A stretch of DNA of 64,000 nt from positions 186,001 through 250,000 of the forward strand of contig JAHBBC010000015.1 of NCBI GenBank assembly GCA_019915015.1, in the 5' to 3' direction. This document shows, one piece after another, positions 1 through 64,000 of the stretch (its first letter is position 1; each line of letters begins with the position of its first letter). Source of the stretch: Auriscalpium vulgare. Taxonomy: Eukaryota > Basidiomycota > Agaricomycetes > Russulales > Auriscalpiaceae. Below the pieces are notes generated by a model. It was not told the DNA's origin, did no database searches, and worked only from the letters and a program-made list of their open reading frames with translations. Position numbers and translations under genes: made by a program.

Positions 1-1601
1 AGTATGAGTACTCGAAGCCGAGAAGAGAAATACCATACGCACGCCCACGAACAGCGCCCGCCTCATGCAGGGCAAACATCTTCGTGGCGAAGGACCGACA
101 CTTGTCGAGGATGTCGTCCACGCCGGCCAAGGCATGCGCTGGTGGCGGTCGCCTGGGTGTGCTGCAAATGAGATGTCTGAGAACAATTTGCTATGTAGAC
201 ATGCAGCGAACGCACAGGGATACAGGTGGGCTTGGAAGGCCATTCCCGCGTTGTGCATTTCCATCAGGGTCAGCCTTGAGTTCCATTCTGCCAACAATAA
301 TTAGTAGGCAGTGATACCCATAGCGAAAAAGAGGAGCATACCGTATAAGATCCCAATCATTCACGCCGTCAACCCCTCCGATGATCACGACCTGTCCCTC
401 GCCTAGCGCCTCAACTCCTACAATGCGCACGCCTCCCTTCTGCATCTCCTTCCTCACCTTCTCCCATTCATCCCGCTTCGCGGCTTCCGCTGGATTCAAA
501 AGCTTTGCCACTGGTTCGAGCGCGTCCGGACTTACATCTGACGGGTCTATTGGCGGAGGGAGTCGTGTAATCACGCCAACAAAATTGTCATGCGCGGAGA
601 TCTGGCGAAGGGTGTACGCTGATATGTACACAATGGACGAAAGATCTGAAGGTGCAGGGAGGGCGTGCGGAAGAACTGATGCGGGGAGGAAACGCAGCAA
701 TAGGACTGGCGGAGGAGCAGAAGCCGGGGGAGCAGGAGGTGACGCAAATGTAGAAGCCGACGTGGTCGTTGGAGACTGTGCCCTTGACCGTTTGGTAGCA
801 GGTCGTCGGGATTTTGGCGCGATGGAGACCTCAGTGTCGGTAGTGAGGAGGAGGGCGGACGCGTCGGAGGGATCCAGAGACACTGAAATCAAGTCGGAAA
901 AGGCTTTCGTAAAGCGACAGAACACGTACAAACTCGCAAGCGTATTCTGGTCCTCCCCATGACCCATACATCGATTTCCTGGTTCACGGCAGCAACCCGC
1001 ACCTGGGACAGCAGCGTTCGTTCGACATGATCTGCGTGGAGTTCCTGCGGTGTGAAATGTCATTGTACTAAGACAAAGAAGTGAACAGAGACGACGCACA
1101 AGGATTTCCCAATCGTCAGGCGTCAGCGGCTCTGTCGCGACTGACTTGGCGGTATGTAGATTGTGTAGTAAACCAATCTCGACCTGTGACCATAGTATGT
1201 TATGTTCAATATAGCACAAGCAAGGGCGCTGTGAAGACGCACGATATCTCCCAGCACCAGTCCCAACGCTTGCGCGTATTGGGGATCTATCTCGATCGTC
1301 TCGAGTGCACTATCCACGCCGCCCGCACTAGAGCCGCCGCTGAAGTGTGCTATGGATGAGGCGGAGACCATGCCTGTCCATCCTACATAAACCTCATTCT
1401 TAGCCATGGAGAGTGTAGCGATGGTGAGCACGATGGCAACATGCTGTGGTCTCTGCGAAGGGAGACTGAGTGAGTGTATTGTGCAGACAAGAGCCATCCA
1501 CGCACTATGTTGCGCTCAACGAGGGGCCCGTAGATGGATACGGGGAGGTTGACGAGTGACGAGCGAAGCGAAACATAGTGCACGCGTGCGCGGCGCGGCA
1601 T
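1..1601 (-). CDS. PEX1: Peroxin-1 (AAA ATPase), N-terminal part, runs off the left edge
   Basis: PEX1 works with PEX6 as the AAA-type motor that pulls ubiquitinated PEX5 receptor out of the peroxisomal membrane. The start MPRRARVHYVSLRSSLVNLP (ATG read at 1601-1599) matches the family's N-terminus. It is followed in spliced exons by VYVGWTGM, a stretch ending in IEIDPQYAQALGL, and EPLTPDDWEIL near 1120. Together these are the double-psi barrel and PEX-2N domain. A basic/proline-rich linker follows, then a segment with GVRIVGVEALGEGQVVIIGG near 380-440. At the left edge LAGVDDILDKC leads toward the ATPase modules, which lie outside the window. At least four introns are needed. The plus-strand open frame over 381-962 is its antisense shadow. 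The family is clear; exact splice sites are not. Confidence 0.85.
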
Positions 1602-1773
1602 TGTGGTTGTACGGGGAAAAGAGGCGGCGGACGCGTGGCAGTCGCGTCCGCCGCGATCACGCGCATTTGCTTGCAACTCATGTGATTTACTCGCTGCCGG
1701 TGCTGATTTCATAGGAGCATGGACTCATGTATTTTATGGCGGCGCCGGCATGTGCATGGAAGGGTATTACAAT

Positions 1774-2378
1774 CTAGTACACATAGCCCAGAATCTTGCC
1801 TCCCACATTTTTGCGACGCGCCTCCTCGTGGTCCAGAATCCCAGACGACGTCGTCTAGCGCATCGAATGAGCACAGGGACATCGATGCTACACTTCTCCA
1901 CTCACCAGGATGATCTTGCCAAACGAACGCGCCGGCAGCAACAAATTCACCCACGACTCGATCTGCGTCACCTGGACGTTGAACCGTGGCGAGATGACAC
2001 CCGTCTTGTTCAACCGTCCGTTGAGTTGCACGACGATCTTGCCGGACCGGTGGTCGTCGATGATGTCGAACTCCCCGATGTAGCCTAGAGCAGGCTGTAT
2101 CAGCGATATATAGCAAAGTAAGCGATACGAGACGGACCGTGGCGCTGCATCACGCTCAAGAACTTCACGACGACCTTCGAGGACGGGCGAACGAGCACCT
2201 GGCGCTTTCCACGACGCTCGGCATTGACGATATTATTCTGTAGTCAAACCAAGAGTCAGCTTCATTGCAGCAATGGCACGCGAGGTTGACTTGCCAAGCA
2301 GTCATTCTGAATGCAGAGTTAGCACGGGCACAAATTCACGAACAAAACGGCACGCACGAGGACGGATACGCGGACCAT
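1774..2378 (-). CDS. RPS22: 40S ribosomal protein S22 (uS8)
   Basis: Small-subunit ribosomal protein of the uS8/S15a family, a core 18S rRNA binder. Spliced minus-strand exons read MVRVSVL, then a tiny exon NDCLA, then [74 protein letters not shown], and finally [19 protein letters not shown] followed by TAG at 1774-1776. Length (about 130 codons) and ending GYVY are normal for the family. The first exon is only about 20 nt, typical of basidiomycete ribosomal genes. It is head to head with RPS17, about 400 bp apart. Confidence 0.95.
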
Positions 2379-2782
2379 GGTGAATGAGAGACAATGAGGG
2401 AGCTGGGCAGGTCTAGCAAAGCGAGGAGAAGAGGCGTAAGCTCACACATTGCTCGTCTGAGTGTCGCGCTACGGAAAGCGCGAGTCAAGACGAGCGGGTC
2501 GGACGTGGGTGCCCATCGGCAAGGACGGCCTTCCGCACGCCATCGACCGTGCAGATATTCACCTTGGATGTGCTTGAGGGGCCCGAGAGCGTGCGTTACA
2601 GCGATTTCAGCGTCAGGGCGTATTCTCGAGAGCGGTTGGGGGGCGGGAATATCGGTGGCTGAAAACTGTACAGTTCTTCGGCAACTTGCGGCATCCTCAG
2701 CCCTGTCCCTCCTACCAATTGCACACGCCGCACGACGTCCAGCCCCGCCGCCTTTGCGTTATATCTCAAGACTTGAATCAAC
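2379..2782. promoter_or_regulatory. Shared divergent promoter region RPS22/RPS17
   Basis: About 400 bp separates the two divergent ribosomal-protein start codons. No gene is supportable here. The open frames overlapping it (2394-2798 plus, 2596-3042 minus) have no family resemblance and cross into RPS17 introns. The arrangement allows one bidirectional promoter for two 40S genes; I could not name a specific ribosomal-protein promoter motif. Confidence 0.5.
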
Positions 2783-3509
2783 ATGGTGCGTAAGATAGTC
2801 ACAATATTGTGGTTTACCGATCTTATAGGCGCGACGGTGTTCAGGGCCGCGTTCGCACCAAGACCACGAAGAGGGCTTCCCGTGTTCTCATTGAGAAGTA
2901 GTGAGTACATTTTTTCTGAGCGGTGCCCACGGAGGAGGGCGCCGGGTGGTGATGAAGGACTGTGGACTCGAGGGTGCGAACCGCAAGGGCAGAGGCTAAT
3001 ATGTGTGTGCTCAGCTATCCCCGCCTTACCCTGGACTTCCACACCAACAAGCGCATCATTGATGAAGTCGTGCGTATCATATCCTATTGCCGTCAGAGTC
3101 TCGTTCTAACTACGTGAAATCGAAGGCTGTCGTCCCCTCAAAACGTCTGCGCAACAAGATCTCGGGTTTCACCACCCACTTGATGAAGCGCATCCAGCGT
3201 GGTCCCGTTCGCGGCATTTCGTTCAAGCTCCAGGAGGAGGAGCGTGAGCGGAAGGACAACTACGTTCCCGAGGTGTCCGCTCTCGACACGTCCGTCTCCG
3301 GTCTTACCGTCGATCCCGACACCAAGGTGCGTCATGTCTCGGGATTGCACAGATCTGGACAGCTCATTCTTTTAATCTGTCTACAGGAACTGCTCAAGTC
3401 CCTCAACTTCGAGTCGATCAAGGTCGAAGTCGAGGTCCCCGTCATCGCCGTGCCAGAGCGTGGGCCCCGGAGGGAGCGACGGAACGTGCCGGGCGCTGGC
3501 CGTGCGTGA
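2783..3509 (+). CDS. RPS17: 40S ribosomal protein S17 (eS17)
   Basis: Small-subunit protein eS17. I place five exons: 2783-2785 (only the ATG), 2845-2900, 3015-3069, 3126-3326 and 3387-3509. They join to MGRVRTKT, then [60 protein letters not shown] and [20 protein letters not shown]. The C-terminus RNVPGAGRA before TGA is lineage-specific. All introns start GT and end AG (the first is GTGCGT..TTCAG). A first coding exon consisting only of the start codon is unusual but well known in ribosomal protein genes. Confidence 0.95.
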
Positions 3510-3634
3510 GTCTGACGAGGGGTGCCACGTTATGCGCTATGTCGACCGCCATGCCATTGTCATGTACTGCGTTTCTGTCTCTATCAAAATTCACATGCAG
3601 TCAAACTGTACATCGCTGAGCAACTCCGCTGGAA

Positions 3635-4994
3635 TCATGGTATGCTATATGCGAGCCAGGTGTCGCCGACAGCGGCTTCCTGGCCAACCCAGCGTCCAAC
3701 TGCGTTCGCTACGGCCGTTTTGACTGCCCACCCCGCCATGATTATGACCGTGGTGAAGAAGGGGTGACAGTCCAGGACAACTAAAGCATGAAACGTGAGC
3801 CATTGCAAATGTTGTTCCCTTGGACACTTCGCACCTCTGAGGCCAAAGCCTGTTGCCATCCCGCCCAACACGTTCCGGACAACCCATTCGCGGTCTAACT
3901 TGTCGTCGTCCAGGGCTTCCCACATCATTTTCAGTAGCGGGCTCTCGATTGCGATAGTATGCTTGTATGTAGGCCGCGGTGATGGCGCCGGTTGCGGCTG
4001 GCCCCAGATCGACAGCAACAAGAGGAGGAAGAACTTAGTGAGAGAAGAGTACAGCAAACAGAGCGAAATATGGGAGTATCTGGAGGGAGACGAGTCGGTC
4101 AGCCTGAGTTATTTGTACTCAAGGCGGCGTATACCTGAGCTGCTGTCGGACGCCCGAAATGGGAGAATCTGAAGATGGGCGGTACCATCGACCCGCGTAG
4201 TTTAAGCCTGTAAGCACGAGGAAGGACGACAGTGTTATGCCCGCATGGAATGCAAAGGTCTCTATGGATTGCGTTTTCACTTTAGACATCTCTGATACAC
4301 TAGAGATGGAAGAACGTACCGACGAGACATCCTAACAGAACACGGAAGAATGTCTCGGTAGCCTCTGGCGTCCACGCGCTTTGCTTTGGCGCATCGGAGG
4401 TTGTTGAAGGCTCTGAAAGCAGCTCAGTAAATGGTTTCAGCACCTGACGACTGACATACGAAGCTGGGACCAGCGAATGACTGCAGGGGAGGTGAGGAGA
4501 TGTACGGCAGCGCATGGCAGAGAGCACGTACACGCATCTGCGAGGACAACACCAAGACCCACACGGAGCACTAACCACCACCGCGCCTACGCAAGCGCAT
4601 GCATCAGCATGAGCGGCCAGTGCGTTGAAATCAGTCGCGACATACCCATTCACGCGTTGCATCTGCGTCCCTAGTGTTGTCGTTACGTCCAGACGCGTTT
4701 CCGTCCTTCTTGGTCTGCCCCTCATCTACCCTTCTTGGTGGTGACCCACGGTTAAACAAGAGATGCCTATACACGGCGCGTTTGAGGAGGATGAGGTCGA
4801 GTACGACGTTTAGACCGTCGTGCTCGACGTATGGGTCCGCAAGCTCATGACAAGCGGGCTGCACCAGATCAGTCAGTCGAGCCCTTGGCGGGTAGGAGTG
4901 TACGGACACATTGCGAGAGTCGAACGTTGTGGGCGGACTGGTAAACTGTGTAGAGGTGCGGCACAGGATGAGCGCAGTTGGTACAGAGCGGCAT
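3635..4994 (-). CDS. ARV1: ARV1-like sterol/lipid homeostasis membrane protein
   Basis: ARV1 is an ER membrane protein needed for sterol and GPI-intermediate trafficking. The start MPLCTNCAHPVPHLYTVYQS (ATG at 4994) contains the conserved CxxC of the N-terminal zinc-ribbon-like ARV homology domain. The next exon has the second Cys cluster, then ELADPYVEHDGLNVVLDLIL and LKRAVYRHLLFNRG, a family signature. A charged linker, helices from about 4390 to 4180, and a hydrophobic stretch FFLLLLLSIWG near 4030 follow. It ends VVLDCHPFFTTVIIMAGWAV..WLAYSIP with TGA at 3635. At least five introns. It is divergent from PCF11, with 224 bp between starts. Confidence 0.9.
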
Positions 4995-5218
4995 GCCGTT
5001 CCGAAGCACGCGTGGGAATGTCGACAGGTGGTGATGGCCAGCCGCACTCTGCATTGTTGCTTCAACCACCACCATCTCTTGACCGTGACAGTGAGGATTG
5101 GCATTACTGCGATTTATCGTCAGTCGTAGTGCGCGACGCTCTTGATCAGACGACCCCTGCATCCTGCGACCTTCGTCTATAAGACGTTCAATTTTCATCT
5201 GGTTTGAGTCGCATCACG

Positions 5219-7589
5219 ATGTCCATGTACTCCCAGGTTCCCGCATATCATCAAACATCGTATCCCGTCCACGGCTATCCTCCCCAGCCCCCGTTCCACG
5301 CATATCCCACAACGTCGACCGTCTACCCTGTTGATCCAAGCACCTTCCGTCGCGATTACTCAGCTCGCCTTGCAGAGTTGACAGAGAATTCGCGTCCCGT
5401 TATCCAGGGTCTGTCTCTCTATGCGCAGGATTATAGTAGGTGGGCAGATGTGGCGGTCTCATGCATAGAATCTCATATCCGCCGGGTGAGTGGCATACTC
5501 TTTATTTATTATCTGTGCTGTCTGCGCTCTGGCTCGTGGGTGGTGTTCTCGGCGTGTCGCAGGCATGCCACGGCGTCGTTGTGATGGCCTGCGCCCTGCC
5601 TTTGTATCATGTTCACAGCATTGCTGACGCATTTTCCTTGCTACGTAGGTCCCACCATGGATGAAGCTGCCGGCGTTCTACCTCATCGATGCCATCTCCA
5701 AGAATGTATACGAGCCATTCGCGCCTATTTTCGGTTCCAGGGTCTCTCCACTTTTTCTCGACTCTTACAACCAGGTTGATCCATCCACCCGCACGAAGAT
5801 GGAAGAGATGCTATTGACCTGGCGGACCGGCGGTCCTAATGGCCGCCAGTTATTCGGCGCTGGTGTCCAGAGCGCCTTAGAGCGCCAAGTGTGGGGATCC
5901 GGGGCTACACCCGACGTACGTTACTCATACATTCGCCTTATTGCCAAACCTGACATCTACACAGACCTCACGACGTGATTTCATAGCTAAAGCTCAAGTG
6001 CTCAGCGAGCTGAATCTTACCCTCAATCAGACTCAGCAGAAGCTTCTCATCAACCCTTACGACACTGAGGCTCGGAACACGGTTGCGATTCTACAACAGG
6101 TGCGTAAGGACATGTATGTTTGTCGCACACATCAACTTACCCCCTTGCATCAGTTGCGATCAGTGGTAGAAGAAGGCGTCTCACAGAAACAACTCATGGA
6201 GATTCGCGCAGAACTCCATAGCCTTGCCCGCCCCCCACCTCCACCGTCTGCAGCTCCAGTCGCCCCTGCGTCATATCCATCTACTGCGACGTACCCACCT
6301 CCGACATCCTACACTCATGATCGAGGGACGCCAATGCCCCCGAGCGTATCTGCACATCAAACCATGGTCTCGCATCCAGGAACTTCGTATCCGCCAGCTC
6401 CGAAGCCTGTGGCGCCGTCATCTGAGCCATCTAAGTCGTATCCCGGATTGTCACACGCACCATCAGCGTCGGGCCCAGTTGCTGTTCCCAGCAACATCTC
6501 TAGCCTGCTCGACACGCTTGCCAAAGCAGGATGGGGCTCGTCAGGAGTAACACCCGTTAGCGTTGGAACGACTGCTCCGTCGTCTCAGGCCGAAGTCGAG
6601 GTCGATCTGGGTCGAGAAGCCGCACGGGAGTATAGGGAAGTCATCCTATCGGAGAATGTCAAGTTCACCAGCACGGATATCACGAAGTAAGCTCCCTTGT
6701 TGGGCAATGGTTTCTCTCTATGCTGACCGCCTGCATCACAGGACTAAGCCAAATATAGTCCGCCTCTTATATGACCGCTTACCGGTGCAATGCAAGCAGT
6801 GTGGTATCAGGTTCCCTGATACGACCCAGGGCAAGAAGACGATGGACAGTCATTTTGACGCGCACTTCAGGCAGAACCGTAAGGCAAGTCAGAACTTAGG
6901 ACGTGGTCACAGCCGAAGCTGGTTCGTAGGCGTGGAGGTATGTTTGATTTGACCTTGCCCGCTTTCAGCTCGAACTGAATGCGCTGCACAGGATTGGGTA
7001 CACGACATTTCTGCTAGTAGTAAAGGCAAAGAGTCTACAGACCCTTCTCGACCGCTGAATGCGAAGGTTGTGGCTGCTGCCGAGGGCGCGAAGCGCGACG
7101 CAGAGCTACGCGCGCAGTCCGTGGTTGTGCCTCCTGGTGACGAGGCAAAGCATATAGCCTGTCCGATTTGTAAGGAAACTCTCAAGTCCGAGTTCAACGA
7201 GGACGACGAGGAATGGGTCTGGAGGAATGCTGTCAAGGCCGAAGACGGACGGGTATGCCGTGTTTGTTATATCGTCCTGAACGTCTACTAACGTATGGTT
7301 CTTTACTTAGATATTCCATGCGACGTGCCATGCGGACGCGCTCAGCTCCCTGTCGACCTCGACTGCTCTCGTTGCACGGCTACGGCAAGGACTCGCTGAT
7401 GGCAGTCGCTCCGGCACTCCTGATGCCCTATCATCTCGTGTCACCCCTCCACGGACAATGGTGAAGTCGAAGTCTCCGTCGCCCGCCTCCAATTTAGGAA
7501 AGCGTAAGGTATACCCCAATCTCGCAGCGGTGAAGGTGGAAGATGGCACCCCGCCATCGAAGAAGTTGATGTTGTCTGCGACAGCATGA
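5219..7589 (+). CDS. PCF11: PCF11-like pre-mRNA cleavage/polyadenylation factor
   Basis: Cleavage factor IA subunit that reads the RNA polymerase II CTD and couples 3' processing with termination. The first ATG is 5219 (MSMYSQVPAYH, Tyr/Pro-rich). The CTD-interacting domain runs from FRRDYSARLAELTENSRPVI across a 5'-GT intron to MKLPAFYLIDAISKNVYEPF and SPLFLDSYNQVDPSTRTKME. A Pro/Ser-rich middle (6230-6540) follows. The C-terminal zinc-finger region includes RLPVQCKQCGIRFPDT with HFDAHFRQN, then HIACPICKETLKSEFNEDDE. It ends PSKKLMLSATA with TGA at 7587-7589. Several short introns. Domain order and motifs match the family. Confidence 0.92.
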
Positions 7590-7851
7590 GTGCTCTGGAT
7601 TTGGAATTCTACATCAGTACCAGTCTCCACATCTGTGCTTCAGAATCAAATTATCTTTCATCTGTATTAGCGTATACGCTTTCTGTACAGCGATTTTGAA
7701 AACGAGGCCCGACACTTCGACCCCCACTCTCCGTTGAGAACCTACTCCAAGTGTTCTTTTGGACGCGCTACACCTGGAAGTGAGCAATTCTCACCGGCAC
7801 CCCTGCTGTCCCAGTGCGTGGAACCAGCATTCTGTCAAGAGCATCTATTTC

Positions 7852-9413
7852 TCAGTCATAGCCATTCTTTCCCGGCACGACAGCAAATGCCGGCCCGCCC
7901 TTGCCAAACATCTTCCTCACATCGTTCACCAGCTCGTCCGGGCGTTCATGCGAAGCAAAGTGCCCGCCACTCTCGTGTACTGTTTCGAAGACCACCCGGC
8001 CTATCGTATACATCCAACTGCCAGATAGTATGGTTAAGCAGAATGAATAGCAGAATGAAGATGGATAGGAACGCACTATCGTGGCGTGACGAAGAGATCG
8101 CGCGGGAACCAGGACACACCCATAGGCACGGTGCCCAGAGTGGGCTGGAGAGGCTTGTACGCGTAGCGGCTTTCATCAACCTCTTTGTAGATACGGAGCG
8201 ACGCCGTCGGCCCCGCGCGCGAGAACCAGTACAGAGATACCCACGTCAGCACTGTCGATTGCCACCACCAGATCGAGTAAGTTATGAACCCCTTCTCTCT
8301 AAGGACCGACGCACCCTCGTCGTCCGTCCAGGGATAATTGTCCGACCATGTTACCATCTTCTCATATATCCAGGCGAGCAGGCCAACGGGTGAGTCCGCC
8401 AGCGCGTAGCCCAGTGTCTGGGGATAGGTGCCTTGCTGGTAAGAGTACCAGCAGCCCACCTCGCGGAACCAACGCGTGCGGGCAAGGCCATCGTGTTCCC
8501 AAGCCTTGTACGGCGTGATCAAGTGCATTAGCCAGTACCATGGATGGTCCTTGAGACGTGGAACGCGCGACCTGGAAAGAACAACATTTGGGGATTGACT
8601 CATGTAGGTCGGGCCAAAGTAGCTCACGATGGGAAGTTTGTATGCCACGCTTTGACGTGCTTGCCACCATAGTACCCGGCAATTTCGCGCGTGAGCTAGG
8701 CGACACCCAGAATCAGCTTCCCCGGTGCAATGCAGAGAGGTAGCGGCGCACAGTGAAGCCCCAGTCGCCACCTTGCGTTACGTATTCACCGTATCCCAGC
8801 GCTAGCATGAGCTTGTTTGCGGTCTGCGCAAGCCAGTCAGAATATAAGAGTTTCCTTGCAGGTGTGCGTGATCTGACCTCTGCGTACTGCTTGCCTGCAA
8901 ACCCCTTGAAACTGGGTCCCTCAGAGAAGGTGAAGCCCGGGAGGGACATAGCGACGACATGAAAGCTCGGATGGTCGTCTGACTCCGCCGTCAACAGCGG
9001 CAATATCTTCGCAACCTCCAAGAAGTTCCCAGGCCCTGCACGCGGCCAGGTTCAGCAATACTTCTTAACCGTCTTCACGAAGCTCGCCACTTACATCCAT
9101 GCAGGAACAGCAGCGGCACTGCGTTCTTACTCGCGCTGCGAGAATGCACATAATGTATGTTTAGCGTGCCGAACCCGTCCACGTCGATATCACGCGTGAA
9201 CATGGGCAAGAGGTTCATCTCGGCCTCCGCGGCACGCCAATCGTACCCGTCGCGCCAGCGCTTGACGAGGCGCTGGATGTTCGCGAGCGGCGCGCCGTAG
9301 TCCCACCCCGAGTCGGGGAGCTCATCTGGGAAACGGGTGAGCTCGAGGCGCTTGCGCAGGTTGTCGAGGTCGGCGTCGGGGATGAAGACCTTGAAAGGCT
9401 GTTCAGACGACAT
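7852..9413 (-). CDS. Epoxide hydrolase (alpha/beta fold, EHN domain)
   Basis: Hydrolyses epoxides to diols. ATG at 9413 begins MSSEQPFKVFIPDADLDNLR, the epoxide-hydrolase N-terminal (EHN) domain, with the typical W-D-Y-G and R-W-R-D-G-Y-D-W motifs. The oxyanion motif HGWPGN is restored across an intron near 9095/9040. The nucleophile Asp lies in TQGGDWG near 8760. The acid region reads KMVTWSDNYPWTDDE and the catalytic His lies in ESGGHFASHERPDEL near 7940. All catalytic parts are visible. The end is GGPAFAVVPGKNGYD with TGA at 7852. It resembles the microsomal-type fungal paralogues used in detoxification. It converges on PCF11, leaving 262 bp with no other feature. Confidence 0.92.
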
Positions 9414-9624
9414 TGACGGGGTCAGATCACTGCGTTGAGCGGGGAAGAAGTCTGAGAAAACGGGGTTCGTTGCTGCCCGCACTTTATAATCGGCATTCGG
9501 TCCCGTTCATTCTGACGTCACGGCCTCGTGTGACGGCATGCAAACTTTATTAGCTGCTGTGTACGCACTAAGATAGCGAGTATGAGTGGTACGGGGCAAA
9601 TAGGGACGTACAATTATATCGCGT

Positions 9625-12600
9625 TCACTTATCCCGCAACGACTCTAAGAATCCTATGACATCCCTCGCCACACCCTCACTTGCCCCGTCCCTCACCGCC
9701 CTCTCGTCCATGTGACGCTCCTCCTCCCTCTCCGTTTCTTCCTCGTCTTCGTCTTCGCGATCCTTCCTACCCGCTCCCTCCCCTCGCGCCACACGCACCA
9801 TAAACTCCGCATACACGCCCACAAATTCGCGCGCATTGCTCAGAAGCCCGTCCAGCTTCGCGCGGCGTGTCACGCCGGGCAGCGCGTCGAGCACCGCGCG
9901 CGTGTTGGGTGCGCTCCCGCGCATGAGCAGCCCAAAGAGGATCGCAAGGTGCCCGCGCACGATCGTGGCGGCGGCTTCGTCGTGGTCGGCGTCGGATTTG
10001 CGGTAATGCAGGTAGATGCCGCCGAGCGCATCGAGGGCGTTAATGCGTGACGTGCAGCGGCATGTGCGGAAGCAGGAGCGGGAGCCGGGGCAGGACGGGC
10101 TAAGGCGTGTTGCGCGACAAAGGTCTTTGGCATCGTCATCCACTTGAACCAGGTTGGTGAGGAGGCCCAATGCGAGGCACAACCTGTCGAATGCCTTCGC
10201 TCGCTGGTCAGTGTCGTCGTCGATGATGCCTTCGCCTGCCAAATCAAGCACGGGCTTCTTCTCGTTCACTTCCATAACAGCAGATTGAGACTGACGTTGA
10301 GCGACAGTAAGCAGCGACATCAAGACTGGCAGAGTGAGCTCGCGGCGCAGGAGATGTCGGCACCAGACAGTATTCTCGTGCGAAAGGTTGATCAAGACGC
10401 GAAGCGTGGATTCGAGACACTTATCCGCTATAACAAAGCAATCAATATACGTGCCCTCACATGCACACACTGACAGGAACGCGCACCCATAGAAAAAAGG
10501 TCATCATCTGCGCTTCCACGCAGCATCGCATTGCACGCTACACATAGCGACATGAGCCCGTCCATCAGTTCCTCTTGTTTCTCCCCGTTGACGACATCAT
10601 CGCACAGGGAAGGCCGCTCGTCGCTTTCGGCCCATCGTCCGAGCAAAAAGGCGTCCAAAATGACAAGGCACGCCTCGATGTGTGCGAGCTCGGGTGCTTC
10701 CTGTGCGAATCCAGGGGGGGCAGGGTCAGGGATGAGGGGAAGACCGGCGTCGTACGCGACGAGACGAGATGGCACAAGCGAGAGCTCCGCGGTGAGCGAC
10801 TCGTGCAAAGTCACGAAGGCGGAGGGCTGGTGAAGAGACGGAGGAACTTTGGCAAGAGCCTGGGTGAGCAGTTGGCGCAGAGCTGGGCAGGCGTCCGTCG
10901 GCGCGAGGCCCGATTTATTGACAATGATCGAAACCAGACTTCTCAGCTGGTCATACCGTTAGAAATGGAATCCCAAGACAATGCAGGCCCTCACCATGAT
11001 CTTCTCCGCCTTAGAAATGCCCGCTTTCTTCAACTCAAAGTCGCCCAACCCGCTCTGGACCAGCTGCAGCGCGTCCTTCGCCCGCTCCACCGACGGTAGC
11101 ACACGCCACAGCGTGGGCACGAAGTCAGGCAGCTGCACAAGCTCGAGTAGGTCCTGAGGGCTTTCCGCGGCGCACGCAGCAAACAGCACGAGGATAGCGT
11201 CAAGGATTTTGTCGCCGTCGCCTGCTCCTGCACCGCGCAAGACGTCCCACGCGCGCGTGAGGAAGTCCGTCGCCTTAGCGCGCCGCGCGAAGTCGACATC
11301 GCAGAGCTTCGTGACAATTTCGAGGGCACTGAAAGAGTTGTGAGCTTCGGAGTACGCGAGAAGAGAGGGATGTACTGACCTGCTACGCCGGACGCCGATG
11401 CTCGCACCTTGATCCATCCCCTCAAAGAGGTACCCAACCTCATCCATGAACCGCCGACTCTCGCCTTTACTCCGCAGCTCTGTGATGCTCTTCAGATCGT
11501 TCATCATTCCCGGTGCGAGCACGACCTTGCTTGCCCGCTCTTTGCCCTTACTCTTACGCCCTGAATGCTCGGGCGAAGAGTCAGACCCATACGGGGATAC
11601 CGGGCGCGGGTCGTCCTCCGAGTTGTCCACACCCCATCGCGTGCGCAGGTCCGTATACGACTCGCGCACCTCCAGCCCAAGGTCGTCGTCGGCAAGGCCA
11701 CCAGGGAGGCCTGAGGTACCAGATGGCAACGGGACGAGAAAAGAGCGCGACTTGCCTGCGTAGGTGCGAATGGACGGCTGTGGCGCGACAAGGGTGGAAG
11801 GGCCGGGGCGTGGGCCCTGGTCTTCTGAAGTCATCGAGGACATGGCAGACGCGGTGGAAGAGCTGGTCAGGTCGATGAAGGTGTCTGTACGTGATCCCAC
11901 GCGCTTCGGGGAGGAGGTGGATGAGATGGAGATGACAGAGGCGGAGCTTCCACTGCCGCTCGCGCCGTCCGGTGTAGGCTCTGTGCGCGTACGAGCCAGC
12001 ATGCGCTTGGCTACGGCCTTGGGTTTCGGTTTGGCAGACATGGACGACTCCGATGTAGAAGGCAGAAAGTCGAAGAGCCCGGACAGGTCTTTTGCGGGAA
12101 GACCTTTGCGTGTTGGCGTCTTTGGGCTGGGTGGGTCGACGGGAAAGGTGGCGTTGCGTTTGAGAGGCGTTGAGAGGACAGGTGTGAGTGGGGAGGATGC
12201 GTCTATGGGCAGAGAGGCAGAGGCTTTAACAGGAGTACGGGAGAGATAGGTCACGCTGGCCCGAGAGGGTGTGGCCGGCGCAGGGGATAATTTGCGGTGA
12301 ATAGGAGGCGTGTGCCCTCGTGCTATTGCATCTGGATGGACAGTTGCGGCAGCGTCTGGAGGCTTGGGCTTGTAAGCTTTGCTCGGAAGGGGACGATGTT
12401 GAACTGGACGCTCGTCATCTGGACTATCAATTTTCGCCAGTCCTACGGATGAAAAAATGCGAAGCTACCTTCGGACAATTTGCTTGTGCTGGCCTTCGCG
12501 GAGGATGCTACACAGTCTGGTCGTTAGATCCCATACGAAAGCCATTAGGGTGACTACGCACCTCCAGGCAGGGTTGTCTGCTTCCGAGACCCCTGCGAGC

Positions 12601-12973
12601 TCTTGCTTGTGCTCGCTTTCGCAGAGGATGCTGTAAGACACAGGGATGTCCGTTAACCCTGCGTGCGACATGCAAGTGGACACACACCTTGGGGCAACAC
12701 ATGCTTCAGAGGCTCCGGCGAGCTCCGCGAGTCCTCCACCTCACTCTGGCGCTTCGGAGGCGACGGTGTAATCTTGAGTCTGGGAGAGACGGGCAGAACA
12801 ACCTCCATGATCATCTTGGGCCGCTTCCTCGCCCTAGGGTCCGGGTCTGGACTTGGGTGCGTCCCGGGCCTGCCACCGTGGTCACTGCCCAATTCCGCAT
12901 CTTCGGCCGCGTACTCTTGAGCTCGTCGCTGTCGTTTGAGAGCCCGCCGGCCATAGGTGATGCGTGCGCTCAT
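9625..12973 (-). CDS. WAPL: WAPL/Wpl1-type cohesin release factor
   Basis: WAPL opens cohesin rings and releases them from chromatin. ATG at 12973 gives MSARITYGRRALKRQRRAQE, then a low-complexity Ser/Pro-rich N-terminus (12.0-12.9 kb). The conserved WAPL domain starts near 11470 with LKSITELRSKGESRRFMDEV and GYLFEGMDQ, then SALEIVTKLCDVDFARRAKA with TDFLTRAWDVLRGAG. It continues in helical repeats to about 9.65 kb (KCLESTLRVLINLSHENTVW). The C-terminus is FLESLRDK then TGA at 9625. The N-terminal low-complexity region contains a duplicated mini-exon (see repeats). It is head to head with BIR1, 175 bp between the start codons. Confidence 0.88.
12481..12509 (-). repeat. WAPL mini-exon repeat, copy B
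   Basis: 29 bp (TGCTTGTGCTGGCCTTCGCG at its start on the plus strand), matched by 12604-12632 with three mismatches. Read on the minus strand it begins directly after a TAG acceptor and encodes SSAKASTSK in the WAPL frame. It ends in a donor GTAGC near 12470. Confidence 0.6.
12604..12632 (-). repeat. WAPL mini-exon repeat, copy A
   Basis: The partner of 12481-12509, 123 bp away. On the minus strand it follows a CTTACAG acceptor, encodes SSAKASTSKSSQGSRK, and its exon ends in the donor GTGCGT near 12564. Two adjacent small exons coding almost the same peptide suggest exon duplication. Confidence 0.6.
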
Positions 12974-13148
12974 GAGGGAAAGACAATAAGAATAGCATCA
13001 TAGCCGTGTCGACTTCACTTTCAGTTCGCGGCCGGCGCGCGTGACACTGTCGTGACGACGCGTCCGTCACGTTCACGTTGCCTCAACCGGAAGCCTTCAA
13101 CTCGACCACGACGCCCACCGCCCGCCTCTTCTCCCAGCCGCGCCGCAG
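12974..13148. promoter_or_regulatory. Bidirectional promoter WAPL/BIR1
   Basis: Only 175 bp separates the divergent start codons of a cohesin release factor and a chromosomal passenger subunit. The stretch contains short CG-rich palindromes (GCGGCCGGCGCGC near 13028, TGTCGTGACGACGCG near 13048). No MluI-type ACGCGT is intact; ACGCGTCCG occurs at about 13058. A shared cell-cycle promoter is inferred from the layout, not shown. Confidence 0.45.
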
Positions 13149-15804
13149 ATGGAGGTGTATACAGCCCGCCTCGCTTCATTCAAGGACCAGCGCGTGAAGT
13201 TCGCTTCGGCAAAGCGTTATGTGAAAGTGAGTTGGCCGCACCCCAAAACCTTCGCAGCGACACCCGAGATGCTCGCGGAGGCAGGGTTTTACTTTGCGCC
13301 GACATTGGAGGACCGCGACAACGCGGTTTGCTTCTTGTGTGAGAAGGAGCTGAGCGGGTGGGAGGAGGAGGACGACCCGTTTACAATCCATTGGAAGAAG
13401 TGCCGAGACAAGTGCGCGTGGGCGGTAGTTCGGTGTGGGTTGGGGGAGGACATCGATCGCAAGGGAAAGTACGTCGTGCCATTCTCGTTGGCTCATTGAA
13501 GAGGCAGACTTATTTTGCGCGTCCGGCAGCTTCACTTTCAGCGATCCGGCGCGGCAGCCGGGCAGCAAGGTTATGGAAAAGGCGCGCCTGTCGACGTTCA
13601 AGGCAAATGGCTGGTGGCCTCACGATCAGGTCAAGGGCCATGGTGCTAGCTCTGGCAAGGTGCGAATGAACTTTTGATCGCTGTAATTCGTATTTACAAG
13701 GTGATGCGCATATAGATGGCGAAAGCGGGTTTCGTGTATACTCCGCAGCAGGCGGGCGACGATACGGCAACATGTTTTTACTGCCACGTATCGCTAAGTG
13801 GGTGGGATGAAGACGACGATCCGCTGTGAGTATCTCCCTGACACTGCGCGGTCCCTTATAGTGACACTCTTGCTCGCTTCCAGAGAAGAGCACAACAAAC
13901 GCGTGAAGAAATCAGGGACCTCATGTCCTTTCTTTTCCGACCCCTCCACCACGAAGCCAGCCCCGAAGCCGTTATCTCGCCAGTCGACGAAGCCAAAATC
14001 GCGTGCAGGATCGCGACAACCGCAGCCGGTAGCGTCGGACGTGTCTGACTCGCCATTGGCCTCCGAAGACGAGCTCATCGCTGCCCCGGCGCCGCCCCCC
14101 AAACGCAGTCGCACAATCTCAGTGGCCGCGCCGACTGTGGATAAGGAGCCAGCGGACACGCTTCGGAGATCAACGCGGGGCTCCAAGGCGAGGGCCGCGA
14201 CATCGGAGGTCGAGGACGAGGCGAGCGGGAGCGACATTGGGCGGTCGAAAGGTGCGCGCGGCCGTGTCGCGAAAACCAAGACCAAGGAACGGATCGAGGC
14301 CATCGAGGAGGAGGGGGAAGAGGAGGACGCTGGGAAGGCGCCGGCGGCGCTTAAGAAAAGCGTGCGAGGGAAGGAGAACGTCGCCGGAGAGGAGGCACTT
14401 CCTAAAGCACCAGCAGCAAAGAAAGGCAAGGGGAAGAAAGCCGAGGACACAGATGACGAGGTGGCGAAACCCAAGCGCGGGCGTAAGCCCAAGGTCGCGC
14501 AAACGGATGATGAAGCGGGCACAAACGCCGAAACGGACGCGGATCCTAAGCCAGCTAAGAAGGGCAGGAAGAAGGTTTTCGAGCCCCCCGTGGAAGTGGA
14601 CAGGGAGGTAGAGGTACGGGATGAGCAGCCGCGACCTACCCGGAAGACGGCGCGCAAGTCGGCGGCTCGCTCAAAGTCGAGGGCGCGCGGCAAGACACCC
14701 GCGCTCCCTTCCGACGACGACGACTCTGATGACGACGCGATGGTCACTGCACGCTCGGGATCCATGGATGAAACGGACGCTGCGCCGCCACAGCCTCGGG
14801 CGCAGCGGGCGGCTAGCGCCAAACCCCCAGCAAAGACCCCGCGCGCGAAGTCGAAGAGCAAGAGCAAGGCGCCTCCGCCGGAGCCGGAGCCTGAGCCTGA
14901 GGAGAGCGATTTCGAGACGCCACCGGAGGTTCTTGACATCGACAGCGACCTGCCCGCACCTGCTGCGCCCCCGAAGAAAGCCACGAAGCCCGCGTCAAAG
15001 GCGACGCCTGTACCTGCCCCCGAGGCTGAGCTCCCACCGTCCGATATCGAGATGGACAGCGCCGAGGACGAGCCGCCCGCGCCTGCACCAGTCAAGAAGT
15101 CAAGAAAGGCGAGCAAGAGCACCGTCCCGGCGCCCGAGGAGCCGTGTAGCCGCACCACGACACAGTCGAGCACGTCGTCCAAGGCAAGCGGGAAGGCCAA
15201 GGCGAAGACACGCATGCCGCCTAGCTCTTCGGTGAGCTCGGTCGAGGTGTCGCGGCGCGATGCGATGGAGGTCGACGAGGAGGTGCATATTCCGCATCCA
15301 GTAAGGAATGCCGGGCATGCTCAGGCGCGGGATACTGATGAAGACGTGGACGAACCCATGCGATTGCCACGCCTGCCCGAACGATCAATACACGCACCAA
15401 AACGACCGCCGCGCTCCCCCGAGCGTCCTCCTCGATCGCCTGAACGTCCGCCTCGGTCGCATCAGTCGCCTGAGCGGCCGCCACGGTCGCCCGAGCGGCC
15501 TGTGCACCACATCGTCGCCTCTCCCCATCGCTTGGAGCCCCCCACGACCCCACCGCCGTCTTCTTCCTCCCTGCCCACGATCCCATCATTCCAGTCGCAG
15601 TCATCACTGAGCGATGACGATGCGATGCTCCCGCTGGTGCCACAGGCCGCGCTGACGGAGGAGGAGCGCTCAATGACAGTCGAGCAGTGGATCCGGCATG
15701 AGATTGAGGTGCAATACGCGCAGCTGCAGCGCGAGGGGGAGATGCACTTGCGGCGGCTGCAGGAGCGGGCGGACGAGGTGCGGAGGCACATTGAGGCGCT
15801 GTGA
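13149..15804 (+). CDS. BIR1: BIR1/survivin-like chromosomal passenger protein
   Basis: A fungal two-BIR protein of the chromosomal passenger complex (with Aurora and INCENP). ATG 13149. BIR1 holds CFLCEKELSGWEEEDDPFTI then HWKKCRDKC (zinc ligands CxxC, H, C). A second BIR after introns runs from DPARQPGSKVMEKARLSTFK to AGFVYTPQ, CFYCHVSLSGWDEDDDPLEE and H..C. From about 13.95 to 15.6 kb lies a long acidic/basic, Pro-rich disordered tail with PERPPRS-type repeats near 15410-15500. The C-terminal helix MTVEQWIRHEIEVQYAQLQR (15673 onward) resembles the region that bundles with INCENP and borealin. Stop TGA 15802-15804. The 473-codon antisense frame over 13794-15215 is a composition shadow. Confidence 0.9.
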
Positions 15805-17390
15805 GTGCGGGATGTGCTGTGTGGTTCTCGTTATTGCGTGTGATGGACCTTGTTGTAACTTCTTTCTCGTTTTCTTTTGTTGTTTTCACGCTGCATATTT
15901 TTATCGCTCTCTTGCAATCCTTTCAGCGCAACGCCTGCACTGTGCAGTGCCGGCAGACTTGACGGCACGGTTGCCCGTCCAGCAGCTCTCCCCATTGAGG
16001 CGTGTCGTACAGCTGATCCTGAGCTCGCGAAGGTTGAAGCTGTCTACTCTGCCTCGGGGAGACTAGCGTGTCGCACCGTCTTCTACTATGGTGGTCATCT
16101 ACCATCTACTCACTGTCAACGTTTTGATAGCCTGGGCCAACGGCATTCTCCGCGACGGGAGCGAGAGCGCTTCTTGCTTGGCTACTTGATATATATCCTA
16201 AAAGTTCTTGCAATTGGATTTAATCCCGCGTCTCTAACGGAGAACGCATTCCTCACGCTCTGCTTTTCAAGCTCACAGAGTGACTGGAGCCCTTCGTTGC
16301 CAATGAGGCCACACACCAACTTCGCGAAGAGGGTGTACGAGACGTGGATAGGACGGATGCTGCAGACAAGTCTGCTTCCAAAGAGGCACCACTACTACGG
16401 TACAGTAGCTGTTGGGTCGTCGTATTCAAAGCACATCGCAGTTATCTTGCGTCTTCAGAAATCGGAGTGTCACGGACGTCCACGCAGTGTATAGTCTGTC
16501 GCCTCCATCTATCGTTATGTGTACCTCGTTGCGGTCGCATTTTGTTTATCCCCGACAGACCGCTTCAAGTTGGTTCCTACGCTTGCTTCCACGACAGCTC
16601 CGTGTGGACAGCTCGTCTTCCCTCCCTGCGCTTGCTGCTGCAACGACTCTGTTTGCAGATGCTCCTTGGCCTTCCTTAGCCCGTTACTACCGCAGATCTA
16701 CGATGTCGTCGCGACGCGCTGTGCAGGGACACTCGGGGGCCGGCGATCCCCTTCGAGCACGATCATGCAGTCCCAATACCATCGTTTTGATGATGTCTCG
16801 CATGGGCGCTGAGCACCAGGGAGCACCCCAGTCGTCGTCCCTTCTTATACAGTATGACTGAGTCTTTGCCATTAATATTCGAGTTCCGAGCCACACCTTC
16901 AAGCGGCACGCCTTGCAGATGAACTCGGGTGCGACGGCGCGGCGAACGCGATGCGCGGGCGATTTGTGTTGCTGGCGTCGCGCGCGTAGCTAAACATAGT
17001 GCCCCAAGAAGTAATTAGCCACGCGGCACTGCGGTGAAGTAAAGGGCCGAGCCCTTGCCGAGACGGAGCTAAGAGCAACTGTGTTTTGTGAGCACACCCG
17101 CGCCCATCTGCGAGTTATTCTGAAGCTCTATGAAGCGACTGTATTATTGTAGCGACAAGGTCCCAGGCTAGCGGGATGGGCGCGGATGGACGCCACAAGG
17201 TAGGCGAGGACGACAGCTGCCAGAAATTAGGCGGCAGACGCGCGGAGATGCGATCGGGGCTTGCCGCAGGGCACAATAACTCCAATGATATAATGGCTCT
17301 TTCGTGGTAACGTCGACCGTTCCCACCACCCGTTTGCTCTCCACTTCGTTCTTTTCCCTTGATTCGTTTTCCTTCCTCCTCCCAAAAGCC
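15805..17390. other. Intergenic region without a supportable gene
   Basis: 1.6 kb between BIR1 and the GPI-type protein. The longest plus-strand frame (15877-16494, 205 codons) begins at TTG, has no family resemblance and no splice logic I could support. T-rich tracts near 15850 are compatible with the BIR1 3' end. Pyrimidine-rich sequence just before 17391 fits the promoter of the next gene. Confidence 0.5.
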
Positions 17391-18913
17391 ATGCGCGCGT
17401 CCTTGCTCACCCTCGCCTCTCTTTACCTCGTCCCCGCCGCCGTGCGCGCGGAGCCCTGCATCGCGTTCGACATTGACTGGAACCTCCTCGCGTTTGGCCT
17501 CGACGGCAAGGACTGGAGCGCGGGCACCCAGGACCAGTGGGCAAGCGGTGCGCCTATCACTTTTTCGTTGACTTCGAGAGGAGGGTCTGACGAATGCCGT
17601 ATGGGTATATAGGAAAGGCCTCGGATATCACGACCTCAGGTCGACCGTATGTGCTCGCTCGCCGTTGTACATCGTGCTCCATGCCTAACACGTGTGTGCA
17701 GACCATTCGATGGCGCCAACACCACCTGCTACCTCTCCCAGGTGCGCCTCGCCCACCGCATGCATGTCCTGCATGCCGCTGACAATTCCCGCAGTTCACC
17801 AACGCCATCTACGTCGCGAACGCCGACGGAAATGCGCCCTCGGATATTCACATCTACGACGCGACCGCAAAGTCGTGGTCGACACAGTCCGTCACGACGG
17901 GCAACTTTGATCCCACGTCGTTCACCGCCATCCTCGACCATGACACAAACGTCTTCTGTGCGCCTTGTCTCCACGCGCGCACCGCATTTTGCTGACCGCC
18001 GCTCTCACGCCGCCAGATGCTGCCTCCCACGGCGAGCTGTACCACCTCGACATGGGCCTCCTCAAGTCAGCAAACAGCACGGCATTAGACTGGGTCGACG
18101 TCGAGGCGCTGCCCTACTCCTCAGGGTATGAGCCCGTCATGGCCCTCGCACAGAATCACATCCATTTCTTGGACGTGCCGAATACCCCTGCCGGCAATGC
18201 GGACATCTACGTCATCCACTGTGTGTGAATTCCGCGGCGAACTAGGTGGCCGATCACTGACCATTCTCTGCCAGTCAATTTCTTCCAGCCCGACGCCCAG
18301 TCTTACCCGGCTTCGAGCGGCAGCTCGTTCCCGGCGACCCATGGGCAGACCGCGTCCTTCTTCCAAGCCGTCGGTGTAAGTTTGTGATCCCCGTACGCAT
18401 GTCACCGTCTGATACACGTCTCACCGTCTCCAGGTCCAAGAAGAGTTCGCCTTCATCCCCGATGACGGCTCCGCGACATATGTAGTCAACGTCGAGAACA
18501 ATTCTACGCAGACACTCGCGGGCCCCACTACGAAGGACGCCCGTGCGACGTACTTCGCGGGCATCACGTCACTCGTGCAGCTCGACAGCTCCGGCGCGGT
18601 CAGCTACCTGCCATACAACACGAACGACACCGCCGCGAACGCGCAGGCCACTTGGACACCCATCACCGCGCTGGCGAGTGTCGCGCCCCCCGGCAGCAGC
18701 GGCGGCATTTCGTCTGGCAACAGCACGAGCAGCGCAAGCAGCGGAGCGCCGAAGACAACTGGCTCGGCGGCCGCGAAGCCCTCGGGCTCGTCGGCGGCGT
18801 CCGCGTCCGCGTCGTCAACGCCGAACGGCGCTGCTGCGCTGACGGCCCCGTCCACGCTCGTCGGCGGTGTTGTCAGCGCGATGCTGATAGCCGTCGGCGC
18901 GGCGCTGCTGTAG
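17391..18913 (+). CDS. Secreted, probably GPI-anchored protein of unknown function
   Basis: The ATG at 17391 begins a signal peptide (MRASLLTLASLYLVPAAVRA). The mature part contains ADG/DIHIYDATAKSWSTQ and ATHGQTASFFQ motifs that look like beta-propeller or kelch-like blades, with N-glycosylation sites (NST, NNST, NDT). The last exon turns into a Ser/Ala/Gly-rich stalk (18690-18840) and ends in a hydrophobic tail, LVGGVVSAMLIAVGAALL, at TAG 18911-18913. This is the classical GPI-attachment layout. About five short introns interrupt it. I recognise the architecture (a conserved basidiomycete extracellular protein), not a named family. Confidence 0.8.
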
Positions 18914-19549
18914 CGCACTCATTGCCTCGTCTCTCCCCCACCCCATTGCTCTCGAGCTGCATACACACATACCCACACTCACTGACGGACAGAGACATCA
19001 CCTAACGGACTTGATTTTTTCGCATCCTGCTTGCTTTGAAACAGACCCATCGCTTTCGCTTTCGTCCCGAGTCGTGACTGGAAGGGCGGCAGGCCCGTGT
19101 TCTGCTAATCACTCCACACACACTATCTTACTTTACCTTCGCTCGCTGGCGTTTATTGTTAGCTTGCATATAAAATCCGCATATGGCAATACGGACAATA
19201 TCGGCCATGGAGAAGATTTCCGTCCTGACATAAAGTACTTACATTTCTTGGCTTGCTTGCGTGCGAGTTGTTCATAGGAATGTGGATATACTGTGCTTGA
19301 AGTTAGGCGTCGAATTGTGCAGACTGCGGCCGGCTTTACGTGCGTTACTGATAATCTTCCCAAGTTTCTGTGAAGATTCAGATACTTATTGGTCTCTTGC
19401 TCGGTGATCTGCCGTCAAGTTGTCCCTCGACCTTGCCTCGACCTCCCTCGAAGATGAAACCAGGGTCCGGCAACTTGCAATTATAGCCGCTTGATATCCA
19501 TCAATTCCGAGACAAGTCGTCCGAGTCTTCATTCGCGGCTAACGCTGCT

Positions 19550-19610
19550 TGTACTACCGGCTGATCGACTATCATCGGCCGCGTTCGTTCAGTCTGCTTC
19601 CAGGAGACTA
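19550..19610 (+). mobile_element. 61-bp insertion with 9-bp target duplication, copy 1
   Basis: Begins TGTACTACCGGCTGATCGAC and ends GCTTCCAGGAGACTA. It is flanked on both sides by AACGCTGCT (19541-19549 and 19611-19619), a direct repeat expected of a target-site duplication. The same 61 bp, base for base, recurs at 23336. No clear terminal inverted repeat. Internally it has GT near the left end and TTCCAG near the right end, an intron-like layout. Confidence 0.75.
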
Positions 19611-20976
19611 AACGCTGCTCCTCGGGCCCGCCACTACCACCTCTTGGACTCAATGGTCGGACGCAATCACCGGCACTCTCACAATAGCGCCCTCCTCATT
19701 CTAAACCTATGGCGACAGTTTCCATTCATCGTCGCCGCTTAGCGAAAAGCTCTGCGGCAACACAATGCGAAGCGTGCATTCCGGCGCTTCATTCATGACT
19801 TCATTTTTGTCATCGGGCACATAATCCGAATGTCATGATCTACCGCCGCGTTCAGTCTGCTTCCAGGAAACTACTGGCCGCCACGTAATTCGGAAACTTC
19901 TGCTGTGGTGGTAAACTTGGTCACATTGACTACCGACAGAGGTATGCAAGAGGTATGGCAGCGCGTGGATTCCTTTCAATGCAGGCTCACAACTTGTCCC
20001 TCAGTTCTGACTGGGAACTAGTGGACGGGACCAACCGCCTGGAGAGTGCCCAGTGCCCACCGCCGAGAGCTCGAGGCTACCGGACATAATCATCAGCAAG
20101 AGACTCTAGAAACGCTGGACGCTTGCCAACTCGTATGCTTTTATCGTCTCGGCAAGTCGCACTGCTGTCCTCGCCGCGCCCTGAGACACGCCATGCCACG
20201 CCAATGCCATTCACTCCCACCAACACATCTAACTCTTCATGCTCACCGGCATGCGCCCCTCCCACCTCGTTTTCCGTGGTCCGTTGTCACCATTCCCGCT
20301 CGAGTTGACTACCTCATCGCAGATCTCTACGCCAGGACGCTGGACCCTGGCACTCACTTTCCTGCGCTCACTCAGTACTCATCGTCTGAGGACATGCTTT
20401 GTACGTTTCTCATGCGGGCTCATGGCCATCACTGGGAGCCCAGCCATCGTGCCGTGCAAGACTGTTGTGACGCGCTTTCCTTCCGCAGGGCGCGGGGTGC
20501 AGTGGCGTCCTGGGAGCTAAGCACTGCGAAGTGCCCGGTGGACGAGTACGCGCTGGACTCGGCGAGGAGCAGTCTCCGCAGGAGCGGGCAATCAGTGATA
20601 ATGGCGTCGTTCTCGGGGTGACGGGTAGGCGCCTTCTGGTCGTCATGCACTCCGTCTCACTTTTTGTCATTTTCAGCAGGCGTGCGCAAGGTGTCCGGCA
20701 ATTCCCGATGCAACGCGTTTCCTGGACTTAACAAGACATGTTCATGCCTTCACAATAACAATTCCATCTGGATTGCTCTCTGTCTGGCAACAATATCTCG
20801 CCTCCATGGCATGTTCTGCCTTCTACCGCGAGAAGCTCGTAGCGGCACAATAAGCCGTCGTTCTGCGACTGGAAGCCGAGCGTCGCGACGTCACGGTGAT
20901 TGTAGCTGTCCGACGTCTTATTGTAATCCTCAGGCTTATGCATTTTGTGAGTCTTTTCTATTGTCTGGTGTAGTTG

Positions 20977-20983
20977 TATAAAT
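20977..20983 (+). promoter_or_regulatory. TATA-like element of the F-box gene
   Basis: TATAAAT about 100 bp before the ATG at 21084, in an otherwise pyrimidine-rich leader (CATTTGTCAGACTTCCACTG and on). Position and sequence are compatible with a core promoter. Confidence 0.4.
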
Positions 20984-21083
20984 GCTCAATACCATACGGA
21001 AGTGATCTCTTCGCTCTGGAGCCATTTCTTGCATTTGTCAGACTTCCACTGTATCCCCTTCAACTATCCCCACTCGCAACGCC

Positions 21084-23180
21084 ATGGAACACAATTTCTC
21101 GACTTTGTTACGGCTTATGGAGGCAGAACGGCGGATGCTGATGGAGGCTCACCGGTACCGTGTAATGGCGGACCACCAGCTCGCGCTGATAGAGGCGGAA
21201 TATCGCAGGCCGATGGAGCCAGGCCAGCGCCAGCTACTGGAGGCGGACCACCAACAGATATGGGTCGAATACCGGGAGCGGCTCGCAGCCGCCAGTCATC
21301 GTAGGCTCATGGAGGCGAATGAGCGCTGGATTAGAGAGGAGCAGAGGCGACAGTTCATGGAGTCACAGCAACGCTGGGTCGTCGAGGTGGAACGCCGCCG
21401 ATTCCTGGAGGCGGAACAACGTTGGCTTATAGAAGAAGAAGAAAAAGAAAAAAAACGGTTCTTGGAGGAGGAACAGCGCCGTCTCGCACTGTCCGCCAGC
21501 TACCGCAGCCAGTCGGAACATCTTCGCGCAGTCAGGCGGTTCCCGGATGAACTCCTACTGTTAATCTTCTTCGACGTCGCCTCCAGCGGCCCTGTCGTCA
21601 ACATGTCAGGAAATCAGGACCCAGATGACGTGATCTACGAACGGGAAGGTGGCGGCTTCTATAGGAGGGATGGGACACTCCTGTGGCACGACCAGTGCCC
21701 GCCTACCGACTTCGCATTGAGCGAATATGCTCCAGCGTGGGTCCCACTTACGCTGGTTTGCAAATCCTGGCACAGGGCGGCATTCGATTCAAGAGCGTTC
21801 TGCAATCTCTTGTGGACAAGAGGACTGTGGTCCGCGCGCTGGACGGATTATGCCGTTCACAATTCCGCCCCCTTTCCTATCGACATCTTCGCACACTCGT
21901 ACATCTCCACGAGCACATGGAAGGCTACGCAATACCGAACAGACTTCAGCCCAACTGTCCAGAGGCTTCAGTTCCGCTCTGCTCTTGGTATTGCCCTTTC
22001 AGCCCTCGACCGTGTCAGGACTATCGTCTTGCGGAATTGCGATAACCGAACACCGGGCTCAGTGACTGCAACACCTGCCCTGTTAGCCCTGGAACGTATC
22101 CACAGTCATCCACTTCCAATGCTCGAGGTGCTCATCATCAATACGAGTGAGAAGGGGGCGTTGACGACCACTCCCCGGCTCGCCATCACTGGGGGCATCT
22201 TTTTGGGTCAGATCCCGGGACGCTTGCGGCAAATCCAGCTGGAAGGCTTCCCCATCCGCCAGCCGGCCCGTAATTTGTTTCAAAGCTCCGCGCTTGATTC
22301 TCTTCACCTCTCGGAATGCCATCGGGGCGTGCACTTTTGGAGGTCTTGGTCCGATTTTGCAGAGCTTTTGCAGAACGGGCCCGGGCTGAAGCAGTTGCGA
22401 ACGCTGCAACTCGGGTATGATATGCTTCCGAACAACGTCGAGGAACCTGTAGCCATATATCTCCCACGTCTCGAGCATCTGAGCGTGGAGTGCAATCTCT
22501 TCGAACTGGCCAGACTGCTCGAACGCGTGCGGATCCCACTCAACTCTTCTCTACGCCTCGTACTTCGTCTGGATAATAATAGGCGCGGACGCGCGGTGTC
22601 ACGCAGAGTCGCGCAACTGCTTGCAGAGTACTACAGCGAAGTGTGGCAGGCATCTAGCCAAGCGGTTCGCCCCTTCAGCATGCTGCGCTTCCTCTCTTCC
22701 ACGTCCAGTCCGGGGCCTCAGGCGTCTTGCCTTCAATACGTACAAGGATATGGAGCCAGTGGTCCGACGTTGGACATTTCGACAAAAAGTGCTTGGACGC
22801 ATAACGAGGGAGTCACGGTATCTGCGGTAGATCAACTGGTGTTTGCCCTTGGCCTGGCCAGCGAATTTTCGGCGTTCATGCCGGTACTGTTCCGGGACTC
22901 CATCGACACCTTTATAGCCGACCACAAAGGTCTTTTTGAAGACCTAGACTGGATTGAACTCAACACGGCGGTGCCACATGCCAAGTTCGTCCATCTTCAT
23001 GGCAAGTGCGGGCTATACTGGTTGCGTGCTGTCAGGAGTAACGACATCTTCTCGCGCGTGAAGGCATGTGATTTTCGAAATTTCGTTGAATGGGGAGGAG
23101 AGGAGGCGGATGCCGAGGTTGAGGCGGTGAGTCGAAGGAGAAACGGCCTTGAAGTGAACTTCTGGCATGAGCTTGCGTAG
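21084..23180 (+). CDS. Intronless F-box protein with N-terminal coiled coil
   Basis: 698 codons, no intron, ATG 21084, TAG 23178-23180. Residues 1-150 are a charged coiled coil built of about 14-18-residue degenerate units (RRxLMEAxxR, RRFLEAEQRWLIEEEE). The F-box begins at FPDELLLLIFFDV and ends in WVPLTLVCKSWHRAAFDSRA. It is interrupted by an insert rich in D/G/Y, as in many Agaricomycete F-box proteins. The C-terminal two-thirds carries weak leucine-rich segments (LDSLHLSECHRG, LRTLQLGYDML, LPRLEHLSVECNLFELARLL). Predicted role: substrate receptor of an SCF ubiquitin ligase; target unknown. Such genes are expanded and fast-evolving in mushrooms. The 61-bp insertions lie 1.5 kb upstream and 155 bp downstream. 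Confidence 0.82.
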   Translation: MEHNFSTLLRLMEAERRMLMEAHRYRVMADHQLALIEAEYRRPMEPGQRQLLEADHQQIWVEYRERLAAASHRRLMEANERWIREEQRRQFMESQQRWVVEVERRRFLEAEQRWLIEEEEKEKKRFLEEEQRRLALSASYRSQSEHLRAVRRFPDELLLLIFFDVASSGPVVNMSGNQDPDDVIYEREGGGFYRRDGTLLWHDQCPPTDFALSEYAPAWVPLTLVCKSWHRAAFDSRAFCNLLWTRGLWSARWTDYAVHNSAPFPIDIFAHSYISTSTWKATQYRTDFSPTVQRLQFRSALGIALSALDRVRTIVLRNCDNRTPGSVTATPALLALERIHSHPLPMLEVLIINTSEKGALTTTPRLAITGGIFLGQIPGRLRQIQLEGFPIRQPARNLFQSSALDSLHLSECHRGVHFWRSWSDFAELLQNGPGLKQLRTLQLGYDMLPNNVEEPVAIYLPRLEHLSVECNLFELARLLERVRIPLNSSLRLVLRLDNNRRGRAVSRRVAQLLAEYYSEVWQASSQAVRPFSMLRFLSSTSSPGPQASCLQYVQGYGASGPTLDISTKSAWTHNEGVTVSAVDQLVFALGLASEFSAFMPVLFRDSIDTFIADHKGLFEDLDWIELNTAVPHAKFVHLHGKCGLYWLRAVRSNDIFSRVKACDFRNFVEWGGEEADAEVEAVSRRRNGLEVNFWHELA

Positions 23181-23335
23181 GAAGGGTAATTATCTCTATT
23201 TTGCGTGTTACAATACCCTACATGTATAGTATGTATGCAATATGCGCTCAATCCAACATCCAAGGGCTCAGAGTTAGCGTGGGAAGTTGGTTGAAGTGAA
23301 CGACTCACTTGAACTGTCTTGAACAATGTAACATC

Positions 23336-23396
23336 TGTACTACCGGCTGATCGACTATCATCGGCCGCGTTCGTTCAGTCTGCTTCCAGGAGACTA
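23336..23396 (+). mobile_element. 61-bp insertion with 8-bp target duplication, copy 2
   Basis: Identical to 19550-19610 over 61 bp and in the same orientation. Flanked by GTAACATC (23328-23335 and 23397-23404). It lies 155 bp after the stop codon of the F-box gene, probably in its 3' untranslated or terminator region. Confidence 0.75.
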
Positions 23397-23866
23397 GTAA
23401 CATCCTATAGTAGGACCGGTACTAACCGGACACCATAACTCTCGTATAGACATCCATTGCGGTTTGTACGCGGAAAAGTCTGGTTACGCTTCTTGATCGC
23501 AGAACTCTGGTTCTGGCCAAAGGTCGAGGCTGTCGTGCGGCTGTGGGGTGCCGCATATGATGGGGCGAACCGTCCCAGAGCCGTCGCCTCTGAAGCCGAA
23601 CCCCTCTGCCAGCGTGGATACTGGAGGCTGGAGCTGGAGATCCAAGTTGACGCAAAATCATGCCGTCTCGGCGGCGCCCCGGTTCAACCAAGGCGCGCGG
23701 CACGCCGGCACAGGACTTCACCCGCTCGGCACCCCTTCCTAGGGACTTGAAGGCTTCGTCGGCAGTCTGGACTCTGGATTGCGTTGGCTAAGATTCCTCC
23801 TACTTAAGCTGAAGGTTGGCGGATTGATGGCTCACACCGTCCGCCCCTGCTCAACTTTGACTCGCG

Positions 23867-24794
23867 ATGTCTGATGTTCTTAGTCGATTTATTGGAGGAC
23901 GCGTGCTTGGGGAGAGGGATTTCCTGTGGGCAGTGGGCTCTGTCATGCTTTTCTCTGATTTTGTGGTCGCAGCTACACCTGTCCTCAGGGTGAGAGACCG
24001 CTCCCGACTTTTGTTCAATTCTCCATTCTGACTTTCGCTCTAGCAGGGAAAAGTAGCTCACCGCCGTATATCACTCGCCGTTCTCGCAACATCCACCCTC
24101 GCTTACACCGTCATGGCATCGCGATGGTCTCACCTAGACGCGCGGGATCCAATACCTCGTGTCGTTCCGGAGTTTCTGGTGTGCACCCATACTTTTCTCT
24201 AGTTAGCATCAGGACAAACCAGGTCACACAACGCAGGCCGCGCGATACCTGCAATGGCTCGTCAACGCGCCGCTGCTCATTGCCATTCTCTTCCTCAACG
24301 CTGGCGCCTCTCCCTCCCATGCCTTCGTCACCATGTTTATGGCCGACTTCGCCATCATCCAGCACATCGTCGCATTGCTCGTGCCAAATCCGTTCAAGTG
24401 GGGCTGCTTTGTCGTGGGATTGACAGCACTCTTCTTTGCATTGTGCGTGGCGCTTGTGTCGCTTTTCATCCATCTATCCCAACTCGCAACATGCGATAGC
24501 ATCCAGATCATTTTGAATGCAATCCGCGGCGCGGACATAGATTGGTTGTGCGGCCGCCCTATCGGCCAGCATATCTTCCATGCGAAGGTGTTGACGACGC
24601 TGTGGATCGCGTACCCCATGGTCTGGGCGCTGGTCAACCTTGCGAACCTTATTTCGCCGACCGCAGAGGCAGTCGCGTACGGGTCACTGGACGTGTTGTG
24701 TGGCCCGGTTTTCCTATGGCTGGTCCTTCGGCCTCGGAGAGAGCCAGCGAGCAAGGAGTCCAAAGCCGGGGCACAGCCTTGCGAGCCATCATGA
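23867..24794 (+). CDS. HSP30-like opsin-related membrane protein lacking the retinal lysine
   Basis: Seven-helix protein of the fungal opsin-related/HSP30 (Mrh1/Yro2) group. ATG 23867 (MSDVLSRFIGGRVLGERDFL). Exon 1 ends TPVLR before GTGAGA near 23990; exon 2 covers GKVAHRRISLAVLATSTLAY to VPEFL; exon 3 starts DKPGHTTQAARYLQWLVNAP after CATCAG. Helix C reads RYLQWLVNAP, so the light-pump carboxylate position (usually Asp in RYxDW) is Gln. Helix G reads AVAYGSLDVLCGPVFLWLVL, with Gly where retinal opsins have the Schiff-base Lys. It therefore should not bind retinal. Family members are plasma-membrane stress proteins, induced by heat, ethanol or phenolics. Stop TGA 24792-24794. Confidence 0.85.
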
Positions 24795-25255
24795 TGCCGA
24801 CCGAGTATGTAAATCATCACCTCGCGACTGTGCATGCTCACTGACTAATCGTTAGTCTTTCTCCAGTGTTGTGATATTTCGCATATGATAAGCACCTCAT
24901 GCCACGCCACTTGTGCTTTATCCCAAGCCTCGTGCCTGCTGTATCTGTAGACCGTCTTTTGTCCTGCCCCGTGCGGCAGTGTCGACGAGATTTTAATAAT
25001 AATCACTTACACCTGACGGCACGCGACTCAGCGACAAGGACCCAATGACCCTCAACCCCGACCGGTGGGTGTCGCTTTCTTCTCGTCTGCAGTTAACGTC
25101 GTTTGCTGTCCTTTTTCCTGTCTTTCCCCCCTGTCAATGCGAGCTATGAAACAACCAATGCATCACAGAAGGTAATCGACACCTCATGCAAGTGCAGAAC
25201 TTGTGCAGAATATCTCCCTAAGCCCGTGCCACTTCTCAGACCGAGGAAATCGCCC

Positions 25256-27007
25256 TCATTCGATATCCCCACCCCTTCTCCGCCGGCTCTTCACTCCCTC
25301 GCGGTGCCTCCGTTTCCACTCCCGCGTCAGCTCCCCACGCGTCGCCTCCCAGCGCGCGCGGATATATTCCTCCGTGCCGGTGCGCACGAATGTCGTGTGC
25401 CACGTGTGGTCGACATGGCGCGGGAAGAAGAGCGGCAGCGTAGGATCGAGGCCGACCGCGGACGCGGAGGCAGTTGAAGCCGCCGGTGTGTGGGCGGTGG
25501 GGACGACAGGCGCTGCAGGGAGGGTGAGCGCTTGCTCGTCGAGCGCGAGGTCAAAGTCGAGGTCCAGGTCGAGGTGCCCAAGAAGGGAGAAGCCGGCTAT
25601 GTGGCGTTAGTGTCTATGAGCAAGTAGTATCGCTTGAGCAATGGCGTACCCTGGTCTTCCTGGGGTTTGAACAGGTCCTTTAGTTTTGTGGTTTGTGTTG
25701 GAGCGGTGACAGCTTCTTCACGGACACGCTCGTCGTCGTCAGACTCCTCGCTTGCGTCCTCTTCTTGCTCACTGTCGGGCACCGCACGGGATGGTTGCAC
25801 ATTGACCTTCTCCCTTGGTACGAACTCCACGTCCCAATCGTCCGCGGGCCCGCCAGTTGTTGGCTGTTCGTGGAGGTCGTCCATGTCAACATCTGATGCG
25901 ACGCTCTCCACGCCACCCCAGTCGTCATCGGCGTCTCCGAATATGGACTGTAGGAGACCGAGTGTTCGGGACGTCTCTTCCGCTAGGTCGGATGCAGCGG
26001 GCGTGGATTGTAGGGCAGAAGCTTGTCGCACGCTGGAAGACAATGTGGGAACGGGAGTCGATGGGATGAGGGAAGGAGATTCGGTAGGAACCGTTGTGGG
26101 GGTCTCCGTAAGTTCTTCGGGGAGCATATCCTCCTCTTTATCCTCCACGCTCGTTTCGTTTGCCAATACCTCTTCGTCCGACTCTTCCTCTCCGTCACTC
26201 TCTTCCTCCACACTGCTCTCCACTCTTTCGCGCGCCATCCCATCCGCGCCGAGAATAGACCCCTCCAGAAATACGCCCTGCACATGCGTGCTTCCCCATT
26301 TCAGCGGGTCGATCGTCCTCCGACGCGCCCTTACCGGTGGCTCCCTTTTCCTCTTCCGCTCACGCACCTTCATGGGCTTACCATCCTTCCCCAACTTTGT
26401 TTTGGCCTTAGAAACAGCTGTCTCGAGGGGAGGATCGAGCGGGCGGTCCGGTCGTATGCGGACGGGTCGTATGAGGCGACCAAGGGCTGTGACGTGCCAT
26501 TGTGGGCGAAGGTGGGCGTTTTCCTTCGTAACCAGCGACATGTCTTGTGCATGTCGGCCCTGCAAACCGCGTGCAAGTCGAGTGCGCTTTCGTGGTGGCT
26601 CTTCCGGTGCCTCTCTCTCAAGTGCAAGCCTATCGCACACCGATGATAAGGCAAGTTGACATGAGAAGGACAGTAGGACTAACCGCTCACGATAGTCTGG
26701 CCTTGCCTCGCCAATCCGAAGTTTAGCACCCTTCCACGTCGAACCGCTCAGCAGGTTCATGCCTGCAGACGGTCAGAAGTTTGCCGCCGTTGATCCCAAA
26801 CACAAACGTACATTTGGCAAGCTTTGACTTCGTGCTCTCCAACGTCACATAAGCAAAACTTCGGGGCTGGCCAAGAGCGTCGAGCTTCCCAAGTCCGTCA
26901 AGAGCGCGAACAGTGCCAAAGGAGCCAAGTCTGCGCGAAAGATCATCCAAAGTGATGGCAGGAGTTAGGCCAGAGATGTGAAGGCGTTTTGATACGGCGT
27001 CGTCCAT
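25256..27007 (-). CDS. NOP8: NOP8/NOL8-like RRM protein of 60S ribosome assembly
   Basis: ATG at 27007: MDDAVSKRLHISGLTPAITL begins an RRM (RNP2-like LHISGL; RNP1-like SFAYVTL; GSTWKGAKLRIGEARPDY). A long basic then acidic middle follows (KRKREPPVRARRR; EEESDGEEESDEE). The last exon reads AGFSLLGHLDLDLDFDLALD, then FFPRHVD, then EEYIRARWEATRGELTREWK and a basic tail, with TGA at 25256. This N-terminal RRM plus C-terminal FFP..WKRRHRE block is what I know of fungal Nop8. Introns sit near 26790, 26680 and 25620. Confidence 0.83.
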
Positions 27008-27637
27008 GTATGTCCACGAAGTAAGAAAGGTTCTGACAGTCACCGGGGGATTTCAGCTGTGATTCCTTAGTCTCCCAAAGCAAGTTGCAAGAGTCGGACT
27101 CCGCGTAAGTATGTTTTTCATATCACGTGATGTCGACTACGCTGTTACGATGAGATCTCTCGCGAGAAAATTCAAGGCCAGTTGCTTGCAATTGATCAAT
27201 GCGCCGCTTAAGATTACTCTCTAGAAGTTTGAATCGATGCTATACATATGTGCAGCATATCTAGAATGTAAAAGTATTTAATGCGGGATATACAGCAACT
27301 CTAAACCTAGAAAGGGGTTAAGGTCCGCAATCGGACATCTGTCATAATTAGGGTTCCGAGGCCACCGTGACTGGCCATCTCACCAGCTGCGGTGAACGAC
27401 GCTTGACCTCCTCTCCCTAGCCCCTTGGCGATCCTGTCAGTAGGTCCTTCCGTACTGACAGAACCTGGCCGAGGACATTTCTGAGTGTTGACTTGACTGG
27501 TGAGACAGGTTCCGCAGACGTCGGAAGCCTTGTCTACTACCCTCTTGTGCTTGGATAAACGGTGAGCACTCGGACTCCGAGTGTGATTTCAGCGCAGCCC
27601 TGCTGATCAAAGCGCACTGTGTCGTTTGACAGCGAGA
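27008..27637. other. Divergent promoter region NOP8/HUA1-like
   Basis: 630 bp with no gene. It holds the palindromic nine-mer CGGACTCCG twice (27095-27103 and 27571-27579), the second inside CACTCGGACTCCGAGTG. CGG-N3-CCG is a geometry used by Zn2Cys6 regulators. An AT-richer stretch lies around 27110-27300. Confidence 0.45.
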
Positions 27638-29223
27638 ATGGCTTCCAATAATCCGTTCAGGACGCCAACAGTGACCCCCATGCCCACCGGAGCATCTACT
27701 TTCAGCTCTCCGGGATACTTCCCACCTCCTCAGGGCCCGTCGCCGCCTCACCTCCTCACTTCAAATACTGGTGGAGGCGTCCAGGCTCCGGTGCGATCAG
27801 GCTCAGAGAGTCCTGTGGACGATGGGCCACCTGAGCAGCTTCCAGGTCTGGCGCCCCGACCTTCCCTCACACGCCCGGGCCCAACACCCGTGGCGCCGCC
27901 TCTCCCACCGCGCGTATCTACTTCTTCCGTGACAAGTCGAGTCGACTCCCTGGGGCCGCCATCGGGCACGCCTCCACCTCTCCCATCTCGTATAACCGCA
28001 CCGAGTCGAGTCGACTCTCTCGGGCCGCCGTCTGGGACGCCTCCACCTCTCCCATCTCGTATAACTGTCTCCTCCCCGACGAATCAGTCCTTTGACCTCC
28101 CGACGAATACTCCTCCTACAGACGACGCTCCGCCACCTGCGTATACACCCACACCCGATGCCTATATCGGGGAGAGCACTGTCGACATCGGGCCGCGGCG
28201 GCCATTTCAGCCAGCGCCCCAGCCTGCCCCTCCCGTGCACCCTGCAAACAATTGGGGTCCGCCCGCGCCACCAGCAAACAACTGGGCCCCGCCACCCCAG
28301 GCACCTCCCAATAACTGGGGATCACCTTCGCCTCCCGCAAACAACTGGATTCTTCCGCAGCAGGCATCTCCCTCGCTCCGCGCTTCCTCGCCCGACATTC
28401 GTCCGCTGTCACAGCCAACTAGCCCGCAGGCAGATCTATCGGATTTTGCCAGGGAGTTCTACTCTGCGGGCGCTGGGACGCCAGGGCAGGATGACCCACA
28501 GCCACGGTTTGCGCCCCCGCCAGGAGAACCGCCGCGACGCCCGAGCACAGCGGCAGGTTCGAGCACGCGCCATGGCGGAGGAGGCGGAAGTGGAAACGGC
28601 CCCTCGAATGATGGGCGGCCGACATCGACGCCCACTCCCGGTCATCCACTGCTGAACAAAGGCAGGATTCTCGTGTATCCCCAGGGATACACTTGCGATA
28701 AGTGTACGTCAAGTATACGACTTGATTGACGCAAAGCACTGATCTCCTTGAAGGCCTTAATACGGGTTACAAGTCATATGATCCAACACACCCGTGTCGA
28801 AAGGATTGGGAACGCTACGGGCGCACATACACGGCCATCTTCGACTCGAGTCCGTGGGGCCCGAATGCGTCGCAGGGTAACCGCACAAAGTGGTCGTTCC
28901 AGAAGCCCCTTCCAGACCTCCGTGGACCTCCGCAGGCATCCACATCTGCGTCTTCGTCGTACCTCACTCCCCCCGGCACCGCGCACCGCCGCTCCGTATC
29001 GCAGCCTCAAGGTCCGCCGCCGCTCAACCGGGCGCCCTCTCGTCCCGTTGCTGTGCTCCCTGGCATGCGGCCACCCCCCGGGGCGACCGTCGTAATGCCT
29101 GGCGACCCGCGTATCGGCGGACAGCTGTGCTGGCGTTGCGGCGGGCGGGGCATGACGCCATTCCTGATCTTCGACGAACTGCCTTGCGAGACGTGCGGAG
29201 GAGTAGGCAGAGTGTTTCCATAG
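27638..29223 (+). CDS. HUA1-like proline-rich zinc-binding protein
   Basis: ATG 27638, exon 1 to about 28704, one intron (GTACGT..TTGAAG), exon 2 to TAG 29221-29223. The N-terminal two-thirds is Pro/Ser-rich with a 23-residue perfect-period duplication (SRVDSLGPPSGTPPPLPSRI twice, 69-bp period, from 27935) and four PPANNW-type repeats. The C-terminal part has YPQGYTCDKC joined to LNTGYKSYDPTHPCRKDWER, then LCWRCGGRGMTPF and LPCETCGGVGR. This matches the Cys-rich end of yeast Hua1, a cytoplasmic protein linked to actin-patch and ubiquitin-sorting factors. Function here is inferred from the family. Confidence 0.78.
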
Positions 29224-30028
29224 AAGAGGTACAGGGTGGAACGGGTATGTGGTTCAACAGGTTCTATGTAATGTGTGGGGCGATAGCTATATACTGGAGT
29301 ACATTGATGAGTGTCGTGACCTACCTGCGCATACAATAAGTTAACGCCCGTGCCTCCAGGCGCCTCGACGCGTGCCCTCAATTGCTGCCGGTGGGAAATT
29401 GTCACTAGCTCGCCTATGGTTACTTCAATATTTGCGACACTGCAATGTAACACTATGTATGTAACCAGCCTGCCGAAGAGCCTGGATCTGGGGGCAGGAT
29501 AGATATAGCCGATCGCGAATGAATCAGCTATGTCGCAAATTCATGTCGCGCGCTGGATCCGAGTCGGGTTGGCAGACGGGAGGCCGCGGCACCCAATGAG
29601 GAAGCTGCCTGCGCGCCGACCCTCACATCATGCGCGCGCGCAAGGGAAGATGCGGCTGGCGTCTGAAACCCGGCCGCTCTTGCATCGTGTCCACGACGAC
29701 GAGCAGAACGCCGCCCACCTCCCGCCGCGCCCCCATTCACCAGGTGCGCCACTCGCCTCTGCACAAAGGAACGCTGTACCGGCAACGTGGTCGCTGACTT
29801 TGGGATAGCGCAGGCCTCCCCCCGTCTCTCGCCGTTCCTTGCACCGAGTGGCGACTGGCGATAGCGTATATAAGGTGCGTCCTTTGTCCCCAGCGACTAG
29901 CGTGCCGTCCGCCAATAAATACCCCCTCCGATCCTCCAGTATACCTCATATTCCCGCCAGGACTTAGCCGTCCTGCTCTTGCCTACGCCCTCCTCCTGCT
30001 TGTGTTGATACCCCTCTCGACGGCACAC
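29224..30028. other. Intergenic region with TATA element
   Basis: 805 bp without a supportable gene. Frames on both strands start at non-ATG codons and have no domain. It ends in the promoter of the DUF3433 gene. Confidence 0.5.
29867..29873 (+). promoter_or_regulatory. TATA box of the DUF3433 gene
   Basis: TATATAA about 155 bp upstream of the ATG at 30029, in a GC-rich context. Confidence 0.45.
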
Positions 30029-32620
30029 ATGTCTGCACAAGACGCACAGCGCACCCCGGGGTCTGAGATCCGACCTCTTCCCTCACCACCGACGCTGCCG
30101 CCGGTCGTCCTGCAAGGATACCAGCCAGTGCGTCCTCGCGCGCCCGCCACTCCACAGCGTTAACATTGCAGCACAGCTTTCCACGGACACCCCAGGCTTT
30201 GCCGAACAGTCCTTCAAGAAAGATGGCCTACCCGACACACCGTCATACCCGGAGCTGAAGGTTAACGAAACCGAATTCAACCCGTATAACAGTGCCCCAG
30301 GGAAGGAGTCGTTCGCCTCAAGTACGCGCTTGCACACCTTTCCTTTCACCATGCCTGTATTAATGGCCCCAGCCTCAGCTCCCGCTCCCCAGCCAGAAGA
30401 CAACGAGTTCTGGGTACCCACGCCACTCCGAGCGTGGTTTTGGATACCCTACGTCTGTTTCCTTGCTGCTATCGCAATCGCCCTGGAGGTTGCACTCCAT
30501 TATAGCAACAAAAATCGCGGTATATTGCGCGTCATTCCCCATCAGATTACGTTCTGATGCATTCACAGGATGGGCGACGAAGGGGTCTGCGGACCACGGT
30601 GTCTTGCATTATGTCTACGTGAGCGCTTTACTGCGCTATGTATCGGGTTTCGAGGCTTATCAGGAGGTAGACTCTCCCCTCGGTCATTGTGGCGATGGCC
30701 CTTGTCGGCTTGTGGGCATGGACAGACCTCGAGATAAAGCGCATGCAGGTGACGCCCATGTCTCGTCATTCCCGTGCGTATGTCTGACCCTGGGTCCGGT
30801 GACAGCCTTATGTCGACCTCGTTCATGGAGACTCGCCGGCACAGCGCAGTCTGCTTCTCGATTACACGCGTATCCAGTGCGTCCTACCGCGCCGGTTTTC
30901 CGAGCATGACTCACACGATTCCCAAGTAACCTGTTCGTTTGGATGACCGCCACCAGCAACAGGCATTGGATCGTGACCTTCGCGTCGCTCGCGGCGCTGT
31001 GGGCCCTGGCATTCCAGCCTCTCGCGGCTGCCCTATTCACCGTGCGCGATACCTTTTGGACGCTTCCCGGTATGTGCAGTGCATACAGGTGACTGCGCAC
31101 AGCGCTGATCTCGCGTTTTGCTCTTGCCGCAGCGATGAACGTGACGAGCACACAGAATATCGGTCTCAATCAGGACCAGCAGTTCCAGGACTTGACGAGT
31201 AAGCTCCGATATTACCGATTGCATGTATGCGCGTTCATCCTTTGTCTTCCAGGCTTCCTCGGTGCTTCCGGCTTTGCGGCGGCGAAGATTGTATACAACC
31301 TAGCTGATCCCCCGTTCATCAAAGATGGGTATAGCGTCGGAATCTTCAACGTAAGAATTTCCTGGGTATGATACGGGTTTCTTGGCTGACAATCCAAAAG
31401 CTGCCCTACGACCAAGCGAGCAACGGGACTGTCATCGCCAACACCACGGCCATCCTCAGTGACCCAGGCTGCCGAGGCCCGGATCAGCCCGTCAACATGG
31501 TAAAGAACGCCGACGGCTCCGGGTGGAACAACAGTGCGACCTTCAGCGGGTGCACCTTCCAATGGGGAGTGGACAAGTCCTCTGTGCACCTGTTCGGTGC
31601 CGAGACAATGCCTGCGTGCGACGCATTTCCCACCACTGATGCCGAGTTTGCGCCAGTAATCTTCTGGTTCTTCACGTACCAACCCGCGCCTGCCGCGTCC
31701 GTCACGCTCTGCGCGCCGACACTCACGCTGCAGAACGTCGAGGTCACCGTCGACTTATCCTCGCAGAACCTCACAGACGTGCGCGCTCTCAACACACTAA
31801 CGGCGAACAACAGCCCGCTCTCCAACAACGCCGCAAGCGTCGTGGCGCTGAACGGGCAGGCATACAATGGCATGAATTGGACGGCGAGCCAGCTCGTGGC
31901 GGACCCATTCGTGATTGCCCGTGCGGGGGCCGTGCAGCTGCAACTCCCGGCGGCGGTATTCCAGAATGCGGTACAGAGCCCGCAGGGCCTGACCGCGGCA
32001 TTCACGAACAACGCGTTCGCGACGCTGTCCGCCACTGTCTACGTATGTTTCATCTCTTGGGATGAATGGTTTTGCTGAGCCTGACGCGAATTCGCAGCGG
32101 TCGTACTTGGCTATGCTCGCCAAGAACCTGTACTTCGTTCCGGTGGATGTGCCTATTAATGTGCTCGTGCAGACGACGAGGAAAAGACTCTGGCTCTCGT
32201 GAGTCCCATCTTCCAGTCCCCGACGCATATATCTTACCTTTTACCCACAGTGAAGTCGCGGTCCATATCCTCACCGGCGGCTTATTCACGCTTGCGGTCG
32301 TGGCGACGCTGATCCAGCTCGCGCACAAGCGGCAGCGGCGCGACCTGCGGCTGCTGCACCAGCCGGGCACGCTCGCGTCCGCGGCGGCGTTCACTGGGCA
32401 GACGGAGATGGCGTCGCTGCTCGCGGGGGCGCAGCGCGGCGAGGATATCACACGCGCGCTGCGCGACCGGCGCTTCCGCATCAACCCGCGCACGATGAAG
32501 GTCGTCGTGCAAGGCGAGGAGGGATACGATGAGGCGCGCAGCCCGGGCTGGAACAGGACGACGTTTGGTCGGCCCGAGAGCTGGTGGCGCAGGGGGCGGG
32601 GGGCGGATGTGGCGGCGTAG
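30029..32620 (+). CDS. DUF3433 multi-pass membrane protein
   Basis: ATG 30029 (MSAQDAQRTPGSEIRPLPSP). Spliced exons give a cytosolic Pro-rich head, TM segments (AWFWIPYVCFLAAIAIALEV; IVAMALVGLWAW; WIVTFASLAALWALAFQPLA) and the DUF3433 signature PYVDLVHGDSPAQRSLLLDY. A large extracellular domain follows with many N-x-S/T sites (31390-32040). Near the end come a second juxtamembrane block (YLAMLAKNLYFVPVDVPINV), a final TM (HILTGGLFTLAVVATLIQLA) and a basic cytosolic tail. Stop TAG 32618-32620. About ten short introns. DUF3433 proteins are fungus-specific with unknown function; the layout suggests a cell-surface protein. Confidence 0.85.
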
Positions 32621-33420
32621 GGGGGACAAGGGGCACCACGACTCTGAAAATGGCATACTTGCAAGCTCTCACATCCTTCCACTCGTTTGTTTGGTTCATT
32701 TGACACGTCTTAGTTTTTCGCATTTGGATGGAGGATAACGTATACTTACAGTACATACCGGATCTCAGCATGCCTCCTTCGCCTTCATCCGCCTCGCATG
32801 CTGGGGCCCGTTTCTTCTCATATTTTTGTCGCATCGGCCGTAAACATAGCTTGTAGCAATATTATAAAGCGCTCGTTTCCGTTATGAAGGTTACTAGTAG
32901 TATCTTCAACGACCGTGAGATATGACAATAAAGGACTCTGTGCAGGTATTATGTCCATTACTCTACCTGATGACTACCGTTACTGTACTCGGAGCGCAAT
33001 TGCAACTCCGGCGGGCCTTTGAAACTTCCAAACGTGCCGTCACTCAACTTGTGTGTACACCGAGGGAGGATCACAACTTTATGAAGCCGCCGCGCCGCTC
33101 CGGAGTCTTCCGGAGTCCGAGCGGTGACTCCTCAACGTCAACCTTTCAACGATGCGTTCAACGTCCACCCCTTCCAACTGAAACGCAGCGTCCTCGCTTA
33201 AGTATGGACCGAGCAACCCGACATGCTCATCATAGGGACAAAAACGCGTTCAGAAGGAGAGGCGTTGACGACTGAGCGCTCCGAGTCGGACTCGGACGTG
33301 CTTCGTATGCAAGCCAAGCCAGTCACCTCCACACTGTACTGCAGGCTCTATTAGCAGCGTATAAATATCTGCAGCAAGGCGTACGTCTACTTATTCACTC
33401 TATTCACCATCTGAATAAGT
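32621..33420. other. Promoter region of the O-methyltransferase
   Basis: 800 bp without a gene. A TATA-like GTATAAATATC lies at 33359-33369, about 55 bp before the ATG. Upstream are CGGAGTCCG (33111-33119) and CCGAGTCGGACTCGG (about 33278-33292), an inverted CCGAGT pair around CGG. Confidence 0.5.
33359..33369 (+). promoter_or_regulatory. TATA box of the O-methyltransferase gene
   Basis: GTATAAATATC about 55 bp upstream of the start codon, the expected spacing for a TATA-driven fungal gene. Confidence 0.5.
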
Positions 33421-35202
33421 ATGCCCAGCCCGCTCGCAGCTCTCTTGAACCTCATTACGTCCGGCGTGCAGCAACTGGAGGTTGCTTATGCGAAGGAGGG
33501 CGTGGACTTTCCCTCGCTTGATGACCCCAGCGGCAAGCCTAGCCCACTCAATGGTGATGCTGCCGTTGCGCAGGCCACCATGCTCGTTGTGGCCGCGGCA
33601 CATCAGCTCATTGCCACAGTCAGGACACCCCAGGATACCCTGCGGGACTATGCGCAGAGCATGTACCAGTCAGCGACGCTCAACGTCGTCGAGGACGCTA
33701 ACGTTGCCGACGTGCTGAAGGACGCGGGGCCGCAGGTGTGTATCTTCGCCTCATTCCAGTTACTGTGCGGGGTAACGAATACACATAGGGTCTCCATGTT
33801 CAAGACGTCGGCAAGAAAGTGGGGATCGAATCAGACAAACTCGGTCAGTGCCCCGTAAATAATACATGACGTGCCGCTGAACTCCGTCAGCCCGGGTCCT
33901 ACGGTATCTGGCTACTCGCCATACCTTCTGAGAGGTTTCGCCCGACGTCTTCGCGAACAACCGCGTTTCTGCAGCCCTCGTGAAGGGCCAACCTTTGGAG
34001 GTGCTTCAGACAGAGTAAGCATTCGGTTTTTGGCGCCTCGACCTCGGTTTGAATTTCATACCGTGCATAGTCAACTCAAGAAGTACGAGAATGCAGGAAT
34101 CGTTGCTGCGTTTGTGGGCCACATGTATGCACCCATGGGTTTGTTATCTTACATCATGAGCTAACTGCTGCATCATCAGGACGGACGAATGCTTAAAGAG
34201 CAGTGCATTCATCTCCACATTCCTGCGTGATCCTCAGGGAGCCGCCTCGCCATTCAACCTTTCCCAAGGAACCGACATTAGTATCTTTGAGTGGTGGGAG
34301 GTCGAGGGCAACGGGTGGCGTGGTAGGCGATTTGCCGGCGTGATGTCAGAGGTGGCGAAGCACCTATCTCCGGAGACTTTTACTCACAGTGAGTCTTCTC
34401 TTGACGTCCGAGTGCTTATCGGTGTGTTGACGTGCTGGGTAGGCTATGACTGGAAGGCGCTGAGGCCAGACAGTGTGGTTGTTGACGTCGGGGGAAGCGT
34501 TGGCAGATTGACCCACAACCTGCTCAAGGAGTATCCGCACATCAAGTATGTCATCCAGGACCTCGACAAGGCCATTAGCAAAGATGCCACGGACGTGAGT
34601 CCGTATCGCTCACTCCAAATTTAGTCCTGACACCCGGCTACGCAGTTCTGGCAAGCCAATGAGCCGCAGTCACTCGCAAACGGACGAGTTACATTACAAG
34701 GTAGTAACCTCTCCTTCTCACCCCTCGATGACTACGTGCTGAATGGCGCAACTACATTTTAGTCCACGATTTCTTTCAACCGCAAACGGTGAAGGACGCC
34801 GCCGTGTACATATTGCGCTGCATCGTGCACGACTGGCCTGACGCCTCCGTCGTCAAGATTCTCAGCCACCTGCGAGCTGCCGCCGCCACTTCCACGAGGC
34901 TCATGGTCTTCGACAATGCGATGCCCTATGCGTGCCCAGACCCGGCGAGTGATGCACCGGCCGCACCGTACCCGCTGCTCGCCAACATGGGCCTGCCTAT
35001 GGGCGGTATCTTGACGTTCGCCGATATGCAGGTGCGTTTCATCATACTCTCACAACATTGCGGTGTGCTGATGCGTTTGTTGTGTCCTAACGGGCAGGAA
35101 AGGACGCCGAGTCATTTCGGGGCCTTAGGGAAGCAGACTGGCTGGAAGCTTGTCGAGGTGAAGCCTGGCATGTTGACTGCGTTCGTGTTCGCACCGGTTT
35201 GA
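33421..35202 (+). CDS. SAM-dependent O-methyltransferase (COMT-like)
   Basis: ATG 33421 (MPSPLAALLNLITSGVQQLE). About eight exons. The N-terminal winged-helix/dimerisation part includes LRYLATRHTFREVSPDVFAN near 33905. The SAM-binding motif is VVVDVGGSVGRLTHNL near 34480, followed by VIQDLDKA. The catalytic base region reads ILRCIVHDWPD near 34810, with the expected His. It ends EVKPGMLTAFVFAPV with TGA at 35202. This is the COMT family shared by plant phenolic and fungal secondary-metabolite methyltransferases; the substrate cannot be read. No neighbouring biosynthetic gene is seen. Confidence 0.9.
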
Positions 35203-35621
35203 TACTGTATATATTGTATTTGAGACTAGTGTCGCAAAGCATGCCTCGTGCAGCGGTCTCGGACGTCCGAGTCAGCGGGCCGAGGCCTGCCGTCGAGTCA
35301 ACAATGAACGGAACTAAACTTAGCGTGAGAAAGCGTGACGATGCTGTGACTTTGTGACCAATCAACGGACGCGCTCGGCGGCCTCTGAGAGCCTCTGAGT
35401 CTCCAACTCATTCTCACCCCCCACCGTCGCCTCCGTCTGCTCCCCCTCGCCGTCGCCTCTGTCGTGTTCGCCAGAGCATCTCGGAACTCACCGTCGCCCA
35501 CGGCCTCCAGGACCCACCCACGGCAGCACGCTGGTGACCTGCTTACCCATCACCGCGCTACCACATCTCTAATTCCCCACAACATCCGTGACACCCATAC
35601 GCCAACCTGTTTTCCTACCTA

Positions 35622-36122
35622 ATGTCCGACATGAACCGCGCAGTCTCGCAGCCGCCAGAAGACTGGGACCGCTCAGAGGGCGGCGTCGACCCGACAATAG
35701 GATCCGCGCGCATCGCATTTCCATCAGGTGGGGTCGAAGACTCAGAGCTTGACCGGACCCCGAAAAAGCGGTCGGGAAAGCGCACGCTGAGCGAGCTCCT
35801 GAAGCTGCATGCCGAGAAGGGCACGGACGTGCATTTTACCGCTGAGGAGGCTGCGCGGTTAGAAGAAGTACTAGGGCAATGGGTGAGTCGTGCTCGTCCA
35901 TCATAAATCCGCAAACGATTTCAATTTTGCCTAAATATGATGAGCTTCCCCCGCTGACACGCTCCCGAATTGCAGATCAACTCCGGCTGCTCGCCTTACG
36001 AGTCGGAGGACGATTTCTTCTCGCGGTCGCAAGACGACTCTCAATTATCTCGCCGCTCACCCGCCCTTGACCCCTCTGGCCGTCCGCGAGGTCAGAGTGA
36101 GAGCATTGTCAGCAAGTCATAA
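35622..36122 (+). CDS. Small conserved hypothetical protein
   Basis: Two exons, 35622-35882 and 35976-36122, joined in phase by a GTGAGT..TTGCAG intron: MSDMNRAVSQPPEDWDRSEG to GKRTLSELLKLHAEKG, then VHFTAEEAARLEEVLGQW and INSGCSPYESEDDFFSRSQD, ending SESIVSKS-TAA. About 136 residues, hydrophilic, acidic and Ser-rich at the C-terminus. I recall similar small basidiomycete proteins but no function. It is the last host gene before the transposon. Confidence 0.7.
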
Positions 36123-38299
36123 CACCGCGCCAACTTCACTCTCCCAGCTCCCGTTGCCATCCATCTTTCCTGTTCCACCTCGGTTGCTGTGCACCCATCC
36201 CCGCTTCACGACCTCTCACGTCTTTCACGATGTGTCACGACGATTGACGACCGCCACGATTGATTATTCTCGCGCCATATGTCCATTTATCCTCCTTTCC
36301 TCATTCGCCCGCCTTCCTCATCTTCCCATCCGTCCTCATCTGCCTGCTCTGTTGTTGCTTTCGCGCTATTTATTCATTGCTGAGCTAGATTTGTGTTCAT
36401 ATATTAGACTGTGTTGCAGTGGTGTGGAACCGACCGTGTCAAGCCTTTGCTTGGATACTTCGTGAGTACAATGTTGGAACACCCTTTATCTCAAAACTGA
36501 TGTTTATTTGAACAGTCTTTGCATAGTACCGGAACTACGATAAAATGACAAACACTTGAAAAACGTCACAGCACAGCACTGGTGCAGCCCAGTAAAGTCA
36601 CAGCGAACTGAAGTGCGAAAATTCAACAACTGCCTCCTGGCGTGCGATTTCTGTGCACAACATTACTCTTCGCTTGCGGCAATCGTGAGTCGACTGTCGA
36701 CAGGTATGGTTTGGCTTCTCAACTTTGCGCGCGGGGCGTCGCCGGCACATCTATTCGTCTAGGGGGCCTTGAGCTGGAACGTTAATGCAATCCCCCAGCT
36801 GCACACCCGTGGCTGCGCTTGCTTCGCGCGAATGTACGCTATCCTGACGTTGGAGCGTCACGTTGGGGAATCACGCCAGACCCCGGCGTATGTTTTATGG
36901 TCCCAATTTCAGGTGAACTTTGCATCCAGCTGCGTGTGAGTATGTTGGCACTTCTGCAAATTGCCGCCGCAACTGTACTGACTGCACTTCGCTGTGGCCC
37001 CGAGGCCATGTGCTATAGGCGCGAGACTTGACAGTGAGCATATTCGGGCAGGCGACGCGCTCCGGAGATATCGGTGCGCAACGCGACCTAAACATGACCT
37101 TGAGGAATATGAGCTGTCCTGAATAAATGCTGACGCTGAGCGGTTCCAGGCATATCTACCCCTCGCCTGGAACTGGTCCCGGTCAAATGCCCGCGGTTTG
37201 GAACTTGTTAGGGACACCAATTCTGATTCACCTATCTAACATACGACTTGGATGAGCGTTTGCCTTGTGGCCGTCGCCATGACAACAATAGTTTCCCTAG
37301 TCGGCCTAACTAGCGCTGGAGTCTGACGGGCCGCGGGCGCCGAGTAGTCTCAGTGGCTGACCTTAATACAGTCGTTCTGTTAGGCGCCGAGCATATTCGT
37401 TCTTGACATAACTCATGTTCGTGGCTCGTGGCTCGCGGCTCTTCTCTCGAGGCGATTGCCACCAAGTGCGAGGCCAACTTATCGGGCTCTGCAGCAGGCG
37501 TCATATTTTGTAAGTCTTGCATGTCTATGTTGCGTTGGGTAACTCCTCAGTCACCCTACTCACAGCAAAGAGGAGAATGATGGCAGGGAGTCTCATCAAC
37601 CCGTCAAAAGTCAGCTACGGAGACTACATCAGCCTCCTGTTTTCCATTCGACCAGTTTGCAAAGGAACATCACGCCCTATGAGCTGAGCCATGCGCAGTC
37701 TTTGGATCTGACGATCGGGCGGGCTTGCAGGTTCTCGACAAACCGGTGATCCGACCTTCACGGGTTCTTTCTCTGGGGATATGGACAATCGCCACCAGTA
37801 GTATCGCACCTGGTAGTCCCTATAACCGGGGCTAGTAAGCTACGGGATGGTCGGGGGGATCTGTAAGCTAGCTAGCTAGATTTACCTTGATTTCTGTACC
37901 CCGCCGCGGGCCCCGCCGTGGCCGTCCAAATCGGGAAAGCTCGGCTGATGGGATCCAGCCCGTCCCTCCGCCCCGCGCGGCATATCGGCACTGCGCTCCC
38001 GCCCCGAGCGCCGGACTTCCGCAGCCGGCGGCAACGCTGCCCGTCGTCCCTGACGTCGAGCTCGCTGTCGCCGACGACGACGACGACTTCCCCGCCCCCC
38101 TTGCCCCCTACCCCCAACATCTATATATCAATGGACTCGTATTCACCGTGCGAAGTCGTTTATGTATCTTCCCTTTGCATTCACTCTGCTGTGTGCGTGT
38201 CTTTGCAGGCTTTTTCAGGCTAAGTGGTGTATATTAAGGTAACGGGCCCTACAATGTACGCTACTGCTCGATATGAGGCTCTGGAAGTAAATGAAGACA
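36123..38299. other. Gap holding the unrecognised left border of the transposon
   Basis: 2.2 kb without a supportable gene on either strand. The left end of the KDZ-type transposon should lie here if the host element is whole. I could not identify a terminal inverted repeat because its partner would be beyond the right edge. Confidence 0.45.
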
Positions 38300-39970
38300 C
38301 TATACCCAAGTCAGAGTGGGGGTCGAGGCAGAGGAGGAACTGGAGGAGGCGTCAGATGTGACAGCAGGGGCCCAAGAAATGGGCGGGCCCCCGAGCAACG
38401 ACGGCGCATTACCGTAGGGCGTGAAGTCGCCGCCGGTGGACGCCGCTCCGTACGGTGTGTTGTTGGGAAGGGCGAGCGTGCCGTCAGGGAGCCCTTGACC
38501 CCCGAGGAAGGACGAGCCGACGGCGTCGCCGTCGAAGTTGAAGTTGCTGCCCATGTGGGCGAGGGCCTCGAGGGCGGCGGCCTCTGCTGGGGTAGGCGGC
38601 GCGATCTGGAAGGTGAAAGCGGGTGTGGTAGCAGCAGTCGGAGTGATGAGGGCGGAGGGTGTCAGCTCGAGACTCGAAGGGGCGGGGGAGGGGTTGGCAA
38701 GCTCCTGGAGACGAACGCGCAGCTCGTCGTCGGTCAGCTTCTCCCAGCGGCACCTCCCGTCCTTGAGGGCGTCGATGACCATGTTTAAGTTCTTCCTGGT
38801 GAGCTTGGCGATGTTGTTGACCCTTTCCTCGAGCGGCCAGCCGTGAAGCTCAACGCCGAACTTCTTGACGATCTTCTCGGGGTAGTTTTTATACTCCATC
38901 TTGATCTTCTCGCCTCGCGAAATGAGCCGTGCGTCGACGAGGAATGCGACTGTGAGGGAGGGCAAGAAAGGTCAGAAGGTGCACAGGCTACGATACGACT
39001 TTGTTACTCACCCAAGCTCTCGGAGATCCTCTCTCTAACCCACCCGACGTGATCGTTAATCTTATTTCCTACAATTGTGAACTCTCCTACAGCAAAGAAG
39101 TTAGCTTCGTCGAGTCCGACGTCAAAACGGCCAGGCTCACCGCTTGCGATGTTGCCAACCACGAAAGCCTCAAAGTGGAGAGCCATGTCTGACAGGGACA
39201 ACTTGAACTTGAAGGAGATCCACGACTTCGCGCGAGGGCTGGCGTAGACTATCGGCTTGGCTGTGTGCATCGTGTCACCGCGGACCGCGAGGATTATGAT
39301 CTCGCAGCGCGTTCGCTCCTGCATGGCCACCGCCTGTGAACTGTCAGTAGAGGAGGGCAAGCCATCGACCCGTTACTCACCTCTTGGATCAAGCTGCCGA
39401 AGGTCGCGTCGAAATCCTTCTGCCGCCCTGCCTCCGTCTGGCGACCTGCAGTCTCCTTCTTCTTCCGGGACTTAGCGCCTTCGTCTCGTAGCTCCTCCAG
39501 GTCCCCTTCTGCCATCTCCTTGTACTCTGCCTTGATCTCCGCCATGATTTCTGCGGGTATTGACGAAACCTTGAGGCGATCTCCCGTCTTTCGTTCTGTG
39601 CACCGTCGTCAGCGCGGCGCCCTTCGACTCGCTGGAGAAGCCTGCTTACTCGAATTCAGCTTCTGAAGCTTCTGAGCAAGAAACACGGTCCACGCGTTGG
39701 GCCCTCGCCTCGAGCGCAAGAGCCTTCCACCCATGAGAAGTCGGCCGGTTACCCAAGGTAGGCTTCTATTTAAGTAATAGCTCAGTCGACATCCGCGCGG
39801 AACAGAAGACGGGCTTACTTTCCGTGGTCTGTGGCAATTTTCTTTGCCCAGCCCAAGAGGACGCCCTGCGCCGCCGATATGTCCTTCTGCAGGGCCTCCG
39901 CCTTGTCTTTTCTGTGTTTCTTCTGAGCAGCGGTAGGCTGCGCTCGCTTGCCTCGCTTTTGGGAGACCAT
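38300..39970 (-). CDS. Accessory ORF of KDZ/TET-JBP transposons
   Basis: ATG at 39970 (MVSQKRGKRAQPTAAQKKHR), a basic helical start. Further exons read RRGPNAWTVFLAQKLQKL, then IMAEIKAEYKEMAEGDLEEL, then a globular part with MQERTRCEIIILAVRGDTMH and ARLISRGEKIKMEYKNYPEK. The block VELHGWPLEERV to ALKDGRCRWEKLTDDELRVR matches my memory of the protein that accompanies TET/JBP in basidiomycete transposons (a GWP..CRW block). The tail is Pro/Ser-rich, ending TPTLTWV-TAG at 38300. About six exons. Biochemical role unknown; probably DNA- or chromatin-associated, judged from the basic N-terminus. Confidence 0.75.
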
Positions 39971-40243
39971 TGGGAGCTGGAGGTTTTATGAGGAAGGGAC
40001 GACGGCGAGGGTGTGCGGGCAAGGGACGTCGCAGTCCGAAGGACCTGTTTCAAATTGCGCTCAATGTTGACAGAAATAAACAAAACAATCATCGAGATCC
40101 ACGCGTCGCGACGCGATCGAGCACGAGTCGGAGAAATAAAGCCCACCGCCGGAAGCCGGCCCCGTGTCGGAGTTGAAGCTGAAGAGATGGCATTACAGTA
40201 CTGCTACATGAAAAACAGATGGTCACCTGGTGGTGTTTGTACC

Positions 40244-42101
40244 CTAAGGAAGCCCCTCTGCCATCTTTCTCTCCCACTCCATCAACTTTTCACGATCGTC
40301 TGCCAGCTCAGAGAGCTTGGAGAGGCGGTCGAGCTGAGCCTCCCAGCGACCGGCGTCCAGGGTCGTCCGCTGTGCCTTGGACAGGCTGCCCGCCGGCCGA
40401 CATCCGTGCCGAACCCATCGAATGACGTCTCCCCCGCAGAACTGCGTGAAGGAGTAGCGACGCTCCCCAGCCTGAATGTTGGCGTTGCCGTGGCGAAGAC
40501 CCGCAGAGGGAAGGAGAATCGTGGAGCCGGAGGGGAATCGAATTTTGATCTTCAAGTCGGCGAGGTACAAATGGCCGCCCTTGTCTGCGTCGAAGCAGCC
40601 GAGCGCTGTGATAACGCAGGGGAGGCTGGGATAGTTCTTCAAGTCGTTGTGCTCGAAGGCCACGGTCTCGGGGCCCATGTTGAAGCACGCCATGGGATAC
40701 GCGCTGTTCTGGAAGTTAGCCTGGAGCTCAGGCTGCGTCTCGAACAGCACAGCCAGGGCTTCGCACATGTCTTGATAGGCCTTGGGGAAGTACGCCGCGA
40801 GGGCAGCTGTACAAGGCGTCAGAGGGCTCACAACCCAGCAGCACGCCTGGCACTCACCACTACCGAAGCCCGCGATCCTCTGCACGTCTGCGCTGCTTAA
40901 CAGAATTTTCTTGAGCTCCTCGAACTCCGGACTTCCGACGCCGTAGTTGTGCGGCTTCTGTGCGAGGGGTAAGAAACAAAGGAGGCGCCGCGCTGCAAGC
41001 TGCGCACCTTCGGACCTCCGCCGTGGGAGATACCCACGTTCACGGCTGCGTACTTGCCGCGCCTATGCTCGACCACCGGGAAGTGTTTGGGGTTCTTGGA
41101 TCTCACCTCTTCGAATAGATCTGCCGCTCGGGCAGCGGAGGCCTCCCAGCGTTCTTCCTCTCCGCGATCCGACGACTCGGCAGGCCGGCCAACTAGCACC
41201 ACGATGATCCTTTCCTGGTCGTCAAGGATCACGTAGGGCGTTCTGCTTGAACCCAGTCAGCGTCACGCTCTGCAGGCTACGGCTAGCCACGCACCTTCCA
41301 TCCCACTCAAAACTCTGGAACCCTCGCTCGTCGAGGTCCTCTGACGCCCAGCGCACCCTCTCCCACGTGTCCAATCGGCGCACGGAGTAGCCCCCCAGCT
41401 TCGTGGCGCCGATGCCCTCGGTTTTGAAACTTGAGATCGCCTCCCGGACAATCGCAGCGTTAAGGTCCTCGGCGTAGAGGCGGAGGACTGCAGGAGACTG
41501 CGTGGAGCCCTGGACCGTTGCAAAGGACCGGGCCCTGCGAGACGCGCGATCGTCGCGGTCTTTCTTCCTTCGCACCCTGCGCGCCTCCTTGTTCTTGGCC
41601 TTGCTTGCCGCCCTCTGCTCCTTCGTCTTCGGCTTTCGAGTCCTCTTCTTTTTGGACGGTGCTCCTGCAGCGCGTTCGCCTGCGGACTTGTTGGAGTGCG
41701 ATGGAGCCGGGCTCTGCGCAGAGAGCCGTCGATTGACCGCGCGAAGGTCCAAGGGTTCGACGCGACGCGCGCAAGCCCCGCGGCCGGGAGTGCCTGCGCC
41801 AGAGGATGTCGGAGAGCTGGAGGCGCTTGAGAGCGGCGACTCGGTGAGGGGGCTGAGGGAAGTTGGCGACCAGTCGACTGCCTCCGACGCGTCTCTGTTT
41901 TCGGCCGCAAAGTCGACAGCCCTCGCCACCCGGTCCTCACTCTCGATCGCCCTTTGAAGCAGAGTGCTGAAACGAAGCCTTGTACGAAGAGGAGCCGGCG
42001 GCACGAACACGCCATGGTCGCGTCCAGAGCGGGTCTGGCAAAAGCCGGCGGTTAGCAAGGGAAGCGATCGGTCAGGGCTAGCGCCGCGTACTGACCTTCA
42101 T
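40244..42101 (-). CDS. TET/JBP-type 2OG-Fe(II) oxygenase (5-methylcytosine dioxygenase)
   Basis: Predicted to oxidise 5-methylcytosine in DNA. Proposed start ATG at 42101 (MK joined over an intron to TRSGRDHGVFVPPAPLRTRL at 42034). A basic Lys/Arg-rich linker is near 41600. Then come SVRRLDTWERVRW, RTPYVILDDQER and GISHGGGPK, and AGFGS just before the catalytic core. The core has the iron-binding HxD as HNDLKN (His codon 40649-40651), GCFDADKGGHLYLADLKI, FPSGSTILLPSAG, the distal His in LRHGNANI and the 2OG-binding Arg in ERRYSFTQF. All metal and co-substrate ligands are present. It ends MAEGLP-TAG at 40244. Known fungal TET/JBP genes travel in KDZ transposons; this is one such. Confidence 0.9.
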
Positions 42102-42533
42102 AACGACAGGCGCGGAGTCCACTAATTCAAGTAAGCAAGGGAACGGGCAGGAGTGAGGGGAAGCGGGAACAAGAAGTAGAACGAGGCCCCGCCGCTCGCC
42201 AGTTCCTTGGCTAGAAACGTCCGTGGCGGCGGGGAAGAATCTAAAGTAAAAAGACGCGACACCGAGGGAGAGCTCACCACAGAAAGTTCAGACGGACAGG
42301 CAGGTGAGGAAGAGAGTCGTGTAGCAGGGCGGGCCTCAGCTTCGCGTCTTTTGTGGGACGTCTTTTGTGGGGCGTGCGTGTGGCCGTTAGGGAACGAATG
42401 TCGGTGTAGATGCCGCGACGCGCCTGTGGCGGGTCTCCGGCAGTTGCCGGAGCGCGGCTTGCGATCTGGCCCAGACGCTAGCATTACCGGCGGAACGTAC
42501 GTAGAGTAACTAGGACAAAGCAAGAGTAACTAC

Positions 42534-42875
42534 ATGTTGAAGAGAGCCGTTGCTACACACGGCAGGCGATTCCACGCAAGCATGGGAACCAAAGTTAAGA
42601 AGAATACATCATGAATTCGAAAATGTAACAGTTGATACCTGTGACAAATTAGAGATTTCCTGGGAATGAAAGATTTTGAGGCTTTCCTTAGCTACTTATT
42701 GAGGCGTATTTAATGAGATGAAAAGGGAGCTACAATAAATATATACTTACATATGATGAGTTCTACATGTTTGCATTTTGTTATTTGCTACAGTAGCACT
42801 CAATGAAAGCATTAAAATTAAACATGTAGGATATAAAGAAGGATTATATATTATGCATAATATATATATATAAAG
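42534..42875 (+). repeat. 5' end region shared with copy R
   Basis: About 335 bp, inverted match to 61235-61566. The first 51 bp differ at three sites; further in, homology is patchy but collinear (GAAAATGT, TGGGAATG, GGGAGCTA, TATATACTTACA, TTGTTATTTGC, GAAAGCATT, AAACATGT in the same order). Confidence 0.7.
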
Positions 42876-42909
42876 AATAAAGTAAATGAATTTAAAATCG
42901 ATTTTTTTC

Positions 42910-45900
42910 GGAAAACGCGGGTGAGCCTCGGGTGAACCCGTAAAGTGTACTTTACTTCGGACTCCGGCGCGCTATTCTTCTCCTTGAAAGAACTGATTCC
43001 CAATGTGGAATCAGAACAGGATATGCTTCAAGAGATGTGTAGGGTGCCTAGGTCGAAAATGTACGAACCTTCAGGAAGTTGTAGACACCCTTCAAGAAAA
43101 TGTATGGACCCTTCAAAGGTTTGTAGTCCCCCTTCAAGATGCACAGGCATGGCAGTTTGCGATCTTTAATTCTTCTAGACCGCAAATGCAAAGTAATCTT
43201 TCTTTATTTCGGTGAGCTCAAATTTATTTTATATTGCGCCTGCCCAGAAGCCAATAGAGCTGTCAATATTCAGATGTTGATATATGTCGCACTCAATAGC
43301 ACTCAGCCTCTGAGCTGACCCAGCGACATTGAGTCTTTTAATATGTATTGTGCTCAGAAAGAATTTAATAATGCTCCGGAAAAACGCGGGTGAGCCTCGG
43401 GTGAACCCGTAAAGTGTACTTTACTTCGGACTCCGGCGCGCTATTCTTCTCCTTGAAAGAACTGATTCCCAATGTGGAATCAGAACAGGATATGCTTCAA
43501 GAGATGTGTAGGGTGCCTAGGTCGAAAATGTACGAACCTTCAGGAAGTTGTAGACACCCTTCAAGAAAATGTATGGACCCTTCAAAGGTTTGTAGTCCCC
43601 CTTCAAGATGCACAGGCATGGCAGTTTGCGATCTTTAATTCTTCTAGACCGCAAATGCAAAGTAATCTTTCTTTATTTCGGTGAGCTCAAATTTATTTTA
43701 TATTGCGCCTGCCCAGAAGCCAATAGAGCTGTCAATATTCAGATGTTGATATATGTCGCACTCAATAGCACTCAGCCTCTGAGCTGACCCAGCGACATTG
43801 AGTCTTTTAATATGTATTGTGCTCAGAAAGAATTTAATAATGCTCCGGAAAAACGCGGGTGAGCCTCGGGTGAACCCGTAAAGTGTACTTTACTTCGGAC
43901 TCCGACGCGCTATTCTTCTCCTTGAAAGAACTGATTCCCAATGTGGAATCAGAACAGGATATGCTTCAAGAGATGTGTAGGGTGCCTAGGTCGAAAATGT
44001 ACGAACCTTCAGGAAGTTGTAGACACCCTTCAAGAAAATGTATGGACCCTTCAAAGGTTTGTAGTCCCCCTTCAAGATGCACAGGCATGGCAGTTTGCGA
44101 TCTTTAATTCTTCTAGACCGCAAATGCAAAGTAATCTTTCTTTATTTCGGTGAGCTCAAATTTATTTTATATTGCGCCTGCCCAGAAGCCAATAGAGCTG
44201 TCAATATTCAGATGTTGATATATGTCGCACTCAATAGCACTCAGCCTCTGAGCTGACCCAGCGACATTGAGTCTTTTAATATGTATTGTGCTCAGAAAGA
44301 ATTTAATAATGCTCCGGAAAAACGCGGGTGAGCCTCGGGTGAACCCGTAAAGTGTACTTTACTTCGGACTCCGGCGCGCTATTCTTCTCCTTGAAAGAAC
44401 TGATTCCCAATGTGGAATCAGAACAGGATATGCTTCAAGAGATGTGTAGGGTGCCTAGGTCGAAAATGTACGAACCTTCAGGAAGTTGTAGACACCCTTC
44501 AAGAAAATGTATGGACCCTTCAAAGGTTTGTAGTCCCCCTTCAAGATGCACAGGCATGGCAGTTTGCGATCTTTAATTCTTCTAGACCGCAAATGCAAAG
44601 TAATCTTTCTTTATTTCGGTGAGCTCAAATTTATTTTATATTGCGCCTGCCCAGAAGCCAATAGAGCTGTCAATATTCAGATGTTGATATATGTCGCACT
44701 CAATAGCACTCAGCCTCTGAGCTGACCCAGCGACATTGAGTCTTTTAATATGTATTGTGCTCAGAAAGAATTTAATAATGCTCCGGAAAAACGCGGGTGA
44801 GCCTCGGGTGAACCCGTAAAGTGTACTTTACTTCGGACTCCGGCGCGCTATTCTTCTCCTTGAAAGAACTGATTCCCAATGTGGAATCAGAACAGGATAT
44901 GCTTCAAGAGATGTGTAGGGTGCCTAGGTCGAAAATGTACGAACCTTCAGGAAGTTGTAGACACCCTTCAAGAAAATGTATGGACCCTTCAAAGGTTTGT
45001 AGTCCCCCTTCAAGATGCACAGGCATGGCAGTTTGCGATCTTTAATTCTTCTAGACCGCAAATGCAAAGTAATCTTTCTTTATTTCGGTGAGCTCAAATT
45101 TATTTTATATTGCGCCTGCCCAGAAGCCAATAGAGCTGTCAATATTCAGATGTTGATATATGTCGCACTCAATAGCACTCAGCCTCTGAGCTGACCCAGC
45201 GACATTGAGTCTTTTAATATGTATTGTGCTCAGAAAGAATTTAATAATGCTCCGGAAAAACGCGGGTGAGCCTCGGGTGAACCCGTAAAGTGTACTTTAC
45301 TTCGGACTCCGGCGCGCTATTCTTCTCCTTGAAAGAACTGATTCCCAATGTGGAATCAGAACAGGATATGCTTCAAGAGATGTGTAGGGTGCCTAGGTCG
45401 AAAATGTACGAACCTTCAGGAAGTTGTAGACACCCTTCAAGAAAATGTATGGACCCTTCAAAGGTTTGTAGTCCCCCTTCAAGATGCACAGGCATGGCAG
45501 TTTGCGATCTTTAATTCTTCTAGACCGCAAATGCAAAGTAATCTTTCTTTATTTCGGTGAGCTCAAATTTATTTTATATTGCGCCTGCCCAGAAGCCAAT
45601 AGAGCTGTCAATATTCAGATGTTGATATATGTCGCACTCAATAGCACTCAGCCTCTGAGCTGACCCAGCGACATTGAGTCTTTTAATATGTATTGTGCTC
45701 AGAAAGAATTTAATAATGCTCCGGAAAAACGCGGGTGAGCCTCGGGTGAACCCGTAAAGTGTACTTTACTTCGGACTCCGGCGCGCTATTCTTCTCCTTG
45801 AAAGAACTGATTCCCAATGTGGAATCAGAACAGGATATGCTTCAAGAGATGTGTAGGGTGCCTAGGTCGAAAATGTACGAACCTTCAGGAAGTTGTAGAC

Positions 45901-48900
45901 ACCCTTCAAGAAAATGTATGGACCCTTCAAAGGTTTGTAGTCCCCCTTCAAGATGCACAGGCATGGCAGTTTGCGATCTTTAATTCTTCTAGACCGCAAA
46001 TGCAAAGTAATCTTTCTTTATTTCGGTGAGCTCAAATTTATTTTATATTGCGCCTGCCCAGAAGCCAATAGAGCTGTCAATATTCAGATGTTGATATATG
46101 TCGCACTCAATAGCACTCAGCCTCTGAGCTGACCCAGCGACATTGAGTCTTTTAATATGTATTGTGCTCAGAAAGAATTTAATAATGCTCCGGAAAAACG
46201 CGGGTGAGCCTCGGGTGAACCCGTAAAGTGTACTTTACTTCGGACTCCGGCGCGCTATTCTTCTCCTTGAAAGAACTGATTCCCAATGTGGAATCAGAAC
46301 AGGATATGCTTCAAGAGATGTGTAGGGTGCCTAGGTCGAAAATGTACGAACCTTCAGGAAGTTGTAGACACCCTTCAAGAAAATGTATGGACCCTTCAAA
46401 GGTTTGTAGTCCCCCTTCAAGATGCACAGGCATGGCAGTTTGCGATCTTTAATTCTTCTAGACCGCAAATGCAAAGTAATCTTTCTTTATTTCGGTGAGC
46501 TCAAATTTATTTTATATTGCGCCTGCCCAGAAGCCAATAGAGCTGTCAATATTCAGATGTTGATATATGTCGCACTCAATAGCACTCAGCCTCTGAGCTG
46601 ACCCAGCGACATTGAGTCTTTTAATATGTATTGTGCTCAGAAAGAATTTAATAATGCTCCGGAAAAACGCGGGTGAGCCTCGGGTGAACCCGTAAAGTGT
46701 ACTTTACTTCGGACTCCGGCGCGCTATTCTTCTCCTTGAAAGAACTGATTCCCAATGTGGAATCAGAACAGGATATGCTTCAAGAGATGTGTAGGGTGCC
46801 TAGGTCGAAAATGTACGAACCTTCAGGAAGTTGTAGACACCCTTCAAGAAAATGTATGGACCCTTCAAAGGTTTGTAGTCCCCCTTCAAGATGCACAGGC
46901 ATGGCAGTTTGCGATCTTTAATTCTTCTAGACCGCAAATGCAAAGTAATCTTTCTTTATTTCGGTGAGCTCAAATTTATTTTATATTGCGCCTGCCCAGA
47001 AGCCAATAGAGCTGTCAATATTCAGATGTTGATATATGTCGCACTCAATAGCACTCAGCCTCTGAGCTGACCCAGCGACATTGAGTCTTTTAATATGTAT
47101 TGTGCTCAGAAAGAATTTAATAATGCTCCGGAAAAACGCGGGTGAGCCTCGGGTGAACCCGTAAAGTGTACTTTACTTCGGACTCCGGCGCGCTATTCTT
47201 CTCCTTGAAAGAACTGATTCCCAATGTGGAATCAGAACAGGATATGCTTCAAGAGATGTGTAGGGTGCCTAGGTCGAAAATGTACGAACCTTCAGGAAGT
47301 TGTAGACACCCTTCAAGAAAATGTATGGACCCTTCAAAGGTTTGTAGTCCCCCTTCAAGATGCACAGGCATGGCAGTTTGCGATCTTTAATTCTTCTAGA
47401 CCGCAAATGCAAAGTAATCTTTCTTTATTTCGGTGAGCTCAAATTTATTTTATATTGCGCCTGCCCAGAAGCCAATAGAGCTGTCAATATTCAGATGTTG
47501 ATATATGTCGCACTCAATAGCACTCAGCCTCTGAGCTGACCCAGCGACATTGAGTCTTTTAATATGTATTGTGCTCAGAAAGAATTTAATAATGCTCCGG
47601 AAAAACGCGGGTGAGCCTCGGGTGAACCCGTAAAGTGTACTTTACTTCGGACTCCGGCGCGCTATTCTTCTCCTTGAAAGAACTGATTCCCAATGTGGAA
47701 TCAGAACAGGATATGCTTCAAGAGATGTGTAGGGTGCCTAGGTCGAAAATGTACGAACCTTCAGGAAGTTGTAGACACCCTTCAAGAAAATGTATGGACC
47801 CTTCAAAGGTTTGTAGTCCCCCTTCAAGATGCACAGGCATGGCAGTTTGCGATCTTTAATTCTTCTAGACCGCAAATGCAAAGTAATCTTTCTTTATTTC
47901 GGTGAGCTCAAATTTATTTTATATTGCGCCTGCCCAGAAGCCAATAGAGCTGTCAATATTCAGATGTTGATATATGTCGCACTCAATAGCACTCAGCCTC
48001 TGAGCTGACCCAGCGACATTGAGTCTTTTAATATGTATTGTGCTCAGAAAGAATTTAATAATGCTCCGGAAAAACGCGGGTGAGCCTCGGGTGAACCCGT
48101 AAAGTGTACTTTACTTCGGACTCCGGCGCGCTATTCTTCTCCTTGAAAGAACTGATTCCCAATGTGGAATCAGAACAGGATATGCTTCAAGAGATGTGTA
48201 GGGTGCCTAGGTCGAAAATGTACGAACCTTCAGGAAGTTGTAGACACCCTTCAAGAAAATGTATGGACCCTTCAAAGGTTTGTAGTCCCCCTTCAAGATG
48301 CACAGGCATGGCAGTTTGCGATCTTTAATTCTTCTAGACCGCAAATGCAAAGTAATCTTTCTTTATTTCGGTGAGCTCAAATTTATTTTATATTGCGCCT
48401 GCCCAGAAGCCAATAGAGCTGTCAATATTCAGATGTTGATATATGTCGCACTCAATAGCACTCAGCCTCTGAGCTGACCCAGCGACATTGAGTCTTTTAA
48501 TATGTATTGTGCTCAGAAAGAATTTAATAATGCTCCGGAAAAACGCGGGTGAGCCTCGGGTGAACCCGTAAAGTGTACTTTACTTCGGACTCCGACGCGC
48601 TATTCTTCTCCTTGAAAGAACTGATTCCCAATGTGGAATCAGAACAGGATATGCTTCAAGAGATGTGTAGGGTGCCTAGGTCGAAAATGTACGAACCTTC
48701 AGGAAGTTGTAGACACCCTTCAAGAAAATGTATGGACCCTTCAAAGGTTTGTAGTCCCCCTTCAAGATGCACAGGCATGGCAGTTTGCGATCTTTAATTC
48801 TTCTAGACCGCAAATGCAAAGTAATCTTTCTTTATTTCGGTGAGCTCAAATTTATTTTATATTGCGCCTGCCCAGAAGCCAATAGAGCTGTCAATATTCA

Positions 48901-51900
48901 GATGTTGATATATGTCGCACTCAATAGCACTCAGCCTCTGAGCTGACCCAGCGACATTGAGTCTTTTAATATGTATTGTGCTCAGAAAGAATTTAATAAT
49001 GCTCCGGAAAAACGCGGGTGAGCCTCGGGTGAACCCGTAAAGTGTACTTTACTTCGGACTCCGACGCGCTATTCTTCTCCTTGAAAGAACTGATTCCCAA
49101 TGTGGAATCAGAACAGGATATGCTTCAAGAGATGTGTAGGGTGCCTAGGTCGAAAATGTACGAACCTTCAGGAAGTTGTAGACACCCTTCAAGAAAATGT
49201 ATGGACCCTTCAAAGGTTTGTAGTCCCCCTTCAAGATGCACAGGCATGGCAGTTTGCGATCTTTAATTCTTCTAGACCGCAAATGCAAAGTAATCTTTCT
49301 TTATTTCGGTGAGCTCAAATTTATTTTATATTGCGCCTGCCCAGAAGCCAATAGAGCTGTCAATATTCAGATGTTGATATATGTCGCACTCAATAGCACT
49401 CAGCCTCTGAGCTGACCCAGCGACATTGAGTCTTTTAATATGTATTGTGCTCAGAAAGAATTTAATAATGCTCCGGAAAAACGCGGGTGAGCCTCGGGTG
49501 AACCCGTAAAGTGTACTTTACTTCGGACTCCGACGCGCTATTCTTCTCCTTGAAAGAACTGATTCCCAATGTGGAATCAGAACAGGATATGCTTCAAGAG
49601 ATGTGTAGGGTGCCTAGGTCGAAAATGTACGAACCTTCAGGAAGTTGTAGACACCCTTCAAGAAAATGTATGGACCCTTCAAAGGTTTGTAGTCCCCCTT
49701 CAAGATGCACAGGCATGGCAGTTTGCGATCTTTAATTCTTCTAGACCGCAAATGCAAAGTAATCTTTCTTTATTTCGGTGAGCTCAAATTTATTTTATAT
49801 TGCGCCTGCCCAGAAGCCAATAGAGCTGTCAATATTCAGATGTTGATATATGTCGCACTCAATAGCACTCAGCCTCTGAGCTGACCCAGCGACATTGAGT
49901 CTTTTAATATGTATTGTGCTCAGAAAGAATTTAATAATGCTCCGGAAAAACGCGGGTGAGCCTCGGGTGAACCCGTAAAGTGTACTTTACTTCGGACTCC
50001 GACGCGCTATTCTTCTCCTTGAAAGAACTGATTCCCAATGTGGAATCAGAACAGGATATGCTTCAAGAGATGTGTAGGGTGCCTAGGTCGAAAATGTACG
50101 AACCTTCAGGAAGTTGTAGACACCCTTCAAGAAAATGTATGGACCCTTCAAAGGTTTGTAGTCCCCCTTCAAGATGCACAGGCATGGCAGTTTGCGATCT
50201 TTAATTCTTCTAGACCGCAAATGCAAAGTAATCTTTCTTTATTTCGGTGAGCTCAAATTTATTTTATATTGCGCCTGCCCAGAAGCCAATAGAGCTGTCA
50301 ATATTCAGATGTTGATATATGTCGCACTCAATAGCACTCAGCCTCTGAGCTGACCCAGCGACATTGAGTCTTTTAATATGTATTGTGCTCAGAAAGAATT
50401 TAATAATGCTCCGGAAAAACGCGGGTGAGCCTCGGGTGAACCCGTAAAGTGTACTTTACTTCGGACTCCGACGCGCTATTCTTCTCCTTGAAAGAACTGA
50501 TTCCCAATGTGGAATCAGAACAGGATATGCTTCAAGAGATGTGTAGGGTGCCTAGGTCGAAAATGTACGAACCTTCAGGAAGTTGTAGACACCCTTCAAG
50601 AAAATGTATGGACCCTTCAAAGGTTTGTAGTCCCCCTTCAAGATGCACAGGCATGGCAGTTTGCGATCTTTAATTCTTCTAGACCGCAAATGCAAAGTAA
50701 TCTTTCTTTATTTCGGTGAGCTCAAATTTATTTTATATTGCGCCTGCCCAGAAGCCAATAGAGCTGTCAATATTCAGATGTTGATATATGTCGCACTCAA
50801 TAGCACTCAGCCTCTGAGCTGACCCAGCGACATTGAGTCTTTTAATATGTATTGTGCTCAGAAAGAATTTAATAATGCTCCGGAAAAACGCGGGTGAGCC
50901 TCGGGTGAACCCGTAAAGTGTACTTTACTTCGGACTCCGACGCGCTATTCTTCTCCTTGAAAGAACTGATTCCCAATGTGGAATCAGAACAGGATATGCT
51001 TCAAGAGATGTGTAGGGTGCCTAGGTCGAAAATGTACGAACCTTCAGGAAGTTGTAGACACCCTTCAAGAAAATGTATGGACCCTTCAAAGGTTTGTAGT
51101 CCCCCTTCAAGATGCACAGGCATGGCAGTTTGCGATCTTTAATTCTTCTAGACCGCAAATGCAAAGTAATCTTTCTTTATTTCGGTGAGCTCAAATTTAT
51201 TTTATATTGCGCCTGCCCAGAAGCCAATAGAGCTGTCAATATTCAGATGTTGATATATGTCGCACTCAATAGCACTCAGCCTCTGAGCTGACCCAGCGAC
51301 ATTGAGTCTTTTAATATGTATTGTGCTCAGAAAGAATTTAATAATGCTCCGGAAAAACGCGGGTGAGCCTCGGGTGAACCCGTAAAGTGTACTTTACTTC
51401 GGACTCCGACGCGCTATTCTTCTCCTTGAAAGAACTGATTCCCAATGTGGAATCAGAACAGGATATGCTTCAAGAGATGTGTAGGGTGCCTAGGTCGAAA
51501 ATGTACGAACCTTCAGGAAGTTGTAGACACCCTTCAAGAAAATGTATGGACCCTTCAAAGGTTTGTAGTCCCCCTTCAAGATGCACAGGCATGGCAGTTT
51601 GCGATCTTTAATTCTTCTAGACCGCAAATGCAAAGTAATCTTTCTTTATTTCGGTGAGCTCAAATTTATTTTATATTGCGCCTGCCCAGAAGCCAATAGA
51701 GCTGTCAATATTCAGATGTTGATATATGTCGCACTCAATAGCACTCAGCCTCTGAGCTGACCCAGCGACATTGAGTCTTTTAATATGTATTGTGCTCAGA
51801 AAGAATTTAATAATGCTCCGGAAAAACGCGGGTGAGCCTCGGGTGAACCCGTAAAGTGTACTTTACTTCGGACTCCGACGCGCTATTCTTCTCCTTGAAA

Positions 51901-53695
51901 GAACTGATTCCCAATGTGGAATCAGAACAGGATATGCTTCAAGAGATGTGTAGGGTGCCTAGGTCGAAAATGTACGAACCTTCAGGAAGTTGTAGACACC
52001 CTTCAAGAAAATGTATGGACCCTTCAAAGGTTTGTAGTCCCCCTTCAAGATGCACAGGCATGGCAGTTTGCGATCTTTAATTCTTCTAGACCGCAAATGC
52101 AAAGTAATCTTTCTTTATTTCGGTGAGCTCAAATTTATTTTATATTGCGCCTGCCCAGAAGCCAATAGAGCTGTCAATATTCAGATGTTGATATATGTCG
52201 CACTCAATAGCACTCAGCCTCTGAGCTGACCCAGCGACATTGAGTCTTTTAATATGTATTGTGCTCAGAAAGAATTTAATAATGCTCCGGAAAAACGCGG
52301 GTGAGCCTCGGGTGAACCCGTAAAGTGTACTTTACTTCGGACTCCGACGCGCTATTCTTCTCCTTGAAAGAACTGATTCCCAATGTGGAATCAGAACAGG
52401 ATATGCTTCAAGAGATGTGTAGGGTGCCTAGGTCGAAAATGTACGAACCTTCAGGAAGTTGTAGACACCCTTCAAGAAAATGTATGGACCCTTCAAAGGT
52501 TTGTAGTCCCCCTTCAAGATGCACAGGCATGGCAGTTTGCGATCTTTAATTCTTCTAGACCGCAAATGCAAAGTAATCTTTCTTTATTTCGGTGAGCTCA
52601 AATTTATTTTATATTGCGCCTGCCCAGAAGCCAATAGAGCTGTCAATATTCAGATGTTGATATATGTCGCACTCAATAGCACTCAGCCTCTGAGCTGACC
52701 CAGCGACATTGAGTCTTTTAATATGTATTGTGCTCAGAAAGAATTTAATAATGCTCCGGAAAAACGCGGGTGAGCCTCGGGTGAACCCGTAAAGTGTACT
52801 TTACTTCGGACTCCGACGCGCTATTCTTCTCCTTGAAAGAACTGATTCCCAATGTGGAATCAGAACAGGATATGCTTCAAGAGATGTGTAGGGTGCCTAG
52901 GTCGAAAATGTACGAACCTTCAGGAAGTTGTAGACACCCTTCAAGAAAATGTATGGACCCTTCAAAGGTTTGTAGTCCCCCTTCAAGATGCACAGGCATG
53001 GCAGTTTGCGATCTTTAATTCTTCTAGACCGCAAATGCAAAGTAATCTTTCTTTATTTCGGTGAGCTCAAATTTATTTTATATTGCGCCTGCCCAGAAGC
53101 CAATAGAGCTGTCAATATTCAGATGTTGATATATGTCGCACTCAATAGCACTCAGCCTCTGAGCTGACCCAGCGACATTGAGTCTTTTAATATGTATTGT
53201 GCTCAGAAAGAATTTAATAATGCTCCGGAAAAACGCGGGTGAGCCTCGGGTGAACCCGTAAAGTGTACTTTACTTCGGACTCCGACGCGCTATTCTTCTC
53301 CTTGAAAGAACTGATTCCCAATGTGGAATCAGAACAGGATATGCTTCAAGAGATGTGTAGGGTGCCTAGGTTGAAAATGTACGAACCTTCAGGAAGTTGT
53401 AGACACCCTTCAAGAAAATGTATGGACCCTTCAAAGGTTTGTAGTCCCCCTTCAAGATGCACAGGCATGGCAGTTTGCGATCTTTAATTCTTCTAGACCG
53501 CAAATGCAAAGTAATCTTTCTTTATTTCGGTGAGCTCAAATTTATTTTATATTGCGCCTGCCCAGAAGCCAATAGAGCTGTCAATATTCAGATGTTGATA
53601 TATGTCGCACTCAATAGCACTCAGCCTCTGAGCTGACCCAGCGACATTGAGTCTTTTAATATGTATTGTGCTCAGAAAGAATTTAATAATGCTCC
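42910..53695 (+). repeat. 469-bp satellite, 23 full tandem units
   Basis: Unit 1 is 468 bp (one A fewer); units 2-23 start every 469 bp from 43378. Units are almost identical. One recurring G/A site (GGACTCCG followed by G or A) gives the pattern G,G,A, then nine G, then eleven A; unit 23 also has a C-to-T change near 53371. Each unit contains the ~109-bp hairpin end of the insertion, then ~360 bp. The unit also holds GTAAAGTGTACTTTAC and a 70-codon ATG frame. The 74-codon frames begin with GTG and are not genes. Confidence 0.95.
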
Positions 53696-53804
53696 GGAAA
53701 AACGCGGGTGAGCCTCGGGTGAACCCGTAAAGTGTACTTTACTTCGGACTCCGGCGCGCTATTCTTCTCCTTGAAAGAACTGATTCCCAATGTGGAATCA
53801 GAAC
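53696..53804 (+). repeat. Terminal hairpin end of copy L (partial 24th unit)
   Basis: The first 109 bp of the 469-bp unit, after which the sequence switches to unrelated GC-rich DNA (GAAGCTACCACGCC). The hairpin at 53780-53801 has stem CTGATTCC/GGAATCAG and a 6-nt loop. An inverted copy at 57049-57158 is about 85% identical. Confidence 0.8.
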
Positions 53805-53906
53805 GAAGCTACCACGCCTACCAGCCGTACACCTGCCTGAAATGTGAGCGATTCACCCTGCCATGACAAGTAAGCTTTGGTGTGAAGTGCAGAGGGGAAG
53901 ACGAAC

Positions 53907-54615
53907 TCACATATGGCCCTCGAAGATGAGCACACGATCCTTCTGCGCCGCCTCAAACGCACCCGCACCCTGTCGAAAGAGGTCCAAAAGCTGGTGGAAG
54001 CCCGCGACGCGACGGCGGCGAGCGTGCAAGGCGGTCGTGAAGCGGTTGTCGGAGCGACGACCGTGAGCCTCACGTCGAAAGGCAGATGCACTCCGGAGGG
54101 AGATCTCGAGCTGGGCCTCTAAGTCCTCCAAAAGGGGCTCAAGGCCCGAGGCTGGCCCGCCCTCTTCAAGCTGTTCCTTGAGCTCGACGCACTTCAGAAG
54201 TGCAAAGTCTTCGTCGTCGCGGTCGTCTGCGCTGACGTCGGGATCGAAGGGACTGCTGACGCCGATGCGACGTACCCGGCCCATTGGACTGTAGTAAGAG
54301 CTGCGAAAACATACGATCAGTCAGTTTGCGGTCTTGGGGAGGCTGGGACCACTCACGACGTCTCCCCATCCAACACACTAAACCTCCTTGCCATGGTGAC
54401 CACCCTATCGACCTCTGAAAGCCTGCGGCCGCCTTTGCGAAGACCTTTGCGAAGGTGGTACTGGTACCGTTTCTTCTCCGCCAGCTTCTCTTTGTTCCTA
54501 GTAAATAGATAGCAGATGAGTATACTTAAGAGAGTGAAGTGTGTGGTCAGGCGCACCTGGCACGGTACCGTCGCTGAGCGGCCTTTCGCTTCTCGCCTGA
54601 CCGGTTCTCCACCAT
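53907..54615 (-). CDS. Small basic protein, transposon cargo
   Basis: ATG at 54615: MVENRSGEKRKAAQRRYRAR, intron, then NKEKLAEKKRYQYHLRKGLR and RVVTMARRFSVLDGE, intron, and a last exon MGRVRRIGVSSPFDPDVSAD to QKDRVLIFEGHM with TGA at 53907. The N-terminus looks like a basic region (regular K/R, RRYRARNKEKLAEKKR), similar to many small Agaricomycete ORFs of the type RYRxxNREKLxxKxR. The acidic helical C-terminus could dimerise. DNA binding is a guess. It lies between the RNase-H1-N-like gene and the TET/JBP gene, all on one strand. Confidence 0.6.
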
Positions 54616-55116
54616 TCAGAAGTGTGGTTGCAGTGGATAGTACGTGTTGATGAAAGTGGCGGTGACGAACCGTCAGGCTTGAGACGCTCTTGATGCCAGC
54701 CAAAGGTCACGTGTACGCGAGTCTCGAGAACGAAGTTCAGCTAGCTTTGGGAGATCGACGAGACCTGGCAGCGCGCGGATATATAGAACTGCAAACCACA
54801 GACAGCCCCAGCTCAGATCTCTACTTACATTTTGTCAAGGATCCAGTCATGGGATGTAAGGTCTCTGACATTGATTCATGGAGTCTGAGAGCCAGTGTAA
54901 TGCACGAGTGCCAGGTCTGACTCTTGGCTCACAAATTTTTAGAAGCAGCTCAATTATCGTGGAGAGGCTCAGACTTCATCATATATAGCCGTTGAAGCAG
55001 ATATTTATATTCTGTACAGAGGATACATATGTGAATAAATTCAATGTGCTACATGGACACGGCCCCGAGCCCGTGCGTGTCTGAGCTCTGTGCGAGCAGC
55101 CGAGAGCGTCCTGTAG

Positions 55117-56610
55117 CTACAATGTACGGCGCAACTGACACGGTGAACCTGTTCCTTCGCCTCTGGCCTGCGCTCGTGTCATCTGGCTGCATATGTTCGG
55201 AGAAAGAATCTACTCACCAGGTCCCATAGATGCCGGGCTGGCGACCAACGAAGACCACATACCATGGCCCCAGGTCCGACTCCCGAGCGCGGCCGAGGAC
55301 GGGTTCCACCCGAAGCTTGCTCGCTGTCGAGTGTCTAGAGGCAGTTAATGCGCTTGCGCGACTCGAGGCGCTCACGCTTGATACGCTCGAGGTGCTCGAG
55401 GCAGAAGACGTTGGAGGACCGCCGGAAGCGGCGGCAGCAGGCGGCGAGAGAGTCCACACCCCGCCGTAGGATTCCGCTGCGGAGCGGAACTGCTGCTGTC
55501 GCTATTTGCCAGCGTAAGCAGCGGGCTGCCTGAGGTTTAGAGAAGGGCGTACCTGGATGTAGGAATGCTCTCCCAGAGCCTCCACATGTCCGTCCTTCAG
55601 GGCCTGTCGAAAGAAGTCCGCGGCTTCGAAGGGCGAGTCGAACTCGGTCCATTTCGCGTCGCTAAAGAAAGCGACCTGAAGGAGGGCGTCTTGGCTGAGA
55701 AGCTGCATCAGCGTGTGGGCTTATCGCGACGTGCACCAACTCACCGATTGTACAGGCCTGGAACAAAGCCGCGAGTGACGGCTGCGGTCAGCCCTGCAGG
55801 AAGAAGTGTCTGTCCTTGGCGACGCAGTAGGACGTGTCTCTGTGAAGGGCGGCTCTGTGAGTGAGCTGCTCATATTGAAGAGGGAGCGCACGCACCTCCT
55901 TGGCGCCGCTGGTGCCCGAGGCAACCACTATGCCTCTCTGATACGCCTCCCGCATCTTATCGGCCAACGCCCAGGTGGGCACGCTCTTGAACGAGTTTGG
56001 GTACAGCCCGAAGACGTGCGCCTCTGCCGTCGCCCTGTGGAAGGCATCAGAGAGGTCCAGGCCATAGACGCAGCTACTCACCAGTCTGGGTAGATGCCAG
56101 GCACAAAACCCCGACGCACGACGAAGGACGCGGGCTCGTCTTGAAGGCGCGTGTCGACAGGGCTTGGTGCGGAGCCCTTCTTCGACGCTCCCGCTGTAGA
56201 GCTCAGCCCGGAGGTCGGCGCTGTGGCCTTGAACGCCTTCACCGCAGTTCCCGGTACACCTTGCGTGCGGGCTGCAGCTTCGTACCTGTCGTTCGCCACT
56301 GTTGTGAGCGTATACCTTGATGTGATGAGACACCACGCACCAAGGACCAACAATCGACACCTCTCCTGCCTCCCGAACACGGTAGTTATGACTGTTCCTC
56401 TGAGCTGGCTGCGGGGAGGCGGCGGTCTCGTGTTCTAACTCTGTTGTTGTAAGTTCAACGTCACAGGAGATGCTGAAGTCACTCACTGCGCAGATCCGAC
56501 AGGTCCAAGGACGCGATCAACTCCGAGAGGTCGTCATCCGCGTCGATGGAGGCCTCCACCTCGAGGTCTTCCAGGTCAATGTCGATGACGCGCAAGAGGT
56601 CGATGGGCAT
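55117..56610 (-). CDS. Protein with repeated RNase-H1-N-terminal-like (viroplasmin-type) modules
   Basis: Proposed start MPIDLLRVIDIDLEDLEVEA (ATG 56610), an acidic head. After introns, module 1 reads FVVRRGFVPGIYPDW joined to ATAEAHVFGLYPNSFKSVPT and WALADKMREAYQRG. Module 2 reads VTRGFVPGLYNR joined to QDALLQVAFFSDAKWTEFDS and FEAADFFRQALKDG. A Ser/Ala-rich linker then leads to a third start, WYVVFVGRQPGIYGTW (55260-55214), whose second half is not recognisable. The G-x-x-P-G-x-Y core and the following helix resemble the RNase H1 N-terminal/caulimovirus viroplasmin fold, a nucleic-acid-binding module expanded in fungi. No RNase H catalytic domain. The 3' end (TAG at 55117) is uncertain. Confidence 0.55.
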
Positions 56611-56753
56611 GTTCGGAGTGGGGGATGGTGGTTGCAGAGCCAAAGGTGTGTTTGTTATCTCTCGGAGGCTTATCGCTAAATCTTGTTGATCTCGCGTGCG
56701 CTGGTCTCACGACTTGGCAAGCTTCATTACATCTGATCTACACTACTCAAACA

Positions 56754-59700
56754 CTACAGTACAGACATTCGATGTACAATATCGCCCAGCTGCAGTATCT
56801 CTTCGTTGACCTCGTCGTCATCCTCTATCTCTGCCACGTCCTCGCCCTCGCCCTCATCGTCGTCTTCCACCCGCCGCTCGACTCCGCTGTAGCTGATGGT
56901 GGGCGTCGGGCCGGTATACCCCTTAAGCGAATAGATTTGCGAGAGCCGGCGTCTGTGAGCGTCGTTGACTTTAGCGCGAGCCGCCTGCAGCTGTGACATG
57001 TGTGAGGAGAGGTGAGGTCGGCTGGCTTCAAGATCGCGTGCCCGAGCGGTTCTGATTCCATATTTGGAATCAGTTCTTTCGAGCAGAAAAATATGCCGTC
57101 GGAGTCCGAAGTAAAGTACAGTTTACGGTTTCACCCGGGCACACACCCGAGTTTTTCCGGTCGACAGTTTTACTCTTATATCTTCGTGGAAACAAGTTGG
57201 ATTTGCGATTGCTTTGTACCATTGGGAAGGTACGAGGAACAGCTTTCGAATGGTGCTTGTTTCATGAAATTTGAATGAGCAGATCGTGAGGAGTTAGTTT
57301 ATGATGTTCAGGCTGTTATCTTCATGTTTTTTAAATACTAAAAAGATCGCTTGCTGTTTTAATCGTTGAAATTATTGTGATGACATTGTGAACATATCAA
57401 CATTAGTTGCAAGATTGTGCATTCCTTGTCACATAATCTCTTGCTTTCATGATATTTGGATGAGCACACTGTGAGGTGTTGCTTTATGAAATTGAGACTA
57501 TGCTTTTGAATTAAGAATTCAGTATTGTCACCTCTGCTCTCTGCGGGGCTGACAATGTAAATTAAAAATTGAGGCTCTGGTGCAATATATATTGAAACAG
57601 GGGCCAAGTGTAGTCCGGTTTGAATTTGATTGAATAGTCAACATAGATAGTCAATATAAATCTAGGAAGGCGCTGAGACTGAGAACATTTTAGTGCCATA
57701 TGAATCAAACATTGAACCTTGTTGTATGATATAAATCCAAACAGGGGCTGAAGGGTGATCTGAAACAAATATTCAACCTTGCGGTGTGATATAAATTGAT
57801 ATAAATCCAAACAGAGGCTGAGTGCATTTTGGTATAACCTAAATTAAAAATCCAGTAATGTGGTATGATATAACGCAAAATAGGAGCTGGGTGCATTTTG
57901 GTGATATAGATTAAGAATCCAGCCTGGTGGTGTGATATAGATTAAAACAGGAGCTGAGTGCATTTAGGTGTGATCCAAATTAAATATCCAGCCTGGTGGC
58001 ATGATGTGAATTAATACAGGGGCTGAGAGCATTCTGGTGTGGCATGATGTGAATTTATACAAGGCTGAGTGCATTTTTTTGTGATCTCAATTAAAAATCC
58101 ATCCAAGTGGTGTGATGCAGATTTCAACAGGGCTGAGTGCATTTCTATGTGAGCTGAATTAAAAATCCACCCTGGTCATCTGATGTGAATTTAAACAGGG
58201 CTGAGTGCATTTCAGTGTGATCTGAATGAAATATTCAGCCCGGTGGTGTGATATTAATTAAAACAGGGGCTGAGTGCATTCTGGTTTGGTGTGATATGAA
58301 TATCAAGAGGGCTGAGTGCATTTGTTGAGCTTCAAATTAAATATTCAACCTGGTGGCATGATGTGAATATAAAGGGGGCTGAGTGCATTTTGGTATGATC
58401 TGAATTAAAAATCCACCCTACTCGTCTGATATGAATATCAACATGGCTGAGTGCATTTTGTTGTGCTTTGAATTAAATATTCAGCCCAGTGGGATGATGT
58501 GAATTAAAACAGGGGCTGAGTGCATTTTGGTGTGATCTGAATCAAAAATCCACCCTGGTCGTCTGATATGAATATCAAGATGGCTGAGTGCATTTTGTTG
58601 TGCTTTGAATTAAATATCTAGCCCGGTGGCATGATGTGAATTAAAACAGGGGCTGAGTGCATTTTAGTGTGATCTGAATTAAATATTCAGCCTGGTGGCA
58701 TGATGTGAATTAAAACAGGGGCTGAGTGCATTTTGGTGTGATCTGAATTAAAAATCCAGCCCGGTGGTGTGATGTGAATTTAAACAGGGGCTGGGTGTAT
58801 TCCGGTGTGATCTGAATCCAGCCTGGTGGTTTGATGTAAATTAAAATGGGGCTGAGTGCATTTTGATGTGCTTTGAATGAAATATTCAGCCCAGTGGCAT
58901 GATGTGAATGAAAATAGGGGCTTTGTGCATTTTGTTGTGCTTTGAATTAAATATTCAGCCCAGTGGGATGATGTGAATTAAAACAGGGGCTGAGTGCATT
59001 TTGGTGTGATCTGAATCAAAAATCCACCCTGGTCGTCTGATATGAATATCAAGATGGCTGAGTGCATTTTGTTGTGCTTTGAATTAAATATCTAGCCCGG
59101 TGGCATGATGTGAATTAAAACTGGGGCTGAGTGCATTTTGGTGTGATCTGAATTAAATATTCAGCCTGGTGGCATGATGTGAATTAAAACAGGGGCTGAG
59201 TGCATTTTGGTGTGATCTGAATTAATAATCCAGCCCGGTGGTGTGATGTGAATTTAAACAGGGGCTGGGTGTATTCCGGTGTGATCTGAATCCAGCCTGG
59301 TGGTTTGATGTAAATTAAAATGGGGCTGAGTGCATTTTGATGTGCTTTGAATGAAATATTCAGCCCAGTGGCATGATGTGAATGAAAATAGGGGCTTTGT
59401 GCATTTTGTTGTGCTTTGAATTAAATATTCAGCCCAGTGGGATGATGTGAATTAAAACAGGGGCTGAGTGCATTTTGGTGTGATCTGAATCAAAAATCCA
59501 CCCTGGTCGTCTGATATGAATATCAACATGGCTCAGTGCATTTTGGTATGATCTGAATTAAAAATCCACCCTGGTCGTCTGATATGAATATCAACATGGC
59601 TGAGTGCATTTTGTTGTGCTTTGAATTAAATATTCAGCCCGGTGGCATGATGTGAATTAAAACAGGGGCTGAGTGCATTTTGGTATGATCTGAATTAAAA

Positions 59701-62700
59701 ATCCACCCTACTCGTCTGATATGAATATCAACATGGCTGAGTGCATTTTGTTGTGCTTTGAATTAAATATTCAGCCCAGTGGCATGATGTGAATTAAAAC
59801 AGGGGCTGAGTGCATTTTGGTGTGATCTGAATTAAAAATCCAGCCCGGTGGTTTGATGTGAATTTAAACGGGGCTGAGTGCATTTTGGTATGATCTGAAT
59901 TAAAAATCCACCCTACTCGTCTGATATGAATATCAACATGGCTGAGTGCATTTTGTTGTGCTTTGAATTAAATATTCAGCCCAGTGGCATGATGTGAATT
60001 AAAACAGGGGCTGAGTGCATTTTGGTGTGATCTGAATTAAAAATCCAGCCCGGTGGTTTGATGTGAATTTAAACGGGGCTGAGTGCATTTTGGTATGATC
60101 TGAATTAAAAATCCACCCTACTCGTCTGATATGAATATCAACATGGCTGAGTGCATTTTGTTGTGCTTTGAATTAAATATTCAGCCCGGTGGCATGATGT
60201 GAATATAAAGGGGGCTGAGTGCATTTTGGTATGATCTGAATTAAAAATCCACCCTACTCGTCTGATATGAATATCAACATGGCTGAGTGCATTTTGTTGT
60301 GCTTTGAATTAAATATTCAGCCCAGTGGGATGATGTGAATTAAAACAGGGGCTGAGTGCATTTTGGTGTGATCTGAATCAAAAATCCACCCTGGTCGTCT
60401 GATATGAATATCAAGATGGCTGAGTGCATTTTGTTGTGCTTTGAATTAAATATCTAGCCCGGTGGCATGATGTGAATTAAAACAGGGGCTGAGTGCATTT
60501 TAGTGTGATCTGAATTAAATATTCAGCCTGGTGGCATGATGTGAATTAAAACAGGGGCTGAGTGCATTTTGGTATGATCTGAATTAAAAATCCAGCCTGG
60601 TGGCATGATGTGAATTAAAACAGGGGCTGAGTGCATTTTGGTGTGATCTGAATTAAATATTCAGCCTGGTGGCATGATGTGAATTAAAACAGGGGCTGAG
60701 TGCATTTTGGTGTGATCGGAACTAAAAATCCACCCTGGTTGTCTGATATGAATATCAACATGGCTGAGTGCATTTTGTTGTGCTTTGAATTAAATATTCA
60801 GCCCGGTGGCATGATGTGAATTAAAACAGGGGCTGAGTGCATTTTGGTGTGATCTGAATTAAAAATCCAGCCTGGTGGTGCGATGTGAATTTAAACAGGG
60901 GCTGAGTGCATTCCGGTGTGATCTGAACTGAAATTCTAGCCTGGTGGTTTGATGTAAATTTAAATGGGGCTGAGTGCATTTCGCTGTGCTTTGAATTAAA
61001 AATCTGTCCTGGTGGTATTATGTGAATTCAAGAAGTGGCTCGCCTCAGTAGGCTTAGGGTTTGATTACTTTCGAGTGTAGCATAGATTAAAGATTCAATA
61101 TTGTTGCTTGTGTTTGTTCATGGCCTGGGTGCCATATACATTAACAATTCAATATTGACTGCTCTATTGGCTTCTGAACTAACGCCATATGTAGTAAATT
61201 TGACCTCAGATCATTGTTCATGTAGATTTAGGTCAGTATATCATCCATCCTTATAAGCCACATGTTTGCTACAAATGCTTTCCTTCACCACTCCTTCTGC
61301 AAATAACAAACTCTAAAATTGTTGAACTCCAAATGAATAGACATCACTTGTAAGTATATATAAACCATAGCTCCCTCTTTGTTTCCTCATGTACAACTGA
61401 ACAAATAATTGAGGGAAGACTGAGAATTTTGCATTCCCAAGGCATCTTTACTTTGTTGCTGGTATTTATAGTCACATTTTCAAATACATCATATACTCAC
61501 CATAACATTATTAACTATGCTTGGATGGAATCGCCTGCCGTGCGTAGCAACGGCTCTCTTCAACATGTGAGGTGTTCATCCTCGTAGTCGACCCAGGCTT
61601 GCAGTCGGGAGGCTTCGACGTTGAGCCGGATGAGCTCCTCTCGGGCGCGCTCAACCTTGAAGTGCTTCATAGCCGCCTCTCGATTGGCCGGTTTCGACCA
61701 CGGCCTGTCCAGGATGTCCGACCGCGATTCCTTCAGAAGGTCGAAGTCCGCTACCCAACTGTAGTCCGCACCTCGGAATAATTCAGGACGGGCCGCGGCG
61801 GAGTCTGGAGAGGCGCCAGCACGTTGTAGTGCTCCAGCGCGGTGCGGACGGCGCCCGACCGACGGGTTATTGCATGCGAGATGTGCTTGCGAAGTTTGTA
61901 ACCTGTACGTAGTTTAGCGGGTAGCATAGAGAGGGAATAGAGAGGCTCACCAGTTCCTGAGATGTTCGCCTTGGCAAGCTCGAAAAGTCTTTGCACAACG
62001 AGGCCCTCGAGAGCCTCCACCGCACGAACGAATTTTGATCTGTCGATGTGCCGTTGCACGGTGACGAACTCGGGCGAGTCGGACGTCCAGCGCTCCTCGA
62101 TGGCGAGTCGGCGCTCCAAGTCATCAACCACGTTCTGGGCGAGGACGAGCTGGCGGTGTGCGGTTCGGCGTTCAAGCTCCTTGGCCTTCACAGTGGCACT
62201 CCGTAGGACCGAGGGGTCATAGCCGTTTGGGAAGCTCACAGGCGTGTGCGTGAGGAAGTCTACCATGGTGATGCCACCGTACTTGGACCTTCAGAGAGTC
62301 AGATGGCGAGGAATATGATGTAAATGGAAACGTACTCGGCTGCCTCTAGGTGGATCAACGCCTCTACATAAGCTACCTTCTGTAGATCTTCTTCGGGCTC
62401 CTCTGCGAGGTTCTCAAGGTATTCACGCTCCTCCACCAGCCAACGCTCGAAGTCGGCCGCACCGAAGCCTTCTGCTGCCTGAAGACTTCAAGCTCACCCG
62501 TGTACTCTGATATCATGGCCAGACACTGCCGGTAGTTGTTAAATATAAATTTGCCTGCTACAAATCAGAGAAGTCCAAGAGAGAAGAGCAAGAGACGTAC
62601 TCAGCTCGGCGTATCGATCTTCGTCCCACCGACGAAGATGCAGGTCTAGGAATTGAATCCAGTGGAAGTAGGAGGCATGCCGGACCGTCCTCGCAACGCC

Positions 62701-64000
62701 GTTGAGACTGGAGAATATTCGCTCACAGGTCTCCAGGTCTTCAATGCCCATCCCAAGCTTGTAGAGGACGTGGAAGAGAAGCTGGCACCCTCTGTTGTGC
62801 GCATATCCATGGAAGGCGTTTACTACGAGTTGAAGCCGACGAGCGTAGGCCTCGGGACCCAGAGACGTCGACTTCACAGTTGATGTCATCGAGCAAGATG
62901 TCGTATCCGACTGCCTGGTCATCGCCATAGATCTTCATAATCGAATCCAAGGAGGCCAGCGCGTACTTGGCACTGGCGATGCAAAGGTCAGTGAAAAAAA
63001 GTAGGACTTGCGGCGCACGCTCACAAGCTCTCCGCTCCTCAGCATCTCCGTCATCAACTCAACAATCCCGTGGCGGCAGGTCGTCAGGAAGACGCCGGTC
63101 TGGTCAAAGACCTCGGTCACGGACTTACCCATCGAGGTGGCGTTCGCAGCTTGCCAGCCATCGGTACACTTCGACTTGGGTTGATTTGAGGTAGGGAGGC
63201 CGTCGACGTCGTCAGGCACAGGCGGCCCGGGCTCCGGGACCTTGCGCCGCTTGCCGGCGACTTCGTTGGCGAAGACGTCGACTTGTGTGGGGGACAGGAA
63301 GTAGTCGCTCTGGAACTGCCGCAGGTCCGCGCGGCCGGCGCCTCGAAGACGCTTCTGCGAGCTGTTACCATCCATCGCATGTAGCCGCGCAGGTACCAAT
63401 GCTGGCTCGTTGTCCTGCTAGAGCTCCCAGTAAATACATTGGGAAGATGATTGAAGACTGAAGACTCTCACCTTGAACCCACAGCAGGGACAGCCGTTGA
63501 GCGCACGCCAGTTGGGCGTGTTCCGACCGAGGGCCTCGTCAGTGAGATTCTGGAGCCGGGACCTCAGATCCAGATACGCGTCGAAAGTCCTCGATAGCTT
63601 CTCCTGAAGCTTCGGATAGTACAAAAGCTAAATGTTCAATTAGAAAGACTTTAACAGCATATCCAGAATGTCGTACGTACCCCATGAAACGCGGAGATCG
63701 TCCTAGCAAAGCTTTGGATCCCAAAGGAAGGCTGCCGACGCCGTAGTTGCCGATAGAACTCCAGCAGATCGAGTGAGAAGGCGAGGGTGGGGGTAAAAGG
63801 TGACGCACCGAGGAGACCACGCCGGACGAGTGCAACGTTGGGCTCTTCTTGAGGAGCCTGTTCAACGACCGTGCTCTCAGAGTAATCTGCAGAAGTCGTC
63901 AACTCACCGGACTCTCGCACATGGAGGCAAACATAACTCACCCGACAAACCGATGACCTGCACCGTGAACTGCTGCGAAGCTACGGACTCCGTGCACTCG
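56754..64000 (-). CDS. KDZ (Kyakuja-Dileera-Zisupton) transposase, interrupted; N-terminus off the right edge
   Basis: Cut-and-paste DDE-type transposase. From the right edge: FTVQVIGLS, NVALVRRGLLGASPFTPTLA, the cysteine-cluster CPCCGF near 63490, catalytic Asp in HAMDGNSSQKR (63370-63372), a Cys/His block TTCRHGIVELMTEMLRSGEL, second Asp in AVGYDI (62900-62902), then NAFHGYAHNRGCQLL and EDLETCERIFSSLNGVA (third acid), and a helical end VERAREELIRLNVEASRLQA. At 61567 the frame runs into insertion R and would stop at 61560. The true C-terminus continues left of R at 57048 in the same frame (ARARDLEASRPHL to SQIYSLKGYTGP), ending TAG 56754. A probable 2-nt frameshift lies just after the second Asp. 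Likely inactive as it stands. Confidence 0.85.
57049..57158 (-). repeat. Hairpin end of copy R
   Basis: Inverted counterpart of 53696-53804, about 85% identical. The hairpin stem CTGATTCC/GGAATCAG at 57052-57073 is fully conserved while two of six loop bases differ. CGGAGTCCG lies at 57100-57108. Confidence 0.8.
58454..59401. repeat. Higher-order repeat of 474 bp, two units
   Basis: 58454-58927 and 58928-59401 are about 99% identical across seven unlike 69-bp-type units (including a shortened one and CTTTGTGCATT). A third partial start follows at 59402. Confidence 0.85.
59706..60120. repeat. Higher-order repeat of 205 bp
   Basis: The marker CCCTACTCGTCTGATATGAA recurs at 59706, 59911 and 60116, exactly 205 bp apart, with three unlike units between each. 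This is a second, independent higher-order register in the same array. Confidence 0.8.
61235..61566 (-). repeat. 5' end region of copy R
   Basis: Inverted match to 42534-42875, strongest over the outer 51 bp. It directly abuts the broken KDZ reading frame. Confidence 0.7.

Follow-up and report, generated by a model that had tools for sequence, protein, structure and literature searches.

Non-autonomous, satellite-carrying elements with Helitron2-like ends and a probable large Rep-bearing partner in Auriscalpium vulgare

Elements L and R in the 64-kb window

The window (64,000 nucleotides of Auriscalpium vulgare contig JAHBBC010000015.1, analysed over its full length) contains two related elements in opposite orientations and 3.2 kb apart. 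L occupies 42533..53802 on the minus strand, with its 5' end at 53802 and its 3' end at 42533 as read from the ends and flanks. R occupies 57051..61567 on the plus strand, with its 5' end at 57051 and its 3' end at 61567. The G+C content is 0.43 in L, 0.39 in R and 0.57 in the remaining window. Both ends are common to the two elements: the sides that open with ATG aligned over 330 columns at 70% identity (E 2e-44), those that carry a hairpin over 108 columns at 85% (E 2e-32). The initial annotation, which had described a pair of AT-rich elements with shared ends and different satellites in a GC-rich locus, was thus borne out.

The 3' terminal region of L (42534..42911, minus strand), which opens with ATGTTGAAGAGAGCC on the plus strand and had been annotated as a 5' region, was 93–100% identical to other L-type copies where these were full length, and 70% identical to R. 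Close to its 3' end it includes a subterminal inverted repeat (GATTCCAC on the plus strand; 42568..42575, minus strand), and the same 8-mer is found in the 5' terminal palindrome of L (53780..53802, minus strand). The interior is a 469-bp tandem array of 23 units and a final partial unit (42912..53802, minus strand; 23.2 copies, 99% matches). R carries the 5' terminal palindrome CTGATTCCATATTTGGAATCAG (57052..57073, plus strand), and its interior is a 69-bp-based satellite with higher periods of 137 and 206 bp (57797..61028, plus strand; 78–83% matches). Its subterminal inverted repeat ATGGAATC (61525..61532, plus strand) is placed 34 bp before the ...CAACAT end, and a weak 3' hairpin, GCCGTGCGTAGCAACGGC, was predicted at 61537..61554 (plus strand).

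Ends, polarity and subterminal repeat

The hairpin side, with TC plus a palindrome, is better interpreted as the 5' end and the ATG side as the 3' end, which reverses the polarity assigned initially. The element then starts with TC and the palindrome and ends with ...CTCTTCAACATG, where the inverted repeat recurs in subterminal position, and the Rep frame of the large copies described below reads in sense. A hairpin at one end had been noted correctly: the 5' palindrome of R folded better than 200 of 200 shuffled sequences, and that of L was equalled by 2 of 200. The 3' hairpin was no better than shuffles, which folded equally well in 58 (R), 51 (L) and 16 (large element) of 200 cases.

Both ends were originally said not to be inverted repeats of each other. 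This holds for long inverted repeats, of which none were found between the element ends, but not for an 8-bp subterminal inverted repeat common to both. The 8-bp repeat matched between the ends in 23/23 L and R copies, and its sequence switches in step between L and R at both ends. One such match in one copy is expected by chance in about 1% of shuffles. The combination of terminal inverted repeats and target duplication by which a TIR transposon is recognised was not found at the ends of L and R copies and the two close empty sites of the family.

Genome-wide occurrence and insertion sites

Both ends were searched in a 51.6 Mb genome. The ATGTTGAAGAGAGCC tip occurred 49 times (reversed control, 0) and hairpin ends 43 times (control, 0). 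For 34 of the 49 tips, a hairpin end followed downstream at a distance of up to 20 kb and on the same strand (wrong-orientation controls, 5 and 7); 10 tips had no hairpin end among those listed. Among 42 matches listed for the R 3' region, 20 were 99–100% identical over all 367 bp, and one further match was 99% identical over 351 bp. A 16.7-kb copy (C2:1668416-1685128) was rejected as an autonomous element; it is a copy of R into which 11.6 kb has been inserted, and the insert encodes a KDZ transposase domain and shows an 8-bp overlap at its edges. The long copies L015, L016 and L023 also proved to be R copies with interruptions.

Empty sites were sought as paralogous sequences in the same genome, and the two close ones, for L014 (96% identity) and L025 (99% identity), showed precise insertion without target duplication. 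Paired ends throughout the genome and these empty sites agree with the proposed mobile family with fixed asymmetric ends, and L and R represent separate insertions. In 22/22 tabulated copies, one flank was AC and the opposite one A. Of the AC flanks reported initially, the host contributes only a single A, and the C preceding ATG belongs to the element. AC as a target duplication was rejected because the C is missing from the empty site of L014/L005. A single T was needed at the target; TT was present in 2/22 sites and A/T in 5/22.

A large Rep-bearing element

A third variant of the ATG-type tip, found in 8 places, defines a third subfamily. Five of these tips pair with a hairpin end 36.5–61 kb away, three of them at 36.5–37.7 kb. 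A Helitron_like_N match of 106 bits, above cut-off, was obtained in 6/8 large-type places and always in one orientation. Among 50 matches listed, this 106-bit type was confined to large copies, and in 6/6 large copies with a match it was placed 11.2–13.9 kb from the tip. In the C7 copy, the hairpin end is the same as in R and the other end reads AC followed by ATGTTGAAG. Eight reading frames of the large element were compared with Pfam, and only the Rep piece scored above cut-off (DUF6570); a 145-aa frame had a single homologue, from Auriscalpium vulgare (92% identity over 79%). Judged by the common ends, the ~37-kb element is the probable autonomous partner and L and R its non-autonomous relatives. 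The initial annotation had recognised no Rep/helicase or recombinase in the window and had suggested a full-length relative as a search target; large copies with the same ends and a Helitron Rep-domain match were indeed recovered.

The Rep N-terminus of the large element was 33% identical to a 2478-aa protein of another Helitron in the same genome, whose insertions look A/T-targeted. Because of this similarity, the enzyme could be closer to canonical Helitrons than one would judge from the ends. When the padded Rep N-terminus served as query, 0 of 2596 candidates scored, which may be explained by the padding. The 2478-aa Rep/helicase found next to L elements (intact in L034; two frames in L013) was rejected as the partner; this Helitron is nested inside these L elements and has its own 3' end, ...CCCCCCCAAG followed by T. 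Two named homologues of the 2478-aa Rep were obtained, from Athelia and Piloderma.

Proposed mode of transposition

With a probability of roughly 0.85, L and R belong, as non-autonomous members, to a single rolling-circle, Helitron2-like family, and the Rep of the ~37-kb element most likely mobilises them in trans. The data show paired ends, precise insertion that leaves no duplication, ends held in common with copies that have a Rep-domain match, and a sense orientation of that frame. Rep would nick at the 5' palindrome, one strand would be peeled away up to the 3' end, and the peeled strand would be joined to a new site beside a T, with no duplication of the target. In the L branch, a stretch made up of the 5' terminus and the adjoining 360 bp would have become the 469-bp unit, which then expanded within individual copies. 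We infer strand transfer, a circular intermediate, trans-mobilisation and helicase activity.

It is unlikely that the Rep frame is a passenger, i.e. that another Helitron entered a master copy and then spread with it while an unseen enzyme moves the family. Helitrons of the 2478-aa type do nest within L elements, but among the matches listed the 106-bit type occurred in large copies only, in one orientation and 11.2–13.9 kb from the tip, and the family's own ends are of the rolling-circle type. Assignment of L and R to another class, either tyrosine-recombinase elements (Crypton- or Starship-like) or TIR transposons, has a very low probability: precise ends and a fixed flanking base would suit a recombinase too, but long inverted repeats are absent, the two close empty sites lack target duplication, and the related large copies contain a Rep-domain frame. 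An origin of L and R as two halves of a single segmental inversion, suggested by their proximity and opposite orientation, can be dismissed given different interiors, one end with just 70% identity, no common flank and many copies of both elsewhere in the genome.

Comparison with known systems

The ends of L and R follow the published Helitron2/Helentron layout (PMC4067079, PMC5148889). FoHeli of Fusarium oxysporum, a Helitron2-type element of about 5–11 kb, has repeats of 12–16 bp, duplicated 5' stretches typically below 200 bp and a TNAT target beside A or T (PMC5148889). Shared with FoHeli are the TC start, the 5' hairpin, an asymmetric inverted repeat whose 3' copy lies tens of bp inward of the element end, insertion without target duplication, non-autonomous copies, and multiple 5' termini in some copies. 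Unlike FoHeli as described there (PMC5148889), the probable partner measures ~37 kb, the repeat is only 8 bp long, and as many as about 29 units of 469 bp each contain the 5' terminus. Some Helitron2 members have been reported with a 3' hairpin, and a PIF1-type helicase is expected in the autonomous partner. Of the Helitron2 features, the family shows an asymmetric subterminal inverted repeat (at 8 bp below the published 12–16 bp), a 5' palindrome, insertion without target duplication and, in the probable partner, a Rep-domain match.

Helentrons and HINE/DINE-1 elements are described with a repeat of 12–15 bp, a target that is TT or T-rich, and an endonuclease domain (PMC4067079). As in these elements, a palindromic subterminal repeat lies 2–4 nt from the 5' end and recurs tens of bp before the 3' end, non-autonomous copies contain tandem repeats, and a T lies beside the ends (PMC4067079). 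The 8-bp repeat and the low frequency of TT sites differ from Helentrons (PMC4067079). The suggested Helitron/Helentron relationship is hence supported by the ends and by the Rep-domain match in the larger relative, but not in the strict Helentron sense, for which a TT target and an AP endonuclease fused to Rep/helicase are characteristic and in which the sites here differ by requiring a single T.

The 3' CTRR end and A/T target of canonical Helitrons (Helitron1) were not found in L and R, which end with ...CAACATG and have A/T in only the five sites given above. HELPO Helitrons of Pleurotus ostreatus (1.5–13.7 kb) have CTRR or CTTG ends and insert between A and T (PMC4289320). They are likewise basidiomycete Rep/helicase elements with non-autonomous derivatives, but differ from the present family in the 3' end (here ...ACATG) and the target (PMC4289320). 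Maize Helitrons reach 39 kb (PMC6431247), and fungal Helitrons in the literature compared reach about 14 kb. To that literature L and R add a family from a basidiomycete in which the ends are Helitron2-like and the probable master, at ~37 kb, is larger than the fungal Helitrons compared.

Growth of the 469-bp array in L

Ideas of how transposons seed satellite DNA mostly rest on copies that are old and scrambled. L is unusual in that the element's own 5' terminus recurs throughout a long tandem array that is nearly perfect: the complete terminus including the palindrome is present in each of its 23 near-identical units, and 24 anchors in the window array gave 23 spacings, all of 469 bp. One genome holds a graded series, with a 478-bp element that has one 5' terminus at the low end and arrays of about 29 units at the high end. 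Such a series, together with a probable master, makes rolling-circle amplification testable against unequal exchange. Private variants were fixed in every unit of the window and C3 arrays, the two longest read, and none in the C6 or L040 arrays.

The array probably expanded once the element had inserted, through ordinary unequal exchange, with the terminus in each unit being incidental. This is consistent with the mixture of 270-, 469- and 739-bp units in L040, with blocks at unit position 59 in the window array, and with the R satellite, which expands without containing a terminus. Tentatively, the transposition machinery itself might build the arrays: since a complete 5' terminus sits in every unit, Rep could nick inside the array, and strands of one or several units could be released and copied by rolling circle. 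If so, the element would manufacture its own satellite, in bursts and whole-unit steps. Two observations speak against unequal exchange: copy lengths agree with whole-unit steps, and 25 of 26 units in the C3 array are identical, which suggests fast growth.

L, R and the dispersed family

Element L (42534-53802) holds a 469-bp tandem array, and element R (57051-61566), inverted relative to L, holds a satellite based on a 69-bp unit. Both are AT-rich within a GC-rich locus. Their ATG-side ends (tips) were 70% identical over 330 columns and their hairpin ends 85% identical over 108 columns, bearing out the initial annotation of two inverted blocks with common ends and different satellites. At 27935-28065 of the window, within GC-rich sequence, a 69-bp unit is present twice, the copies being 91% alike.

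The genome (51.6 Mb, 96 contigs) was searched for both ends. The 34-bp tip gave 49 matches with up to 3 mismatches (reversed control, 0), and two exact hairpin patterns gave 43 (controls, 0). These patterns miss ends before certain bases; five ends among those listed in an R-end search were added, raising the count to at least 48. For 34 of the 49 tips, a same-strand hairpin end lay no more than 20 kb downstream, compared with 5 tips with an end upstream and 7 with an end on the opposite strand, as expected of the proposed mobile family with ends paired in fixed orientation. With a limit of 65 kb, 39 of 49 tips were paired, two tips on contig C35 having one end in common. The other 10 had no hairpin end among those listed; at least two (loci L034 and L013) were broken up by other insertions, and some adjoin contig ends. 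By sequence identity R is recent, because 20 of the 42 matches listed for its 3' region were 99-100% identical over all 367 bp; one further listed match was 99% identical over 351 bp. Three R copies (L019, L020 and L021; G000:C19:475107-532294) flank stretches of 22,405 and 22,408 bp and share 400-bp flanks. Judged from the flanks, these stretches are probably a tandem duplication via recombination between R copies.

Insertion and empty sites

Flanks were tabulated for 22 copies, with L020 dropped (flanks common to L019 and L021) and L029 added. In all 22, the left flank ended in AC and the right flank started with A. Joined flanks were searched against the fetched loci only, and spanning counterparts were obtained for 3 of 22: L014 in L005 (96%), L025 in L023 (99%) and the window's R in L042 (78%, a divergence too great for base-by-base reading). 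The two close empty sites, both from the same genome, were precise and without target duplication. They assign one A to the host and the C preceding ATG to the element, so that only the A of the AC flank noted initially is host sequence. At L013, where an L-type end lies inside an R satellite, the single readable side fits this boundary. L042 and L043 (G000:C2:1668416-1685128) contain an R copy interrupted by 11.6 kb of inserted DNA that carries a KDZ transposase domain and has an 8-bp overlap at its edges. Because L042 spans its joined flanks, the window's R seems to sit in a 78%-identical relative of this insert.

Orientation and terminal repeats

The ATG side had been taken as the 5' region. 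If the hairpin end is taken as the start, the element opens with TC and a palindrome and has a copy of the inverted repeat 34 bp ahead of its ...CAACAT terminus, and the Rep frame of the large relative lies in sense. The same layout is reported for HINEs/Helentrons (PMC4067079) and Fusarium Helitron2 elements (PMC5148889). The latter include reversed frames, and the direction of a gene would therefore not by itself settle that of the element. Taken together, the hairpin end is better read as 5'. Folding energy gave no support for a 3' hairpin.

An 8-bp repeat was present at both ends: the R copies, like the large element, carry GATTCCAT, and the two L copies GATTCCAC; the ends of one copy, described as not being inverted repeats, thus have this inverted repeat in common. 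Since a single such match arose in 0.8-1.3% of 5000 shuffles, the change in step between L and R is the stronger evidence.

Probable large partner element and classification

A larger relative with Rep had been suggested as a check. A third tip variant occurred 8 times, and 6 of these tips were accompanied by a co-oriented Helitron_like_N match of 106 bits at a distance of 11.2-13.9 kb. This score was absent elsewhere among the 50 matches listed. The frame measured 2397 aa in four of the six copies; in the remaining two it was interrupted or reduced, to 484 and 1038 aa. We infer that the six represent a single type because they agree in score and in frame length. Five of the 8 tips had a hairpin end within 65 kb, with spans of 36.5 kb (C58), 37.3 kb (C19), 37.7 kb (C7) and, for two C9 copies probably enlarged by inserts, 44.9 and 61.0 kb. 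The C7 and C58 copies were 99.8% identical (6 kb compared). The C7 tip reads AC followed by ATGTTGAAG and is R-like over its first ~48 bp; the last 109 bp of its hairpin end are identical with those of R. The 24 kb read of the C7 copy (G+C 0.41) contained, in order, the Rep N-terminus with DUF6570 above cut-off, a tandem with ~465/~505 bp spacings, the R satellite and the hairpin end. At L044:2600-4120, the element's own tandem consists of three copies of roughly 465-505 bp directly before the R satellite.

On sequence grounds, the family is classed as rolling-circle: its ends are Helitron2-like, its non-autonomous copies bear satellites, and its large probable partner contains a Rep-domain frame. 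Probable Helitron2 membership is read from the ends and from insertion. Over 295 columns the Rep N-terminus had 33% identity with another Helitron's 2478-aa protein from this genome, which cautions against taking it for a Helitron2 Rep. Target sites in transposon orientation were G/T at 15 of 22, A/T at 5 and T/T at 2. The family matches neither canonical Helitrons (CTRR end, A/T target) nor strict Helentrons (TT target). The earlier Helitron/Helentron-like suggestion is supported, short of strict Helentron membership.

That other Helitron represents a second family, nested in L elements (L034:1071-8504, minus strand; L013:2-6969). It has an intact 2478-aa Rep/PIF1 protein with DUF6570, Helitron_like_N and PIF1, and its 3' end reads ...CCCCCCCAAG followed by T.

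The L array

Every 469-bp unit of L contains a full 5' terminus. Multiple 5' termini in Fusarium elements are already published and explained there by self-insertion (PMC5148889); an array of the L kind was not found in a search of literature listings and the opening lines of abstracts, largely outside subscription journals. From end coordinates, nine L-type copies fitted about 0, 1, 1, 1, 4, 8, 16, 23 and 28 units, the counts of 4, 8 and 16 being estimates from coordinates. A 478-bp copy served as yardstick, a 503-bp extra stretch was deducted from three one-unit copies, and the insert-carrying copies C9:358041 and C2:352030 were omitted. The window's 23 units have three shared variants in no other unit read, and the 26 units of C3 one of their own; four full-length C6 units and L040 had no private variants. 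Identical units numbered 25 of 26 in C3 and 11 of 23 in the window. This near-absence of scatter favours fast growth. Recombination is favoured by the blocks that the window array forms at unit position 59 and by an L-type array in L040 (G000:C2:2150500-2158600), in which units of 270, 469 and 739 bp are mixed.
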